A stretch of DNA of 64,000 bases from Klenkia marina (lineage in GTDB: Bacteria > Actinomycetota > Actinomycetes > Mycobacteriales > Geodermatophilaceae), in the NCBI RefSeq assembly GCF_900101025.1, contig NZ_FMUH01000001.1, positions 1 through 64,000 of the forward strand. Reading direction: 5' to 3'. A model generated the notes under the pieces. That model was not told the DNA's origin, did not search any database, and saw only the letters and a program-made list of their open reading frames with translations. A program made the translations under genes and the position numbers. How positions within the stretch are numbered: position 1 is the first letter of the stretch; each line of letters starts with the position of its first letter. Below, one piece after another: positions 1-64,000 of the stretch.

Positions 1-300
1 GTTCGCGAACGCGAAGAACAACGGCGTCGCGAAGAACAGCAGCATCACCGTGCCGTGCATGGTGAACAACTGGTTGTACTGCTCGTTGGACAAGAACTGC
101 AGACCCGGACGAGCCAGCTCACCACGCATGAGCATGGCCATCAGGCCACCGATCATGAACCAGGAGAACGACGTGGCCAGGTACATCAAGCCGATGGTCT
201 TGTGGTCCGTGGTCCGCAGCATCATCGAGAGCCGCGAACCCTTCTCGGCCACGTGAACCGGGGAAGGCCGGCTCACGATCGGAGCGGGGGCGATCGTCAC
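1..300 (-). CDS. ctaD: Cytochrome c oxidase subunit I, N-terminal part (runs off the window)
   Basis: This is the first 100 residues of the main catalytic subunit of the aa3 cytochrome c oxidase, the terminal step of aerobic respiration in the membrane. The visible part contains [13 protein letters not shown] ahead of the first membrane span and FTMHGTVML, whose histidine is the expected low-spin heme a ligand. The start is taken as GTG at 300, because the reading frame upstream of it shows no family similarity. The rest of the gene lies beyond the left edge. It points away from the next gene, so 301-562 is a divergent promoter region in which I recognise no specific motif. Confidence 0.93.
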
Positions 301-562
301 GTCCGGGAGCTTAGACGGTGCTGTGCCCGCCGGTGAGGCGGACGGCGGCGCGTCCCCCGCCGACGGGGCCCGACATCGGCGCATGATCCGTCAAAGCCGC
401 CCTGACCTGCGAAAACGCGAGATCGCCGGCAAGGGCGGGCTCCCGGTCGGAACCAGATCGTGACCAAGGGACGGTTTGGCGCACACCGGGGCTGGACACA
501 TGATCCTCCGCGCCGGAGAGACCGACGCACGACAGCACCACCGTCACACCCTGGAGGTCCCT

Positions 563-832
563 GTGCTCTGGAACATCATCGTCCTCATCGTCATCGGCCT
601 GGTCGCCGGCTTCATCGCCCGTGCGGTCATCCCCGGCAAGCAGGACATGTCCATCGTCGCGACCATTGTGCTGGGCATCATCGGCTCCCTGGTCGGCAAC
701 CTGCTCGGCGGTCTGATCAGCGGCCGCGGCTTTGAGCTCGGCACCGCCGGCTGGATCGGCTCGATCATCGGCGCCATCGTGGTCCTCGGCGTCTACGTCG
801 CCGTCACCGGCCGCAAGAGCGTCCGCCGCTGA
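563..832 (+). CDS. GlsB/YeaQ/YmgE family stress-response membrane protein
   Basis: A small protein of 89 residues, almost entirely hydrophobic, with three predicted membrane spans separated by short glycine-rich loops. It has the family pattern GLVAGFIARAVIPGK near the N-terminus and GWIGSIIGAIVVL near the C-terminus. This transglycosylase-associated family is linked to general stress, but its biochemical role is unknown. The frame stays open upstream to 476, but I place the start at GTG 563: a GGAGG sits five bases before it, and the upstream residues are not membrane-like. Confidence 0.85.
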   Translation: MLWNIIVLIVIGLVAGFIARAVIPGKQDMSIVATIVLGIIGSLVGNLLGGLISGRGFELGTAGWIGSIIGAIVVLGVYVAVTGRKSVRR

Positions 833-837
833 CCCAC

Positions 838-924
838 GGCGGCCCACGCCGCCACCCCGTGCCCCGCTGAGGGGCACACCGCAGGACCTCCGACGGGGGC
901 CCGGTCCCACAGACCGGGCCCCCG
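838..924. terminator. Array of three perfect hairpins between converging genes
   Basis: Three inverted repeats follow each other: GGCGGC at 838-843 with 848-853, GTGCCCC at 859-865 with 871-877, and a 13-bp stem at 894-906 with 912-924 around a five-base loop. They lie between the end of the glsB-like gene and the stop of the rlmA-like gene on the other strand. The third and strongest stem works in both directions and is the likely terminator for both genes. Confidence 0.75.
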
Positions 925-942
925 TTCGCGTGCCCGGACCGA

Positions 943-1788
943 TCAGGCGCGGCGGTGGATCGACACCCGCACCGCCAGGCTCACCTCGACGGGCTCCGGC
1001 AGCGTCGCGAGCGCCGCGTCCAGCGCACCCGGGGCCAGGTGCCGGGCGTGCGGCCCCATGCCCACCAGCACCCGCACCGCCGCCCTGTCCAGCCGGAGGG
1101 TCTCGCGGTGCACGCGTTCGTCGACCTGCACGAGGTGCGGTTGGAGGGAGACGGCCAACCGGTCTGCCTTGTCCGGGTCGACCCGCAGCAGACCCAGCGG
1201 GCCGACCAGCTCCGCCAGGTGGTCGGCGGCCGGTGTCACGACCACCAGCCGCCCGGCCGGGGACAGCACCCGAGCGGTCTCGGGACCGTTGCGCGGGGCG
1301 AACACGACGAGCACCCGGTCGACCGAGCCGTCCCGCACCGGCAGACCCGCCCACGTGTCGGCCACCACCGCCATCGCCCGGGGGTGCGCCCGCGCCGCCC
1401 GTCGCGCGGCGTACCGCGAGACGTCCAGCACCACACCCGCCGCGCCCGGGACGGCGTCGAGCACCCCGGCCAGGTGCGCGCCGGTCCCGCCGCCCAGGTC
1501 GAGCACCGTGCCCGGCTGCCCGTCGGCCAGCACGGCCCCGGTCAGTGCGGCCGTGACCCCGGTGTAGTGGCCGGCGGCCAGGAAGTCGACCCGGTCGGCG
1601 ACCATCGCGGCCGAGTCGCCCGGGTGCGGGCTGCCGGTGGGCGGCAGCAGGGCCACGTGACCCTGCCGGGCCCGGTCGAACGCGTGCCTGGCAGCGCAGC
1701 GCAGACCCGTGCCGACGTCCTCGAGCCCGGCCCGGCAGACGGGGCAGGCCAGGACCGCGACGGCGGCCGGCGGCAGCGGCGGGGTCAC
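943..1788 (-). CDS. Putative 23S rRNA (guanine-N1) methyltransferase, RlmA type
   Basis: A 281-residue SAM-dependent methyltransferase. The N-terminus has CPVC, then a further Cys and His (LRCAARHAF), which matches the RlmA zinc-binding knuckle. It is followed by RQGHVALL and the SAM-binding loop VLDLGGGTGAH. The motif VFAPRNGPETARVL matches the RlmA family, which methylates a 23S rRNA guanine; some actinobacterial members (TlrB type) give macrolide resistance. I cannot tell housekeeping from resistance here. The start is GTG 1788, seven bases after the stop of the phosphodiesterase gene, so the two are probably co-transcribed. Confidence 0.82.
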   Translation of the reverse strand: MTPPLPPAAVAVLACPVCRAGLEDVGTGLRCAARHAFDRARQGHVALLPPTGSPHPGDSAAMVADRVDFLAAGHYTGVTAALTGAVLADGQPGTVLDLGGGTGAHLAGVLDAVPGAAGVVLDVSRYAARRAARAHPRAMAVVADTWAGLPVRDGSVDRVLVVFAPRNGPETARVLSPAGRLVVVTPAADHLAELVGPLGLLRVDPDKADRLAVSLQPHLVQVDERVHRETLRLDRAAVRVLVGMGPHARHLAPGALDAALATLPEPVEVSLAVRVSIHRRA

Positions 1789-1795
1789 GTGCGGG

Positions 1796-2305
1796 TCACG
1801 TGCGGGGCGGCAGCCGGTGCAGGACGACGTCCCGCAGCCGGCCGGCGTCGGCGACGGCCGTGAGGTAGGTGCAGTGGGGCTGCCGGCGCCGGTCGGTCGG
1901 CGACCCGGGGTTGAGCAACCGGAGACCACCGGGGGCGACGGTGTCCCACGGGATGTGGCTGTGCCCGAAGACGAGGACGTCGACGTCGGGGTAGGCCGCC
2001 GCGCACCGCGCCTCCCGCCCGCTCGCCGTCCCGGTCTCGTGGACGACGGCGAACCGCACCCCCTCGAGCTCGACCCGGGCGACCTCGGGCAACCGCTCCC
2101 GCAGGACACCGTGGTCGTTGTTGCCCACGACGCCGACCAGCCGGCGGGACCGCACCTCGAGCTCGTCCAGCAGGGCGACGTCGACCCAGTCACCGGCGTG
2201 CAGCACGACGTCGGCGGACTCGACGGCGTCCCACACCTCGCCGGGGAGGTCCCGGGCCCGGCGGGGCAGGTGGGTGTCGGCGAGCACCGTCAGCGCGAGG
2301 GCCAC
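1796..2305 (-). CDS. YfcE/MJ0936-type metallophosphodiesterase
   Basis: A 169-residue calcineurin-like phosphoesterase. The metal ligands are in order: DTH (residues 10-12), HAGDWVD, GNNDH, and the C-terminal FGHSHIPWD and LNPGSPTDRR. This is the YfcE/YsnB layout, a cytoplasmic phosphodiesterase of uncertain natural substrate. It is the first gene of a two-gene unit with the RlmA-like gene and lies seven bases after the stop of the ctaG-like gene. Confidence 0.86.
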   Translation of the reverse strand: MALALTVLADTHLPRRARDLPGEVWDAVESADVVLHAGDWVDVALLDELEVRSRRLVGVVGNNDHGVLRERLPEVARVELEGVRFAVVHETGTASGREARCAAAYPDVDVLVFGHSHIPWDTVAPGGLRLLNPGSPTDRRRQPHCTYLTAVADAGRLRDVVLHRLPPRT

Positions 2306-2312
2306 CGGCGGC

Positions 2313-3248
2313 TCAGGCCTGCCGGCCGGCGAGGGCGCGCAGCCGTGCGTTGTAGGCGTCCAGCTCGCCGTTGCCGCTGCGGTCGATGGCCCGGTCGCGG
2401 GCCTTGTTGCGGCGCTGCTCGGAGCCGGCCCACTGGAAGAACACGACGGCCAGCACCAGCACGGTGGGCAGCTCGCCGAAGGACCAGGCGATGGCCCCGG
2501 CGGTGTTCTGGTCGCCCAGCGGGTCGACGCCCCACGAGGCCGGTGGGTTGGCGAAGGTCTCGACGACGAGGCTGCCCGCCATCATGATCGCCACCCCGAA
2601 GAAGGCGTGGAACGGCATCGGCAGCAGCAGCTCGAGCATCCGGCCGGCGTGGCCGACGGTGCGCGGCCACGGGTCGGCGCCCAGGATCGGTCCGAAGAAC
2701 AGCAGCCCGGTGACGAGGAAGTGGGCCAGCATGAACTGGTGGCCCAGGGGGTCGGCCATGAGGTCGTCGAAGACCGGGGTGAAGTAGACGCCGTACAGGC
2801 TGACGATGAACAGCGGGATCGTGAAGCCCGGGTGCGAGACGAACCGGGCGAATCGGCTGTGCAGCGCCTCCAGCAGCAACGCGCGCGGTGCGCCGGCCGC
2901 TCCCCTGCCCCGCGGGAGCGTGCGCAGCGCCATGGTCACCGGGGAGCCGAGCAGCAGCAGCAGCGGCGAGACCATGGACAGCACCATGTGCTGGGCCATG
3001 TGCACGCTGAACAGCACCATCGAGTAGCCGTGCAGCTCGGTACCGGTGACGGCGAAGAGCGACACGGCACCGGTGCCGAAGGAGAGCGTGCGCCACCACG
3101 GCCAGCGCACCCCGGCGCGGCGCAGCCGGGCGAGCCCGACGAGGTAGGCGACCAGGGCCAGGACCGTCAGGTAGGCGATCCAGGACCAGCCGTCGAGGTG
3201 GGGGGTGAACAGCCGCGCCCACGTGGGCGGGTCGGTGGGCATCCACAT
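2313..3248 (-). CDS. Cytochrome c oxidase assembly protein, CtaG/Caa3 family
   Basis: A 311-residue polytopic membrane protein with about seven hydrophobic segments. It carries the conserved histidines of the CtaG_Caa3 family, for example HMAQHMVLSMVSPLLLLLG and MPFHAFFGVAIM. Members are thought to help insert copper into the terminal oxidase, which fits ctaD at the edge of the window and the cation transporter just upstream. I use ATG 3248. An in-frame GTG at 3266 is preceded directly by GGGGGA and would add six residues, so the exact start is uncertain. Confidence 0.85.
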   Translation of the reverse strand: MWMPTDPPTWARLFTPHLDGWSWIAYLTVLALVAYLVGLARLRRAGVRWPWWRTLSFGTGAVSLFAVTGTELHGYSMVLFSVHMAQHMVLSMVSPLLLLLGSPVTMALRTLPRGRGAAGAPRALLLEALHSRFARFVSHPGFTIPLFIVSLYGVYFTPVFDDLMADPLGHQFMLAHFLVTGLLFFGPILGADPWPRTVGHAGRMLELLLPMPFHAFFGVAIMMAGSLVVETFANPPASWGVDPLGDQNTAGAIAWSFGELPTVLVLAVVFFQWAGSEQRRNKARDRAIDRSGNGELDAYNARLRALAGRQA

Positions 3249-3308
3249 GTCCGAGTGGTCGTGCACTCCCCCACTGTTCCACCAGTGCCCCGGGTCGTGC
3301 TGGGGCGG

Positions 3309-3360
3309 CCTCGGTGCAGGGTCCCGCGGGACGCGGAGCGTCTCGCGGGGGGCACCGAGG
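3309..3360 (-). terminator. Long nested hairpin after the cation efflux gene
   Basis: Three nested stems share one axis: CCTCGGTGC at 3309-3317 with 3352-3360, CCCGCG at 3323-3328 with 3344-3349, and GACGC at 3330-3334 with 3338-3342 around the loop GGA. The structure begins eight bases after the stop of the efflux gene and ends about 60 bases before the ctaG-like start. It may terminate the upstream transcript or be a structured leader of the downstream gene. Confidence 0.65.
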
Positions 3361-3367
3361 TCCTTCC

Positions 3368-4309
3368 TCAATCGTGGACGGGTGCCTCGTGCGCCCGGTG
3401 CGAGGCCGACTCGAGCTGGAACGTGCAGTGCTCGACGTCGAAGTGACCTCCCAGGCAGGCGCACAGCGCGTCGAGCACCCGGCCGCCGTGCCCGTCGGCG
3501 AGGACGTCGTCGTCGACCACCACGTGCGCGGACAGGACGGGCAGGCCCGAGGTGATCGTCCAGGCGTGCAGGTCGTGCACCCCGACGACGCCGTCGACGC
3601 CGAGGACGTGGCTGCGGACCTCGTCGAGGTCGACCCCGCGGGGCGCGGCCTCGAGCAGGACGTCGAGGGCGTCGCGCAGCAGCGACCAGGCCCGCGGCAG
3701 CACCAGGGCACCGACGACGAAGGAGGCCACGACGTCGGCCGGCGTCCAGCCGGTGGTGGCGATGACGACCGCGGCGACGATGACCGCGACCGACCCCAGG
3801 GCGTCGCCGAGCACCTCGAGGTAGGCCCCCCGCATGTTGAGCGACTCGCCCTGCCCCTGCCGCAGCAGCGCCAGCGACACCAGGTTGGCCACCAGACCGA
3901 CGACCGCCACGGTGAGCATGAGCCCGGACCGGATCTCGGGCGGGTCGCCGATGCGGCGCACCGCCTCGACGACGACGTAGACCCCCACGCCGAGGAGCAG
4001 GAGCCCGTTGCCGACGGCGGCCAGCACCTCGATGCGCTGCAGCCCGAAGGTGCGCCGCCCCGACGCCGGTCGCTGGGCGAGCGTCACGGCCACGAGCGCC
4101 AGGGCGATGCCGAGGGTGTCGGTGGCCATGTGCGCGGCGTCGGCGAGCAGGGCCAGCGACCCCGACAGCACCGCGCCGACGGCCTGCACGACGAGCACCG
4201 TGGCGGTGATGGCCAGCACGAGACCCAGGCGCCGGCGGTGGCCGGCGGAGGCCGTGCCACCCGGGGGCACGTGCGCGTGGGAGTGGGAGTGCCCGTGGTC
4301 GTGGCCCAT
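3368..4309 (-). CDS. Cation diffusion facilitator, CzcD/ZitB type
   Basis: A 313-residue proton-coupled divalent metal efflux protein of the inner membrane. It starts with a histidine-rich tail (MGHDHGHSHSHAH), followed by six spans. The transport-site motifs are LLADAAHMATDTLG (span 2, HxxxD) and EVLGDALGSVAVI (span 5, an unusual D/S pairing where HxxxD is usual). The C-terminal cytoplasmic domain contains GVHDLHAWTITSG and FDVEHCTFQLE, typical of CzcD-like zinc exporters. I chose ATG 4309 over the in-frame ATG 4327 because family members begin at the histidine run. Confidence 0.9.
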   Translation of the reverse strand: MGHDHGHSHSHAHVPPGGTASAGHRRRLGLVLAITATVLVVQAVGAVLSGSLALLADAAHMATDTLGIALALVAVTLAQRPASGRRTFGLQRIEVLAAVGNGLLLLGVGVYVVVEAVRRIGDPPEIRSGLMLTVAVVGLVANLVSLALLRQGQGESLNMRGAYLEVLGDALGSVAVIVAAVVIATTGWTPADVVASFVVGALVLPRAWSLLRDALDVLLEAAPRGVDLDEVRSHVLGVDGVVGVHDLHAWTITSGLPVLSAHVVVDDDVLADGHGGRVLDALCACLGGHFDVEHCTFQLESASHRAHEAPVHD

Positions 4310-4376
4310 CAGCCACGCCCGTCGCATGCAGGATCGCGCATACCAGCAGTGTGCCCCATCGCCCCCGCGACGACGA

Positions 4377-4407
4377 ACGCCCCGCCCCGGGTACCGGGAC
4401 GGGGCGT
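4377..4407 (-). terminator. Hairpin terminator after the M23 peptidase gene
   Basis: Arms of 14 bases at 4377-4390 and 4394-4407 pair with a single G-U and a three-base loop. The hairpin lies just downstream of the peptidase stop, in the right orientation to end that transcript before the efflux gene. Confidence 0.75.
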
Positions 4408-4421
4408 CGCGCAGGACTGCC

Positions 4422-5582
4422 TCAGGAGACGACGACGCCTCGCGCGGCCAACCACGGGACGGGGTCGACCTTCTCGCCGTCGATGCCGCCGACGTGCACC
4501 TCGAAGTGCAGGTGGGGGCCGGTGGACTGCCCCTGGTTGCCCAGCAGTGCGATGGTGTCGCCGGCCTTCACCACCTGGCCCTCGGTCACGAGGATCTGCT
4601 CCATGTGGCCGTAGACGGTGACGTCGCCGTTCTCGTGCTGGATGTAGACCGCCTGCCCGAAGCCACTGGCCGGGCCGGCCTTGACCACGACGCCGTCCAT
4701 GGCGGCGTACTCGGGCGTGAGCATGGGCGCGGCGAGGTCGATGCCGGCGTGCAGGGTGCCCCACCGGTAGCCGAAGGTGCTCGACAGCCGGGCGCCGTCG
4801 ACGGGCAGCACGGCCTTGGGACGGGCGGCCTCCTCGGCCGCGGCGACCGCGGCCTGGTCGGCAGCGGCCTGCGTCTCCGCGGCCGCGGCCTGGGCGTCCT
4901 CCCGCTGGGCGCGGCTGGCGGCGATGCGCTGCAGTTCGCTGACCGCGTCGGTCTCGGCGAGGGCGGCGTCGGGTGCGGCCTCCAGGCCGAGGGCGTCGGC
5001 CACGCTGGTGACCTCGGCCGCGGTGGCCTCGGCGGCGGTGACGGCGGCGCCGGCGGAGCTGTCGGCCTGGGCCTGCGGGTCACCGGTGGTCATCAGACCC
5101 ACCCCGGTGGCACCGACGAGCGCGGCGGCCAGGTAGAGGGTGGGCTTGCGCATGCGGGCCGGGCCCGCGAGCACACCGCGGGCCGGCTTGGCCTGGCGGT
5201 GCCGGCCACGGGGTACGCGCCCCTCGGCGATGGCGGCGATGATCTCGGCGGCCGAGACCTCGACGTCCTCGCGTGGCTCGTCGGCGAGCACGAGGTCGCC
5301 GTCGCGGGCGTCGGCGAGGTCGACGGGCTCGGCGTCGGGGGCGACGTCACCGGTGATGTCGTCGGTGAGGTCGCGCCCCGAGCGGCGGGCGACCGCACGG
5401 ATGGCGGCGTCGGTGGCGGGTCCTGCGACGAGCACGGGGCGGGCGGCGAGGTCGTCGGCCCACACGCCGACGATCGCGTTCCACTCACCCGTGGAGGGGT
5501 TGCGGGTGTCGAGGGACAGCGCCCCACCGAGCTGTCCGAGCCCACCTGTCGCCAGGAGCGGTTCCGGGTGTTGCGGGTTCAT
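4422..5582 (-). CDS. Membrane-anchored M23 family metallopeptidase (LytM type)
   Basis: A 386-residue protein likely to cut peptidoglycan cross-links. Residues 1-145 are acidic and probably cytoplasmic. One membrane span lies at about 147-164. An alanine-rich, coiled-coil-like linker runs to about 260, and the M23 domain fills the C-terminus. The zinc site is visible as HAGIDLA and HLHFEVHVGG. The start ATG 5582 is preceded by an AGGTG. The large cytoplasmic head before the anchor is unusual for LytM proteins and might be a regulatory interaction region; that is inference. Confidence 0.85.
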   Translation of the reverse strand: MNPQHPEPLLATGGLGQLGGALSLDTRNPSTGEWNAIVGVWADDLAARPVLVAGPATDAAIRAVARRSGRDLTDDITGDVAPDAEPVDLADARDGDLVLADEPREDVEVSAAEIIAAIAEGRVPRGRHRQAKPARGVLAGPARMRKPTLYLAAALVGATGVGLMTTGDPQAQADSSAGAAVTAAEATAAEVTSVADALGLEAAPDAALAETDAVSELQRIAASRAQREDAQAAAAETQAAADQAAVAAAEEAARPKAVLPVDGARLSSTFGYRWGTLHAGIDLAAPMLTPEYAAMDGVVVKAGPASGFGQAVYIQHENGDVTVYGHMEQILVTEGQVVKAGDTIALLGNQGQSTGPHLHFEVHVGGIDGEKVDPVPWLAARGVVVS

Positions 5583-5976
5583 GCACCTGGCTTTCGTCAG
5601 CGTTCTCGGGGGGGTGGGCGGGGCCCATGTAAACATGCCGTGACCTGCTCGTGACCAGATCGGGGCGCAGATCACGTCGTCTTTGTGGTGCAGGTCACCA
5701 CGAGACCTGCCAACGCGGCACCCTCCGTGATGTCGTGCGTGCACAGCGCTGCCCGCTCGACACGGGCTGTCGCGGGGTGTGACGGAATGCAGTCGAACGA
5801 CAGCTGCGCGTCCGGTTGGTACGCCCGGGGGTGTCATCGCGTTTCGTCAGGAACAGAAGCGTTCCGGTCCCGCCGTGTCCGGCACGTGACCGGTCTCATG
5901 GGCGGGGCTGGATGGATCCGGGGCGTCGATGGCCTTGGCTGCAGGTAGACACCTGTACCCGTCGCAGAGGACCGTC
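5583..5976. promoter_or_regulatory. Divergent control region between the M23 peptidase and the MFS exporter
   Basis: A 394-base non-coding stretch. Three short dyads stand out: GCAGGTC at 5690-5696 with GACCTGC at 5704-5710, GGAAC at 5850-5854 with GTTCC at 5861-5865, and CAGGT at 5942-5946 with ACCTG at 5951-5955. The last lies just before the MFS ribosome-binding site and could be an operator. I looked for the conserved blocks of a c-di-AMP (ydaO) riboswitch, which often precedes actinobacterial wall hydrolases, and did not find them. Confidence 0.45.
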
Positions 5977-7194
5977 GTGCCCCGCGCCCTGCTCGCCCTG
6001 TCCATCGGTGCCTTCGGCATCGGCACCACCGAGTTCGTCGTCATGGGGATGCTCCCCCAGATCGCCGACGGCCTGGACGTCTCCGTCTCCGCCGTCGGGC
6101 TGCTGATCAGCGCCTACGCCGTCGGCGTCGTCGTCGGTGCGCCCACCCTCACCGCCCTGGGTGTCCGGTTCACCCCCAAGCAGACGCTGGTCGCGCTCAT
6201 GGCGGTGTTCGTCGTCGGCAACGTGCTCTCCGCGCTGGCCCCCACCTACGCCACGCTCGTCGTCGCCCGGGTGATCACCGCCCTGGCGCACGGCTCCTTC
6301 TTCGGCGTCGGAGCCGTGGCCGCCCGCCGGCTGGTCCCCCGCGACAAGGCCACCCAGGCGATCTCGCTGATGTTCGCCGGGCTGACCCTGGCCAACGTCG
6401 TCGGTGTCCCGCTGGGCACCTTCGTCGCCCAGCAGGCGAGCTGGCGCATCGTCCCCGCGGCCTGCGCGGTGATCGGCCTGGTCACGATCGCGGGCCTGCT
6501 GGCCTGGATGCCCGCGCTCACCGGCGAGCCCACCGACCTGCGCAGCGAGCTGAAGGCCTTCCGTCGCCGCCAGGTCTGGATGGTGCTCGGTGTGACCATG
6601 ATCGGGTTCGCGGCCCTCTTCGCCGTCTACTCCTACGTCTCGCCCATCCTCACCGAGCTGGGCGGGCTGTCGGAGGGCTGGGTGACGCCGATCCTGGCCC
6701 TGTTCGGCATCGGCACCACCATCGGCATGCTCGCCGGTGGCCGCTTCGGCGACCGGTTCGGGCTCAAGGCCGTCGTGGGCAGCCTCGTGCTCAGCGCCGC
6801 GCTGCTGGCCGCCTTCGCGCTGACCGCCCGCACGCCGGTCGCCGCCGTCGTCCTGCTCGTGCTCTTCGGCGCGGTCTCCTTCGCCGCCGGTCCGGTCGTG
6901 CAGAACAAGGTGATCGAGGCCGCCCGCGTGCGCGGTGGCTCGCTGGTCTCCGCCGCCAACCAGGGCGCGTTCAACGTCGCCAACGCGGTCGGCGCCGCGC
7001 TCGGGGCCGCCGTCCTGTCGGCCGGGTACGGCTACACGGCCCCGATCTGGGTCGGTGCCGCACTGGCCCTCGCCGGCACGGTGCTCTGCCTGGTCGCCGT
7101 CCGCACCGAGCGGCGCGACACCCGCTCCCCCGACCCCGTCGTGGTCGACGTCGACGTCTGGGAGCGGGAGACCGCCTGCGTCGCCGTGCGCTGA
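5977..7194 (+). CDS. MFS exporter, DHA1 family (AraJ/Cmx-like)
   Basis: A 405-residue major facilitator with 12 predicted spans. It begins with the DHA1 signature ALSIGAFGIGTTEFVVMGML and has a motif-A-like loop, ALGVRFTPKQTLV. This subgroup exports drugs or sugars by proton antiport, as in chloramphenicol exporters and the arabinose exporter AraJ. The start is GTG 5977, because AGAGGA lies about six bases upstream; the ATG at 5929 would add a non-conserved tail. It is followed after 26 bases by an aldo/keto reductase on the same strand. Confidence 0.85.
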   Translation: MPRALLALSIGAFGIGTTEFVVMGMLPQIADGLDVSVSAVGLLISAYAVGVVVGAPTLTALGVRFTPKQTLVALMAVFVVGNVLSALAPTYATLVVARVITALAHGSFFGVGAVAARRLVPRDKATQAISLMFAGLTLANVVGVPLGTFVAQQASWRIVPAACAVIGLVTIAGLLAWMPALTGEPTDLRSELKAFRRRQVWMVLGVTMIGFAALFAVYSYVSPILTELGGLSEGWVTPILALFGIGTTIGMLAGGRFGDRFGLKAVVGSLVLSAALLAAFALTARTPVAAVVLLVLFGAVSFAAGPVVQNKVIEAARVRGGSLVSAANQGAFNVANAVGAALGAAVLSAGYGYTAPIWVGAALALAGTVLCLVAVRTERRDTRSPDPVVVDVDVWERETACVAVR

Positions 7195-7220
7195 GCGGCA
7201 CCCGGGAGTAGACCGGGGAC

Positions 7221-8084
7221 ATGACGACGACGGCAGACCACGCCGGCCAGTTCCGCCTCGGCGACCGCACCGTGCAGCGCATGGGCTACGGCGCCATGCA
7301 GCTGGCCGGCCCGCACGTCATGGGCCCGCCGGCCGACCGCGACGCCGCCGTCGCCGTGCTGCGGCGGGCGGTCGAGCTCGGCGTCGACCACGTCGACACC
7401 AGCGACTACTACGGCCCGCACGTGACCAACGAGATCATCCGCGAGGCCCTGCACCCCTACCCCGAGCAGCTCACGGTCGTGACCAAGATCGGTGCCCGCC
7501 GGACGCCGGAGGGCGAGTGGCCCGAGGCGCTGGGCGCCGACGAGCTGCGGCAGGCGGTGCACGACAACCTCGACCACCTGGGCCTGGACGCGCTGCACGT
7601 GGTGAACCTGCGGATGCCCGGGTTCGCCGAGCCGGTCGAGCGGTCGGTGGCCGAGCCGATGGAGACGATGGCCGCCCTGCAGGCCGAGGGGCTGGTGCAG
7701 CACATCGGGGTCAGCAACGTCAGCCCCTCGATGCTCGCCGAGGCGCGGTCGATCGCACCGGTGGTGTGCGTGCAGAACCACTACAACCTCGTGCACCGCG
7801 ACGACGACACCCTGGTCGACGCCCTCGCCGCCGACGGCATCGCCTACGTGCCCTTCTTCCCGCTCGGCGGGTTCAGCCCGCTGCAGTCGGCGGGGCTGGC
7901 CTCGGTGGCGCAGCGGCTGGGCCGCACCCCGATGCAGGTGGCGCTGGCCTGGCTGCTGGCCCGCTCCCCCAACCTGCTGCTCATCCCGGGCACGTCGTCG
8001 GTCGACCACCTCGAGCAGAACCTCGACGCGGGCGCGCTCGACCTGGGCCCGGACGACCTCGCGGAGCTGGACGCGCTGGCCTGA
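7221..8084 (+). CDS. Aldo/keto reductase
   Basis: A 287-residue NADPH-dependent oxidoreductase of the TIM-barrel AKR fold. Catalytic Asp and Tyr sit in VDTSDYYG and the Lys in VVTKIG. The usual histidine position reads HVVNLRM, with Asn; I recall this variant from YakC-like bacterial AKRs. The C-terminal cofactor motif LLIPGTSS is present. The substrate is unknown. The stop at 8084 abuts the stop of the converging lactone oxidase gene with no spacer. Confidence 0.85.
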   Translation: MTTTADHAGQFRLGDRTVQRMGYGAMQLAGPHVMGPPADRDAAVAVLRRAVELGVDHVDTSDYYGPHVTNEIIREALHPYPEQLTVVTKIGARRTPEGEWPEALGADELRQAVHDNLDHLGLDALHVVNLRMPGFAEPVERSVAEPMETMAALQAEGLVQHIGVSNVSPSMLAEARSIAPVVCVQNHYNLVHRDDDTLVDALAADGIAYVPFFPLGGFSPLQSAGLASVAQRLGRTPMQVALAWLLARSPNLLLIPGTSSVDHLEQNLDAGALDLGPDDLAELDALA

Positions 8085-9400
8085 TCAGGCCACGGCGACC
8101 GGGGCCCCCAGCACGCGGTCGAGGTAGGCGTTGGTCAGCACCCCGGTGGGGTCCAGGCGGTCGCGCACGGCCACGAACTCGCCGAACCGGGGGTAGCGCT
8201 CGGCCAGCCTGGCTGCGTCGAGGCCGTGCTCCTTGCCCCAGTGCGGCCGCCCGCCCACGTCGGCGGCCATCGCCTCGAAGGTGGCGAAGTAGTCGGTCGG
8301 GTCGCTGCGGGCCGGCACGTGGACGGCGACGTAGGCGGTGTCGCGCCCCGAGGCCGTGGACAGCGGGACGTCGTCGGCGGCGGCGTAGCGCACCTCGGTG
8401 GGGATGGGCAGCCGCCAGCCGCGCGCCACGGTCTGCCGGGCCAGCTCGCGGAGCAGACCGGGGACGGTGTCGCGCGGGACGGCGTACTCGCTCTCGCGGA
8501 ACCGGAACCGCCGGGCGGAGACGAACACGCGGTGCGAGAGGTCGGTGGCGGTGCGCGGGCTCAGCGCCGTCGAGGCGAACCGGGCCAGCGGCGGCACCAG
8601 GGCCGGCACCCGGCGCCCGGTGGCGATGAGCGCTGCGTAGGCACCGTTGGCGAGCAGCTCGTCCTCCCACAGCGCCTGCCACCGGGGCAGCGGCGCGAGG
8701 CCCTCGGAGACCGGCACCCGGGTGTTGCGCTTGGCCAGGCACGTGTCGGTGTGCGGGAACCAGTGGAACTCGACGTGGTCGGCCGACGTCATGAACCCGT
8801 CGAGGTCCTCGAGCACCTCGGCCAGCGGCATCGGCCCCTCCTCCATGCGCAGCGCGAACGCCGGCACCGCCTGCAGCGTGACGGTGGACAGCACCCCGAG
8901 GGCCCCCAGGCCGAGCCGGGCGGCGGCGAAGACCTCGGGTTCGTGGTCCGCGGAGCAGTCCAGCACGGCGCCGTCCGGGGTGACCAGCTGCAGGGCGCGC
9001 ACCTGGGTGGGCAGTCCGCCGAAGGCGGCCCCGGTGCCGTGCGTGCCGGTGGACAGCGCCCCGGCGACGGTCTGCCGGTCGATGTCCCCCAGGTTGGTCA
9101 AGGCCCAGCCCTCACGTGCCAGCGCCGTGTTGAGCCGGTGCAGGGGGATGCCGGCCTGCACGGTGACCAGGCCGTCGGGGGCGATGTCGACCAGGTCGGC
9201 GTGCCGGTCGAGTACGAGCTGCACCTGCTCGGGCCGGCCGATGCCGGAGAACGAGTGCCCGCTGCCGATCGGGCGCACCCGGCGGCCGGCGACGGACGCC
9301 TCGTGCAGCACCGTGGCGATCTCGCCGGTCGTGCGCGGGTGCCGCACGTCGATGCCCTCGGCCCGTTGGTTGCCCGCCCAGTTCCGCCACCGCACGGGCG

Positions 9401-9404
<4 letters not shown>
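8085..9404 (-). CDS. D-arabinono-1,4-lactone oxidase / FAD-linked sugar-lactone oxidase
   Basis: A 439-residue flavoenzyme of the VAO family. The N-terminal FAD domain has VRPIGSGHSFSG, whose histidine is the expected covalent FAD site of aldonolactone and alditol oxidases, and GDIDRQTVAGALSTGTHGTG. The ALO domain fills the C-terminus, including GRPHWGKEH, the conserved HWxK box. It oxidises sugar lactones or polyols with oxygen; the exact substrate is unknown. The ATG overlaps the stop of the ABC-F gene as ATGA, so the two are translationally coupled. Confidence 0.88.
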
Positions 9405-11020
<1,616 letters not shown>

Positions 11021-11053
11021 GCCGTCCAGTCTCGCCGACGGCGTCGAGCGGGT

Positions 11054-11152
11054 TCAGCCCAGCAGGATCGAGAAGACCACGGCACCGGCGGCGAGCACCA
11101 TCGACAGGACGACGATGCCCGCCACCACGCGCTGCTTGTCCCGGTCCATCAT
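11054..11152 (-). CDS. Small single-span membrane protein (32 aa)
   Basis: A 32-residue ORF beginning with tandem ATGs. It has a charged head (MMDRDKQR) and one hydrophobic helix from about residue 9 to the C-terminus. It sits between sfnG (stop 11171) and the ABC-F gene (start 11020) on the same strand. The amphipathic head followed by a clean transmembrane run and the fitting position suggest a real small membrane protein, but the length is too short for homology-based proof. Function unknown. Confidence 0.5.
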   Translation of the reverse strand: MMDRDKQRVVAGIVVLSMVLAAGAVVFSILLG

Positions 11153-11170
11153 GGCCGGACCGTAACCGGC

Positions 11171-12316
11171 TCAGACGGTGGCGGCTGGCTGGAACTGCGT
11201 GGGGGCGAAGCCGGCGGCCTGCTCCATCTCGCGCACCAGCGGCATCACCTTCGCGCCGAAGGCCTCGATCTCCTCCTGGAAGTGCAGGAAGCCGCAGAGG
11301 AAGAGGTCGACCCCGTGCCGGCGGAACTCGACGATGCGCTCGGCGATCTGCTCGGGCGTGCCGATCAGGTTGGTCTTGAAGCCGTCGTTGTACTGCACGA
11401 GGTCCTCGAAGGAGGAGTCGGCCCACATGCCCTTCTTGTCCCCGGTCGAGCTGCCGGCCTGCGCGACGGCGTCGCGGAACCCCTCGACGGCGGGCTTGTT
11501 CGCCTTGGCCACGATCTCGCGGAGGGTCTCGTGCGCCTCGGCCTCGGTGTCGCGGGCGATGACGAAGCCGTTCAGGCCGAAGCGCACCCGGCGGCCCAGC
11601 GGGTCGGCGACCGCGCGGACGTCGCGGATCTGCTCGTCGATGCCGGCGAGGTCCTTGCCGTTGGAGAAGTACCAGTCGCTGACCCGGCCGGCCATCTGCC
11701 GGGCCGCGGTGGAGTTGCCGCCCTGGAAGATCTCGGGGTGCGGCCGGCCCGGTGAGGACAGCGGCTTGGGCTGCAGGTCGAAGTCGCGGAAGCGGTAGAA
11801 GTCGCCGCCCAGGGTGTAGCCGTCCTCGGTCCAGATGCCGCGCAGGGCGGAGATGAACTCCTCCGAGCGGCGGTAGCGCTCGTCGTGCTCGAGCCACGGC
11901 TCGCCCATGGCGGTGAACTCGCCCTTGAACCAGCCCGAGACGACGTTGACCGCGAACCGCCCGTTGCTGAGGTGGTCGGCGGTGGCCCCGAGCTTGGCCA
12001 GCACACCGGGCTGCCACATGCCGGGGTGGACGGCGGCGATCAGCTTGAGCCGCTCGGTGGCCAGCAGCAGCGCGAGGGAGAAGGAGACCGACTCGTGCTG
12101 GTAGGCCGCGCTGTAGCTGGCCATGTAGCGCACCTGCGACAGCGCGTACTCGAAGCCGACCTGCTCCGCGGTCTGGGCGAGCTTCTTGTTGTAGTCGTAG
12201 CCCCAGTCGGTGCGCTGCTCGATGGTCGAGGTGACCAGGCCGCCGCTGACGTTGGGGACCCAGTAGGCGAACTTGGCGGCCTGCAGCTCGTCGTCGGGGG
12301 TGGTGGGTGCGCTCAT
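11171..12316 (-). CDS. sfnG: FMN-dependent dimethylsulfone monooxygenase, SfnG type
   Basis: A 381-residue flavin monooxygenase of the luciferase-like fold. Family features include KFAYWVPNVSGGLVTS near the N-terminus, HPGMWQPG, the FMN-contacting GRFAVNVVSGWFKGE and HPEIFQGGNS. With FMNH2 and oxygen, SfnG converts dimethylsulfone to methanesulfinate, so cells can draw sulfur from organosulfur compounds. That fits the cysteine-containing leader peptide and hairpin upstream. I see no flavin reductase partner nearby, so FMNH2 must come from elsewhere. Confidence 0.88.
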   Translation of the reverse strand: MSAPTTPDDELQAAKFAYWVPNVSGGLVTSTIEQRTDWGYDYNKKLAQTAEQVGFEYALSQVRYMASYSAAYQHESVSFSLALLLATERLKLIAAVHPGMWQPGVLAKLGATADHLSNGRFAVNVVSGWFKGEFTAMGEPWLEHDERYRRSEEFISALRGIWTEDGYTLGGDFYRFRDFDLQPKPLSSPGRPHPEIFQGGNSTAARQMAGRVSDWYFSNGKDLAGIDEQIRDVRAVADPLGRRVRFGLNGFVIARDTEAEAHETLREIVAKANKPAVEGFRDAVAQAGSSTGDKKGMWADSSFEDLVQYNDGFKTNLIGTPEQIAERIVEFRRHGVDLFLCGFLHFQEEIEAFGAKVMPLVREMEQAAGFAPTQFQPAATV

Positions 12317-12358
12317 GGCGGGATGTCCTCAGCAGGTCGGGAGATGGGCGTGCGAGGG

Positions 12359-12377
12359 CCGGCGGGATCGCCGCCGG
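12359..12377 (-). promoter_or_regulatory. Candidate attenuator hairpin in the sfnG leader
   Basis: CCGGCGG at 12359-12365 pairs perfectly with 12371-12377 around a five-base loop. It lies between the leader-peptide stop and the sfnG start, where a transcription or translation attenuator would be expected. No long U-run follows. Confidence 0.5.
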
Positions 12378-12404
12378 GGTGGCGCCTGGGGTGGGAGCGG
12401 TCGC

Positions 12405-12479
12405 TCAGCGCAGACAGGCGGAGGTGCACACCAGGGCGAAGTCCACGACGCGACGACGCGTCAGCTCCTGGGTGCGCAC
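12405..12479 (-). CDS. Putative cysteine-responsive leader peptide of sfnG
   Basis: A 24-residue ORF starting at GTG 12479 and ending 88 bases before sfnG. Its second half reads TRRRVVDFALVCTSACLR and ends directly at the stop. I recall this as the form of actinobacterial putative leader peptides before sulfur genes: a TRR..VD[LF] core with cysteines close to the stop. Slow translation of the two cysteine codons under sulfur limitation would let the ribosome sense cysteine. The peptide was noticed from its motif and position; its regulatory role is inferred. Confidence 0.65.
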   Translation of the reverse strand: MRTQELTRRRVVDFALVCTSACLR

Positions 12480-12511
12480 GCGCCGAGGAAACCACACCGA
12501 CCTGGTGGACT

Positions 12512-13096
12512 TCACCTCGAGGCGGGTCGCGTTCCCCACAACAACGTGTCCAGGGCGGTGCCGGCCTCGACCTCCCGGGTGACCTGCTCGCAGCGGTCGA
12601 CGTCCAGCAGTGCGGCGACCGGGGCCAGCCGGTCGACCGAGTGCAGGATCGCGGTGTCCTGCGGGCCACCCACCCCGTGCACGACGTTGTCCACGTCGTG
12701 GCCCAGCACGAGCAGCCGACCACCGGGCCGCAGCCAGCCCACCGCACGGGTGAGCAGGTCCACGGTCTCGGCCTCGGGCAGGTGCAGGTAGGCCACGAGC
12801 ACGAGGTCCAGGGACGTGTCGGCGGCCCGCCAGGTGGTCGCGTCGGCGACCGCCCACTGCACGTCCCGGCCGTAGGTGGTCGCCCGCCCGCGGTCGAGGC
12901 CGACGGCGGAGAAGTCGACCGCGGTGACCCGCCAGCCCCGGGCGGCCAACCAGAGCGCGTGCCGCCCCTCCCCCGCGGCCAGGTCGACGGCGTCGCCGGG
13001 CGGCAGGTCGGCGCACAGCTGCGCCACCAGGGGGTTCGGGGTGGCCGACCACTGCTGCTTCTCGGCGTAGCGGGCGTCCCAGTCGGTGGCGTGCAC
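12512..13096 (-). CDS. Class I SAM-dependent methyltransferase
   Basis: A 194-residue methyltransferase. The N-terminus WDARYAEKQQWSATPNP is typical of TehB/UbiE-like small-molecule methyltransferases, followed by the SAM loop VDLAAGEGRHALWLA and the acidic strand VTAVDFS. The post-core region DLVLVAYLHLP fits the same group. The substrate is unknown. I use GTG 13096, with an AGGT nine bases upstream. It lies upstream of sfnG on the same strand, separated by the leader-peptide region. Confidence 0.82.
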   Translation of the reverse strand: MHATDWDARYAEKQQWSATPNPLVAQLCADLPPGDAVDLAAGEGRHALWLAARGWRVTAVDFSAVGLDRGRATTYGRDVQWAVADATTWRAADTSLDLVLVAYLHLPEAETVDLLTRAVGWLRPGGRLLVLGHDVDNVVHGVGGPQDTAILHSVDRLAPVAALLDVDRCEQVTREVEAGTALDTLLWGTRPASR

Positions 13097-13121
13097 GGCG
13101 CGCAACCTAACCGCCGTGGCT

Positions 13122-13145
13122 GTGCGGTGGGGCCTCCCGCCGCAC
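13122..13145. promoter_or_regulatory. Inverted repeat in the methyltransferase-catalase divergent region
   Basis: GTGCGGTGGG at 13122-13131 pairs with CCCGCCGCAC at 13136-13145, with one mismatch and a four-base centre. It lies about 100 bases before the catalase start and 26 bases before the methyltransferase start, so it could be an operator for either. I cannot assign a regulator. Confidence 0.4.
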
Positions 13146-13247
13146 GGCACGCCCGTTTGGCCCTCCCGCGGCGACGGGCATGACGACGTGGTCTCGCGTC
13201 CAGAGAACCGGCGTCGGCATCCCCCACCCCCGAACCCAGGGAGAGCA

Positions 13248-15353
13248 ATGCCTCCGGCACCCAAGCCCGACCAGTCCGCCCCCGCGCAGGTCAGCCCGAC
13301 CGGTGTCCCGTTCGAGGCCGCCGACGGCGACCGCGACCCGCGCGCCCAGGGCGGCGACGTCCTGACCTCGCCGAACGGCGTGCGCATCCCGGACACCGAT
13401 CACGCGCTCAAGGCCGGTCGTCGCGGGCCGACGCTGCTGGAGGACTTCCACCTCCGCGAGAAGATCAGCCACTTCGACCACGAGCGCATCCCCGAGCGGG
13501 CCGTGCACGCCCGCGGCGCCGGGGCGCACGGCGTGTTCACCGCGAACGGGTCGGCGGCCAGCATCACGCGGGCACCGGTGCTGGCGGAGAAGGGGCTGGA
13601 GACGCCCGTGTTCGTGCGGTTCTCCACCGTGCTGGGCTCGCGCGGCTCGGCCGACACCGCCCGGGACACCCGCGGGTTCGCGACGAAGTTCTACACCAAG
13701 GAGGGCACCTGGGACCTGGTCGGCAACAACATGCCGGTCTTCTTCATCCAGGAGGCCATCAAGTTCCCCGACCTCGTCCACGCGGCCAAGCCCAGCCCGA
13801 ACCGGGAGATCCCGCAGGCGCAGTCGGCGCACGACTCGTTCTGGGACTTCGTGTCGCTGCACACCGAGGCCACCCACCACACGCTGTGGAACATGAGCGA
13901 CCGGGGCATCCCGCGCAGCTACCGGATGATGGAGGGCTTCGGCGTCCACTCGTTCCGCCTGGTCAACGAGGCGCGGGAGACCGTGCTCGTGCAGTTCAAG
14001 TGGACCCCCAAGCTCGGCGTGCACTCCCTGACCTGGGAGGAGGCGCAGCTGGCGATGGGCACCGACCCCGACTTCCACCGCCGCGACCTCGCCGATGCCA
14101 TCGAGGCCGGCGCGTTCCCCGAGTGGGAGCTGGGCGTGCAGGTGTTCCCGGACGACGAGGAGCAGATGTACGAGGGCATCGACCTGCTGGACTCGACGAA
14201 GATCGTGCCGGAGGAGATGGTGCCGGTGCAGACGATCGGCACGCTGCGGCTGACCGGCAACCCGACCAACTACTTCAGCGAGACCGAGCAGGTGGCCTAC
14301 AACACCGGCCACGTCGTCCCGGGCATCGAGTTCACGAACGACCCGCTGCTGCAGGGCCGCAACTTCTCCTACCAGGACACCCAGCTCACCCGCCTCGGCG
14401 GGCCGAACTGGACCCAGCTGCCGATCAACCGCCCGCACGTGCCGGTGAACGACAACCAGCGCGACGGGTTCATGCAGCAGGGCGTGCCGACCGGCGAGGC
14501 GCCCTACTCCCCCAACACCGTCGACGGCGAGAGTCCGCAGCCGGCCGACTGGGCCGACGGCGGGTACGTCGTCGTGCCGCGGAAGGTCGAGGGCGAGGTC
14601 GTCCGCGAGGTCGCGTCGTCCTTCGAGGACCACTTCAGCCAGCCGGCGATGTTCTACGCCTCGCTGTCCGACGTGGAGAAGACGCACGTGGTCGAGGCGT
14701 ACACGTTCGAGCTCGGCAAGGTGTACGAGCAGGCGATCAAGGAGCGCGTGCTCGGCGTGCTGGTGAACATCGACACCGAGCTGGCCACGCTCGTCGCCGA
14801 GGGCCTCGGCCTGCCGGTGCCCTCGGGCAAGCCCGCCGAGCACCTGCCCCCGTCGCCGGCCCTGGCCCAGGTGAAGGGTGAGTCGTTCCCGCTGGACGGC
14901 CGGCTGGTCGCCGTCGTCGCGGGGCCGGACTCCGACCTCGCCGGGATCGCGTCCCTGCGCACCGCCCTGCAAGCCGAGGGCGTGCAGCTCAAGGTGCTCG
15001 CACCCCGCGGCGGCGTGCTGGGCACGGGCAAGGACCAGCAGGTCGTCGAGCGGACGAACGTCACCGCCCGCTCCATCGAGTTCGACGCGGTCGTGGTCGC
15101 CGACGGCGCCCCCGACGACGGGGACATCAAGGCGACGATCCTGCTGCAGGAGGCGCTGCGCCAGCTCAAGCCGTTCGCCGCCTGGGGCTCGGGCGCCGAC
15201 GTGCTCACCTCGGCCGGGGTGTCCGGGCCGGGCGTGTTCACCGGCTCGTCGGTGGACGACGTCGTCGCGGACCTGGTCGCCGCGATGGGTCAGCACCGGG
15301 TGTGGGAGCGGGCCGACCTGGTCACCGCCTCCGCCGTCCCGCCGGCGGTCTGA
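13248..15353 (+). CDS. katE: Large-subunit (clade II) catalase, KatE type
   Basis: A 701-residue haem catalase that splits hydrogen peroxide. Catalytic residues are visible: the distal histidine in RAVHARGAGAHG, the distal asparagine in GNNMPVFFIQ and the proximal haem tyrosine in GRNFSYQDTQ. The length and the C-terminal flavodoxin-like domain, from about residue 545 (DGRLVAVVAGPDSDLAGI onward), place it in the large HPII-like clade. The start is ATG 13248, preceded by AGGGAGA. It has its own promoter region and terminator, so it is probably monocistronic and stress-regulated. Confidence 0.95.
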   Translation: MPPAPKPDQSAPAQVSPTGVPFEAADGDRDPRAQGGDVLTSPNGVRIPDTDHALKAGRRGPTLLEDFHLREKISHFDHERIPERAVHARGAGAHGVFTANGSAASITRAPVLAEKGLETPVFVRFSTVLGSRGSADTARDTRGFATKFYTKEGTWDLVGNNMPVFFIQEAIKFPDLVHAAKPSPNREIPQAQSAHDSFWDFVSLHTEATHHTLWNMSDRGIPRSYRMMEGFGVHSFRLVNEARETVLVQFKWTPKLGVHSLTWEEAQLAMGTDPDFHRRDLADAIEAGAFPEWELGVQVFPDDEEQMYEGIDLLDSTKIVPEEMVPVQTIGTLRLTGNPTNYFSETEQVAYNTGHVVPGIEFTNDPLLQGRNFSYQDTQLTRLGGPNWTQLPINRPHVPVNDNQRDGFMQQGVPTGEAPYSPNTVDGESPQPADWADGGYVVVPRKVEGEVVREVASSFEDHFSQPAMFYASLSDVEKTHVVEAYTFELGKVYEQAIKERVLGVLVNIDTELATLVAEGLGLPVPSGKPAEHLPPSPALAQVKGESFPLDGRLVAVVAGPDSDLAGIASLRTALQAEGVQLKVLAPRGGVLGTGKDQQVVERTNVTARSIEFDAVVVADGAPDDGDIKATILLQEALRQLKPFAAWGSGADVLTSAGVSGPGVFTGSSVDDVVADLVAAMGQHRVWERADLVTASAVPPAV

Positions 15354-15358
15354 TCGAC

Positions 15359-15390
15359 CCACCTCCGCCGCCCCCGGGCGGCGGAGGTGG
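15359..15390 (+). terminator. Terminator of the catalase gene
   Basis: A 12-bp perfect stem (15359-15370 with 15379-15390) around an eight-base GC loop starts five bases after the catalase stop. Confidence 0.8.
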
Positions 15391-15402
15391 CAGCCTGACC
15401 GG

Positions 15403-15831
15403 GTGACCTGGTTCGTGCGCGGCTTCGCCGCGGTGGCCGCGGCGCTGGCCGTGGTCGCCCTCGTTGCCGGGCACCCGCTGCCCGGGTCGGGCATGGCGCT
15501 GACCGCGGTCGGGCTGCTCATCACCTCGGTGGACACCCGACGGCGCGAGGCCGAGCGGCGGGCGGCCTTCGCCCAGCGGCTGCGGGCCGCCCGCCGCGAA
15601 CCGCAGGCCGCGGTCGTCGTCGGCCGCCTGCCGGGCGGCCTCACGGCTCGGCTGGTCCCGGTCTGGGTGGACGTCGACGGCGAGGCCCGCGGCCAGCTCG
15701 CACCCGGGGTCCAGGAGGTCTTCCCCGTGTCGGCGGGTGCCCGGGTCGTCACCGTCCGCCGTCCCTGGTCCTCGGGCCGCCCGCTGCAGGTGTTCGTCCC
15801 ACCGGGCGGCACCGCCGTCGTCGACGCCTGA
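15403..15831 (+). CDS. Hypothetical membrane-anchored protein (142 aa)
   Basis: I do not recognise this protein. It begins at GTG 15403 with two hydrophobic segments (residues about 5-22 and 28-40). A charged helix (DTRRREAERRAAFAQRLR) and a mostly beta C-terminal part ending in VFVPPGGTAVVDA follow. The layout suggests two short membrane spans and a cytoplasmic tail. It lies between the catalase terminator and the lepB remnant, which converges on it with only 12 bases between the stops. Confidence 0.65.
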   Translation: MTWFVRGFAAVAAALAVVALVAGHPLPGSGMALTAVGLLITSVDTRRREAERRAAFAQRLRAARREPQAAVVVGRLPGGLTARLVPVWVDVDGEARGQLAPGVQEVFPVSAGARVVTVRRPWSSGRPLQVFVPPGGTAVVDA

Positions 15832-15843
15832 CCCGGGGCCCGC

Positions 15844-16328
15844 TCAGTCCAGCTGGTCCGGCGTCCAGGGCGACGGGCCCCGGATCGGCGGCCGCTGTCG
15901 GTCGGGGGTCCGGGCTGTCGATCCACCCGAGGCGGCCCGGCGGCCACACGATGAGCGACGCCTTGCCGATGACGTCGTCGACCGAGATGGGGCCGTGGTC
16001 GCGGGAGTCCGCGGAGTTCGACCGGTGGTCGCCCATCACCCACAGCTGCCCGTCGGCGAGGGTCACCGGGCCGAACGGGCGGGCGTCGTCCTCGAACAGG
16101 TACGGCTCGTCGAGGGGCTGCCCGTCGACGAGCACCCGGCCCTGGTCGTCGCAGCACTGCACGGTCTGCCCGCCCGTGGCGATGACCCGCTCGACGAAGT
16201 CCTCGTCGCTGGGCGCCGCCAGCCCCACCGCCCGGCCCACGAACAGCGCGGCCCGGCCGAACCGCGACGACGGCTCGGAGGTGGTCACCTCGGGGTCCAG
16301 CTCGCCGGGCCCTGGAACACCGCCGTGC
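15844..16328 (-). pseudogene. Signal peptidase I (lepB) remnant, truncated and frameshifted
   Basis: The C-terminal half of a type I signal peptidase is clear: VFQGPASWTP, RVIATGGQTVQC, GQLWVMGDHRSNSADSR and IGKASLIVWPPGR. The part with the membrane anchor and catalytic serine is absent; similarity stops near 16328, just before the DUF222 promoter. The surviving pieces lie in different frames: one C is missing in the run at about 16288-16291, and one extra is present at about 15906-15910, after which the frame ends naturally in SPWTPDQLD. The position of the catalytic lysine (KRVI in active enzymes) is Glu (FVERVI). This is a dead copy; an active lepB must exist elsewhere. Confidence 0.85.
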
Positions 16329-16373
16329 CGCAACCGGCGGTGACCGACGGAGCGCGGCCGACCTCGACGACCT

Positions 16374-16389
16374 TCGAACATCGGTTCTG
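16374..16389 (+). promoter_or_regulatory. Candidate LexA (SOS) box of the DUF222/HNH gene
   Basis: TCGAACATCGGTTCTG matches the actinobacterial LexA box TCGAAC-N4-GTTCGA at ten of twelve defined positions. It lies about 15 bases before the -35 element. In mycobacteria several 13E12-type (DUF222/HNH) genes are known LexA targets, so damage induction is plausible. Confidence 0.65.
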
Positions 16390-16404
16390 AGCTGGGCTTT
16401 CGTC

Positions 16405-16433
16405 TTGTCCGGCCCAGTCCCGACCGGTAGACT
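16405..16433 (+). promoter_or_regulatory. Sigma-70-like promoter of the DUF222/HNH gene
   Basis: TTGTCC at 16405-16410 and TAGACT at 16428-16433 are separated by 17 bases, close to the ideal for the principal sigma factor. The 9-mer CTTCGAACA occurs at 16372-16380 and again at 16432-16440, overlapping the -10 box, so a second half-site may cover the promoter. Confidence 0.6.
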
Positions 16434-16471
16434 TCGAACACCTGATCGAACAGCGGCGGGAGGTGTGCGGG

Positions 16472-17938
16472 GTGGGTGAGCTCGGCACCGGCGCTGCGTT
16501 CGACCCGTTCCCCGACACCGGCCTGTTCGGCGTCTCCTCCCCTGCCGACGCAGCGGCCGCCGCGTGGGCGGCGCTGGACGCCGAGGTCGCCGCGACCCGG
16601 TCAGCCGAGTGCGAGGCGGCGCCGGCCCCCGCCGCGACCGACCGGGCCGCACGCACCGCCGAGCGGGATGCAGCCCAGCAGCTGTCGACGACCGTGCCCG
16701 CCGACGTCGCCGCGGTCCTCGACGCCGCGATCGGCCTGGTCGCCGCCCAGACACCCCTCGGTGGGCCGGGGGTGGTCGCACCGGCTCTGCTGGCGCGGGT
16801 GCGGGGGCTGGCGCAGCTGGCCAACGTCGTCGACACCGCCCTGGCGCACGCAGTCCGGGCCGCGGAGAACGCCCAGGCCGCAGAGTTCGACGGCCACAAG
16901 ACCATGCGGGCGTGGCTGCCCGGGCACCTGAACGTCTCACCCGCCACCGCGGCCCGCCTGGTCCGCGCCGGACGCACGCTGGAGCAGCTGCCCACCTGGG
17001 ACGTCGAGGCCACCGCCGGGCGGATCACCCCGGACCAGACCGCCACGGTCTCCAAGGTCGCCACCCCCGCTCGCCTGGCCGCGGCCGCCGAGCTGGGCGT
17101 CGGGGTTGCCGACCTGGACGCCGAGCTCACCGCCTGCGCCACCGGACCCACCCCCGACACCCTCGGCCCGGTGGTCAAGCGCGCGTTGGACTGGATCGAC
17201 CCCGACGGCCCCGAACCCGACCCCACCCGCCGCCGCGAACTCCACCTGAACCGGGACACCGGCTCCTTCCACGGCCGTCTCGACGAGGTCGGCTTCGAGA
17301 AGCTCGCCACCGCCCTGACCGCCTACCAGCAAGCCGGCCGCGGCAAGGACGACGACCGCACCCACGCCCACCAGATGGCCGACGCCCTCACCCAGCTCGC
17401 CGACAACGCCCTGGCCTCGGCGACCACCCCGGTGCTGCGCGGCAACCGAGCCCACGTCGCGGTCACCATCGACGCCGAGGACCTCTTCGACCCCGACACC
17501 GTGACCGACGCTGCGCGGCTGGGCTCCGGGCAGCAGGTGTCCAACGAGACGGCCCGGCACGTCGCCTGCGACTCGGCCATCACCCGCGTCCTGTTCGGTG
17601 AGGACGGCATGCCGCTGAACATCGGCCGCACCCAACGCCTGGTGCCCGCCCACATCCGCCGCGCCGCCGAGGCCCGCGACGGCGGTTGTGTCTTCGCCGG
17701 CTGCCACAACCCCACCTGGTGGTGCGACGCCCACCACGTCGCCGGGTGGGTCGCCGACCACGGCGAGACCAGCGTCGAGAACACCGCCCTGCTCTGCGAA
17801 CGCCACCACACCCAGGTCCACCACGGCTACTCGGTGCGATGGGACCCCGACCACCACCGATGGCGCACCCACCGACCCGACGGCGACGAGATCACCACCG
17901 GCTACCCATCACCCCGGGGCGAGCCCGGTCGTCGTTGA
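16472..17938 (+). CDS. DUF222 domain HNH endonuclease, 13E12 repeat family
   Basis: A 488-residue protein with an N-terminal helical DUF222 domain and a C-terminal HNH nuclease. The nuclease motif reads CVFAGCHNPTWWCDAHHV, then N and C..HH in VENTALLCERHHTQVHHG, so the zinc cysteines and HNH residues are intact. These multicopy genes are abundant in actinobacteria and behave like mobile or selfish elements; their natural role is unclear. I chose GTG 16472, eight bases after GGGAGG, over GTG 16463, which overlaps that site. The promoter directly abuts the truncated lepB, suggesting its arrival destroyed that gene. Confidence 0.9.
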   Translation: MGELGTGAAFDPFPDTGLFGVSSPADAAAAAWAALDAEVAATRSAECEAAPAPAATDRAARTAERDAAQQLSTTVPADVAAVLDAAIGLVAAQTPLGGPGVVAPALLARVRGLAQLANVVDTALAHAVRAAENAQAAEFDGHKTMRAWLPGHLNVSPATAARLVRAGRTLEQLPTWDVEATAGRITPDQTATVSKVATPARLAAAAELGVGVADLDAELTACATGPTPDTLGPVVKRALDWIDPDGPEPDPTRRRELHLNRDTGSFHGRLDEVGFEKLATALTAYQQAGRGKDDDRTHAHQMADALTQLADNALASATTPVLRGNRAHVAVTIDAEDLFDPDTVTDAARLGSGQQVSNETARHVACDSAITRVLFGEDGMPLNIGRTQRLVPAHIRRAAEARDGGCVFAGCHNPTWWCDAHHVAGWVADHGETSVENTALLCERHHTQVHHGYSVRWDPDHHRWRTHRPDGDEITTGYPSPRGEPGRR

Positions 17939-18058
17939 GCAGTCGCCCCCCAGCTCAGGTCGAGGACCGGTCCAGCCGGGTCGCCGACACCTGCAGCGGC
18001 GGCGGGCCGACCGCCGAGTGGAACGGGTCGTGGCGACCATCGTGCTCGGCCGGCTCGG

Positions 18059-18084
18059 CTGAGCCGGCCAACCGCCCGGCTCAG
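18059..18084. terminator. Bidirectional terminator between the DUF222 gene and pxpC
   Basis: CTGAGCCGG at 18059-18067 pairs perfectly with 18076-18084 around an eight-base loop, between two converging genes. The remaining 120 bases after the DUF222 stop hold nothing I recognise. Confidence 0.7.
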
Positions 18085-18114
18085 TCCACCCCGGCCCGGG
18101 TCACCCTCGTGGTC

Positions 18115-18945
18115 TCAGCGGCGGAAGCGGACGGTCTGGCCCGGGGCGAGCTGGGCGCAGCAGTCGACGTCGGCGTCGGCCACGTAGCCGATGACCGGGT
18201 AGCCGCCGGTGACGGGGTGGTCGGCCAGGAACAGCACCGGCTGCCCGGACGGCGGCACCTGCAGCGCACCCCGCACCATGCCCTCGCTGGCCAGCTCGCC
18301 GTCCCGCTGCCGGGCGAGCTCCGGCCCCGCCAGCCGGAGACCGACCCGGTTGCTGTCGCCGGTCACCGACCAGGAGGTGGTGGCCAGGGTGCGGTGCACG
18401 TCGTCGGCGAACCAGTCCGCCCGCGGGCCCGGCCGCACCGCCACGACCAGTTCCCCCGCCGTCGGCTCGGCGACCGCGGCGACGTCGACGCCGGGCCACG
18501 GGCCCGCCGTCCCGACCGGGAGCACGTCGCCGGCTGCCAGCGGGGCCGGGCCCAGGCCCGAGAGCAGGTCGGTCGACCGGGACCCCAGCACCGGGTCGAC
18601 CGCGATGCCACCGCGCACCGCGAGGTAGCTGCGCAGACCGCTCACCGGCGTGCCCAGCCGCAGCGTCGACCCCGCCGGCACCCAGGTCGGCGACGCGTAC
18701 GGCGTCCCGGTGCAGCGCGCGCCGGTCAGCGCCACCCACACCCCGGCGTCGGCCCGCACGAGCAGCCCGCCGGCGGTCACCTCGAGCACCGCAGCACCCA
18801 CCGGGTTGCCGACCAGCCGGTTGGCCAGTGCCGCCGACGCCCGGTCGCACGCCCCCGACCGGCCGATGCCCTCGGCGGCCCGGCCGGGTCGGCCCAGGTC
18901 CTGCACGGTCGTGAGCGGCCCCGGGGCCAGCACGGTGAGCGTCAC
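18115..18945 (-). CDS. pxpC: 5-oxoprolinase subunit C (biotin-dependent carboxyltransferase fold, KipA type)
   Basis: A 276-residue subunit of the prokaryotic ATP-dependent 5-oxoprolinase PxpABC, which converts pyroglutamate to glutamate. Family landmarks are TTVQDLGRPG near the start, MVRGALQVPPSGQPVLFLAD, and PVTGGYPVIGYV near the end. Start GTG 18945 overlaps the pxpB stop as GTGA, so C follows B by coupled translation. It is the last gene of a four-gene operon with the NRAMP-like protein, pxpA and pxpB, the order partly shared with the ycsFGI-kip region of Bacillus subtilis. Confidence 0.92.
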   Translation of the reverse strand: MTLTVLAPGPLTTVQDLGRPGRAAEGIGRSGACDRASAALANRLVGNPVGAAVLEVTAGGLLVRADAGVWVALTGARCTGTPYASPTWVPAGSTLRLGTPVSGLRSYLAVRGGIAVDPVLGSRSTDLLSGLGPAPLAAGDVLPVGTAGPWPGVDVAAVAEPTAGELVVAVRPGPRADWFADDVHRTLATTSWSVTGDSNRVGLRLAGPELARQRDGELASEGMVRGALQVPPSGQPVLFLADHPVTGGYPVIGYVADADVDCCAQLAPGQTVRFRR

Positions 18946-19550
18946 CCGGCGTCCCGGAACCGCACCCGCACACCCGGCCGCAGCAGCGCCGCCGGGTCCC
19001 GGTCGACGTCGAACATCGCCAGGTCGGTGCGGCCCACCAGCTGCCAGCCGCCCGGGGACTCCCGCGGGTACACGCTGCTGAACTCCCCCGCCAGCGCCAC
19101 CGACCCGGCCGGCACGCGGGTCCGCGGGGTCGACCGGCGCGGGATGGCCCAGTCGCCGTCCGCCGCCGTCGCGTAGCCGAAGCCGGGGGCGAAGCCGCAG
19201 AACGCCACCGTCCACACGGTGCCGGTGTGCCGGGCCACGACCTCGGCCGGCGAGCAGCCCAGGGCCGCCGCGACGTCGGCCAGGTCCTCGCCGTCGTAGA
19301 CCACCGGCACCTCCAGCTCGCCGGCCTCCGGGCGGGCGCCCGCCACCGGCCGGGCCGCCTGCACCCACCGGACGACGGCGTCGCCCGGCACCGCAGCCGG
19401 GTCGAACGACACCAGGACCGTGCGCGCGGCCGGCACCACGTCGAGCACGCCGGCGGGTGGGGCGTCCAGCGCCGCGTGCAGTGCCAGCACCTCGTCGAGG
19501 TCGGCCAGCTCGGCGAGGACGGCGGCGTCCCCGCTGGGCAGCACCCTCAC
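18942..19550 (-). CDS. pxpB: 5-oxoprolinase subunit B (KipI type)
   Basis: A 202-residue subunit with the signature [11 protein letters not shown], the proline-rich [17 protein letters not shown] and [10 protein letters not shown]. Together with PxpC it forms the catalytic partner of PxpA. In Bacillus the homologue KipI also inhibits the sporulation kinase KinA, but the oxoprolinase role is expected here because A, B and C are together. Start GTG 19550 overlaps the pxpA stop by four bases. Confidence 0.92.
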
Positions 19551-20305
19551 GCGAACGCGGCCAGCTGCACGCCGGCGTCGGTCAGCGCGGCCCGCACCCG
19601 GCGGGCGATCTCGACGGCACCGGGGGTGTCGCCGTGCACGCAGATCGAGCCCGGGTCCAGCCGCAGGTCCCCGCCGTCGACGTCGGTGACCGGCCGGCCC
19701 GAGGCCATGGCCACGCAGCGCGCGGCGATCTCGTCGGCGTCGTGCAGCACCGCCCCCGGCAGCCGGCGGGACACCAGGGCGCCCTCCGGGGTGTACGCCC
19801 GGTCGGCGAACGACTCGGCGACGGTGGTCAGCCCCGCCTCGGCGGCAAGCCGCAGCCACGCCGACCCGGGCAGGCCCAGCACCGGCAGCGTGCGGTCGTA
19901 GTCGAGGACGGCGGTGACGACGGCCGCGGCCTGCGCCTCGTGGGTGACGATCGCGTTGTAGAGCGCGCCGTGCGGCTTCAGGTAGCGCACCCGCGAACCG
20001 GCCACGCGGGCGAAGCCGTCGAGCGCGCCGAGCTGGTAGAGCACGTCCTGGGTCAGCTCGTGCGGGTCGACGTCGATGAACCGGCGGCCGAACCCGGGCA
20101 GGTCGCGGTAGCCGACCTGGGCGCCGATGGCGACGCCGCGCTCGACGCAGCGCTCGGTCACCCGCCGCATGGTCGTGGCGTCCCCCGCGTGGTACCCGCA
20201 GGCCACGTTCGCGCTGGTCACGATCTCGAGCAGGGCGTCGGAGTCGTCGAGGGTCCACTGGCCGAAGCCCTCGCCCAGGTCGGAGTTCAGGTCCACGGTG
20301 CTCAT
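19547..20305 (-). CDS. pxpA: 5-oxoprolinase subunit A (LamB/YcsF family)
   Basis: A 252-residue protein with [14 protein letters not shown] at the very start, [16 protein letters not shown] and [10 protein letters not shown], all hallmarks of the family. It supplies the ATP-dependent ring-opening part of PxpABC. The ATG overlaps the stop of the NRAMP-like transporter gene by four bases (ATGA). Pyroglutamate forms spontaneously from glutamine, so the enzyme is a damage-control or nutrient-salvage function. Confidence 0.93.
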
Positions 20306-21552
20306 GAGAACAGCTCGATCACCGGACGGACGGAGTTCACCGCGAGGTAGAGGGTCAGCAGCCAGGCCACCCAGCCGACGCCCAGCAGCCAGCGCGGGTA
20401 CCGGTACCCGCCGAGCAGGTCGGTGCGCCGGGTGGCGACCCACAGCAGCACGGCGATGCCGATCGGCAGCAGCAGCCCGTTGAACGCCCCGGCGAACACC
20501 AGCAGCGTGGTGGGTGCTGCGCCGATGAGCAGGTAGGCACCCGAGGTCACCGCGATGAACCCGACGACCAGCAGGGTGCGGGTGCGGTCCGACGTCCCCG
20601 TCCGGGAGGTCACGAACGACACCGACGTGTAGCTGGCGCCGATGACGCTGGTGATCGCCGCGGCCCACAGCACGACGCCGAACACCCGCAGCCCGACCTC
20701 GCCGGCGGCCTGCCCGAAGGCGGAGGCGGCCTGGTTCTCCGGGTCCAGCGCGGCGCCGCCGGTGACGACGCCGAGGATGGCCAGGAACAGCACGATGCGC
20801 ATGACCGCGGTGATCAGGATGCCGGTGACCGAGCCGCGGGTGATGTCGCGGACGTGCTCGGGCCCGGTGACGCCGGAGTCCAGCAGCCGGTGCGCGCCGG
20901 CGTAGACGATGTAGCCGCCGATGGTGCCGCCGACCAGCGTCGTGATGGCCAGCACCGACACCTGCTCGGGCAGGACGACGTTGCGCAGCGCCTGCCCGAC
21001 CGGCGGCCCGGAGGTGATCGCGATGTAGGTGGTCAGCGCGATCATGACCAGCCCCAGGACGACGACGATGCGGTCGACGGCCACCCCGGCCTTCTTGGAC
21101 AGGAAGATGCCGATGGCCACCAGCGCCGACAGCGCCCCGCCGATCTTGGGGTCCAGGCCCAGCATCGCGTCCAGGCCGAGGCCGGCGCCGCTGACGTTGC
21201 CGATGTTGAACACCAACCCACCGACCAGCAGGAAGCCGGCCATCACCCAGCCCAGGCCGGGCAGCACCAGGTTGCCCAGCTCCTGCGCCCGGCGCCCGCT
21301 GACCCCGATGACCCGCCACACGTTCAGCTGCAGGGCGATGTCGACCAGGATCGAGATGACGATCGCGAACGCGAACGCGGCGCCGAGCTGCACGGTGAAG
21401 GTCGTCGTCTGCGTGATGAACCCGGGCCCGATGGCCGAGGTCGCCATGAGGAACATCGCGCCGAGCAGGGTGGACCGGGTGCTGGCGGCCAGGCGGCCAC
21501 CGCCCGCCGGGGGTGCGGCGCCCGTGTCGGGCGCGTCGTCGGACGAGGTCAT
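20302..21552 (-). CDS. NRAMP-like transporter of the 5-oxoprolinase cluster (YcsG type)
   Basis: A 416-residue protein with about 11 predicted spans and the NRAMP fold. The metal-binding DPGN of span 1 is replaced by AIGPGFIT, and I see no MPHN-like motif in span 6. It is therefore unlikely to carry divalent metals. Its place at the head of the pxp operon, like ycsG in Bacillus, suggests import of pyroglutamate or a related organic acid; that is inference. The operon promoter lies in 21553-21678, shared with the divergent GntR gene. Confidence 0.82.
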
Positions 21553-21602
21553 CGGGGTCTCCTCAGCGGCGGGCGGGGTGAGCTGCGCCTCAACCTAGAG
21601 AG

Positions 21603-21613
21603 TTGTTGAACAA
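21603..21613. promoter_or_regulatory. Candidate GntR operator
   Basis: TTGTTGAACAA is a perfect 5-1-5 palindrome of the TTGT-N-ACAA type used by many GntR regulators. It is 50 bases before the NRAMP-like start and 65 before the GntR start, in the only intergenic space of the cluster. Confidence 0.55.
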
Positions 21614-21678
21614 TCCCACAAGAGGTGACGTGAGAGATTGACTGGCCCGACACGTGCCCGTCACGGCACCATGGCGAC

Positions 21679-22383
21679 GTGACGACCACCCAGTCCTTCC
21701 TCGACGGGCTGGCCGCCGAGGTGGCCGGGCTGCCCCGGGCCAGCACCGCCGAGCGGGTGGCCGAGCTGCTGCGCCGCCGGGTCACCGAGGGCGACCTGCC
21801 CCCGGGCAGCCAGCTGTCGGAGGAGCAGCTCAGCGCGGTGCTGCAGGTCTCCCGCAACACGCTGCGCGAGGCCTTCCGGCTGCTGGGCCACGAGGGCCTG
21901 CTGGTGCACCGCCTGCACCGGGGCGTATTCGTGGCCGAGCTCAGCGACGACGACCTGGTCGACGTCTACCGGGTGCGCCGGGCGATCGAGGGCGACGTCG
22001 TCCGCCGGCTGGGCACCGCCGCGGCCGAGGACCCCGGGCTGCTGGACCCGCTGCGCGCGGACGTCGCCGACGGCACGGCGGCTGCCCGGCGCGGTGACTG
22101 GTCGGGCGTCGGGACGGCGAACATGCACTTCCACGCCCACCTCGTCGCCCTGGCCGGCAGCCCCCGCCTGGACGCCGCGACCGCCCGGCTGCAGGCGGAG
22201 CTGCGGCTGGCCTTCCAGGGTGCGGACGCCGAGGCCATGCACGCCCCCTACGTGCAGCGCAACGCCGACCTGCTCGACCTGGTCGCCGCCGGGCGGGCCG
22301 CCGAGGCCGCCGCGGCGCTGGAGGAGTACCTCGACGCGTCGCTTGCCCACCTGCTCGCCCTGCGTGCGGCCGGTCGCCCGTGA
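21679..22383 (+). CDS. GntR family regulator, FadR subfamily
   Basis: A 234-residue DNA-binding protein. The N-terminal winged helix-turn-helix reads [20 protein letters not shown] followed by [16 protein letters not shown]. The C-terminal domain is all-helical FCD, with the metal-binding histidine pattern in [14 protein letters not shown]. It most likely controls the divergent pxp operon and its own operon with the DUF1445 gene, with a small carboxylate as ligand. Start GTG 21679. Confidence 0.88.
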
Positions 22384-23150
22384 GCGCCGGCGCCAAGGCC
22401 CGGGCTGCCTTCCGCGGCGGGGTCGCCGTCCCGTCGTCGGGGTGGGCGCCGGGGCTGACCCAGGCCAACCTCGTCGTCCTCCCCCGCGACTGGGCGTGGG
22501 ACATGCTGCTGTTCGGCCAGCGCAACCCGCAGCCGGTGCCGTTGCTCGACGTCACCGACCCCGGCAGCACCTCCACCGTGCTCGCCCCGGACGCTGACCT
22601 GCGCACCGACCTGCCCCGCTACCGGGTGTGGCGCGACGGCGGGCTGGTCGACGAACCCACCGACGTCCTGGACCTCTGGACCGACGACCTGGTCGCCTTC
22701 CTGGTCGGCTGCAGCTTCAGCTTCGAGACCGCGCTGCTGGACGCCGGGGTGCCGGTGCGCAACATCGAGCAGGGCCGCAACGTGGCGATGTACCGGACCG
22801 ACCGGCAGTGCCGCCCGGCGGGCCGGCTGTCGGGACCGCTGGTGGTCTCGATGCGGCCGGTCCCCGCCCACCTGGTCGCCACCGCGGTGCAGGTGACCGC
22901 CCGGATGCCGCAGGTGCACGGGGCGCCGGTGCACGTCGGGTCCCCGCGGGCGCTGGGCATCGCCGACCTGGACCGGCCCGACTTCGGCGACCCGGTCGAG
23001 GCCGAGCCCGGCGACGTCCCGGTCTTCTGGGCCTGCGGGGTCACCCCGCAGGCGGCGCTGATGGCCTCGCGGCCGCCGTTCGCGATCACCCACGCGCCGG
23101 GGCACATGTTCGTCACCGACGTCCCCGATGCGGCCTACCGCCAGCTCTGA
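22380..23150 (+). CDS. DUF1445 putative hydro-lyase (YcsI type)
   Basis: A 256-residue cytoplasmic protein of the D-glutamate cyclase-like/DUF1445 family. Landmarks are [32 protein letters not shown] and [12 protein letters not shown] near the C-terminus. The family includes YcsI in the Bacillus oxoprolinase region. Mammalian relatives turn D-glutamate into 5-oxo-D-proline, which links it chemically to the neighbouring PxpABC. The GTG start overlaps the GntR stop as GTGA. Confidence 0.85.
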
Positions 23151-23151
23151 G

Positions 23152-24111
23152 TCAGTCCTCCGGCTCCGGGGGGACGGCGGCACCGTCGGCCTCGTCGCGC
23201 GCGGCCCACTCCAGCAGCGGGGCGATGTCGAACACCTCGGCGTCGATGCCGGCGTGCAGGTCACCCAGCTCGGCGAAGCGGGCCGGCACCGTGGCGATGG
23301 TGAAGTCGCGCGGGTGGGCGTCGTCGACCTCGTCCCACCGGATCGGCGTCGACACCGTCGCGTCGGCGTTCCCGCGCACCGAGTACGCCGCGGCGATGGT
23401 GTGGTCGCGGGCGTTCTGGTTGTAGTCCAGGAACACCGCGCGGGGGTCGCGGTCCTTGCGCCACCAGGTGGTGGTGACGTCGGCGGTGCGCCGCTCGACC
23501 TCACGGGCGAACGCCAGGGCTCCCCGCCGGACGTCGGTGAACCCGTGCACCGGGGGGATGCGCACGTACACGTGCAGCCCGTTGCCCCCCGAGGTCTTCG
23601 GGAAGCCCACCGCACCCAGCTCGTCGAGCACCTCGTGCACGACGTGGGCGACCCGGCGCACCGCGGCGTAGTCGGCCTCGGGCATGGGGTCCAGGTCGAT
23701 GCGCCACTCGTCGGGCAGCTCGGTGTCGGCACGGCGGCTGTTCCACGGGTGGAACTCGACCGTCGACATCTGCACCGCCCACGCCACGTGCGCCAGGTGG
23801 GTCACGCACAGCTCGTCGGCGGTGCGGTTCCAGCGCGGGAAGTGCAACCGCACCGTCTCGATCCACGGCGGCGCGCCGGCCGGGATGCGCTTCTGGTGCA
23901 CCTTGTCGCCCTCGACGCCCTTCGGGAACCGGTGCAGCATGCACGGCCGCTCCCGCAGCGCGTTGACGATGCCGGGCCCGACGGCCAGGTAGTAGTCGAG
24001 CAGGTCCTTCTTGGTCCAGCCGTGGGCCGGGAAGTAGACCCGGTCCGAGCTGGACAGCCGCACGTCCAGCCCGTCGACCTCGACCTCGATCGCGTCGCCC
24101 GCCTTGCTCAT
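23152..24111 (-). CDS. Stand-alone LigD-type polymerase/primase domain protein
   Basis: A 319-residue archaeo-eukaryotic primase-fold polymerase as in the LigD POL domain. The catalytic metal residues are in WRIDLDPMP (DxD), and the nucleotide-binding region FPKTSGGNGLHVYV is present, as is FHPWNSR. Such polymerases fill gaps during Ku/LigD end joining. No ku or ligase gene lies nearby, so it works with partners elsewhere or is one of several copies usual in actinobacteria. It converges on the DUF1445 gene with one base between the stops. Confidence 0.9.
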   Translation of the reverse strand: MSKAGDAIEVEVDGLDVRLSSSDRVYFPAHGWTKKDLLDYYLAVGPGIVNALRERPCMLHRFPKGVEGDKVHQKRIPAGAPPWIETVRLHFPRWNRTADELCVTHLAHVAWAVQMSTVEFHPWNSRRADTELPDEWRIDLDPMPEADYAAVRRVAHVVHEVLDELGAVGFPKTSGGNGLHVYVRIPPVHGFTDVRRGALAFAREVERRTADVTTTWWRKDRDPRAVFLDYNQNARDHTIAAAYSVRGNADATVSTPIRWDEVDDAHPRDFTIATVPARFAELGDLHAGIDAEVFDIAPLLEWAARDEADGAAVPPEPED

Positions 24112-24152
24112 GCGGGGAGTCTGCCTGGCCTGCGCGGCAGCTGCCCACCCGA

Positions 24153-24215
24153 GTTGATCATCGGCGACCGGCCGGGGCCACCGGCGCGCCCGACGACCAC
24201 CCGGCGATGATCAAC
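24153..24215. repeat. Inverted repeat around the SDR stop codon
   Basis: GTTGATCATCG at 24153-24163 is repeated in inverted form at 24205-24215, 41 bases apart, in a GC-rich region where such AT-rich words stand out. The right arm contains the SDR stop codon. It may be a terminator for the SDR or a copy of an interspersed palindromic repeat; one copy cannot decide. Confidence 0.5.
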
Positions 24216-25065
24216 CACGCGGGAGGTCGACGAGGTCGGCCGAGAGGTCCCACAGGGACCGGGCGCGGCGGTCGTCGGTGGCCCAGGGCATCGCCCGGGA
24301 CGGCGCACGGTCGGCGTGGAAGCCGCCGTTGCGCCAGCCGTCCTCGGCGGTCGCCAGCCAGACCAGGGTGTCGGCGCCCTGGGCCGGGGTGCGGAAGCTG
24401 CGCGAGAGGCCGAGCTTCCAGGCGAGCCCGGACAACCCGCCCGACCGGGCGCCGAACGACGTGGCCACCGCGCCGGGGGTGTAGCAGGTGGCGGTCACGT
24501 CGGGTGCCCAGCGGCGCGCCAGCTCGCGGGTGAACAGGGCGTTCATCGTCTTGGCCCGCGAGTAGGCGAGCATCCCCGAGTAGGGGCGCGGCGGGTCGGC
24601 GGTGACCGTGCGCGGCAGCGGACCGAGCCGGTGCATGAACGACGACGTCGTCACCACCCGGGCGCGGGCGGCGCGCAGCGGTTCCTCCAGCAGCCGGGTG
24701 AGCAGGTAGCCCGCGAGGTGGTCGACCTGGAACGTCGTCTCGTTGCCGTCGCCGGTCGCGCTCCGGCGGGGGAAGGACGCCCCGGCGTTGTTGGCCAGCA
24801 CGTCGATGCGCGGGTGCCGCGCGCGCAGCGTCGCGGCCAGCGCGCGGACGTCGTCCAGGCGGGCGAAGTCGACGGTGTGCCGCTCGACGGCGCGGTGGTC
24901 CTCGGGGTGGCCCTGCACCTCGAGCTCATCGGCGACCGCGGCGGTCTTGTCGGCCGAGCGGCCCACCACCACGACCTGCCAGCCGTCGCGGTGCAGCCTG
25001 CGGGCGGCCGCCGCCCCGATGCCGTCGGAGGCACCGGTGACGACGGCGACGCGGGACCCGCTCAG
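24211..25065 (-). CDS. SDR family oxidoreductase, retinol-dehydrogenase-like
   Basis: A 284-residue short-chain dehydrogenase. The cofactor loop is VVTGASDGIG, the core motif LANNAGASF, and the catalytic Tyr-Lys sits in AYSRAKTMNALF. The substrate is unknown. No ATG, GTG or TTG occurs between the stop of the upstream gene and the cofactor loop. The only start that keeps the N-terminal strand is CTG 25065, which overlaps that stop as CTGA. The stop lies inside an inverted repeat. Confidence 0.85.
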   Translation of the reverse strand: MSGSRVAVVTGASDGIGAAAARRLHRDGWQVVVVGRSADKTAAVADELEVQGHPEDHRAVERHTVDFARLDDVRALAATLRARHPRIDVLANNAGASFPRRSATGDGNETTFQVDHLAGYLLTRLLEEPLRAARARVVTTSSFMHRLGPLPRTVTADPPRPYSGMLAYSRAKTMNALFTRELARRWAPDVTATCYTPGAVATSFGARSGGLSGLAWKLGLSRSFRTPAQGADTLVWLATAEDGWRNGGFHADRAPSRAMPWATDDRRARSLWDLSADLVDLPRG

Positions 25066-25508
25066 GCCTTCTTCTCCACCAACACGACCGGGATCTCCCG
25101 GTCGGTCTTCTCCTGGTACTCGGCGTAGTCGGGGAACGCCGCGACGGCCCGCTCCCACCACACGGCCTTCTCCTCGCCGTGGATCTCCCGGGCGACGCCG
25201 TCCCAGGGCTCGGGGCCGTCCTGCACCGTGACCTCGTCGGGGTGGGCGGTGACGTTGAAGTACCAGGTGGGGTGCTTGGGTGCCCCGCCCTGGCTGGCGA
25301 CCATCGCGTAGACGCCGTCGTGCTCGACCTTCATGAGCGGGTTCTTGCGCACCTTGCCGCTCTTCGCACCTCGCGTGGTGAACACGACGACCGGCTCGGG
25401 GCGGTTCGGGAGGGTGTTCGCCTCGCGGCCGCCGCTGCGCTCGTAGGCCTCGACCTGGTCGCGGACCCACTTCTCGGGGCTGGGCTCGTACTCGCCGTCC
25501 AGTGGCAT
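25062..25508 (-). CDS. Nitroreductase/deazaflavin-dependent oxidoreductase (Ddn family)
   Basis: A 148-residue split-barrel flavoprotein of the DUF385 family. The motifs VVFTTRGAKSGKVRKNPLM and GGAPKHPTWYFNVTAHP match Ddn-like enzymes, which use coenzyme F420 to reduce quinones or xenobiotics. It fits other F420-type proteins in the window (the NADPH:F420-like gene at 30638, the PPOX protein at 62138). It is the first gene of a pair with the SDR. Confidence 0.86.
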   Translation of the reverse strand: MPLDGEYEPSPEKWVRDQVEAYERSGGREANTLPNRPEPVVVFTTRGAKSGKVRKNPLMKVEHDGVYAMVASQGGAPKHPTWYFNVTAHPDEVTVQDGPEPWDGVAREIHGEEKAVWWERAVAAFPDYAEYQEKTDREIPVVLVEKKA

Positions 25509-25542
25509 GCCCCGACCCTAGGACTCCTCGGCGCCGGGCGCC

Positions 25543-25770
25543 TCAGTCCTCGGCCAGGACGTGGGCGACCAGGGCGTTGGCGTGGCCGTGGCCCATGCCG
25601 TGCTCGGACTTCAGCCACGACACCAGGGCCATGTGCTTCGCGTCGGGCTCGGCGGCCCGGCGCTCGCGCACCAGCTGCTGCCACTCCCCGATCGGCTTGC
25701 CGTACTTCTTCTCCATCGACGGGAAGTAGCTCGCCGGGCCCTGCACCTTCGTCTCCTGCGGCTCCGCCAT
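25543..25770 (-). CDS. DUF4287 domain-containing protein
   Basis: A 75-residue soluble protein that fits the DUF4287 pattern: SMEKKYGKPIGEWQQLV followed by MALVSWLKSEHGMGHGHANA. The family resembles small helix-hairpin nucleic-acid-associated domains, but its function is unknown. The gene stands alone with its own start at ATG 25770, divergent from the next gene. Confidence 0.8.
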   Translation of the reverse strand: MAEPQETKVQGPASYFPSMEKKYGKPIGEWQQLVRERRAAEPDAKHMALVSWLKSEHGMGHGHANALVAHVLAED

Positions 25771-25882
25771 GCCCGACATCCTGGCCGACGGGAACCCTCC
25801 CGGGCGCGCACTCGTGGCACGGGTGGCATGCGCGTCGCGGCAGCGGCAGGGTGTGCGCAGACGACGACCAGAGGAGGACGAC

Positions 25883-26398
25883 GTGGTGGACTTCGGGAAG
25901 CTCGCGAAGCGGGCCCAGGACGCACTGGCCCAGGGCTCGGACAAGATCGAGGCGGCCCTCAAGGACAACGCCGGCAAGATCGAGGGCGCCGTCGACAAGG
26001 CCGGGCAGTTCGCCAAGGAGAAGATGCCCGACCGCGCCGCGCAGATCGACAACGCGACGCAGAAGGCCAAGGCCGCCGTCCCGCGGCACGAGGACGGCAC
26101 GGGCACCGGCACCGCGTTCGGCACGACCGCCACGACCCCGGCGCAGGACCCGGCCGCGGCCCCGGACCCGACCCCGGTCACCCCGCCCGCACCGGTGGCC
26201 GAGCCCGGAGCGGTCGGTGCACCGGGCGCCGCCCCGACCCACACCGCACCCGACGACAGCGCGCCCGCGTGGAGTCCCGGCGCGGCCACCGCACCGCCGG
26301 CGCCCGAGCAGCACGCGCCGCCCTCGAGCGCCGGGTTCGCCCCGCCCTCCACCTCGCCCACCCCCGAGGTCGACCGCGCCGCGCGCGAGCAGGGCTGA
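25883..26398 (+). CDS. Rv0909/MT0933-like antitoxin-family protein with Pro/Ala-rich tail
   Basis: A 171-residue protein. Residues 1-60 match the MT0933-like antitoxin domain: amphipathic repeats such as KIEAALKDNAGKIEGAVDKA and later QIDNATQKAKAAV. The rest is a low-complexity Pro/Ala/Thr tail. In mycobacteria the partner is an SRPBCC toxin, but none is adjacent here, so an antitoxin role is doubtful. Starts GTG 25883 and 25886 are both possible; GAGGAGG precedes them. The next gene follows after nine bases. Confidence 0.65.
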   Translation: MVDFGKLAKRAQDALAQGSDKIEAALKDNAGKIEGAVDKAGQFAKEKMPDRAAQIDNATQKAKAAVPRHEDGTGTGTAFGTTATTPAQDPAAAPDPTPVTPPAPVAEPGAVGAPGAAPTHTAPDDSAPAWSPGAATAPPAPEQHAPPSSAGFAPPSTSPTPEVDRAAREQG

Positions 26399-26407
26399 GC
26401 GACACCG

Positions 26408-27994
26408 GTGAGCGCACCCACGGACGACGGCTCCACCAGCACCGCAGCGGCCATCGCCGCGGGCTACGCGTTCACCGGTCCCGCACTGGACCTGGGCTCG
26501 GTGGTGCACGGCGGGCAGCCGCACCCCGACGCCCAGGTCCGTGTCCCGCTGTCGATGATGACCCGGCACGGGCTCATCGCCGGGGCCACCGGCACCGGCA
26601 AGACCAAGACGCTGCAGCTGCTCGCCGAGCAGCTGTCGGCGCAGGGCGTTCCGGTGGTGCTCGCCGACGTGAAGGGCGACCTCACCGGACTGTCCCAGCC
26701 GGGCGCGCCCGGCGACCGGATCGACAGGCGGGCCGCCGACACCGCCGACGACTGGACGCCGACCGGCTACCCGGTGGAGTACCTGGCCCTCGGTGGCCTG
26801 GGCACCGGTGTACCGGTGCGCTCGACCATCACCTCCTTCGGCCCGGTGCTGCTGAGCAAGGTCATGGGCCTGAACAAGACCCAGGAGAGCTCGCTGGGCC
26901 TGGTCTTCCACTACGCCGACCGCGCCGGCCTGCCGCTGCTGGACCTCAAGGACCTCCGGTCGGTCATCAGCTGGCTGGTCAGCGACGAGGGCAAGGCCGA
27001 CCTCGCGGGCCTGGGCGGGCTCTCCAAGGCCACGGCCGGGGTCATCCTGCGCAACCTGGTCGGCCTGCAGGACCTCGGCGGCGACGTGTTCTTCGGCGAG
27101 CCCGAGTGGCAGACCGCCGACCTCCTGCGCACGGCCCCCGACGGTCGCGGCGTGATCAGCTCGGTCGAGCTGACCGCCGTCCAGGACCGTCCGGCGCTGT
27201 TCTCGACCTTCCTCATGTGGCTGCTGGCCGACCTGTTCGAGGAGCTGCCCGAGGTCGGCGAGGTCGACGAGCCCAAGCTGGTGTTCTTCCTCGACGAGGC
27301 GCACCTGCTGTTCAACGGGGCCAGCGCAGCCTTCCTCGAGTCGGTCACCCAGACCGTGCGGCTGATCCGCTCCAAGGGGGTCGGGGTCTTCTTCGTGACC
27401 CAGAACCCCACCGACGTCCCCGCCCCGGTGCTCGGCCAGCTGGGCAACCGGGTGCAGCACGCGCTGCGCGCCTTCACCCCGGACGACGCCACCGCGCTGA
27501 AGAAGACGGTGAAGACCTACCCGAGGTCCGACGCGTACGACGTCGCCGAGACCCTGACCTCGCTGGGCACCGGCGAGGCGGTCATCACCGTGCTGTCCGA
27601 GCGCGGCGCCCCCACCCCGGTGGCCTGGACGATGCTGCGCGCGCCCCGATCCTTCATGGGCGCGGTCGAGCCCGCCCAGCTGCAGGCCGCGGTCGCGGCG
27701 TCCCCGCTGCTGGCCACCTACGGCACCCCGGTCGACCGGGAGTCGGCCTACGAGCGGCTGGCGGTCCGGCTCGCGCCGCCGCCGGCCCCGGTTCCCGCTC
27801 CCCCGCCGGCACCCGCCCCCGAACGGCAGCCGGGACCGCGGGCCGAACGCCCCCGGCGCGAACCGGCCCCGGAACCGGGGATGGTCGAGCAGGTGCTGGG
27901 CTCGTCGGCGTTCCGGGCCTTCGCCCGGTCGGCGGCGTCGGCGCTGGGGCGCGAGATCACCCGCGGTGTCTTCGGCACCCGCCGGCGGCGCTGA
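26408..27994 (+). CDS. HerA-like ATPase of the DUF853 helicase family
   Basis: A 528-residue P-loop ATPase. Walker A is GATGTGKTKTLQLL at about residue 57, and Walker B is KLVFFLDEAHLLF at about residue 294. VLADVKGDLTGL, VTQNPTDVP (sensor-like) and a basic C-terminus ending in TRRRR support the DUF853 group related to HerA/FtsK translocases. A proline-rich linker of about 45 residues separates the core from the tail. The family may translocate on DNA, but no substrate is established. No NurA nuclease gene is adjacent. Confidence 0.88.
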   Translation: MSAPTDDGSTSTAAAIAAGYAFTGPALDLGSVVHGGQPHPDAQVRVPLSMMTRHGLIAGATGTGKTKTLQLLAEQLSAQGVPVVLADVKGDLTGLSQPGAPGDRIDRRAADTADDWTPTGYPVEYLALGGLGTGVPVRSTITSFGPVLLSKVMGLNKTQESSLGLVFHYADRAGLPLLDLKDLRSVISWLVSDEGKADLAGLGGLSKATAGVILRNLVGLQDLGGDVFFGEPEWQTADLLRTAPDGRGVISSVELTAVQDRPALFSTFLMWLLADLFEELPEVGEVDEPKLVFFLDEAHLLFNGASAAFLESVTQTVRLIRSKGVGVFFVTQNPTDVPAPVLGQLGNRVQHALRAFTPDDATALKKTVKTYPRSDAYDVAETLTSLGTGEAVITVLSERGAPTPVAWTMLRAPRSFMGAVEPAQLQAAVAASPLLATYGTPVDRESAYERLAVRLAPPPAPVPAPPPAPAPERQPGPRAERPRREPAPEPGMVEQVLGSSAFRAFARSAASALGREITRGVFGTRRRR

Positions 27995-28005
27995 GCGCGT
28001 CCTGC

Positions 28006-28179
28006 TCAGCCGTTGGGCGGGCGGATCAGGCTGACCGCGGCCAGCCCGACGAACACGACGGCGAACACCCAGGCCGGGACGCCGAGCATCCACGAGGTCA
28101 GCAGCGCCGAGACCAGGCAGACCGCGCCCACGACCCCGACGGTCACGAACCGGCCCTCCGCACCTCGTCCGCCGGCCAC
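28006..28179 (-). CDS. Small two-span membrane protein (57 aa)
   Basis: A 57-residue ORF from GTG 28179 with a short basic head and two hydrophobic segments: FVTVGVVGAVCLVSALLTSW and WVFAVVFVGLAAVSLI. A GAGGGT precedes the start. It converges on the HerA-like gene with 11 bases between the stops. I do not recognise the family. Confidence 0.6.
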   Translation of the reverse strand: MAGGRGAEGRFVTVGVVGAVCLVSALLTSWMLGVPAWVFAVVFVGLAAVSLIRPPNG

Positions 28180-28261
28180 GCACCGACCCTCGCAGCGCCG
28201 GGTCACAACCGCGTCACGGCTCGACAAGCGTTCTCCACCTGTGATCTGCCAGGGTGACCCG

Positions 28262-28915
28262 GTGACCGAACCGAGCCCGCGCGTCGTGGTGCGGGGCGAG
28301 ACCACCCTGCGGGTGCGTCCCAGCCACGCGACCCTCTCCATCACCGCCACGGCCCGGGACAAGCGCCGCGACCGCGCCCTGGCGCTGCTGGGCGACCTGC
28401 AGCGCGGGGTCACCGACCTGCTGGCCGCCCACGCCGAGCTGGTCACCCGCTCCTCCACCGCGGCGGTCGGTGTCCACCCCGAGCAGGCCGAGCGCAACCG
28501 GATCAGCGGGTACCGGGCCAGCGTCACCACCCAGGTGCGCATCGACGACGTCGACCGCGTGGGCGAGCTGGCCGTGGCCGCCGCCGCCCTCGACGGGTGC
28601 TCGCTGTGGGGCCCCAGCTGGCGGCTGGACCGCGACGACCCCGCCCACGCCGAGGCCCGCACCGAGGCCATCGGCGAGGCGGTCGCCCGCGCCCGCGGCT
28701 ACGCCGCGGCCGTCGGCAGCACCCTGACCGGGCTGGTCGAGCTGCGCGACGACGGCACGTCCTCCGGCACCCCGATGATGGTGATGGCCGGCTCCGCGCG
28801 GGGGGCCCGGGCCGCTGCGGCACCCGAGCTCGACCTGGAACCGACGCTGCAGGAGGTGCACGGCGCCGTGGAGGCCGTGTTCCTCATCTCCGCCCCGAAC
28901 CTCGAGGAGCTCTAG
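28262..28915 (+). CDS. SIMPL domain-containing protein
   Basis: A 217-residue protein of the SIMPL (DUF541) family. The N-terminal pattern VVVRGETTLRVRPSHATLSI and the central GYRASVTTQVRIDDVDRVG are characteristic. Unlike most family members it has no signal peptide, so it is probably cytoplasmic. Function unknown. Start GTG 28262. Its TAG stop is directly followed by the ATG of the metallopeptidase gene, so the two are co-transcribed. Confidence 0.82.
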   Translation: MTEPSPRVVVRGETTLRVRPSHATLSITATARDKRRDRALALLGDLQRGVTDLLAAHAELVTRSSTAAVGVHPEQAERNRISGYRASVTTQVRIDDVDRVGELAVAAAALDGCSLWGPSWRLDRDDPAHAEARTEAIGEAVARARGYAAAVGSTLTGLVELRDDGTSSGTPMMVMAGSARGARAAAAPELDLEPTLQEVHGAVEAVFLISAPNLEEL

Positions 28916-29848
28916 ATGGTGCGGTTCCGTGAAGGCGCTCGACTGGACACCTCGGGCGTGCAGGACCGCCGGGGCGGTGGCGGCCGGGCCGCGGCCGTGG
29001 GCGGCGGTGGACTGGGCGTCGTCGGGTTGATCGCCTTCGTGCTCATCCAGGTGCTGGGCGGGGGCGGCGGGTCCGGCGGTTCGGGCGCCGACGTCGCCAG
29101 CATCCTGTCCCAGCTGCAGGGCGGGGGCGGCGGGACGGCGGACAACACCGAGCTCGAGCAGCAGTGCCGCACCGGCGCAGACGCCAACGACAGCGCCGAC
29201 TGCGCCGCGGTGGCGATCATCGACTCCATCCAGGACTACTGGACGACCGCGCTCCCGCAGACCGGCACCTCCTACGCCGAGACCGACACCGTGTTCTTCA
29301 GCGGGTCGGTGCAGACCGCCTGCGGTGGCGCGACCAGCGGCTCGGGCCCCTTCTACTGCCCCGGCGACCAGCTGGTCTACGTCGACCTCACCTTCTTCGA
29401 CCAGCTGCAGACCCAGTTCGGTGCCCGCGGCGGCACCTTCGTCGACGCCTACGTGCTGGCGCACGAGTACGGCCACCACGTGCAGAACCTGCTCGGCACG
29501 AACCAGCGGGTCACCCCCGGCGAGACCGGCCCCACCTCGGGCACGGTGCGCCTGGAGCTGCAGGCCGACTGCTACGCCGGGGTGTGGGCCAACCACGCCA
29601 CGACGACGTCGGACGACGGCCAGGAGCCGCTCATCACCGAGATCACCTCCGACGACGTGGACCGGGCGCTGGACGCCGCCAGCCGCATCGGCGACGACTT
29701 CATCCAGACCAACCTGGGCAACGGCACCGTCGACCAGGACGCCTTCACCCACGGCTCCTCCGAGCAGCGCGAGCGCTGGTTCAGCACCGGCTACGAGACC
29801 GGCGACCCGGGCGCCTGCGACACCTTCGCCACCGACGACCTCGGATGA
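28916..29848 (+). CDS. Neutral zinc metallopeptidase, YpfJ family
   Basis: A 310-residue protein with one membrane anchor (about residues 28-47) preceded by a Gly-rich stretch. An outward peptidase domain contains the zinc motif AHEYGHHVQ and the third ligand region LELQADCYAGVWA. Five cysteines outside the membrane could form disulfides. The YpfJ/DUF2342 group of zincins has no established substrate. It follows the SIMPL gene with no spacer and overlaps the enoyl-CoA hydratase gene as ATGA. Confidence 0.88.
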   Translation: MVRFREGARLDTSGVQDRRGGGGRAAAVGGGGLGVVGLIAFVLIQVLGGGGGSGGSGADVASILSQLQGGGGGTADNTELEQQCRTGADANDSADCAAVAIIDSIQDYWTTALPQTGTSYAETDTVFFSGSVQTACGGATSGSGPFYCPGDQLVYVDLTFFDQLQTQFGARGGTFVDAYVLAHEYGHHVQNLLGTNQRVTPGETGPTSGTVRLELQADCYAGVWANHATTTSDDGQEPLITEITSDDVDRALDAASRIGDDFIQTNLGNGTVDQDAFTHGSSEQRERWFSTGYETGDPGACDTFATDDLG

Positions 29849-30621
29849 CCCTCACGCTCCAGGTCGACGGCGCGGTGGCCACGCTGACCGTCGACCGGGC
29901 CGAGAAGCGCAACGCGATGACCCGGGCGATGTGGGCCGCCGTCCCCGGGCTGCTGGCACAGGTCGAGTCCGACGTCTGGGTGCTGCTGGTGACCGGCGCG
30001 GGCCCCTCGTTCTGCGCCGGCGCCGACATCGGCGAGCTGCTCGGCGGCGAGGACCCGGCCGACCCGATGGCCGGGCTGCGCGCGGACAACCTGGCCGCCC
30101 AGGCCGCCCTCCGCGCCTTCCCGCACCCGACGATCGCGGTCGTGCGGGGCCACTGCATCGGTGGCGGCGTGGAGCTCGCCGCCAGCTGCGACCTGCGGTT
30201 CGCCGACGACACCGCGGTGTTCGGGGTGACCCCGGCCCGCATCGGCGTGGTCTACCCGCCGGCGCCGACCAAGGCACTGGTCGACCTGGTGGGCCCGGCG
30301 ACCACGAAGTGGCTGCTGTTCTCCGGCGAGCTGCTGGACGCCGCGGCCGCGCTGCGGGTGGGCCTGGTCGACGAGGTGCTGGCCCCCGACCGGCTCGACG
30401 CCCGGGCGCAGGAGTTCGCCGCCGTCCTGGCCGGCCGGTCGGCGCTGACCCAACGCGCCACGAAGGAGATCGTCACCGCGCTCACCTCGGGGACCGATGC
30501 CGAGCCGGTGGCCGCGCGGCGGTTCCGGGAGACCATCGCCTCCGGCGAGCTGGCCGAGGGTGTGGCCGCGTTCGCCGAGCGGCGGGCACCCCGCTTCCCC
30601 TGGGGAATCCCGCGGGCCTGA
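29845..30621 (+). CDS. Enoyl-CoA hydratase/isomerase family protein
   Basis: A 258-residue crotonase-fold protein. The oxyanion hole residues lie in FCAGADIGEL and RGHCIGGGVELAASCDL. The catalytic region ARIGVVYPP has Val-Tyr where classic hydratases have Glu, so the reaction may be isomerisation, decarboxylation or thioester hydrolysis instead of hydration. The ATG overlaps the upstream stop by four bases. Confidence 0.87.
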   Translation: MTLTLQVDGAVATLTVDRAEKRNAMTRAMWAAVPGLLAQVESDVWVLLVTGAGPSFCAGADIGELLGGEDPADPMAGLRADNLAAQAALRAFPHPTIAVVRGHCIGGGVELAASCDLRFADDTAVFGVTPARIGVVYPPAPTKALVDLVGPATTKWLLFSGELLDAAAALRVGLVDEVLAPDRLDARAQEFAAVLAGRSALTQRATKEIVTALTSGTDAEPVAARRFRETIASGELAEGVAAFAERRAPRFPWGIPRA

Positions 30622-30637
30622 CGGCGTTGCACCGCGC

Positions 30638-31303
30638 ATGACAACCATCGGCATCATCGGGGCCGGCCTGATCGGCTCGCAGCTCGCCCGCATCTCCACC
30701 GACGCCGGCTACGACGTCGTCATCGCCAACTCCCGGGGCCCGGAGACGCTGGCCGAGCTGGTCGCCGAGGTCGAGGCCCGCGACACCCGGCAGGGCTCGA
30801 TCACCGCGGCCACCGCGGCGGAGGCCGGCGCGGCCGGCGAGGTCGTCGTGGTCACCGTGCCGCTGAAGAACCTGGGCGACGTGCCGGTCGAGCCGCTGGC
30901 CGGCAAGGTGGTCATCGACACCGACAACTACTACCCCGAGCGCGACGGCCACATCGCCGAGCTCGACGCCGAGACCACCACCACCGCCGAGATGGCGCAG
31001 GCCCACCTGCCCACCTCGAAGGTCGTGAAGGCGTTCAACCACATCTACGCCGAGCACCTCACGACCAAGCGCAGCCCGAGCGGCACCCCGCACCGGCGGG
31101 CGCTGGTCATCGCCGGGGACGACGCCGACGCCAAGGCGTGGGTGGCCGACTACATCGACCGCCTCGGGTTCGACACCTACGACGTCGGCCCGCTCGCCGA
31201 GGGTTGGCGCATCCAGCGCGACACCCCCGGCTACGGCCCGGAGTACGACGTCGAGCAGCTGCGGCAGGCCACCGCCGAGGCGAAGCGCTACCGCGACATG
31301 TGA
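30638..31303 (+). CDS. NADPH-dependent F420 reductase-like protein
   Basis: A 221-residue Rossmann protein. It begins with the dinucleotide loop TTIGIIGAGLIGSQLARI. VVIANSRGPETL suggests NADP preference, and VVVTVPLKN and VKAFNHIYAEHL match the F420 oxidoreductase domain shared with FNO-type enzymes. It may move hydride between NADPH and F420 or act on another substrate. It starts 16 bases after the crotonase stop and is the last of four co-directional genes. Confidence 0.83.
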   Translation: MTTIGIIGAGLIGSQLARISTDAGYDVVIANSRGPETLAELVAEVEARDTRQGSITAATAAEAGAAGEVVVVTVPLKNLGDVPVEPLAGKVVIDTDNYYPERDGHIAELDAETTTTAEMAQAHLPTSKVVKAFNHIYAEHLTTKRSPSGTPHRRALVIAGDDADAKAWVADYIDRLGFDTYDVGPLAEGWRIQRDTPGYGPEYDVEQLRQATAEAKRYRDM

Positions 31304-31328
31304 CCCGTGGGCCGCGCCCGCCGTCGCC

Positions 31329-32156
31329 TCAGACGGCGAGCGCGGCCTCGTCGGACTCCACGGCGGCGTTCCAGGCCGGCTTGTCGGCTCGCCAGCCCTC
31401 CTCGGTGCGACCGGTGCGCCAGTACCCCGAGACGCTGAGCAGCTCGCGCGGCACCTCGTAGCGGGCCCGCACCGCACGCCGCAGCTCGCGGACGAACCCG
31501 GCCTCGCCGTGCACGAACACGTGCGGCACCCCGTCGGGCAGCTCGGCCGAGAGCACGGCTGCCGTGAGCGCGCTGCCCACCGGGCGGTCACCGCGGTGCA
31601 CCCACACCACGCCCGGCAGGTGCTGCTCGTCTCCGGCGCCCTCGACCTCGACGAACACGTGCGCCGGCGCGCCCGCGGGCAGCCGGGGCAGCGCGGCGGC
31701 GATGGCCGGCAGGGCGGAGTCGTCGCCGACCAGCAGGTGCCAGTCCGCGTCGGGCGAGGGCGCGTAGGCCCCGCCCGGGCCGGCCAGCTGCAGCAGGTCG
31801 CCCGGTCGCGCGCTCGCCGCCCAGGGCCCGGCGACGCCCTCGTCGCCGTGCACCACGAAGTCGATGGTCAGCTCGCCCGGCCCGGGCTCCCAGGCGCGCA
31901 CGGTGTAGGTGCGGGTGACCGGCCAGTGCTCGCGCGGCTGCTCGGCCTGCACGACCTCGGCGTCGAAGGGTGCGGCGTAGGGCGCCCCCGGCGCGGGGAA
32001 CTGCAGCTTCACGTAGTGGTCGGTGAACTCCCCCGCGCCGAACCCGGCGAGGCCCTCGCCGCCGAGCACGACCCGCACGAGGTGGGGGGTGAGCCGCTCG
32101 GCGCGGACGACGGTGCCCACGCGGGTGACCCGCTTCTTCTTGGTTGCCTGCGTCAC
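31329..32156 (-). CDS. Siderophore-interacting protein (ferric-siderophore reductase, ViuB/SIP type)
   Basis: A 275-residue flavoprotein of the SIP family. The FAD-binding motif is in TRTYTVRAWEPG, followed by DFVVHGDEGVAGPWA and the NAD(P)-binding region LLVGDDSALPAIA. It reduces iron(III)-siderophores in the cytoplasm to release iron. Start GTG 32156 has AGGAGG five bases upstream. An IdeR-like box lies about 14 bases before it, so iron-repressed expression is expected, matching the importer at 52122-55023. Confidence 0.9.
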   Translation of the reverse strand: MTQATKKKRVTRVGTVVRAERLTPHLVRVVLGGEGLAGFGAGEFTDHYVKLQFPAPGAPYAAPFDAEVVQAEQPREHWPVTRTYTVRAWEPGPGELTIDFVVHGDEGVAGPWAASARPGDLLQLAGPGGAYAPSPDADWHLLVGDDSALPAIAAALPRLPAGAPAHVFVEVEGAGDEQHLPGVVWVHRGDRPVGSALTAAVLSAELPDGVPHVFVHGEAGFVRELRRAVRARYEVPRELLSVSGYWRTGRTEEGWRADKPAWNAAVESDEAALAV

Positions 32157-32169
32157 GCCGTCCTCCTGG

Positions 32170-32188
32170 TCAGGTTTGCCTAACCGTA
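32170..32188 (-). promoter_or_regulatory. Iron box (IdeR/DmdR type) of the siderophore-interacting protein gene
   Basis: TCAGGTTTGCCTAACCGTA matches 15 of 19 positions of the IdeR consensus TTAGGTTAGSCTAACCTAA. It directly precedes the ribosome-binding site of the gene at 32156. Confidence 0.75.
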
Positions 32189-32271
32189 CCTGGTGGAACT
32201 GGTTGCACGGCTCAACGTGCGGTTCCCGGGGTGTGGCGTGACGATCACGTCGCGCACCCCAGGAGGCACCC

Positions 32272-33705
32272 GTGACCACCCAGCTCGGCACCATCACCAC
32301 CGACGTCCCGGCCCGGCTCGACCGGCTGCCGTTCTCCCGCTTCCACCGGATGGTGATCATCGGGCTGGGCACCGTGTGGGTGCTGGACGGCCTCGAGGTC
32401 ACCATCGTGGGCAGCGTGGGCGCGCGGCTCACCGAGGCCGGCAGCGGCATCTCGATCACCGCCTCGCAGATCGGGCTGGCCGCGTCGATCTACATCGTCG
32501 GCTCGTGCCTGGGCGCGCTGTTCTTCGGCCAGCTCACCGACCGGTTCGGGCGCAAGAAGCTGTTCATGCTCACGCTGGGCATCTACGTCGTGGCCACCGT
32601 GCTCACCGCGTTCGCGACCGCGCCCTGGTTCTTCTACCTGTGCCGGTTCTTCACCGGCGCCGGCATCGGCGGTGAGTACGCAGCCATCAACTCGGCCATC
32701 GACGAGCTGATCCCGGCCCGGCTGCGCGGTCGGGTCGACCTGCTCGTCAACGGCTCGTACTGGCTGGGGTCGGCAGCGGGCTCCGGGGCGTCGCTGCTCC
32801 TGCTGGACGAGGACCTGCTCGGCGCCGGTGTGGGCTGGCGGTTGGCGTTCGGCCTCGGCGCGGTGCTCGGTCTGCTGATCCTCGTCGTCCGCCGGCACGT
32901 GCCCGAGAGCCCGCGCTGGATGTTCATCCACGGCCAGGCCGACGAGGCGAACCGCACCGTCGCCGAGATCGAGCAGGAGGTCGAGCGCGAGACCGGGCAG
33001 ACCCTCGAGCCGGTGGACCAGCAGCTGCGCATCCGGCAGCGGCACGTCGTCCCGTTCCGCGAGATCGCGAAGGTCGCCTTCACGAAGTACCCGAAGCGCG
33101 CCGTGCTCGGGCTCGCGCTGTTCGTGGGCCAGGCGTTCCTCTACAACGGGTTCACCTTCAACCTCGGCACGCTGATGACCACCTACTTCGGGGTCGGCAC
33201 GTCCACGGCGCCGGTGTTCCTGGTGGTCTACGCCGCCGGCAACTTCCTGGGCCCGGTGCTGCTGGGCCCGCTGTTCGACACGGTCGGCCGCAAGCCGATG
33301 ATCGCGATCAGCTACCTGGGGTCGGCCGCGATGGCCGTGGTGATCGCGCTGGTGTTCACCGGGCTGAACGCCTGGACCTTCATCGGCCTGCTGGCCGTCA
33401 CGTTCTTCCTCGCCTCGGCCGGCGCGAGCGCGGCCTACCTGACGGTGAGCGAGATCTTCCCGATGGAGACCCGTGCACTGGCCATCGCGTTCTTCTACGC
33501 GGTCGGCACCGGGCTGGGCGGCATCGTCGGGCCGGTGCTGTTCGGCACGCTGGTCGAGTCCGGCGACAGCGGTCAGCTGGTCACCGGGTTCTGGATCGCC
33601 GCCGGCGTGATGGCCCTCGGCGGGGTCGCGGAGCTGGCGTTCGGTGTGAAGAGCGAGAACGCGTCGCTGGAGGACATCGCCGACCCGCTGAGCGCGGCCG
33701 ACTGA
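32272..33705 (+). CDS. MFS transporter, sugar porter/aromatic acid:H+ symporter-like
   Basis: A 477-residue transporter with 12 predicted spans. The signature loops are FGQLTDRFGRKKLF (span 2-3) and LFDTVGRKPMIA (span 8-9), with VPESPRW before the central loop. WVLDGLEVTIVGS in span 1 resembles metabolite:H+ symporters for organic acids. The charged central loop (about residues 225-265) is long. The start GTG 32272 has CAGGAGG upstream. It is probably monocistronic and divergent from the iron-regulated gene. Confidence 0.86.
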   Translation: MTTQLGTITTDVPARLDRLPFSRFHRMVIIGLGTVWVLDGLEVTIVGSVGARLTEAGSGISITASQIGLAASIYIVGSCLGALFFGQLTDRFGRKKLFMLTLGIYVVATVLTAFATAPWFFYLCRFFTGAGIGGEYAAINSAIDELIPARLRGRVDLLVNGSYWLGSAAGSGASLLLLDEDLLGAGVGWRLAFGLGAVLGLLILVVRRHVPESPRWMFIHGQADEANRTVAEIEQEVERETGQTLEPVDQQLRIRQRHVVPFREIAKVAFTKYPKRAVLGLALFVGQAFLYNGFTFNLGTLMTTYFGVGTSTAPVFLVVYAAGNFLGPVLLGPLFDTVGRKPMIAISYLGSAAMAVVIALVFTGLNAWTFIGLLAVTFFLASAGASAAYLTVSEIFPMETRALAIAFFYAVGTGLGGIVGPVLFGTLVESGDSGQLVTGFWIAAGVMALGGVAELAFGVKSENASLEDIADPLSAAD

Positions 33706-33724
33706 ACGGTGCCGACTGAACGGG
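33697..33724 (+). repeat. Tandem duplication of 14 bases across the transporter stop
   Basis: GCCGACTGAACGGT occurs twice in direct succession (33697-33710 and 33711-33724, one mismatch at the last base). The first copy contains the stop codon of the MFS gene and the second duplicates it. This looks like a recent slippage event. Confidence 0.7.
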
Positions 33725-33737
33725 GCCGGCCCAGCGC

Positions 33738-34556
33738 TCAGGGTTGCTCGGCCCGGCCCTGCGGGTCGACCACGACGACTGCCACCCCGGCGGCCAGGAA
33801 GGGGGCCAGGGCCGCCGGCTCAGCGGCGTCGTCGGTGACCAGCGTCCACGGCTCGGGCAGCCGGGCCCAGGCATGGAAGGGACGGCGGCCGAGCTTGGCC
33901 GCGTGCGCGAGGACGTAGACGTGCTGCGCCCGCCGGGCCATCAGCTCCTTGAGCCGGGTCTGGTCCAGCCCCGCCTCGCAGATGCCGCTGTCGGCCGTGA
34001 CGCCGTCGGCACCCAGGAAGACCCGGTCGAAGGTCATGCGCTCCAGGGCGGCCTCGGTCAGCGGCCCCACGAAGCCCTGCGAGAGGTGGCGCAGCGTGCC
34101 GCCCAGGCACTCGACGTGCACCTCGTCGACGTCGGCCAGCGCCTCCAGCACCGTCAGACCGGTGGTGGCCACGGTCAGCGGCACGGTCGTCCGCAGCTCG
34201 TGCGCCACCGCGCCGACCGTGGAACCCGCGTCCAGCAGCACGGTCTCCCCGGGCTGCACCTGGTCGGCCGCCCACCGCGCGATGCCCCGCTTGGCCGCGT
34301 AGGCCTCGCCGGTGCGCTGGCGCAGCGAGGTCTCGGGGTGCGCGACCAGCGCCATGGCCCCGCCGTAGGTGCGGGCCAGCCGGCCGTCGCCGGTCAGCTG
34401 GGCCAGGTCGCGGCGGATGGTGGAGGCGGTCACCTCGAAGGTCGCGGCCAGCTCCTCCACCGAGGCCAGCCCGGTGGTCGTGGCCAGCCGCACGATCTCC
34501 TCGCGACGGGCCCGCGAGCCCAGCTGCCGCGCCGTGCCGGCGTCGTCGATGTGCAC
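33738..34556 (-). CDS. DeoR/GlpR family regulator
   Basis: A 272-residue repressor. The N-terminal helix-turn-helix reads SVEELAATFEVTASTIRRDL, followed by the DeoR effector domain with LLDAGSTVGAVAHEL, TTGLTVLEAL and FLGADGVTADSGI. Effectors of this group are usually phosphorylated sugars. It follows the kinase-dehydrogenase fusion by 16 bases on the same strand, so it probably controls that operon and the divergent ABC operon through the palindromes at 36862-36898. Start ATG 34556. Confidence 0.88.
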   Translation of the reverse strand: MHIDDAGTARQLGSRARREEIVRLATTTGLASVEELAATFEVTASTIRRDLAQLTGDGRLARTYGGAMALVAHPETSLRQRTGEAYAAKRGIARWAADQVQPGETVLLDAGSTVGAVAHELRTTVPLTVATTGLTVLEALADVDEVHVECLGGTLRHLSQGFVGPLTEAALERMTFDRVFLGADGVTADSGICEAGLDQTRLKELMARRAQHVYVLAHAAKLGRRPFHAWARLPEPWTLVTDDAAEPAALAPFLAAGVAVVVVDPQGRAEQP

Positions 34557-34572
34557 GCGTTGCCTCCCGCGC

Positions 34573-36795
34573 TCAGGCCGCCGGGCTCGGCGACATCTGT
34601 GCAGCCTGCCGCAACGCCTCGACCATGCTGCGGACGTCGACCTTGCCGGTGCCGGCGATGTCGAAGGCCGTGCCGTGGTCGACCGAGGTGCGGATGACCG
34701 GCAGGCCCACGGTGATGTTGACCCCGGTCTCGATGCCCAGGATCTTCACCGGACCGTGGCCCTGGTCGTGGTACATGGCCACGATGAGGTCGTAGTCGCC
34801 GCGACCGGCCACGAAGAACGCCGTGTCGGCGGGCATCGGACCGCGGGCGTCGATGCCGTCGGCCTGCAGCACCTCCAGCGCGGGGACGATCTTCTCCTCC
34901 TCCTCGCCGTAGCCGAACAGGCCGTTCTCCCCGGCGTGCGGGTTGATGCCGCAGACGCCGATGCGCGGGTTCTCGATGCCCGAGCGCACCAGGGCGTCGT
35001 GGCCGCGGCGCACGGTCCGCTCGACCAGGCCCGGCTCGATCTTCGCGATCGCGTCGATCAGCCCGATGTGGGTGGTCACGTGGATGACCCGGATCTTCGG
35101 CGAGCTGAGCATCATCGAGACCTCCTCGATGCCGCAGAAGTGCGCCAGCAGCTCGGTGTGACCGGGGTAGACGTGCCCGGCGGCGTGCAGCGCCTCCTTG
35201 TTCAGCGGCGCGGTGCAGATGCCCTGCACCCGGCCGGCCATGGCCAGCTCGGCGGCGACCCGGATGTACTCGTAGGCGGCGTGCCCGGCCACCGGCGACA
35301 GCTGACCGAAGGGCAGGTCGGCCGGCAGCAGGCCCAGGTCGACGACGTTGATCCGGCCGGGCTCGAAGACGGCCTGCTCGGGGCCCTCGACCACCACGAC
35401 CCGCGCGGCCAGGCCGAGCACCTCGGCGGCCTGCCGCAGCCGGGCGGCGTCGCCGATCACCACGGGACGGCAGTCGGCGAAGGATGCCTCCTCGACCAGG
35501 GCACCGACCACGACCTCGGGGCCGACCCCGGCGCCGTCGCCCATCGTGACCGCGATCCAGGGACGGGTGTCGGTGCTCGTGGAGGTCATGGGTGCGGTGC
35601 CTTCCGTCGGGGTCAATGCGGTGAGGATGGAGACCAGGGAGTCCGGGTCGCCGAAGCTGCCGGGCCGGGTGACCACGGTGCGGCCGTCGTCGGTGGTGCT
35701 GACGACGGCGCCGTGGTGCACGGAGCCGCGCGGGGTGAGCGCGGTGACGTCGAGGGCGTCGAGCACCCGCCGGGCGGTCTCGCCGCCGGTGAGCACGAGG
35801 TCGACCAGGGCATCGGTGAGCTGCAGCGCGTCGGCCACCAGCCGGGCGAGGCCGGCGGACAGCGCACGGGAGGCGCCGTGGTCGACGGCGTCCGTCGGGT
35901 CGGGTCGCAGCACCAGCGGGCCGCGGGCCAGGGCGGTGGCGACCTCGGCGGCCCACCCGGCCTCGGCCTCCGGCTCGGTGAGCGCGGCCACCGGGACCAC
36001 GAGCTCGGCCACCCCCGCGGCGGTCAGCCGGCCCACCTGGACGGCGGCCACGGGCTCAGCCGTCCCGACCACCACGAGCGGACCGGCCGTGGCGGCCGGG
36101 CGCCGGCGGTCCACGGGTGCGGCAGCCGGGTCGACGGCGGTGGTGGGGAGGGTGCGCCCGAGGGCGGCGGCCAGGCCGCCGGAGCCGGCCAGCGCGACAC
36201 CGTCCAGCTCCGCCACGGCGGCGACGACGGCGTCGAGGTCGGCGTCGGTCTCCCCGTCGCACACGGGGACGCGGCCGGCGGTCAGCAGGGCGTGCAGCGC
36301 CCCGGCCAGCCCGGTCGAGCGGACGGTCGCGAGGTCGACGACCGCGACCGGCAGGGGGGCGAGCGCCTCCCCGACCGAGGCCGGGGCTGGGCGACCCTCG
36401 GTCGCCCAGGCGTCGGTGGCCGACAGCGGGCGACCGGCGACGGCGGCCGTCCCTCCCACCACGACCCGGTCCAGTGCGGGCAGCGCGGGGGCGACGACGA
36501 CCGGGCCGGCGGCGCCCACCGCGGCCGCGAGCGGGCCGCGGAGCAGGGAGTCGACCTTCACCAGCACCTGCGCGGATCGCGCAACGGTCAACGCAGCCCG
36601 CACGCGGTCGGCCACGATGTCGTCGGGCCGGTGGCGGGTGTCCAGGTCGAGCACGCAGCTGCCCGGGAGCACGGTGGGTGCGGTGTCGCCGCCGAGCAGC
36701 AGCGCCGCGCCGGATCCCAGCAGCACGGCGGTCTCCGCGGCACCGGACAGGTCGTCGGCGACGGCCACCACGACGGGGGTCGACGGACGGGTCAC
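34573..36795 (-). CDS. Fusion of four-carbon acid sugar kinase (DUF1537/DtnK-like) and PdxA2-type dehydrogenase
   Basis: One uninterrupted 740-residue frame. Residues 1-402 resemble the four-carbon acid sugar kinases, with VAVADDLSGAAETA at the start, SLLRGPL and the C-terminal LVLTGGETARRVLDALD. Residues 403-740 are a PdxA-type dehydrogenase with metal histidines in GHVYPGHTELLAHF, NPHAGENGLFG and AMYHDQGHGPVK. In characterised pairs the kinase phosphorylates D-threonate or D-erythronate at C4, and PdxA2 oxidises and decarboxylates it to dihydroxyacetone phosphate. Start GTG 36795 has GGAGG upstream. An internal ATG at 35589, nine bases after GGAAGG, could also give a free dehydrogenase. Confidence 0.85.
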   Translation of the reverse strand: MTRPSTPVVVAVADDLSGAAETAVLLGSGAALLLGGDTAPTVLPGSCVLDLDTRHRPDDIVADRVRAALTVARSAQVLVKVDSLLRGPLAAAVGAAGPVVVAPALPALDRVVVGGTAAVAGRPLSATDAWATEGRPAPASVGEALAPLPVAVVDLATVRSTGLAGALHALLTAGRVPVCDGETDADLDAVVAAVAELDGVALAGSGGLAAALGRTLPTTAVDPAAAPVDRRRPAATAGPLVVVGTAEPVAAVQVGRLTAAGVAELVVPVAALTEPEAEAGWAAEVATALARGPLVLRPDPTDAVDHGASRALSAGLARLVADALQLTDALVDLVLTGGETARRVLDALDVTALTPRGSVHHGAVVSTTDDGRTVVTRPGSFGDPDSLVSILTALTPTEGTAPMTSTSTDTRPWIAVTMGDGAGVGPEVVVGALVEEASFADCRPVVIGDAARLRQAAEVLGLAARVVVVEGPEQAVFEPGRINVVDLGLLPADLPFGQLSPVAGHAAYEYIRVAAELAMAGRVQGICTAPLNKEALHAAGHVYPGHTELLAHFCGIEEVSMMLSSPKIRVIHVTTHIGLIDAIAKIEPGLVERTVRRGHDALVRSGIENPRIGVCGINPHAGENGLFGYGEEEEKIVPALEVLQADGIDARGPMPADTAFFVAGRGDYDLIVAMYHDQGHGPVKILGIETGVNITVGLPVIRTSVDHGTAFDIAGTGKVDVRSMVEALRQAAQMSPSPAA

Positions 36796-36861
36796 GGGGC
36801 ACCTCCGACCGGTCGGGCGGTCCGGTGCGGACCGCGTTGTCCTGTGCAGCGTGGCACAGAG

Positions 36862-36898
36862 TGCGCGAAACGCGCCAGTGTCTTGCGCGAAACGCGCA
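36862..36898. promoter_or_regulatory. Twin palindromic operators between the kinase fusion and the ABC operon
   Basis: TGCGCGAAACGCGC occurs at 36862-36875 and again, with a further A, at 36884-36898. Each is a GCGCG-AAA-CGCGC dyad, and their centres are 22 bases apart, two helical turns. They lie 67 bases before the fusion start and 74 bases before the binding-protein start. They are the best candidates for the DeoR binding sites. Confidence 0.7.
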
Positions 36899-36971
36899 CA
36901 CCGTGGCACGGTGACCCAGGCAACACCGAACTGACCGGCGCCCGGCCGGCCGACGATCCGAGAGGTCGACG

Positions 36972-38555
36972 ATGACCACAGCCACGAGCAGGGAGTTCTC
37001 CCGCCGCTCGCTGTTCCGCCTCGGCGGCGTGGTGGGGGCCGGGCTCGCGCTCGGCCCCGCGCTGGCCGCCTGCGCCGGTCCCACCGGCACCCCCGGCCCG
37101 GGCACCCTGACCATGGCCCTGAACCGGTCGCTGGTCAGCCTGGACAACAAGCTCAACCAGTTCGACGCCGCCGTCACCGTGCAGCGCGCCGTGCGCCAGG
37201 GCCTCACCCGCATCGGCGCCGACCTCACCCCCGAGCTGGTCCTCGCCGAGCGCTTCGAGCTCACCGGCGACACCGAGTGGACCGTCCAGCTGCGCGAGGG
37301 CGTCGTCTACTCCGACGGCACCCCGGTCACCCCGCAGGACGTCGCCACCGCCCTGGAGATGTACCAGGGCGTCAACGGCTCGTTCCTGGCCTCGTTCTTC
37401 CGCGAGTGGCCCACCGTCGAGGTGCTCGACGAGCGCACCTTCACGATGAACACCGAGCTCCCCGAGCCCAACCTCGACTACCTGTTGGCCAACATCCTCA
37501 TCACCCCGGCGGCGGCCAACGCCCCCGAGGAGCTGCAGAGCGGCGTCGGGAGCGGCCCCTACGTGGTCACCGCCAGCAACCGCGGCACCGGGGACTACAC
37601 GCTGACCCGCAACGAGAACTACTGGGGTGCACCGGCCGCGATCGAGACCGTGCGGGTGCGCTTCGTGCCCGAGGAGTCCAGCCGGGTCGTGTCGATGCGC
37701 TCGGGCGAGGTCGACGTCATCGACACCATCTCGCCCGACTCCGCCGACCAGCTGGCCGGCGTCCGCGACGTGACGATCGAGCGGGTCGACGGCCTGCGGA
37801 TCAGCCAGCTGTTCTACAACTTCCGCAAGCCCGCCGACCACCCGCTGGCCAACGTCCGGGTCCGCCAGGCGCTGTCCATGGGCATCGACGGCCGCGCCCT
37901 GGTCGACGACGTCCTGGTCGGGTCGGTCACCGCCGCGAAGGGCGTCGTGCCCGAGGGCCTGGCCGGGGGCACCGGTGACCACGAGTACGTGTTCGACCCG
38001 CGCGGGGCCAAGCAGCTGCTGGCCGCCGAGGGCATCCAGGACGGCGACCTCGAGCTCACCATGATCTGGGAGACCGGCGAGTTCGCCAACGACACCTCCG
38101 TCATGGAGGCCGTCGTCCAGATGATGGGCGACATCGGCGTGCGCACGAGGCTCGTCCAGTTCCAACCCGGCGGCGACATCTCGCTGTGGCGGCAGGGCCG
38201 GGCCGGCGACTGGGACGTGCTGGGCAACGGCTTCGCCTCCCCCACCGGCCTGGCGCTCACCATGCTGCAGGGCATGTACGGCGGCACCGCCGAGCGCGAG
38301 GCCACCCGCGACACCTACCACGGCTACGTCGTCCCCGAGGTGCAGCAGCTGATCGCCGCTGCCGGCACCGAGGTCGACCCCACCCGCCGCACCTCGCTGC
38401 TCGCGCAGGCGCAGGACGCCGTCTGGGAGACCTGGCCGTGCATGTGGGCCTTCGTCCCCGACGCCGTGCTGGCCCGCCGCGACCGCGTGGGCGACCTGGT
38501 GCTCAAGCCGTCCAACTCCTTCGAGCTCTCGACGACGACGCTGGGGCGCAGCTGA
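36972..38555 (+). CDS. ABC transporter substrate-binding lipoprotein, DppA/OppA (SBP_bac_5) family
   Basis: A 527-residue binding protein. It begins with a twin-arginine-like signal (SRRSLFRLGG) and ends it with a lipobox (ALAAC), so it is exported folded and lipid-anchored. The family core includes WTVQLREGVVYSDGTPVTPQDV and GSGPYVVTASN. The family binds peptides, nickel chelates, oligosaccharides and sugar acids. The catabolic genes in the same operon argue for a sugar-acid or glycoside ligand. It is the first gene of a nine-gene operon. Confidence 0.9.
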   Translation: MTTATSREFSRRSLFRLGGVVGAGLALGPALAACAGPTGTPGPGTLTMALNRSLVSLDNKLNQFDAAVTVQRAVRQGLTRIGADLTPELVLAERFELTGDTEWTVQLREGVVYSDGTPVTPQDVATALEMYQGVNGSFLASFFREWPTVEVLDERTFTMNTELPEPNLDYLLANILITPAAANAPEELQSGVGSGPYVVTASNRGTGDYTLTRNENYWGAPAAIETVRVRFVPEESSRVVSMRSGEVDVIDTISPDSADQLAGVRDVTIERVDGLRISQLFYNFRKPADHPLANVRVRQALSMGIDGRALVDDVLVGSVTAAKGVVPEGLAGGTGDHEYVFDPRGAKQLLAAEGIQDGDLELTMIWETGEFANDTSVMEAVVQMMGDIGVRTRLVQFQPGGDISLWRQGRAGDWDVLGNGFASPTGLALTMLQGMYGGTAEREATRDTYHGYVVPEVQQLIAAAGTEVDPTRRTSLLAQAQDAVWETWPCMWAFVPDAVLARRDRVGDLVLKPSNSFELSTTTLGRS

Positions 38556-38556
38556 C

Positions 38557-39527
38557 ATGGCCACCTACCTCGCCAAGCGGGTCGGGCAGAGCGTGCTCAC
38601 GCTCTTCCTGACCATCACCACGGTCTTCGTGCTGCTGCGGCTGGCCCCCGGCGACCCGGCTGCGGCCTACGCCGGGCCCAACCCGACCACCGAGGACCTC
38701 GAGCGCATCCGCGCCCAGTTCGGCCTCGACGACTCGATCCTGGTGCAGTACGGCACCTTCCTGAAGGGCCTGGTCACCGGCGACCTGGGCACGTCGTTCT
38801 CCTTCCAGGCCCCCGCGCTGGACGTCGTGCTCGAGCGGTTGCCGTACACGATCACCCTGGCGCTCTCGGCCATCCTGGTGACCGCCGTGGTGGCCATCCC
38901 GCTGGGCGTGTGGATGGCCCGACGGGCCGACACCGCCAAGGAGTTCGGCGCCAACCTGCTGACCATCACCGGCCAGTCGATGCCCGACTTCTGGAGCGGC
39001 ATCATGCTGCTCACCGTCTTCGCCGTCGTCCTCCCGGTGTTCCCGGCCTCGGGCTTCACCAGCTGGGGCGGTCTGGTGCTGCCCACCATCACCATCGCGA
39101 TCCTGCAGATCGCGCTGATCAGCCGCATGGTGCGCCGCGAGATGACCACCAACATGGCCGCGCCCTACCTCACCGTCGCCCGCTCGCGCGGGGTCGCCGA
39201 GCGGGCGTTGACCTGGCGCTACGCGATGAGCAACTCAGCCATCCCGGTGCTCACCGCGCTGGGCACCCGGTTCGCCGCGATGCTCAACGGCGTCGTCGTG
39301 GTCGAGGTGGTGTTCGCCTGGCCCGGCGTCGGCTCGCTGGTCGTGCGGGCGCTGGAGACCCGCGACTACCCGCTGATCCAGGCCACCGTGCTGGTCACCG
39401 CCGCGCTGACGGTGCTGGTGCAGCTGCTGGTCGACCTGGCCTACCCGCTGCTGGACCCCCGGGTGCGGCTGGCGAAGACGTCGAAGAAGACGGCCCCCGC
39501 CGTCGCCGCCCCCGAAGGAGCCCTGGC

Positions 39528-39531
<4 letters not shown>
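38557..39531 (+). CDS. ABC transporter permease, DppB family
   Basis: A 324-residue inner-membrane permease with six predicted spans. It starts with the DppB-type N-terminus YLAKRVGQSVLTLFLTITTV and RLAPGDPA, and contains the EAA-like cytoplasmic loop YLTVARSRGVAERALTWRYA. It pairs with the next permease to form the channel. The start lies one base after the stop of the binding protein. Confidence 0.92.
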
Positions 39532-40471
<940 letters not shown>

Positions 40472-40475
<4 letters not shown>

Positions 40476-41308
40476 GCACCGTGGTCTTCCCCATCCCGCA
40501 CGACACCACCCCGATCCTCGAGGTCACCGACCTCCAGGTCGAGCTGGTCACCGCCGACCGGGTGGTCCGCGCGGTCGACGGCGTCAGCTTCCGCATCGGC
40601 CGTGGCGAGACCGTGACGATCATCGGCGAGTCCGGCTCGGGCAAGTCGACGACGGCCATGGGCGTGCTGCAGCTGCTGCCCGAGGACCTCGCCGTGCTCT
40701 CGGGATCGGTGAAGGTCGGCGGCGTCGACCTGCTGGTGGACCGCGACGCCGCTCGACGCATCCGCGGCCGCATGGTGTCGCTCATCCCGCAGGACCCGAT
40801 GACCGCGCTGTCCCCGGTGCACTCCGTCGGCAAGCAGCTCACCGGCGCGATCCGGCTGGCCGGCCACCCGCGGTCGGCGGCCCGGGCCCGCGCGGTCGAG
40901 CTGCTGGAGGCCGTGCGCATCCCGCGGCCGGCCGAGCAGCTGGACAAGTACCCGCACCAGCTCTCCGGCGGCATGCTGCAGCGGGTGCTCATCGCCATCG
41001 CGCTCGCCGGGCACCCGGTGCTGCTGGTGGCCGACGAGCCCACCTCGGCCCTCGACGTCACGGTGCAGGCAGGCATCCTCGACCTGATGCTCGAGCTGCA
41101 GGAGCGCACCGGCATCGGGATCCTGATGATCACCCACGACCTCGGCGTCGCCCGGCTCGTCAGCGACCGGATCCACGTCATGAAGGACGGCCGGTTCGTC
41201 GAGTCCGGCGAGGCCGAGCAGGTCGTCGACGCCCCGCACGAGGAGTACACGAAGCGGCTGCTGGCCGCCGTCCCGCAGCTGGGCACGTTCGAGGAGGTCC
41301 CCGCATGA
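40472..41308 (+). CDS. ABC transporter ATP-binding protein, DppD family
   Basis: A 278-residue ATPase with Walker A GESGSGKSTTA, signature LSGGMLQR, Walker B LLVADEPTSALD and the switch histidine in MITHDLGVA. The signature carries Met where Gln is common, as in many DppD proteins. The C-terminal oligopeptide/dipeptide extension is short. Start GTG 40472, with CAGGAGG before it, overlaps the upstream stop. Confidence 0.92.
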
Positions 41309-42108
41309 GCGCGTTCCTGAGCGTCCGCGACCTGGTGGTCAGCTACGGCGGCTTCCGGGCCGTCGACGGCGTCAGCTTCGACATCGGCAAGGGCGAGACG
41401 CTCGCCGTGGTCGGTGAGTCCGGCTGCGGCAAGTCGACCATCGCCCGCGCCCTGGTGCGGCTGGTCACCCCGACGTCGGGGTCGATCGAGCTCGACGGCA
41501 CCGACATCGCCCAGCTGAGCGAGAAGCAGCTGCGTCCGGTGCGGCACCGGGTGCAGATGGTCTTCCAGGACCCCTACGGCTCGTTGGACCCGCACCTCAC
41601 CGCCGAGCGGATCGTGGCCGAGCCGCTGCGCGGGCGGTCCGCGGCCGACCGGCACCGCGAGGCCGCCCGGCTGATCGACCTGGTCGGGCTGCCGGCCAGT
41701 GCGCTCGACCGGCGGCCCGCCGAGTTCTCCGGCGGCCAGCGCCAGCGCATCGGCATCGCCCGGGCTCTGGCGTCCTCCCCCGACCTGCTGGTGCTCGACG
41801 AGGCCACCAGCGCCCTGGACGTCAGCGTGCAGGCCCAGGTGCTCGCCCTGCTCGCCGACCTGCAGCGGGAGCGAGGGCTGACCTACCTGTTCATCAGCCA
41901 CAACCTGGGCGTGGTCAAGCAGATCAGCGACCGCATCGTGGTCATGCGGGCCGGCCGGCTGGTCGAGACCGGGGCCACCGACGACGTGCTGCGTTCCCCC
42001 GCCGAGCCGTACACCCGGGCGCTGCGCGCGGCCGCGCTCGACCCCACCACCATGCGTGGCCGCAAGCCGCGCGACGTCGTCCGCCAGCTGCAGGGAGCCC
42101 CCGCATGA
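41305..42108 (+). CDS. ABC transporter ATP-binding protein, DppF family
   Basis: A 267-residue partner ATPase with Walker A GESGCGKSTIA, the Q-loop in MVFQDPYGSLDPH, signature FSGGQRQR, Walker B LLVLDEATSALD and switch FISHNLGVV. The signature begins with Phe where Leu is typical. It completes the five-gene importer; both its ends overlap the neighbours by four bases (ATGA). Confidence 0.92.
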   Translation: MSAFLSVRDLVVSYGGFRAVDGVSFDIGKGETLAVVGESGCGKSTIARALVRLVTPTSGSIELDGTDIAQLSEKQLRPVRHRVQMVFQDPYGSLDPHLTAERIVAEPLRGRSAADRHREAARLIDLVGLPASALDRRPAEFSGGQRQRIGIARALASSPDLLVLDEATSALDVSVQAQVLALLADLQRERGLTYLFISHNLGVVKQISDRIVVMRAGRLVETGATDDVLRSPAEPYTRALRAAALDPTTMRGRKPRDVVRQLQGAPA

Positions 42109-43079
42109 CCATCGAGATCCCCGGTGCGCCCGTGCCGATGAGCCGGTTGGTGCTGGGCACCATGACCTTCGGCGACACCGTCGACGCCGCCGGCTCCGCC
42201 GCGATGCTCGACGCCGCGCTCGAGGCCGGCATCACCGGCCTGGACACCGCCAACGGCTACGCCGGCGGGGCCACCGAGACCATCCTCGGCCCGCTGCTGG
42301 CCACCCGCCGCGACTCCGTCGTGCTGGCCACCAAGGCCGGCATCCCGCACCCCGACGCCGGTGACCACTCCCCGCTGTCGCGGGCCGGGCTGGAGGCCTC
42401 GCTGGCCGGGTCGCTGGCCCGGTTGCAGGTGGACCGGGTCGACCTGTACTACCTGCACCAGCCCGACCGGGCCACGCCGGTCCGCGAGACCCTGACGACG
42501 CTGGCCGGGTTCGTCGCCGACGGCCGGGTCGGCGCCATCGGGGTGTCCAACATGGCCGCCTGGCAGATCGCCGAGCTGAACGCCGCAGCCGACGAGGTCG
42601 GCTGCCCGCGGCCGGTGGTCGCCCAGCAGCTGTACAACCTGCTGGCCCGCCGGGTCGAGGAGGAGTACCTGGAGTTCGCCCGGGTCAGCGGGCTGGCCAC
42701 GATGGTCTACAACCCGCTGGGCGGCGGGCTGCTGACCGGCAAGCACTCCTTCGACGAGGCGGCCACCAGCGGCCGGTTCGGCGACTCGAAGCTCGCCGCG
42801 ATGTACAGGCAGCGGTACTGGAACCCCGAGCTGTTCGACGCGGTCGCCCGGCTGGCCGAGGTCGCCGACGGCGCCGGCATCCCGCTCGCGGAGCTGGCCC
42901 TGCGCTGGCTGCTGGGGTCCCCCGACGTCGGCGCGCTGCTGCTCGGCGGGTCGAGGGTGGCCCAGCTGCAGCAGAACGTCGCCGCCGCCGCGGCCGGCCC
43001 GTTGCCGGCCGACGTCGTCGCCGCCTGCGACGAGGTCGGTGCCACCCTGCGCGGCCCGATGCCCGCCTACAACCGCTGA
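42105..43079 (+). CDS. Aldo/keto reductase of the catabolic operon
   Basis: A 324-residue AKR with the full catalytic tetrad: Asp and Tyr in LDTANGYAGG, Lys in VLATKAG and His in DLYYLHQPD. It resembles sugar-active members such as aldose dehydrogenases and YajO-like reductases. Next to an aldolase and an SDR it could oxidise the released sugar to a lactone, or reduce a keto intermediate. Start ATG 42105 overlaps the upstream stop. Confidence 0.88.
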   Translation: MTIEIPGAPVPMSRLVLGTMTFGDTVDAAGSAAMLDAALEAGITGLDTANGYAGGATETILGPLLATRRDSVVLATKAGIPHPDAGDHSPLSRAGLEASLAGSLARLQVDRVDLYYLHQPDRATPVRETLTTLAGFVADGRVGAIGVSNMAAWQIAELNAAADEVGCPRPVVAQQLYNLLARRVEEEYLEFARVSGLATMVYNPLGGGLLTGKHSFDEAATSGRFGDSKLAAMYRQRYWNPELFDAVARLAEVADGAGIPLAELALRWLLGSPDVGALLLGGSRVAQLQQNVAAAAAGPLPADVVAACDEVGATLRGPMPAYNR

Positions 43080-43101
43080 CCCCGACGCCTTGGAGCCCGA
43101 G

Positions 43102-43896
43102 TTGACCCGCCACACCGACCTGACCACCGCGATCCGGGCCCGCCAGCGCGTGCTCGGCTACTGGATCACCCTCGACTCCCCCGTCTCCACCGAGCGCATC
43201 GCCCGCACCGGCTACGACTACGTCGCCCTCGACGCCCAGCACGGCCTGTTCTCCTACGAGGGCATGCTGCGGGGCATCACCGCCGTCGACGCCGCGGGCG
43301 GGGTGGCGTGGGTCCGGGTCGAGGCCAACGACCCCACCTACATCGGCAAGGCGCTGGACGCCGGCGCGAGCGGGGTGATCGTGCCGCTGGTCGACGACGC
43401 CGAGCAGGCCGCCGCCGCCGTCGCCGCGGCGAAGTACCCGCCGGTCGGCCGGCGCAGCTACGGCCCCATGCGCTCGGCCCTGCGGGTCGGGCCGAAGCCT
43501 GCGGACAGCAACGACGCCACGCTGGTGCTCGCGATGATCGAGACGCCCGAGGGCCTGGCGAACGTGGCGGAGATCTGCGCGACCCCCGGGTTGGACGGCG
43601 TCTACGTGGGCCCCTCCGACCTGTGCATCGCCGTCGGCGGCGCGTTCCCCAACGACCCCGCCGTGGCCGACGTCTTCGAGGCCGCGCTGGTGACCGTGCG
43701 CGAGGCCGCCGCGGCCGCCGGGGTGGCCGCCGGCATCCACACCGCCGCCGGCGCCCAGGCCGCGCAGCGGCTGGCCGAGGGCTACACCTTCGCCACCGTC
43801 TCCTCCGACCTGACCCACCTCGAGCAGGCCGCCGCCGACCACCTCGCCCGCGCCCGGGGCTCGGCGTCCGCGACCGGCGACGGGACGGGCTACTGA
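43102..43896 (+). CDS. HpcH/HpaI family aldolase (class II, pyruvate type)
   Basis: A 264-residue metal-dependent aldolase. The family pattern runs DYVALDAQHG, the substrate arginine in WVRVEAND, the metal ligands in MIETPEGLANV and VGPSDLCIAVG, and the glycine-rich YVGPSD loop. These enzymes split 2-keto-3-deoxy acids into pyruvate and an aldehyde. A 2-keto-3-deoxy sugar acid is the likely substrate. The start is TTG 43102, with GGAG six bases upstream. Confidence 0.88.
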   Translation: MTRHTDLTTAIRARQRVLGYWITLDSPVSTERIARTGYDYVALDAQHGLFSYEGMLRGITAVDAAGGVAWVRVEANDPTYIGKALDAGASGVIVPLVDDAEQAAAAVAAAKYPPVGRRSYGPMRSALRVGPKPADSNDATLVLAMIETPEGLANVAEICATPGLDGVYVGPSDLCIAVGGAFPNDPAVADVFEAALVTVREAAAAAGVAAGIHTAAGAQAAQRLAEGYTFATVSSDLTHLEQAAADHLARARGSASATGDGTGY

Positions 43897-45074
43897 TGAC
43901 CGCCACCGAGCTGGTCCGCGACGGCGTGCTCCGCGACACCGGCCCCGGACGCCGCGACGCCTTCCTGCCCACCACCACCGTGCAGGTGCACGCCGCGAAC
44001 CTCATGACGCTGCCCGACGGCACGCTGGGCTGCGTCTGGTTCGGCGGCACCCAGGAAGGCGTCCCGGACATCTCGATCTGGTTCTCCCGGCTGGTCGGCG
44101 AGGCGTGGTCCCCCGCCGTCCAGCTGTCCGACGACGGCACCCGCTCCGAGCAGAACCCGGTGCTCTTCCCGGCCCCCGACGGCACGACCTGGCTGCTGTG
44201 GACCGCCCAGCACGCCGGGGACCAGGACTCCGCCGAGGTGCGCTGCCGGGTGTCCCCCGACTCCGGGGCCAGCTGGGGCGAGGTGCGCACGCTGTTCCCG
44301 GCCACGCCGACCGGCGGGGTGTTCGTGCGCCAGCCGGTCGTGGTGCTGCCCTCGGGGCGCTGGCTGCTGCCGGTGTTCTCCTGCGTCACGGTGCCCGGCC
44401 AGAAGTGGGTCGGCGACGTCGACACCAGCTCGGTGATGGTCTCCGACGACGCCGGCGCCACCTGGCGCGAGGTCGCCGTCCCTGGGTCGACCGGGTGCGT
44501 GCACATGGACGTCGTCCCGGTCGACGGCGGGCTGGCCGCGTTCTACCGCAGCCGCTGGGCCGACTGGGTGCACCGCTCGACGTCGGCCGACGACGGCGAC
44601 ACCTGGTCCGCCCCGGTGCCCACCGGACTGCCCAACAACAACAGCTCGATCCAGGTCACCGCGCTGGCCGACGGCCGGTTGGCCATGGTGCTCAACCCGA
44701 CCCAGGCCGGGCCGGGCACCCCGCGCCGGCTCTCGCTCTACGACGAGATCGACGACTCCGGGCTGGCCGACGCCCAGGGGGTGGCCGAGCCGGTCGTCGA
44801 CGACGGCGCCCGGCACGCGTTCTGGGGCACTCCGAGAGCGCCCATGACGCTGGCGCTGTCCACCGACGGCGGGGTCACCTGGCCCGCGCGGCGCGACGTC
44901 GAGACCGGCGACGGCTACTGCCTGTCCAACAACAGCCGCGACGGGGTGAACCGCGAGCTGTCCTACCCCTCGGTGCACCAGACCCCCGACGGGCTGCTCC
45001 ACCTGGCCTTCACCTACCACCGCACGGCGATCGAGCACGTCGTGGTCGACCCGTCGTGGGTGGACGTAGGCTGA
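43896..45074 (+). CDS. Sialidase-fold (BNR-repeat) protein, probable exo-glycosidase or lyase
   Basis: A 392-residue six-bladed beta-propeller of the sialidase superfamily. Asp-box repeats are visible: SPDSGASWGEV, SDDAGATWREV, SADDGDTWSAP and STDGGVTWPAR. There is no signal peptide, so it acts in the cytoplasm on an imported substrate. The exact chemistry is unknown; it need not act on sialic acid. It overlaps the aldolase stop by one base (TGATG). Confidence 0.8.
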   Translation: MTATELVRDGVLRDTGPGRRDAFLPTTTVQVHAANLMTLPDGTLGCVWFGGTQEGVPDISIWFSRLVGEAWSPAVQLSDDGTRSEQNPVLFPAPDGTTWLLWTAQHAGDQDSAEVRCRVSPDSGASWGEVRTLFPATPTGGVFVRQPVVVLPSGRWLLPVFSCVTVPGQKWVGDVDTSSVMVSDDAGATWREVAVPGSTGCVHMDVVPVDGGLAAFYRSRWADWVHRSTSADDGDTWSAPVPTGLPNNNSSIQVTALADGRLAMVLNPTQAGPGTPRRLSLYDEIDDSGLADAQGVAEPVVDDGARHAFWGTPRAPMTLALSTDGGVTWPARRDVETGDGYCLSNNSRDGVNRELSYPSVHQTPDGLLHLAFTYHRTAIEHVVVDPSWVDVG

Positions 45075-45742
45075 TGCACGCACTGGTCACCGGGGCGAGC
45101 TCGGGCATCGGCGCCGCCGTCGTCGACCGGCTGCTGGCCGACGGCTGGACCGTCACCGGCCTCAGCCGCACCGACCCCGGGCCACGCCCGGGGCTGACCT
45201 GGGTGGCCGCCGACCTCACCTCCCCCGGGGCGGTCGGCGACCTGCTGGCGGACGTCGGCCCGCTGGACGCCGTCGTGCACTCGGCCGGGGTGCAGCGCTC
45301 GGCCCGGCTGGGCGCCCTGTCCCTGGCCGACGGGGCGCTCATGTGGCGGCTGCACGTCGACGCCGCGACCGCCGTCGTCGACGCGGTGGTCGACCGGCTC
45401 GCCGACGGCGGCCGGGTGGTGCTGATGGGCAGCCGCACGGCGGTCGGGGTGGCCGGCAAGAGCCAGTACGCCGCGACGAAGGCCGCCCTGGTGGGGCTGG
45501 CCCGGTCGTGGGCCATCGAGCTGGCCCCGCGCCGGATCACGGTGAACGTGGTCGCGCCCGGGCCGACCCAGACGCCGATGCTGGCCGACCCCGGCCGGGC
45601 AGCCACCCCGCCGCAGCCCCCGCCGCTGGGACGGTTCGTGCGGCCCGAGGAGGTCGCGGCGCTCACCGCGTTCCTGCTCGGGCCCGACGGCGGGATGGTG
45701 ACCGGCCAGCAGCTCGTGGTGTGCGGCGGGGCCAGCCTCTAG
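45074..45742 (+). CDS. SDR family oxidoreductase of the catabolic operon
   Basis: A 222-residue short-chain dehydrogenase with the cofactor loop LVTGASSGIGAA, VVHSAGVQ and the catalytic Ser-Tyr-Lys in MGSRTAVGVAGKSQYAATKA. The end VTGQQLVVCGGAS is typical of classical SDRs. It probably oxidises a hydroxyl of the sugar acid or its keto-deoxy form. Its start overlaps the upstream stop by one base, and it ends one base before the stop of the converging acyl-CoA dehydrogenase gene. Confidence 0.88.
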   Translation: MHALVTGASSGIGAAVVDRLLADGWTVTGLSRTDPGPRPGLTWVAADLTSPGAVGDLLADVGPLDAVVHSAGVQRSARLGALSLADGALMWRLHVDAATAVVDAVVDRLADGGRVVLMGSRTAVGVAGKSQYAATKAALVGLARSWAIELAPRRITVNVVAPGPTQTPMLADPGRAATPPQPPPLGRFVRPEEVAALTAFLLGPDGGMVTGQQLVVCGGASL

Positions 45743-45743
45743 G

Positions 45744-46922
45744 TCAGACGAAGGCGGACATCCCGGTGACCGAACGGCCCACGATGAGGGTGTTCATCTC
45801 GCGGGTGCCCTCGTAGGAGTACAGCGCCTCGGCGTCGTTGAAGTACCGGACGACGTTGTTCTCCAGCACGATGCCGTTGCCGCCGAACAGCTCGCGGGCC
45901 ATCGCCACCGTCTCGCGGCCGCGGGCGGTGACGTAGGCCTTGGCCAGCGCCGCCTGGTCGTCGCGCAGGTCGTCGGTCTCCTGCAGCTGCGCCACCCGCA
46001 CGACCATGCCCAGCGAGGCGGTGACGTTGCCCAGCATCTTGGCCAGCAGGTCCTGGATGAGCTGGAAGCTGCCGATCGGCTTGCCGAACTGCTCGCGCTC
46101 CTTGGCGTAGGCCAGCGCGTACTCGTAGGCGCCCATCTGGCAGCCCACGCCGGACCACGCGACGCCGCCGCGGGTCACCTTGAGGACCTTGTTGACGTCC
46201 TTGAACGAGTTGCCGCCCTCGAGCTTGTGGTCGGCGGGGATGCGGCAGTCGGTGAAGGTCAGGTCGGCGTTCTGCACCGTGCGCAGCGCGAACTTGTCCT
46301 CGATCTTGGTCGCGGTGAAGCCCGGGGTCCCCTTGTCGACCACGAAGGTCTTCACCTGGTCGTCGGCCTCGTCGCGGGCGAACACCACCACGTGGTCGGC
46401 GAAGGTGCCGTTGCCGATCCAGCGCTTGGCCCCGTTCAGCACCCACTCGTCGCCGTCCCGGCGGGCGGTCGTGCGCAGGCCGCGGGCGACGTCGGAACCG
46501 CCCTCGGGCTCGGTCAGGGCGAAGGCCCCGATCGTGTCCATCGTCATCATCGCGGGGATCCAGCGCTGCCGCTGCTCCTCCGAGCCCAGGATCATGATCG
46601 AGCCCATGGCCAGGCCGTTGTGCACGCCGAGGAAGGTGGCGATGGAGGGGTCGACCCGCGCCAGCTCGAGGGCCTGGAACCCGCCGTACAGCTTGGACGC
46701 CGGCACCCGCCCGTCCCACTCGTAGGCGCGGCCGACGACGTCGATCGAGGCGAACTCGGGGATGAGGTCCATCGGGAACTCCGCGGCCGCCCAGGAGGGG
46801 TTGACCCGGGGCCGCACCTTCTCGTCGAGGAACTCGCGCAGCGCCTGGAGCTCCTTGCGCTCGGTGTCCGACAGCAACGTCTCGTAGCCGAAGAAGTCCC
46901 CGGTGAGCAGGTCGGCGGTCAT
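45744..46922 (-). CDS. Acyl-CoA dehydrogenase, glutaryl-CoA dehydrogenase type
   Basis: A 392-residue FAD enzyme. The conserved box AFALTEPEGGSD is present, and the catalytic base lies in ALYSYEGTREMNTLIVGRSV, which resembles glutaryl-CoA dehydrogenase, as does GGFQALELARVDPS. It would convert glutaryl-CoA or a related acyl-CoA to the enoyl-CoA in lysine or aromatic degradation. No other genes of that pathway lie next to it. Start ATG 46922. Confidence 0.88.
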   Translation of the reverse strand: MTADLLTGDFFGYETLLSDTERKELQALREFLDEKVRPRVNPSWAAAEFPMDLIPEFASIDVVGRAYEWDGRVPASKLYGGFQALELARVDPSIATFLGVHNGLAMGSIMILGSEEQRQRWIPAMMTMDTIGAFALTEPEGGSDVARGLRTTARRDGDEWVLNGAKRWIGNGTFADHVVVFARDEADDQVKTFVVDKGTPGFTATKIEDKFALRTVQNADLTFTDCRIPADHKLEGGNSFKDVNKVLKVTRGGVAWSGVGCQMGAYEYALAYAKEREQFGKPIGSFQLIQDLLAKMLGNVTASLGMVVRVAQLQETDDLRDDQAALAKAYVTARGRETVAMARELFGGNGIVLENNVVRYFNDAEALYSYEGTREMNTLIVGRSVTGMSAFV

Positions 46923-47061
46923 GGTGGGCGGTCCTCCCGGTGGCGCAGTGGCTGAACTCGTCCCCGCTCCCTACCCACGAGTAGCGATCTCACGCGGGGC
47001 GCGGCGCCCAGGCCTCCCCTACGCTCGCCGGAGCCCGTCCACCGGTGATCGAGGAGTGCGC

Positions 47062-47760
47062 GTGCGGTTCGTGCAGGGCCTGCTGCTGGGGGTGTCCGCC
47101 GGCTGCCTCGTCGGGGCCGCCGCCGACGTGCTCCGGTCGTACTCCCTCGTCGGTGCCGTGCTGGCGTTCGTGCTGTTCGCCGTCCTCTCGGGGAGGGGGT
47201 CGGCAGGCCGGCAGGACGCCGCCCGCCGGCGCACCGACGCGCGGCTGCGGGCCACCCGGGCCCGGCTGCAGCCCGACACCCCGTCCACCCCGGGTGGCTT
47301 CTTCGCCGGCCGGCGCCTCGGCGACGCCCTCGCCTGGCTGGCCGCCGAGCACGCGATCAGCACCCTCGAGCGGGTCGGCGTCACCGAGGACGACCTGGTC
47401 GTGCTGTTCCCCGGGCCGCAGGGTCCGCGCCTGGCCGTCGTCCACGAGGCCGGGTCCGGCTTCGAGGTCGGGTTCGTCGACGAGCCGGCCGATCCCCGAG
47501 CCCTGCTGGGCGGGACGGGCCGGTTCCAGGCACGCGACCTGGCCCCCGACGTCCTGCCCCGGGTGCTGGAGCGGGCCCGCCGCGACCACCCGGACACCTG
47601 GACCCACGTGCAGGACCCCGAGGCGGTCCTGCACCGCCCCGACCGGCTCCGCGACGACGTCACCGTCCAGCTGCACAACGGCGCCCCCACCGGCGCCGAC
47701 CAGACCGTGTGGGCCTCGGGGTCCGGCGACCTGCTGTACGTGCAGGAGTCGCTGTCGTGA
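47062..47760 (+). CDS. Hypothetical protein with N-terminal membrane anchor (232 aa)
   Basis: I do not recognise this family. The start GTG 47062 has GAGGAG upstream. Residues about 1-40 form two hydrophobic segments, followed by a basic helix with many Arg, then a soluble alpha/beta part. Phrases such as GGFFAGRRLGDALAWLAAEH and DDLVVLFPGPQGPRLAVV look like a compact domain. It overlaps the next gene by four bases (GTGA), so the two probably act together. Confidence 0.65.
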   Translation: MRFVQGLLLGVSAGCLVGAAADVLRSYSLVGAVLAFVLFAVLSGRGSAGRQDAARRRTDARLRATRARLQPDTPSTPGGFFAGRRLGDALAWLAAEHAISTLERVGVTEDDLVVLFPGPQGPRLAVVHEAGSGFEVGFVDEPADPRALLGGTGRFQARDLAPDVLPRVLERARRDHPDTWTHVQDPEAVLHRPDRLRDDVTVQLHNGAPTGADQTVWASGSGDLLYVQESLS

Positions 47761-48389
47761 CCGCGCCCGGCGTCGTCCCCGCCGAACCCGTGGCCCGCCG
47801 CCCGCGCGGGTTCGCCGTCGGCCTGCTGCTCGGCCTGCTGCTCACCGCCGGGCCCGTGGTCGCCATCCGCACCGGCGCCCTGCCCGAGCCGGCGCTCGGG
47901 TCGGGGTCCAGCAGCGACGCGGACGACGCCGACGACGACGTCCCGTTCAGCGACCCGGTGCGGCTGCAGGGCGCGCTCGACGCCGCGGTGGCCGAGGTCG
48001 GCAGCGACCGGGCCACCCAGGTGGTGGTCGAGGCCCGCGAATTCGCCGTCGTCCTGTTCGACCCGGCCACCAACCTGTGGACCCGCTACCAGGAGTACGC
48101 CTTCGACCGCCCCGGCGACGGCCGCTCCGAGCCCCTGCCCGCCCAGCCCCCGGCCGAGGCCGAGTTCCCGCTCGGCACGGTCTCCGCAGCCGGGCTGACC
48201 GCAGCCCTGGTGACCGGCAACCGGGCCATCGGCAACGACGCCGACGAGGTCGGCTACCTGCAGCTGGTCGCCGAGCGCCCCTTCCCGGTCTACGGCGACG
48301 TGCTGCTCACCGTGGTCGACCGCTACAGCGCCGGCGCCCGGGCCTGGCTGTCCCCCGCCGGCGAGGTGCTGCGCTCCGAGGTCGGCTGA
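47757..48389 (+). CDS. Hypothetical secreted or membrane-anchored protein (210 aa)
   Basis: I do not recognise this family. It has an N-terminal membrane segment (FAVGLLLGLLLTAGPVVAI), then an acidic Ser/Asp linker (GSGSSSDADDADDD) and an extracytoplasmic domain of about 140 residues with no cysteine. It is encoded directly after, and overlapping, another unknown membrane protein. Confidence 0.65.
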   Translation: MTAPGVVPAEPVARRPRGFAVGLLLGLLLTAGPVVAIRTGALPEPALGSGSSSDADDADDDVPFSDPVRLQGALDAAVAEVGSDRATQVVVEAREFAVVLFDPATNLWTRYQEYAFDRPGDGRSEPLPAQPPAEAEFPLGTVSAAGLTAALVTGNRAIGNDADEVGYLQLVAERPFPVYGDVLLTVVDRYSAGARAWLSPAGEVLRSEVG

Positions 48390-48411
48390 GGCAGCTCAGT
48401 AGCCTGCCCGC

Positions 48412-49602
48412 ATGGTCTCCCTGGGCACGCCCCTGTCCCCCGCGGCCACCCGCGTGATGCTGCTGGGCAGCGGTGAGCTGGCCAAGGAGGTGCTGATCGC
48501 GCTGCAGCGGCTGGGCGTGGAGACCATCGCCGTCGACCGCTACGACGACGCCCCTGGCCACCAGGTCGCCCATCACGCCCGCACCATCACCATGAGCGAC
48601 CCCGAGCAGCTGCGGGCCCTGATCGAGGCCGAGCGGCCCGACGTCGTCGTCCCCGAGATCGAGGCCATCGCCACCCCGACGCTGGTCGAGCTGGAGGCGG
48701 AGGGCGTGCGCGTGGTGCCCACCGCCCGGGCCGCCCGGCTGACGATGGACCGCGAGGGCATCCGTCGGTTGGCCGCCGAGACCCTCGGCCTGCCGACCAG
48801 CCCCTACCGCTTCTGCGACTCGCTCGAGGAGCTGCAGGCCGGCGCGGCCGCCGTCGGGTTCCCGTGCGTGGTCAAGCCGGTGATGTCGTCCTCGGGCAAG
48901 GGCCAGAGCACCGTGCGCACGGCCGGGGACGTCGAGACCGCCTGGGAGTACGCGATGGCCGGCAGCCGGGTGGCCGGCACCCGGGTCATCGTCGAGGGGT
49001 TCGTCGACTTCGACTACGAGATCACCCTGCTCACCGTGCGGTCCCGCCGCGGCGAGGAGACCGTGACCGGCTTCTGCGCGCCGATCGGGCACCGGCAGGA
49101 GTCCGGTGACTACGTGGAGAGCTGGCAGCCCCAGCCGATGAGCGACCTGGCGCTGCAGCGGGCGCAGGAGATCGCCGCCGCCGTCACCGCCGACCTCGAC
49201 GGCCTGGGCCTGTTCGGCGTCGAGCTGTTCGTGCGCGGCGACGACGTGTGGTTCTCCGAGGTCAGCCCCCGCCCGCACGACACCGGCATGGTCACCATGG
49301 CCACCCAGTGGCAGGACGAGTTCGAGCTGCACGCCCGGGCCCTGCTCGGCCTGCCGGTGGACACCTCGCTGCGCAACCCCGGGGCCTCGGCCGTGGTCTA
49401 CGGCGGCGTCGAGGCCGCCGGCATCACCTTCGACGGCGTCGACGAGGCGCTGGCGCTGCCCGGCGTGCAGGTGCGGCTGTTCGGCAAGCCCGAGAGCTTC
49501 ACCCGGCGTCGCATGGGCGTCGCGCTGGCCCGCGGCGAGGACGCCGAGGCCGCCCGCGCCACCGCCCGCGAGGCCGCGAGCCGGGTGCGACCGCGGGCCT
49601 GA
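48412..49602 (+). CDS. purT: Formate-dependent phosphoribosylglycinamide formyltransferase
   Basis: A 396-residue ATP-grasp enzyme of purine synthesis. It makes formyl-GAR from GAR, formate and ATP, bypassing the folate-dependent PurN. Family motifs are [50 protein letters not shown] and [16 protein letters not shown]. It has its own start at ATG 48412, 22 bases after the previous stop, and converges on the AlkZ-like gene. Confidence 0.94.
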
Positions 49603-49605
49603 ACA

Positions 49606-50640
49606 GCCGCGGAACCGGTGCGCGACGGCCGCCGCCTCCCGGGCCGCCGGGGTGTCGGGGGTGACCTGGACGGCGCCCTGGACCAGCTTCCAGGTGCCGA
49701 CCACCTCGCCGTCGTCGACCAGCATCGGCAGGAAGACTCCGTTGCCCCCGGGGACGACGGCGTCGAACCGCTCGGCGGCGACCACGTGCGAGCGGTCGGC
49801 GTGGCCGAGCAGCAGCTCGTCGAACCCGGCCAGCGCGCGGACGCCGTCGGGGTGCGCCGGCGGGGGGTCGCCGAGGGTCCAGAGCACCTGGTCGCCGCAG
49901 CGCACCTCGGTGAGCTCGTCGCGCACCGCGGCGAAGCCGGCGCGCACCTCGGTCAGCGTCAGCCCGCTCCACCACGCCAGGTCGCGCTCGGATGCCGGGC
50001 CGTGCCCGGCGAGGTACCGCCGCACCAGGACGGCGACCGCACCCGCCCGGTCGGCCGGCGCCGCACCGGGCGCCCACTCGTCGAGCAGGACGAAGGCCTG
50101 CACCGGCCCACCCGCGGTCTCCCCGCGCGGCGGCCCCAGGCACAGCAGGCCCTGGTGGGCGAGCCGGCCGTAGAGGTGCGGGGTGCGCTGACCGGTCACG
50201 TCCAGCCCTGCCGCAGCCCAGCGGGCGGCGAGCTCGGGGCGGGTGAGGGCACCACCGCCGGCCAGCTCGGCGCGGGCCACGTCGGCCGCCCGGGCGACGT
50301 CGGCGGCGGTGATGCCCAGCTGACGGTGCCGGGGCTCGGCGGAGCGCATCTGCCGGTCAGCGGTGAGCGACAGCAGCAGCCGCAGATCGGCGGGGGTGGT
50401 GGCGAACAGGGTGCCGCGCATCGGCCACGAGCGCACGACCCGGCCGGCGGCGAACGCGGCCCACACGTCGGCGAGCGTGCTGCCGGGGACCCGGGAGCCG
50501 ATCGCCCACTCGGCCTGCCGCAGGTCCTGGGCCTGCACGGCGAGCAGCCCGCGCACGGCCGCGGCACCGTCGGGCCGGGGCACCGTCAGGCCCTGGGCGG
50601 ACAGCCGCATGCGGCGCAGCGTGCCCACGTCGATGTCCAC
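49606..50640 (-). CDS. Winged-helix DNA-binding protein, AlkZ/YcaQ-like, with no stop at its natural end
   Basis: Residues 1 to about 345 match the HTH_42/AlkZ-like group, related to DNA glycosylases that remove bulky adducts. It starts MRLSAQGL and has QAQDLRQAEWA, which carries the QxQ motif of the catalytic site, and WPMRGTLFATTPADLRLLL. Similarity ends near 49606, in the four-base gap before purT. No stop lies there; the frame runs on antisense through purT to 48307. Either a deletion removed the last codons and stop, or the product has a long unrelated tail. I mark only the homologous part. Start GTG 50640, with GAGGGGAG upstream. Confidence 0.7.
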
Positions 50641-50777
50641 GGCGCTCCCCTCGGGTGGGCGCGACGGTAGCGCGGGGCACCGACAGGACCGGCTCCGGCG
50701 TCCACCGTCGGGACCGGTGTCCACAGCGGCACCGGACCCGGCCTCCTCCGCCGGCGCCCTGGGGCAGGCTCCTGGGC

Positions 50778-52040
50778 ATGCGCACCCCGCGGCCCCCGAC
50801 CACCTCCCCGCTCGAGCTGCTGCAGACCGCGGTGCAGGTGGCGCGCCGTCCCGGGAGCACCGCCGAGGAGCTCGACCCGTTCACCGCTGCGCTCGCCCGG
50901 CAGTGCCCCGACCTCGACCTGCCCGGTCTCGAGCCGCTGGTCGACGACGCGGTGCACCGCTGCTACGACCGCGGGTGGCAACCGGCCGACCTCGTGCACG
51001 TGACCGGCCGACGCACCAGCCGGCGGGCGGCCCGGCTGGTCGGGTCGGCGCTGCTCGCCGAGGCCGAGCGGTCCCGGGCGGCCGACCGCGCCCCGCGGGA
51101 GTGGGTCGAGCAGCTGGCCACCCTGCCGGGTCCGGCGTCGGGGGCGTCGGGGTGGTGGGCCCGCAGCGGTCTCGACGCCGCCACCGGGTGGCGGGACCTG
51201 GTGCGGGTGCTGGCCCTGCTGACCGGCCTCCCGGCTCTGCAGGCGCTGCTGCCCGGGCCGGCCGCGTGGCCGCGGCACCACCGGGCGACGTCGTCCGCCC
51301 GCCCCGTGCCCGGGCCGGTCGACGAGAAGGTGCTCGGCCGCGTGCGGGGTCTGCTGGCCAAGGCCGAGCGCACCGAGTTCGCAGAGGAGGCCGACGCGCT
51401 GACCGCCAAGGCCCAGGAGCTGATGAGCAGGTACGCCATCGACCACGCCGTGCTGGCCGGTGCGCAGGTGGGCGGGCCCGGCGTGGGCGCGGACGTCGTC
51501 GCCCGCCGGCTGCACCTGACCGACCCCTTCACCGGGGCCAAGGCCGCCCTGCTGCACGCCGTCGCCGACCCGAACGGCTGCCAGGTGGTGCTCCTGCGCG
51601 ACCTGGGCATCGCCACCGTGGTGGGTCTGCCCGTCGACGTCGCGCTGGTCGAGCTGCTGTTCACCTCGCTGCTGCTGCAGGCCACACGGGCGTTGTCCGG
51701 CGACGCACCACCGGGCACGAACCCGTCCCCCGTGTACAAGCGCGGGTTCCTCCTCGCCTACGCCACCCGCATCGGCGAGCGGCTGACCGAGGCCGGTGAC
51801 CGGGCGACCGCCGAGGCGTCCGCGGAGCACGGCCGGTCGGTCCTGCCGGTGCTGGCCCGCCGGCAGGCGGCCGTGGCCGACCGGGTCACCGAGCTGTTCC
51901 CGCACGTGCGACGCAGCCGCCGACGCACGGTGGACCCGGAGGGGTGGTGGGCCGGGCGCCGCGCAGCCGACACCGCCGACCTGGGGGCGCCACGCACGCC
52001 GTTGGCGCCCGGGCCACCGCCGAGCCGCGCCCACGTTTAG
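50778..52040 (+). CDS. DUF2786 domain-containing protein
   Basis: A 420-residue soluble protein. The DUF2786 region at about residues 186-225 reads VLGRVRGLLAKAERTEFAEE, then ALTAKAQELMSRYAIDHAVL. The N-terminal 170 residues are rich in Arg, Ala and Leu and unlike known domains; the C-terminal part is helical. Function unknown. Its stop codon lies inside the iron box of the next operon. Start ATG 50778. Confidence 0.82.
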   Translation: MRTPRPPTTSPLELLQTAVQVARRPGSTAEELDPFTAALARQCPDLDLPGLEPLVDDAVHRCYDRGWQPADLVHVTGRRTSRRAARLVGSALLAEAERSRAADRAPREWVEQLATLPGPASGASGWWARSGLDAATGWRDLVRVLALLTGLPALQALLPGPAAWPRHHRATSSARPVPGPVDEKVLGRVRGLLAKAERTEFAEEADALTAKAQELMSRYAIDHAVLAGAQVGGPGVGADVVARRLHLTDPFTGAKAALLHAVADPNGCQVVLLRDLGIATVVGLPVDVALVELLFTSLLLQATRALSGDAPPGTNPSPVYKRGFLLAYATRIGERLTEAGDRATAEASAEHGRSVLPVLARRQAAVADRVTELFPHVRRSRRRTVDPEGWWAGRRAADTADLGAPRTPLAPGPPPSRAHV

Positions 52041-52055
52041 GTTAGCCTCTCTTGG
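52037..52055 (+). promoter_or_regulatory. Iron box (IdeR/DmdR type) of the ferric-siderophore importer operon
   Basis: TTAGGTTAGCCTCTCTTGG has a perfect left 12-mer of the IdeR consensus and 14 of 19 matches overall. It covers the TAG stop of the DUF2786 gene and lies 67 bases before the binding-protein start. Confidence 0.65.
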
Positions 52056-52121
52056 CTTCGCGACCCGCCGCGGAGGACCGCTCGCCGCACCCGGCGCGCC
52101 GACCACGGAGGACGACCCGGC

Positions 52122-53171
52122 ATGCCCTTGATCACCCACCGGCTCCGCACCACCGCCGCCGCGCTGGCCTGCGCCGGTCTGCTCACCGCGTGCGGGGCGT
52201 CCGAGGCCGTGCCCGAGTCGGCCGCGGCCACCGGGGGCGAGCAGGCCACCGAGTACCCCCTGGTCCTGGACAACTGCGGCACCGAGGTCACCGTGGACGC
52301 CCCGCCGCAGCGGGTCGTGTCCCTCGACCAGGGCAGCACCGAGCTCATGCTGTCCCTCGGGCTCGGCGACCGCATCGTCGGCACCGCCTCCTGGACCGAC
52401 CCGGTGCTGCCGTCGCTGGCCGACGCGAACGCCGACGTGCCCCGGCTGGCCGACAACGCCCCCGGCTACGAGGCCGTCCTGGGCACCGACCCCGACTTCG
52501 TCACCGCCTCCTTCGGCCGGCACTTCGCCACGGGCGGGGTGGCCGAGCGGGCCCGGTTCACCGAGACCGGCATCGGCACCTACCTGTCCCCCACCGACTG
52601 CTCCGGCGGGCAGAGCGTGAACGCCGGCGGCAAGCGGTCCGAGCCCCTGCAGGTCGACGCCCTGTACCAGGAGATCCGCGAGCTGGCCGCGGTCTTCGAC
52701 GTGCCCGAGCGCGGTGAGCAACTGGTCGCCGAGCTGCAGCAGCGCGCCGCCGCGGCGACCGCCGAGATCGAGGCAAGCGGCGTCACCCTCGGCTTCTGGT
52801 TCGCCGACACCCGCAGCCCGTACTTCGCCGGCGGCGTCGGGGCCCCGCAGCTGCTCGCCGAGGGCGTCGGCGGTGCCAACGTCTTCGCCGACCTCGCCGA
52901 CGACTGGTCCGCGGTCTCGTGGGAGGCGGTGGTCGACCGGGAGCCCGACGTCCTGGTGCTGGGCGACCTCGCCCGCGACCGCTTCCCCGGTGACCGGCTG
53001 GCCGACAAGGAGGCCTTCCTCGCCGCCGACCCGCTGACCAGCACGATGCAGGCCGTCCAGGACCAGCAGTACGTCGCCCTCAGCGGGGCCGAGCTCAACC
53101 CGTCCATCCGCTTCGTGGACGGCCTCGAGGACCTCGCCGCCGGCCTGGCCGAGCTCGGGCGCACGTCCTGA
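52122..53171 (+). CDS. Iron-siderophore ABC transporter substrate-binding lipoprotein, FepB/FecB family
   Basis: A 349-residue periplasmic-binding-type lipoprotein. The lipobox is LLTACG at about residue 24. The domain holds QRVVSLDQGSTELMLSLGLG and AELNPSIRFVDGLEDLAAGL. An unusual long loop with a CSGG stretch lies in the middle. It delivers iron chelates to the permease and ATPase encoded downstream, and expression should follow the iron box above. Confidence 0.87.
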   Translation: MPLITHRLRTTAAALACAGLLTACGASEAVPESAAATGGEQATEYPLVLDNCGTEVTVDAPPQRVVSLDQGSTELMLSLGLGDRIVGTASWTDPVLPSLADANADVPRLADNAPGYEAVLGTDPDFVTASFGRHFATGGVAERARFTETGIGTYLSPTDCSGGQSVNAGGKRSEPLQVDALYQEIRELAAVFDVPERGEQLVAELQQRAAAATAEIEASGVTLGFWFADTRSPYFAGGVGAPQLLAEGVGGANVFADLADDWSAVSWEAVVDREPDVLVLGDLARDRFPGDRLADKEAFLAADPLTSTMQAVQDQQYVALSGAELNPSIRFVDGLEDLAAGLAELGRTS

Positions 53172-54247
53172 CCGCCGCACCGGCCCTCGAGCCCGCCACC
53201 GACGACGACACCGGCACCGGGCCCCGCTCCCGTCGCCTGCCGGCCGGGGCCGTCCTGGCCCTGCTCGGGCTCGCCGCGGTCGTGGCGTCGGTGGCCGGTG
53301 CCATCACCCTGGGCCCCGCCGAGGTGTCGCTGGTGAACATCCGCGACGTGCTGCTCAACCACCTCGGGCTGACCGACGTCCCGGTGCGGGCGGTCAAGGA
53401 GGCCATCGTCTGGGAGGAGCGCCTGCCCCGGGCGCTCACGGCCGCCGCGTGCGGCGCCGGTCTCGGGCTGTGCGGCGCCGTGCTGCAGGCCCTGCTGCAC
53501 AACCCGCTCGCCGACCCCTTCCTGCTCGGCATCTCCTCTGGCGCGTCCACCGGCGCGGTCGTCATCGGGGTGCTCGGGCTCGGCGGCTCGGTGCTGGGCC
53601 TGTCCGGGGGCGCGTTCGTCGGCGCCCTCGTCGCGTTCGGGCTGGTGCTGCTGCTGGCCGGGCTCAGCGGCGGCGGCACCGACCGCGTGATCCTCGCCGG
53701 GGTCGCCGGCACCCAGTTCTTCGCGGCGCTCACCTCGTTCGCGATCTTCGCCTTCGCCGACGCCGACGAGACCCGCGGGGTCATGTTCTGGTTGCTCGGG
53801 TCGCTGGAGGGCGTCCGCTGGGACGACGTGCTGCTCTGCGGGGTCGTCGTCCTCGTCGGTGGGGCCTGGGCGCTGCGGCAGTCCCACGCCCTCGACGCGT
53901 TCGCCTTCGGCGACGACGTGGCCGATTCCCTGGGCATCCCGGTGCGGCGCACCCGCCTGGTGCTGCTGGGGGTCACCGCCCTCATCACCGCGACCCTGGT
54001 CAGCATCGCGGGCTCCATCGGCTTCGTCGGCCTCGTGCTGCCGCACGCGGCGCGGTTCCTGGTCGGCCCCCGGCACGCCCGGCTGCTGCCGGCCACGGTG
54101 CTGATCGGTGCGGTGTTCATGGTCTGGGTCGACGCGGTCTCCCGGGTCGCCTTCCAGCCCACCCCGCTGCCGGTCGGCGTGGGCACGGCCCTGGTCGGGG
54201 TGCCCGCGTTCGTGCTCATCCTGCTGCGTCGCCGGCGGGTCGCATGA
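53168..54247 (+). CDS. Iron ABC transporter permease, FecCD family
   Basis: A permease of about 359 residues with the FecCD hallmarks RLPRALTAAACGAGLGLCGA, LLHNPLADPFLLGISSGAS, VTALITATLVSIAGSIGFVG and LPHAARFLVGPRH. The only ATG/GTG in frame, GTG 53282, would cut through the first membrane span. A CTG at 53168, overlapping the upstream stop as CTGA, restores the whole span and a soluble head of about 27 residues. Only one permease gene is present, so it would work as a homodimer. Confidence 0.86.
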   Translation: MTAAPALEPATDDDTGTGPRSRRLPAGAVLALLGLAAVVASVAGAITLGPAEVSLVNIRDVLLNHLGLTDVPVRAVKEAIVWEERLPRALTAAACGAGLGLCGAVLQALLHNPLADPFLLGISSGASTGAVVIGVLGLGGSVLGLSGGAFVGALVAFGLVLLLAGLSGGGTDRVILAGVAGTQFFAALTSFAIFAFADADETRGVMFWLLGSLEGVRWDDVLLCGVVVLVGGAWALRQSHALDAFAFGDDVADSLGIPVRRTRLVLLGVTALITATLVSIAGSIGFVGLVLPHAARFLVGPRHARLLPATVLIGAVFMVWVDAVSRVAFQPTPLPVGVGTALVGVPAFVLILLRRRRVA

Positions 54248-55023
54248 CCCTGCACGCCGACCGGGTCCGCTGGAACCGCGGTGGTGCGCTCGTCGTCGAC
54301 GGCGTCACCCTCACCCCCCGGCCCGGTGCCACCGTCGGGCTGCTGGGCCCCAACGGCTCCGGCAAGTCCTCGCTCCTGCGGCTGCTCTCCGGCACCGCGC
54401 GGCCCGACGACGGCACGGTCACCCTCGACGGCACCGACCTGCGAGCGCTGTCCCGCCGCTCCGTCGCCCGCACGGTCGCCGTGGTCGGGCAGCACACCCA
54501 CACCGACGTCGACATCCGGGTGCGCGACGTCGTGCGGCTGGGGCGCATCCCGCACCGCGGGCCGCTGGGCTCGCGGCCGGCCACCGACGCCGCCGCGGTC
54601 GACGCCGCGCTGGCGGCCACCGGCATGACCGACAAGGCCGACCGGTTCTGGCACAGCCTGTCCGGGGGCGAGCAGCAGCGGGCGCACATCGCCCGGGCCC
54701 TGGCGCAGGAGCCGCGCGAGCTGCTCATGGACGAACCCACCAACCACCTCGACATCCGCCACCAGCTCGAGCTGCTGGAGCTGGTGCAGCGGCTGCCGGT
54801 GACCACCGTGGTGGCGCTGCACGACCTCAACCTGGCCGCGGCGTACTGCGACGAGGTGGTGGTCATGGCCGCCGGTCGCGCCGTGGCCGCCGGCCCCCCG
54901 GCCCAGGTGCTCACCCCCGAGCTGATCGGCGAGGTCTACGGGGTGCGGGCGACCGTGCTGGTCGGCGAGGACGGCGTGCCCACCGTCGTGCTGCGGCCCG
55001 CTGCGGTCAGCGCTCCGGCCTGA
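54244..55023 (+). CDS. Iron ABC transporter ATP-binding protein, FepC/FecE family
   Basis: A 259-residue ATPase with Walker A GPNGSGKSSLL, signature LSGGEQQR, Walker B LLMDEPTNHLD and switch VVALHDLNLAAAYCDEV. All catalytic residues are present. The ATG overlaps the permease stop. Its 3' end overlaps the converging LacI gene by 17 bases. Confidence 0.91.
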   Translation: MTLHADRVRWNRGGALVVDGVTLTPRPGATVGLLGPNGSGKSSLLRLLSGTARPDDGTVTLDGTDLRALSRRSVARTVAVVGQHTHTDVDIRVRDVVRLGRIPHRGPLGSRPATDAAAVDAALAATGMTDKADRFWHSLSGGEQQRAHIARALAQEPRELLMDEPTNHLDIRHQLELLELVQRLPVTTVVALHDLNLAAAYCDEVVVMAAGRAVAAGPPAQVLTPELIGEVYGVRATVLVGEDGVPTVVLRPAAVSAPA

Positions 55024-56038
55024 CCGGGGCGGTCGAGGCGCGCACCACCAGCCGGCCGGGCACCACCACGGGCCGGCCCTGGAACCACCGCTCGGCGGCC
55101 TCGATGCGCTCCAGCAGCACGTCGACGCAGCGCCGGCCGACCTCGGCGAAGTCCTGGTGCACCGTGGTCAGCGGTGGCCGGAGGTAGGCGGCCTCGGCGA
55201 TGTCGTCGAAGCCGACCACGCTGACCTCGCCCGGGATGTCCACCCCGGACTCGGCCAGGGCGCGGATCAGCCCCAGCGCCATGTGGTCGTTGGCCACGAA
55301 GACCCCGGTGACCTCGGGCCAGCGCTCGCGCAGCACCAGCCCGGCGTCGTAGCCCGACCGGGCGCTCCAGTCGCCCAGCAGGGGCTCGCGCACCCGCAGC
55401 CCCGCCTGGGTCATCCCGAGCTGCCAGCCCTCCAGCCGTGCCTCGGCCTCGATCCAGTCCTGCCGGCCGCGCACGTGCACGATCTCGGTGTGGCCCAGCT
55501 CCACCAGGTGGCGCGTGGCCTGCAGGGCGCCGTCCACCTGGTCCACGACCACCGAGGGCACGCCCGGGGCCGCCCCGCCCTCGACCGCCACCGCCGGGAG
55601 GTCGGCCGGGAGCCCCACCATCACCTGCACCGCGGCGCGCTGGGGGGCGAGCACGACCACGCCGCACACCGACTGGGCGACCAGCCGGTCGACGGCGTCG
55701 GCGAACGACTGCGGCTGCAGGTCCGGCACGGTCACCACGTGCACCTCGTAACCGGCCGTCCGCGCGGCCTGCTCGAGGCTGAACAACGTGCTCGCCGGCC
55801 CGTGCAGGCTGGTGTCGAACGCGATGACGCCGATGGTCTCGGACTGCCGCCGGGCCAGGGCCCGCGCGGTCAGGTTGCGCCGGTACCCCAGCTTCGCCAT
55901 CGCCTCGAGCACCCGGGCCCGGGTCTCCTCCTTGACGTACGGGTGGTCGTTCAGCACCCGCGACACGGTCTGGTGCGAGACCCCGGCCAGCTGGGCGACG
56001 TCGGCCATGACGGCCGGCCTGCCCGCCCGTGGTTCCAC
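55007..56038 (-). CDS. LacI family transcriptional regulator
   Basis: A 343-residue repressor. The helix-turn-helix is MADVAQLAGVSHQTVSRVLN with the hinge LGYRRNLTARALARR, followed by a periplasmic-binding-like effector domain (VVVLAP, VANDHMALGLIRAL, VVGFDDIAEAAYLRPPLTTV). Start GTG 56038 has GGAGGG upstream; ATG 56008 at the HTH start is the alternative. It lies 104 bases after the sugar ABC operon and is the likely repressor acting at the two operators upstream of that operon. Confidence 0.88.
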   Translation of the reverse strand: MEPRAGRPAVMADVAQLAGVSHQTVSRVLNDHPYVKEETRARVLEAMAKLGYRRNLTARALARRQSETIGVIAFDTSLHGPASTLFSLEQAARTAGYEVHVVTVPDLQPQSFADAVDRLVAQSVCGVVVLAPQRAAVQVMVGLPADLPAVAVEGGAAPGVPSVVVDQVDGALQATRHLVELGHTEIVHVRGRQDWIEAEARLEGWQLGMTQAGLRVREPLLGDWSARSGYDAGLVLRERWPEVTGVFVANDHMALGLIRALAESGVDIPGEVSVVGFDDIAEAAYLRPPLTTVHQDFAEVGRRCVDVLLERIEAAERWFQGRPVVVPGRLVVRASTAPVRPER

Positions 56039-56142
56039 CCCGACCCTCCGTCCGTGCGCCGGCGCTCGCCGGACGTCGAGGTCGGATGCTGCCACCCCCG
56101 GGGCCGGAGCGGGTCGGTCGTCCCCCGGGGGAGCGAGCAGCG

Positions 56143-57195
56143 TCAGCGGGAGGACCGCGTGCTCAGGCGCTGGACGACGACGAAGACCAGCAGCAGGACA
56201 CCGATGGTGATCTTGGTCCACCACGAGCTCAGCCCGCCGTCGAAGGAGATCAGCGACTGGATGGTGCCCAGCACCAGCACGCCGAGCAGCGACCCGACGA
56301 CGAGGCCGGACCCGCCGGTGAGCAGCGTCCCGCCGATGACCACCGCGGCGATGGCGTCGAGCTCCATGCCGATGGCGTGCAGGCTCCAGCCCGAGAGGAT
56401 GTACAGGCTGAACAGCAGGCCACCCAGGGCGGAGCAGAAACCGCTGATCGCGTAGACCGCGACCTTGGTGCGGCCGACCGCCAGGCCCATCAGGCCCGCG
56501 GACTGCTCGTTGCCGCCGATGGCGTACACCGTGCGGCCGAAGCGGGTGCGGTGCAGCACGTACACCGCGATCGCCACCACCACGAGGGCGATGAGGACGC
56601 CGTAGGTGAGGTAGGTGTTGCCCGGCAGCTCGATGACGTTCTGCGCCAGGCCGGTGAACAGGTCGTCGCGGATGGGGATCGAGGGCTCGCTGATGACGAA
56701 GCACAGGCCGCGGGCCAGGAACATCCCGGCCAGCGTGACGATGAACGGCTGCAGCTGCAGGTGGTGCACGGCCGCGCCCATCGCCCAGCCCAGCAGCGTG
56801 CCGGTGGCCAGCACCAGCACGATGACCAGCGGCGCGGCCCAGCCCTTCTGCAGCAGCGAGGCCGCGATGACCGTGGACAGGGCGACCACCGCACCGGAGG
56901 ACAGGTCGATGCCGCCGGTGAGGATCACGAAGGTCATGCCGACCGCGAGCACGATGAGGTGCGCGTTGTCCACCAGCAGGTTCAGCGCCACCTGCGGGTA
57001 GCCGAAGTTCTCGTACCGCAGCGTGCCGGCGCCGAAGAGCACGACGAGCAGGAGGGCGGTGACCAGCACGGAGAACGTGCTGGACCCGGTGTCGGTGCGG
57101 CGCAGCCAGGCGTAGGCCGCCTGCCCGAGCGAGCGGTCCGGCCGCTCCGGGGCGGGCGCGGGAGCCGTGCCGGTGGCGCTGTCGGTGGCGGTCAT
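56143..57195 (-). CDS. yjfF: Sugar ABC transporter permease, YjfF/RbsC family
   Basis: A 350-residue permease with about eight to ten spans. Conserved regions are VGMTFVILTGGIDLSSGAVV, LQPFIVTLAGMFLARGLCF, YAIGGNEQSAGLMGL and ELDAIAAVVIGGTLLTGG. It resembles the second permease of the galactofuranose importer YtfQRT-YjfF. The ATG overlaps the stop of the other permease by four bases. Confidence 0.88.
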   Translation of the reverse strand: MTATDSATGTAPAPAPERPDRSLGQAAYAWLRRTDTGSSTFSVLVTALLLVVLFGAGTLRYENFGYPQVALNLLVDNAHLIVLAVGMTFVILTGGIDLSSGAVVALSTVIAASLLQKGWAAPLVIVLVLATGTLLGWAMGAAVHHLQLQPFIVTLAGMFLARGLCFVISEPSIPIRDDLFTGLAQNVIELPGNTYLTYGVLIALVVVAIAVYVLHRTRFGRTVYAIGGNEQSAGLMGLAVGRTKVAVYAISGFCSALGGLLFSLYILSGWSLHAIGMELDAIAAVVIGGTLLTGGSGLVVGSLLGVLVLGTIQSLISFDGGLSSWWTKITIGVLLLVFVVVQRLSTRSSR

Positions 57196-58364
57196 CGGAG
57201 TGCCCCCTGGTCGGTGGTGGTGGGCTCGGCTGCGGTCGCGTCGGCGGGCTCGGCCGAGGATGCGGGGGTCAGGGGACGGACGTCGTCCCCTTCGACGGCC
57301 GGCACCGGGACGGCCGGCGAGGTGCTGGTGCGCGCCGATCGCCGGCGGCGGCCGAGCGCGGCGCGGATGCGCGGGGCCTGCAGCAGGAAGACCGCGATGA
57401 TGACGACGGCCTTGAACAGCCGCACGTACTCGTCGGGCACGCCCATGGTCAGCGTGGTGGTGGTCAGGGTCTGCAGGATGAGGGCGCCCAGCACCGTGCC
57501 GGTCAGCGAGTAGCGACCACCGGCGAGCGAGGTGCCACCGATCACGACGGCGAGGATCGCGTCGAGCTCGATGAACAACCCGGCCCGGTTGGCGTCGGCG
57601 GCGCTGACGTTGGCGTTGGTCATCAGGCCGGCGACCGCGGCGGTGAAGGCGACGAAGACGTAGACGGTCCAGGTGATCGACCGCGAGCGGACGCCGGCCA
57701 ACCGGGCGGCCTCCGGGTTGGTGCCGACCGCCTCGATCAGCGTGCCCAGCGCGGTGCGGCGGGTGAGCGCGGCGACGACCAGGAGCACCAGCAGGGTGAG
57801 CACCACCTGGGCCGGCAGGCCGAGGACGAAGCCACCGCCGAGCCAGTCGAAGGCCGGGTTCTCGGCGGTGATGATCTGCCCGTCGGTGACCAGCATGGCC
57901 AGCCCGCGGCCGGCCGTCATGAGCACCAGCGTCGCGATGATCGGCTGGATGCCGACGACGGAGACCAGGAAGCCGTTCCACGCACCGAGCACCAGGCCGA
58001 CGGCCAGGGCGGTGCCGATGGCGACCGCGGCGGTGGCCGGGGACGTCGGGTCCGACGACCCGTCGATGATCGTGAAGCTGACCGCGCCGGAGATGGCCAG
58101 CACGGCGCCGACGGAGAGGTCGATCCCGCGGGTGGCGATGACCAGGGTCATGCCGACCGCGATGAGCAGGGTCGGGGCGACGTTCTTCAGGACGTCGACC
58201 GGCGAGCCGAACAGGTGGCCGTCCTGGATCCGCAGGGCGAAGAAGCCAGGGTTGACGACGGCGTTGAACACCAGCAGCACGAGCAGCGCCGACGCCGCCC
58301 ACACCACCGGGGAGGACATGTCCAGGCGCCGCCGCGTGCGGGGCTCGGTGGGGGTCTCAGGCAC
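57192..58364 (-). CDS. ytfT: Sugar ABC transporter permease, YtfT/RbsC family
   Basis: A permease of about 390 residues with VGMTLVIATRGIDLSVGAVL, GIQPIIATLVLMTAGRGLAM, AVGTNPEAARLAGV and ELDAILAVVIGGTSLAGG. The C-terminal 60 residues are a soluble Ala/Pro/Thr tail not usual in the family. Start GTG 58364 has GGAGG five bases upstream; GTG 58376 is also in frame. It overlaps the end of the ATPase gene by eight bases. Confidence 0.86.
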   Translation of the reverse strand: MPETPTEPRTRRRLDMSSPVVWAASALLVLLVFNAVVNPGFFALRIQDGHLFGSPVDVLKNVAPTLLIAVGMTLVIATRGIDLSVGAVLAISGAVSFTIIDGSSDPTSPATAAVAIGTALAVGLVLGAWNGFLVSVVGIQPIIATLVLMTAGRGLAMLVTDGQIITAENPAFDWLGGGFVLGLPAQVVLTLLVLLVVAALTRRTALGTLIEAVGTNPEAARLAGVRSRSITWTVYVFVAFTAAVAGLMTNANVSAADANRAGLFIELDAILAVVIGGTSLAGGRYSLTGTVLGALILQTLTTTTLTMGVPDEYVRLFKAVVIIAVFLLQAPRIRAALGRRRRSARTSTSPAVPVPAVEGDDVRPLTPASSAEPADATAAEPTTTDQGALR

Positions 58365-59895
58365 GGTCGCCTCCACTGGCGATCAGGTCGACGACGGAGT
58401 CGAGGGTGGCGGTGGAGCCGTCGACGTCGGCGACGGTGCGGTGGTCGCGCAGCACGGTGATGCGGTCGCTGATCCGCAGCACCTCCTCCAGCTCGGCGGA
58501 GACGAACACGACCGACATCCCCTCGCTCGCCAGCTGGCTGACCAGGGCCTGGATCTGGGCCTTGGCGCCGATGTCGATGCCGCGGGTGGGCTCGTCGAGC
58601 AGCAGCAGCCGCGGCTCGGTCAGCAGCCAGCGGGCCAGCAGCACCTTCTGCTGGTTGCCGCCGGACAGGTTGCGGATCAGCGCGTCGGGGTGGGCCGGGC
58701 GGATGTCGAGGGCCTTGATGTACTTGGCGACCAGCTCGTCGCCCTGCTTGGTGGGGATGCGGCGCAGCCAGCCCCGGCGGGCCTGCAGGGCCAGCAGCAC
58801 GTTGTCGCGCACGGTGAGGTCGCCGACGACGCCCTCGCCCTTGCGGTCCTCGGAGCAGAACGCGATGCCCTCGGCGATGGCCGTGCGCGGGGTGCGCAGC
58901 TTGACTGGGCGCCCGTCGACCTCGACGGTGCCCGAGCTCGCGCGGTCGGCGCCGAACAGGAGCCGGGTCAGCTCGGTGCGACCCGAGCCCAGCAGCCCGG
59001 CCAGGCCGGTCACGCGCCCGGCGTGGACGTCGAGGTCGGTGGGGGCGATGGCCCCGGTGCGGCCGAGGCCGCGGGCGCGCAGGCGCGGGACGGCGTCGGC
59101 GGGGGCCTCGTGGGCGGGCTCGCGCTCGAGGTGCTCGAGGGTGGACAGCTCGCGGCCGATCATCTCCTGCACCAGCTGCAGCCGGGGCAGCTCGGCGGTG
59201 CGGTGCTCGGCGACGAGGCGGCCGTTGCGCAGCACCGTCATGCGGTCGCTGATCTCGTAGACCTGGTCGAGGAAGTGGGACACGAAGAGGATGGCGACGC
59301 CGCGGTCGCGCAGCGTGCGCACGACCCGGAACAGCTCGGCGACCTCGCCGGCGTCCAGGCTCGAGGTGGGCTCGTCGAGCACCAGCACCTTGGCGTCGGT
59401 GTCGACGGCCCGGGCGATGGCGACCAGCTGCTGCAGGGCGATGGGGTGCCGGCCCAGGATGCTGCCGGGGTCGAGGTCCAGGTTCAGCTCGGCGAGCACG
59501 CGGCGGGTGCGCTCACGGGAGGCACGCCGGTCGATCGACCCGCGCTTGCGGGGTTCGCGACCGAGGACGACGTTCTCGGTGACCGTGAGGTTCGGGCAGA
59601 GGTTGACCTCCTGGTACACGGTGCTGATGCCCGCGGCCTGCGCGTCGGCCGGCGTGGCGAACTGCTGCTCGACGCCGTCGACGGTGACCGTGCCGCTGTC
59701 GTAGCGGTAGACCCCGGTGAGGGCCTTGATGAGGGTCGACTTGCCGGCTCCGTTCTCGCCCATGAGGGCGTGGACCTCGCCGGGGAACAGGCGCAGCCCC
59801 ACCCCGTCGAGGGCGCGGACACCGGGGAACTCGATGGTGATGCCGGACATCTCGACCACCGGGGCGGCGGCCGGCCGGGGTGCTGCGGTGCTCAT
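58357..59895 (-). CDS. ytfR: Sugar ABC transporter ATPase, two-cassette, YtfR/RbsA family
   Basis: A 512-residue double ATPase. The first cassette has GENGAGKST, a degenerate signature (GRHPIALQQLVAIARA) and LVLDEPTSSLD. The second has the RbsA-type GLLGSGRTEL, LSGGNQQKVLLARWLL and LLLDEPTRGIDIG. This is the normal asymmetry of the RbsA family. It is the second gene of the operon, separated from the binding protein by two hairpins. Confidence 0.92.
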   Translation of the reverse strand: MSTAAPRPAAAPVVEMSGITIEFPGVRALDGVGLRLFPGEVHALMGENGAGKSTLIKALTGVYRYDSGTVTVDGVEQQFATPADAQAAGISTVYQEVNLCPNLTVTENVVLGREPRKRGSIDRRASRERTRRVLAELNLDLDPGSILGRHPIALQQLVAIARAVDTDAKVLVLDEPTSSLDAGEVAELFRVVRTLRDRGVAILFVSHFLDQVYEISDRMTVLRNGRLVAEHRTAELPRLQLVQEMIGRELSTLEHLEREPAHEAPADAVPRLRARGLGRTGAIAPTDLDVHAGRVTGLAGLLGSGRTELTRLLFGADRASSGTVEVDGRPVKLRTPRTAIAEGIAFCSEDRKGEGVVGDLTVRDNVLLALQARRGWLRRIPTKQGDELVAKYIKALDIRPAHPDALIRNLSGGNQQKVLLARWLLTEPRLLLLDEPTRGIDIGAKAQIQALVSQLASEGMSVVFVSAELEEVLRISDRITVLRDHRTVADVDGSTATLDSVVDLIASGGDRA

Positions 59896-59922
59896 GGGCG
59901 AAGGTCTCCAGGAGTAGGGGTG

Positions 59923-59987
59923 CCCCGCCGCCGGGGACGGCGGCGGGGCGGGTGGCCGGGTCCCGCCACCGACGGCGGGACCCGGCC
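59923..59987 (-). terminator. Two strong hairpins between the binding protein and the ATPase genes
   Basis: CCCCGCCGCC at 59923-59932 pairs with 59939-59948, and a 14-bp stem at 59954-59967 pairs with 59974-59987. The second begins seven bases after the binding-protein stop. Such intercistronic stems usually cause partial termination or protect the upstream mRNA, giving more binding protein than ATPase. Confidence 0.75.
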
Positions 59988-59993
59988 CGGGGA

Positions 59994-60977
59994 TCAGTAC
60001 TGCCGGTTCGGCAGGGCCTCGATCGCCTGCTCCTGCGTGAAGGTGGTCTCCTCGGTGACGACCCGCTTCGGGACGTCCTCACCGGCGACGACCTTCTCGG
60101 CGAGGTCCATCAGCTGACCGCCCAGCAGCGGGTTGCACTCGACGATGAAGTTGATCTTGCCGTCGGCGAGCGCCTGCATGCCGTCGCGGACCGCGTCGAC
60201 CGAGATGATCTGGATGTCCTTGCCGGGCACCTTGCCGGCGGCCTCGATGGCCTCGATGGCACCCAGGGCCATGTCGTCGTTGTGGGCGTAGACCGCGTTG
60301 ATCTGCGGGTTGGAGTTGAGCATGGCCTCCATGACCTCGCGGCCACCGGCGCGGGTGAAGTCACCCGACTGCGACGCGACGACCTGGATGTTGTCGGTGC
60401 CCTCGATGGCGTCGGCGAAGCCCTCCTGGCGGTCGAGGGCCGGAGCGGCACCCGTGGTGCCCTGCAGCTCGGCGACGTAGGTCGGCTGCGAGCCCCAGTT
60501 CTCCACGGCCCACTCGCCGGCCTTCTTGCCCTCCTCGACGAAGTCCGACCCGAGGAAGGTCTCGTAGAGCGAGTCGTCCTCGGAGTCGACCGAGCGGTCG
60601 GTGAGGATCACCGGGATGCCGGCGCGCTGCGCCTCGAGCAGCACCGAGTCCCAGCCGGTCTCGACGACCGGGGAGAACGCGATGACGTCGACCCGCTGCT
60701 GGATGAACGAGCGGATGGCCGAGATCTGGTTCTCCTGCTCGCCCTGCGCGTCGGAGAACTGCAGCTCGATGCCGGCCTCCTCCGCGGAGTCCTGGATCGA
60801 CTGGGTGTTCGCCGTGCGCCAGCCGCTCTCGGCACCCACCTGGGAGAAGCCCATGGTGATCGAGCCGTCCTCGCCCCCACCGCCGGAGCCGCCGCTGCCG
60901 CTGTCGCTGCTGCCGCAGGCCGTGGCACCGAACGCCACCGCGACCGCCATGGCAGTCACCACCGTCTTCTTGAACAC
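59994..60977 (-). CDS. ytfQ: Sugar ABC transporter substrate-binding lipoprotein, YtfQ type
   Basis: A 327-residue binding lipoprotein with lipobox ATACGS and a Gly/Ser linker. The pentose/hexose-binding fold contains GFSQVGAESGWRTANTQSIQ, FIQQRVDVIAFSPV, AVYAHNDDMALGAI and DIQIISVDAV. It is closest in style to the galactofuranose-binding YtfQ. Synthesis is expected to be repressed by LacI through the operator at 61036-61049. Confidence 0.91.
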   Translation of the reverse strand: MFKKTVVTAMAVAVAFGATACGSSDSGSGGSGGGGEDGSITMGFSQVGAESGWRTANTQSIQDSAEEAGIELQFSDAQGEQENQISAIRSFIQQRVDVIAFSPVVETGWDSVLLEAQRAGIPVILTDRSVDSEDDSLYETFLGSDFVEEGKKAGEWAVENWGSQPTYVAELQGTTGAAPALDRQEGFADAIEGTDNIQVVASQSGDFTRAGGREVMEAMLNSNPQINAVYAHNDDMALGAIEAIEAAGKVPGKDIQIISVDAVRDGMQALADGKINFIVECNPLLGGQLMDLAEKVVAGEDVPKRVVTEETTFTQEQAIEALPNRQY

Positions 60978-61035
60978 CGCTGTTCCTCCACCTGTCGAGC
61001 CGGGCCGGGGGTCCCCGGCGCGTTCTGGGCCGAAG

Positions 61036-61049
61036 TGTTAGCGCTCACA
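61036..61049 (-). promoter_or_regulatory. LacI operator within the ytfQ promoter
   Basis: TGTTAGCGCTCACA is a near-perfect LacI-type palindrome centred on GCGC. On the lower strand, TTGACC (61057-61062) and TAACAC (61035-61040) form -35 and -10 boxes with 16 bases between, so the operator fills the spacer and -10. Confidence 0.8.
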
Positions 61050-61146
61050 CATGTGGGGTCAAGCACATCGTGGGTAACGAATGTGCAACGGATCAGCTCG
61101 GGCTATGACGCGACGAAACGGGCCTCAGGGCTGCTTGACGGCGACC

Positions 61147-61160
61147 TGTGAGCGCTATCA
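61147..61160 (+). promoter_or_regulatory. Second LacI operator, in the epimerase promoter
   Basis: TGTGAGCGCTATCA shares the GAGCGCTA core of the first operator. TTGACG at 61135-61140 precedes it as a -35 box, mirroring the arrangement of the opposite promoter 111 bases away. Confidence 0.75.
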
Positions 61161-61205
61161 GACTGCGGCGGCCCGTTCCCCCTCCAGCTCCGGGAGACCC
61201 CTCGC

Positions 61206-62126
61206 ATGAGCGCCCTGCACCCCACCGGCGAGCAGCACGACCTCGTCCTCGACGACGTCCGTGCCGTGGTCACCGAGGTGGGCGGGGGGCTGCGCAGCCT
61301 CACCGTGGCCGGCCGCGACCTGGTGGTCGGCTTCCCCGTCGACACCCCGCGCCCGCTCTACCGGGGCTCGGTGCTGGCGCCGTGGCCCAACCGGGTGGCC
61401 GACGGCCGGTACACCCGCGACGGCCGCACCCAGCAGCTGGCGCTCACCGAGCCCGACCGGGGCAACGCCCTGCACGGCTTGACCTGCTGGAGCGCCTGGC
61501 GACTGCTCGACCGCACCGCCTCCGCCGTCCGGCTGGGTGCCCGCATCTGGCCGCAGCAGGGCTGGCCGCATCTCCTCGACGTCGTCGTCGGGTACGAGCT
61601 CACGCCCACCGGGCTGCGCTGGACCGTCGAGGGCCACAACCCCGGCGACGGCCCCGCGCCCTGGGGCAGCTCGGTGCACCCCTACCTGGTCGCGGGCCCC
61701 GGGCGGGTCGACGACTGGGAGTTCGAGCTGGCCGCCGAGCAGGTGCTCACCGTCGACGACGAGCGGTTGCTGCCCACCGGGCTGGTCGACGTCGGCACCA
61801 CCGACCTGGATTTCCGGGCCCCGCGCCCGCTGCGCGGGGTGGCGGTGGACCACGCCTACACCGGGGTGGCCGGCGGCGCCCGGGCCACGGCCACCGTGCG
61901 GGCCGCCGACGGCGGCGGAGTGGCCATGCACTGGTCGGCCGAGGACCTGCCGTGGGTCCAGGTGCACACGGCGGACCGGCCCGACCCCGCCGACGACCGC
62001 GTGGGCCTGGCCGTCGAGCCGATGACCTGCCCGCCCGACGCGTTGAACACCGGCACCGACCTCGTCGTCCTGGCGCCCGGGCAGTCGCACACCGCCGCGT
62101 GGGAGATCGAGGCGTTGCAGCCGTAG
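61206..62126 (+). CDS. Aldose 1-epimerase family protein
   Basis: A 306-residue galactose-mutarotase-like protein. Landmarks are VLAPWPNRVADGRY, the substrate histidine in NALHGL, the second histidine in SSVHPYL, and the catalytic Glu near the end in LAVEPMTCPPDAL. It interconverts the alpha and beta anomers of sugars entering through the divergent ABC importer, with which it shares LacI control. It starts at ATG 61206. Confidence 0.9.
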   Translation: MSALHPTGEQHDLVLDDVRAVVTEVGGGLRSLTVAGRDLVVGFPVDTPRPLYRGSVLAPWPNRVADGRYTRDGRTQQLALTEPDRGNALHGLTCWSAWRLLDRTASAVRLGARIWPQQGWPHLLDVVVGYELTPTGLRWTVEGHNPGDGPAPWGSSVHPYLVAGPGRVDDWEFELAAEQVLTVDDERLLPTGLVDVGTTDLDFRAPRPLRGVAVDHAYTGVAGGARATATVRAADGGGVAMHWSAEDLPWVQVHTADRPDPADDRVGLAVEPMTCPPDALNTGTDLVVLAPGQSHTAAWEIEALQP

Positions 62127-62137
62127 CGTCACCGGGC

Positions 62138-62536
62138 ATGGACCTGCCCCCGGCGCTGCTCGACCTGCTCCGCTCCCCCGCCCCCTGCTTCGTCGCCACG
62201 CTGATGCCCGACGGCGGGCCGCAGCTGACCCAGACCTGGGTCGACGCCGACGACCAGGGCCGGATCCGGGTCAACTCCGTCGCCGGGTTCCGCAAGGTGC
62301 GCAACGTCGAGCGCGACCCGCGGGTGGCGGTCAACGTCGCCGACCCGGCCGACCCGTCGCGCTACTTCGCCGTGCGCGGGCGGGTCGTGGACATCACCGC
62401 CGTGGGGGCGGTCGAGCACATCGAGCAGCTGTCGCAGAAGTACACCGGTGGGCCCTACCCCTGGTACGGCGGTCGCGACCAGCAACGGTTGGTGCTGACC
62501 ATCGAGGCCGACTCCGTGCACTCGCCCCAGGGCTGA
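62138..62536 (+). CDS. PPOX-class, probably F420-dependent, oxidoreductase
   Basis: A 132-residue split-barrel protein. The typical start is SPAPCFVATLMPDGGPQLTQTW, shortened here to the core CFVATLMPDGGPQ; VNSVAGFRKVRNVERDPRVA and QRLVLTIEADSVHS also match F420-binding members of the pyridoxamine-phosphate-oxidase fold. The substrate is unknown. It starts 11 bases after the epimerase stop and five bases before the deaminase gene. Confidence 0.82.
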   Translation: MDLPPALLDLLRSPAPCFVATLMPDGGPQLTQTWVDADDQGRIRVNSVAGFRKVRNVERDPRVAVNVADPADPSRYFAVRGRVVDITAVGAVEHIEQLSQKYTGGPYPWYGGRDQQRLVLTIEADSVHSPQG

Positions 62537-62541
62537 TCCCG

Positions 62542-63555
62542 GTGGACCCGACGACCCCGCTGCTGGACGCCCTGCCGCGACTGCCCAAGGCCGAGCTGCA
62601 CCTGCACGTCGAGGGCACCCTCGAGCCGGAGCTGGCGTTCGCCCTGGCCCAGCGCAACGGCGTGGTGCTCCCCTACCCCGACGTCGCGGCACTGCGGGCG
62701 GCCTACGACTTCGGCGACCTGCAGTCGTTCCTGGACCTCTACTACGCGTGCATGCCGGTGCTGCGCACGGCCGAAGACTTCCACGACCTCACCGCGGCCT
62801 ACCTCGAGCGGTCCCACCGCGACGGCGTCGCGCACGCCGAGCTGTTCGTCGACCTGCAGGTGCACCTGGCCAACGGCATCCCCGCCGACGCCGTGCTCGA
62901 CGGCATGCTGGCCGCGCTCGCCGAGGCCCGCCGCACGCGGGGCACCACGGGCGGGGTGATCCTCGCCGTGGTGCGCGACCGGCCGGTGGCCACCGCGCAC
63001 GAGGCGCTGGACGCCGTCGCCCACCGGGTGCACGACCTGGTCGGCATCGGCCTGGACTCGGCCGAGGTCGGCTACCCGCCCGCGCTGTTCGTCGAGGTCT
63101 TCGAGCGCGCCGCCGCCCTCGGCCTGCACCGCGTGGCGCACGCCGGCGAGGAGGGCCCGCCGTCCTACGTCGTCGAGGCGGTCGAGCTGCTCGGTGTCGA
63201 GCGGGTGGACCACGGCATCCGGGCCGTCGAGGACCCGACGCTGCTGGCCCTGCTGGTCGAGCGCGGCATCCCGCTCACGGTGTGCCCGTTGTCCAACGTC
63301 CGGCTGCGGGCCGTGCCCGACCTGGCCTCGCACCCGATCCGGGCCCTGCTGGACGCCGGGGTGGCGGTCACCGTGAACTCCGACGACCCGGCCTACTTCG
63401 GCGGGTACGTCGGGGCGAACTACGCGGCCCTGGTGCAGGTGGGGTTCACCGCGCCCGAGTTGGCCCGGTTGGCCGCGGCGTCGGTGCGCGCGTCGTTCGC
63501 CGACGACGCGCGCAAGGCCGAGCTGCTCGCGCAGGTCGACGCCTGGGCGGTGTGA
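62542..63555 (+). CDS. Adenosine/adenine deaminase family protein
   Basis: A 337-residue metal-dependent deaminase. The zinc ligands and catalytic residues are PKAELHLHVEGTL, VAHAGEEGPP, VERVDHGIRA and VTVNSDDPAYFGGYV. The length and these boxes fit the Add family, which includes adenosine deaminases and bacterial adenine deaminases of the same fold. I cannot separate the two by eye. It would feed purine salvage. Start GTG 62542. Confidence 0.88.
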   Translation: MDPTTPLLDALPRLPKAELHLHVEGTLEPELAFALAQRNGVVLPYPDVAALRAAYDFGDLQSFLDLYYACMPVLRTAEDFHDLTAAYLERSHRDGVAHAELFVDLQVHLANGIPADAVLDGMLAALAEARRTRGTTGGVILAVVRDRPVATAHEALDAVAHRVHDLVGIGLDSAEVGYPPALFVEVFERAAALGLHRVAHAGEEGPPSYVVEAVELLGVERVDHGIRAVEDPTLLALLVERGIPLTVCPLSNVRLRAVPDLASHPIRALLDAGVAVTVNSDDPAYFGGYVGANYAALVQVGFTAPELARLAAASVRASFADDARKAELLAQVDAWAV

Positions 63556-63561
63556 CCCGCC

Positions 63562-64000
63562 GTGCCGTTCCTGACCCGCCCGCACGTCGAGCAGCTGGCC
63601 GGCGGTGAGTGGTCGCTGACCGAGCCGCTGGTCTACGCCGGCCGCAGCGAGCAGTGGATGGTGCCGACCGGCTTCGTCACCGACTTCGCCTCGGTGCCCG
63701 TGCCGGTGCGGTGGCTGATCCCGGCGGACGGGCCCTGGACGGCGGCCGCCGTCGTGCACGACTGGTTCTGCGAGGTCGGCATCGCCGCCGGGCAGGTCTC
63801 CAGCCGGGACGCCGACGGCGTCTTCCGCCGCATGTGCCGGGAACTGGGGACGCCGGTGCTGCGCCGCTGGCTGATGTGGGCCGGCGTGCGGTGGGGCGCG
63901 GTGGCCAGCCCGGTGCGCCGGCCCGGGTTAGCCCGCGACCTGCCCGCCGTGCTGGCCATCTCGGTGCTGGCCGTGCCGCTGGTGGTGCCGGTGTCGCTGG
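63562..64000 (+). CDS. DUF1353 domain-containing protein (runs off the window)
   Basis: The first 146 residues, from GTG 63562, of a DUF1353 protein: VPTGFVTDFASVPVPVRWLI, then AAAVVHDWFCE and FRRMCRELG. The family is common in phages and bacteria, with unknown function. The visible end is hydrophobic (AVLAISVLAVPLVVPVSL), suggesting a membrane span. A leucine is written with the rare TTA codon at 63928-63930. The start lies six bases after the deaminase stop. Confidence 0.8.
   Translation, partial: MPFLTRPHVEQLAGGEWSLTEPLVYAGRSEQWMVPTGFVTDFASVPVPVRWLIPADGPWTAAAVVHDWFCEVGIAAGQVSSRDADGVFRRMCRELGTPVLRRWLMWAGVRWGAVASPVRRPGLARDLPAVLAISVLAVPLVVPVSL

Follow-up and report, generated by a model that had tools for sequence, protein, structure and literature searches.

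A short ORF upstream of the dimethylsulfone monooxygenase gene sfnG of Klenkia marina is likely to encode a leader peptide that acts in cis, of the type known from the actinobacterial Cys-leader attenuators, and that would turn sfnG on when cysteine becomes short. It is situated in a stretch of 64,000 nt (NZ_FMUH01000001.1, positions 1 to 64,000) that was analysed as a whole and is called the window in the following. The ORF, VRTQELTRRRVVDFALVCTSACLR, comprises 24 codons, starts with GTG, ends with TGA and occupies positions 12405..12479 of the minus strand. In the direction of transcription it follows a methyltransferase-domain gene (stop codon at 12512-12514) and is separated by an 88-nt spacer (12317..12404, minus strand) from sfnG (11171..12316, minus strand). 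The downstream gene can be named with confidence, as the 381-aa product scored 630 bits on TIGR04021 (cut-off 383). Its Shine-Dalgarno sequence is GAGGA (12326..12330, minus strand), which is present in eight of the nine close orthologues and replaced by AGGAG in locus L012. The ORF also agrees with the first-pass annotation, which had described 24 residues with late Cys codons before sfnG: according to the sequence, the first Cys codon (12426..12428, minus strand) is residue 18, five positions after the core Asp (Asp+5), and the second (12414..12416, minus strand) is residue 22 (Asp+9), the position at which the family has a constant Cys. Sequence comparison has established the basis of our reading, namely a conserved peptide, a constant Cys position and the company of sulfur genes. 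Together with an NCBI leader family that accepts the sfnG leader of Streptomyces, these features carry the cysteine-sensing part of the earlier annotation, whereas its hairpin part had to be given up.

The reading frame of the leader is open far upstream of the GTG (215 aa), and the start was therefore assigned by conservation. A GTG is found at the same place in all nine close orthologues (own included), and in L009 the frame upstream of it is broken. When seven leaders of equal length were compared pairwise, codons 5-22 showed 75 synonymous and 46 non-synonymous differences, where random changes would be synonymous in 28%, and codons 2-24 showed 81 synonymous versus 115 non-synonymous differences; the synonymous bias is hence a feature of the core only, and so is the constraint that it indicates. 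A chance frame that is not translated and merely sits within a conserved 5' region would be compatible with the frame being open upstream as well, but it is very improbable in view of the synonymous bias in the core, the constant GTG, the constant spacing from Asp to Cys and the far weaker conservation of the spacer. Directly adjoining the GTG is a conserved block, ACCAGGTCGGTGTGGTTTCCTCGGCGC (12480..12506, minus strand), which is presumed to be the promoter; no match to the sigma-70 consensus was found upstream of the leader GTG, and an Rfam scan of the leader region gave no match. Inside the block, an inverted repeat CACC-N5-GGTG (window 12495-12507) was noticed, by eye also in several Klenkia, and might be a possible operator.

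The sfnG leaders of this family share an RRxVD core (LTRRRxVDF core) and, exactly nine residues downstream of its Asp, a Cys. At E <= 1e-4, a first profile made from 17 leaders, the one of the window included, found matches in 98 of the 118 genomes scanned from the class, K. marina among them, compared with none of 118 for the reversed peptides, an empty answer that carries no positive control of its own. In the K. marina genome it marked eight clear places at E <= 2.1e-6, seven of which are rows of the profile, and the next place followed at 0.2. The second profile, A6, was made from 27 leaders, none of them from an sfnG locus. Its E value for the window ORF was 0.019 per genome, which is weak when taken alone, and for the orthologues of this ORF 1.3e-8 (K. 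terrae), 6.8e-8 (L008), 8.1e-4 (Goekera) and 0.1 (L009). Among the NCBI models, NF042934 (cis_reg_atten, 'putative leader peptide') resembles the window leader in the RRxVD core, the Cys at Asp+9 and the occurrence as short ORF before sulfur genes; related NCBIfam models are NF042933 and NF042936, which cover the Cys-rich leader peptides Ms5788A and Ms4527A. The Streptomyces sfnG leader passes NF042934 with 29.9 bits (cut-off 27). In contrast, hmmscan gave no match of the window ORF to NF042934, nor is it among the 12 own-genome matches at E <= 10. The leaders of L012, L014 and L010 did not match the NCBI leader models either, and those of L007 and L008 reached 16.8-23.5 bits, which is below both cut-offs (for K. 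terrae, L007, 17.4 bits on NF042934 and 23.5 on NF042933 with its cut-off of 45). Weak matches to NF042934 below the cut-off also occurred in 10 of 14 control genomes, so that low scores call for caution; two weakly matching ORFs from Streptomyces plasmids are annotated as 'putative leader peptide', and one of them scored 30.4 bits. Compared with NF042934, the window leader has ALVC where most members have xRVS or similar, an additional Cys at Asp+5 and sfnG as target. Since the profiles detect homology in the core while NF042934 itself misses the window ORF, the leader is, judged by its sequence, a divergent relative of the actinobacterial Cys-leader attenuators but does not formally belong to the NCBI model.

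The genes following these leaders point largely to sulfur metabolism. In K. marina, leaders precede genes for DUF4395, a cysteine dioxygenase with a rhodanese frame, TauE/SafE, MetN, an FAD-NAD(P)-binding protein and an SDF symporter, and a further leader, which was not part of the 17-leader profile, precedes a gene assigned to the nitrite/sulfite reductase family by best matches that stay under the cut-offs of the models. For the class genomes, a script chose one gene in the 420 nt that follow each leader, which need not be the adjacent ORF (L129 has a small ORF in between), and L154, one of the 29 loci, was dropped before the Pfam count because its leader was mis-registered. The sulfur-related part of the genes after the remaining 28 leaders comprised DUF4395 (12), rhodanese (5), FMN reductase (3, the one that was scored being an SsuE equivalog) and SfnG (1); single cases were a nitrite/sulfite reductase, a sulfate SBP, an SsuA-family SBP, an SBP of family 5 and a weak match to methanethiol oxidase, and response-regulator C-terminal domain genes occurred twice. 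A leader peptide acting in trans as small protein could account for the conserved basic core, yet there are several different leaders per genome, mostly directly upstream of sulfur genes, which makes such a role highly unlikely.

The presence of the leader before sfnG was followed among relatives as well as in a wider sample. At E <= 1e-100, sfnG was found in 18 of 97 genomes (own included), and the upstream regions of all 18 were read. Ten of them contain the leader, i.e. K. marina, seven other Klenkia, the next genus Goekera, and L021, a genome of another family with the divergent leader VLVSRRAVDLMRFCSDRCC; the locus L007 from the same genus coincides with a stretch of K. terrae NZ_UEXK01000004.1. 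In the ninth Klenkia genome (L015) the leader is missing, and a block resembling the ACCAGGTCGGTGTGGTTTCCTCGGCGC region directly abuts the ATG of sfnG. In L022, a SAM-IV riboswitch (RF00634, 114.7 bits, L022:1309-1425) is located directly upstream of sfnG and no leader peptide was seen. Nor was a leader seen upstream of sfnG in the remaining six genomes. In one of these six, L023, a SAM riboswitch was observed at a distance of about 900 nt upstream, also on the sfnG strand.

The wider sample consisted of the best 80 of 594 sfnG loci from named genomes, with genera taken from the record titles and with L034 and L035 repeating L007 and L012. A fixed leader rule, which requires a Cys within the last 14 residues, together with inspection by eye assigned a leader to 33 of these 80 loci (32 by rule, L053 by eye); the rule itself gave none in 78 control stretches and one in 80 antisense stretches. 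Within these best 80 of 594, a leader precedes sfnG in all 27 Streptomyces loci sampled and furthermore in Klenkia, Goekera, Pseudonocardia, two other Pseudonocardiales and one of 14 Nocardia. The 47 loci of this sample without leader include all 16 from Mycobacterium/Mycolicibacterium, all eight from Rhodococcus/Rhodococcoides and four from Gordonia, and riboswitches reaching the Rfam threshold were found in none of the 80. A comparison of sfnG upstream regions, as proposed in the first-pass annotation, has recovered the peptide in eight of nine Klenkia, in Goekera and in every sampled Streptomyces, but not in L015 nor in 47 of the best 80 of 594 loci. Short ORFs with two late Cys occurred in 12 of the 48 loci for which the rule gave no leader, compared with five of 48 in the control stretch; L053 is a true leader missed by the rule, and the remainder of this comparison is uninformative.

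The transcript start, translation, pausing and induction that we infer for the sfnG leader might be connected as follows. A transcript starting at or near the leader GTG would be translated immediately. As long as Cys-tRNA is plentiful, the ribosome would pass the Cys codons at Asp+5 and Asp+9, terminate and leave, and sfnG expression would stay low. When cysteine is short, it would pause while its A site holds a Cys codon, mainly the one at Asp+9, three codons before the stop, and the occupancy of the leader by the paused ribosome would permit sfnG expression and hence the scavenging of sulfone sulfur. Regarding the way in which this occupancy is read out in Klenkia, we give control at the ribosome binding site (RBS) nearly an even chance, and a read-out other than RBS control or Rho-type termination appears rather unlikely.

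The first-pass annotation had also put weight on a perfect 7-bp hairpin before sfnG. This hairpin exists (CCGGCGG-CGATC-CCGCCGG, 12359..12377 on the minus strand, with a 5-nt loop); it has a folding energy of -13.8 kcal/mol, and three of 200 shuffles fold as well. A role as switch could, however, not be maintained, because it has no U-run and is missing in four of the nine orthologues (L007, L008, L010 and L011; it is present in L001, L013 and L014). A classical attenuator with this hairpin as intrinsic terminator would profit from such a stable structure after the leader and from one compensatory G-C/C-G change relative to L013 and L014, which was read from the alignment. On the other hand, the absence of a U-run, the lack of any terminator-like site in the searched region between leader and sfnG, and the loss of the segment in the four orthologues argue strongly against it, and the hairpin was rejected as terminator; we regard this explanation as hardly credible. 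RNAalifold returned no strong consensus fold in either set, Klenkia/Goekera or Streptomyces; in Klenkia, it paired GGAGC (codons 4-5) with GCUCC after the stop, a pairing that is missing in L013 and L014.

Another way of reading out leader translation would be Rho-dependent transcription attenuation, in which the C-rich and G-poor spacer serves as Rho loading site and translation of the leader decides on loading. The first 73 nt of the spacer consist of 56% C and 25% G, and its C minus G value of 0.32 is the highest of the 28 upstream spacers in the window (mean 0.06, sd 0.11, sfnG included); the spacers of five other leaders of the same genome range from 0.15 to 0.44. PMC1262725 has also put forward an involvement of Rho for the cys leaders of mycobacteria, though as a weak prediction. 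The argument is one of composition, however, and the 28 spacers come from script gene calls covering 51% of the window. Moreover, pausing near the stop would leave all but the beginning of the spacer uncovered by the ribosome, and the direction of the Rho effect is therefore not obvious. Taken together, we consider Rho-dependent attenuation possible but somewhat less probable than control at the RBS.

The idea of RBS control is best illustrated by Streptomyces, where in many members a ten-base complementarity exists between the leader codons TCC TGT TGC and the RBS GCAACAGGAG, giving the pairing CUCCUGUUGC/GCAACAGGAG. The Cys codons of the Streptomyces sfnG leader could accordingly base-pair with the RBS, which would be freed by a ribosome standing on them. 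The folding set of 28 comprised the 27 Streptomyces loci and L104 (L053, L071 and L103 were left out). In this set, RBS accessibility was 0.00-0.03 in 16 of the 28 when the RNA was free; it rose to 0.07-0.52 when a ribosome was positioned at the Cys codons and was at most 0.08 when it was positioned at codon 3. Complementarity between Cys codons and RBS exceeded the shuffles in 14 of the 28 (better than 95% of shuffles, uncorrected and among loci of close relationship), and leader and RBS of Streptomyces show few compensatory changes. In the folding calculations a ribosome on the leader stop codon opens the Streptomyces RBS about as well as one on the Cys codons, so the model needs a fast release after termination. 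In Klenkia/Goekera, masking of the RBS by the Cys codons was not seen: none of nine loci showed pairing beyond shuffles, and the mean accessibility was 0.27 in the free and 0.29 in the stalled state. Unmasking of the RBS is hence predicted for the sfnG leaders of Streptomyces and not for those of Klenkia. For the other leaders of the K. marina genome, pairing with the RBS exceeded the shuffles in two of five. In the class set, after eight of the 28 loci with far gene starts had been left out of the pairing count, five of 20 testable leaders paired beyond shuffles and eight of 20 gained accessibility, in several cases via the stop-codon region UCCUGA. In four leaders of DUF4395 genes (L131, L132, L136 and L152), there is complementarity between UCCUGA around the leader stop and the downstream RBS (CAGGAG plus flanks).

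The position Asp+9 bears on the question of what the leader senses. It is Cys in all ten sfnG leaders of relatives and in all 31 from named genomes (best 80 of 594 loci; L034 and L035 left out). The same is true for all 71 leaders outside the SDF-symporter group (41 sfnG, 23 of the 29 class leaders and seven own), a count that is partly built in, since the search profile favours Cys there for the class and own leaders. The Cys at Asp+5 is shared by the six other 24-residue leaders of Klenkia/Goekera, and L007 and L008 have a Cys at Asp+2 instead. To search for SDF-symporter leaders, 57 genomes from the family of K. marina were scanned with a profile whose last position is Asp+8, and one spurious place (L168) was dropped; that the same symporter lies downstream was judged from shared sequence, the own one having been scored (PF00375). 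Among the 24 leaders found, Asp+9 is Cys in 13 and a stop codon in 11, and nothing else occurs. The Cys-less ones comprise all seven found in Klenkia (L122, L174-L179) as well as L185, L191, L194 and L195 from three other genera; among the Klenkia genomes, G001 and the incomplete G008 yielded no SDF leader. One of the 11 stops is TAG and the rest are TGA; selenocysteine at this position was rejected, because by eye the frame beyond the stop is not conserved. The loss of the Cys codon in several genera with an otherwise retained leader suggests that the peptide core may work without it, and with such Cys-less relatives the Cys codons may not be the whole sensor.

These findings might be explained by nascent-chain arrest, in which the ribosome, with the LTRRRxVDF core inside its exit tunnel, would tend to pause whenever the Asp+9 codon is handled slowly. 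Cysteine hunger would then be one trigger and slow termination another, and the peptide sequence, not only the Cys codon, would be the sensor. The exclusive Cys outside the SDF group, the Cys-or-stop pattern within it and the constraint on the core at the amino-acid level are in line with this explanation. The profile that favoured Cys at Asp+9 for class and own leaders weakens the first of these points. The second is weakened by the fact that in many Cys-bearing SDF leaders the Cys is the last codon, so that loss of this single codon would put a stop at Asp+9 and give the same picture without any rule. We therefore regard arrest as doubtful. It appears slightly more doubtful that the entire family represents a register-fixed arrest peptide and not a plain codon counter, in which case the SDF leaders with a stop at Asp+9 would sense a signal other than Cys-tRNA, for example the termination rate. 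The Cys-or-stop pattern offers a direct way to ask whether the codon or the nascent peptide is sensed.

We return to the cysteine-leader reading, under which the window leader is a genuine candidate for an attenuator of sfnG and the kind of switch is already known. In 2020, Canestrari et al. reportedly described polycysteine leaderless short ORFs in mycobacteria, with Cys codons near the stop of a 5'-terminal ORF controlling sulfur genes. The window leader resembles these in the late Cys codons and in being a short ORF ahead of a sulfur gene. A leaderless start and a cysteine response are putative for the window leader, and a further difference lies in RBS unmasking, which is predicted in Streptomyces but not in Klenkia. 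For the published record, the searches covered leaders combined with dimethylsulfone monooxygenase, core peptide strings and sulfur leaders of Streptomyces and actinobacteria, and the element is undescribed among the matches listed. Cys leader peptides were predicted for cys operons already in 2005; they share with the window leader the Cys codons near the stop, the lack of a conserved terminator hairpin and a possible involvement of Rho, but they consist of Cys runs before cys/cbs genes instead of two separated Cys before sfnG (PMC1262725). For M. smegmatis, translation attenuation of cysteine genes is stated with reference to Canestrari et al. (PMC13236596), and among the eight leader peptides listed for S. 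lividans in the excerpted text none is assigned to cysteine (PMC8079986). The SAM-IV riboswitch of L022 probably also places sfnG under the control of sulfur status; as an RNA aptamer, however, it is an alternative to the leader peptide and not a relative. If the switch works as inferred, Cys-leader attenuation would extend to the scavenging of organosulfur in the form of dimethylsulfone, and sfnG would be under differing sulfur-sensing 5' elements across actinobacteria, i.e. a leader peptide, in one case a SAM-IV riboswitch (L022) or, as far as found, no such element. The Streptomyces arrangement, with Ser-Cys codons that themselves are complementary to the Shine-Dalgarno sequence, would be simple to test.

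Finally, some arrangements of leaders within the family deserve mention. At L027:1501-2659, a Cys leader is located before a cysteine dioxygenase gene that is followed by the rhodanese frame, and such a cysteine-degrading gene is unexpected in a cysteine-shortage regulon. A weaker leader place of the own genome, L124, faces what we take for a probable acetyltransferase gene. Together with L117/L028 it forms a pair at G000:C8:132085-132499, in which the two leaders of the family, separated by less than 300 bases, point away from each other towards divergent genes, and similar close leader pairs on opposite strands are listed in other Klenkia.
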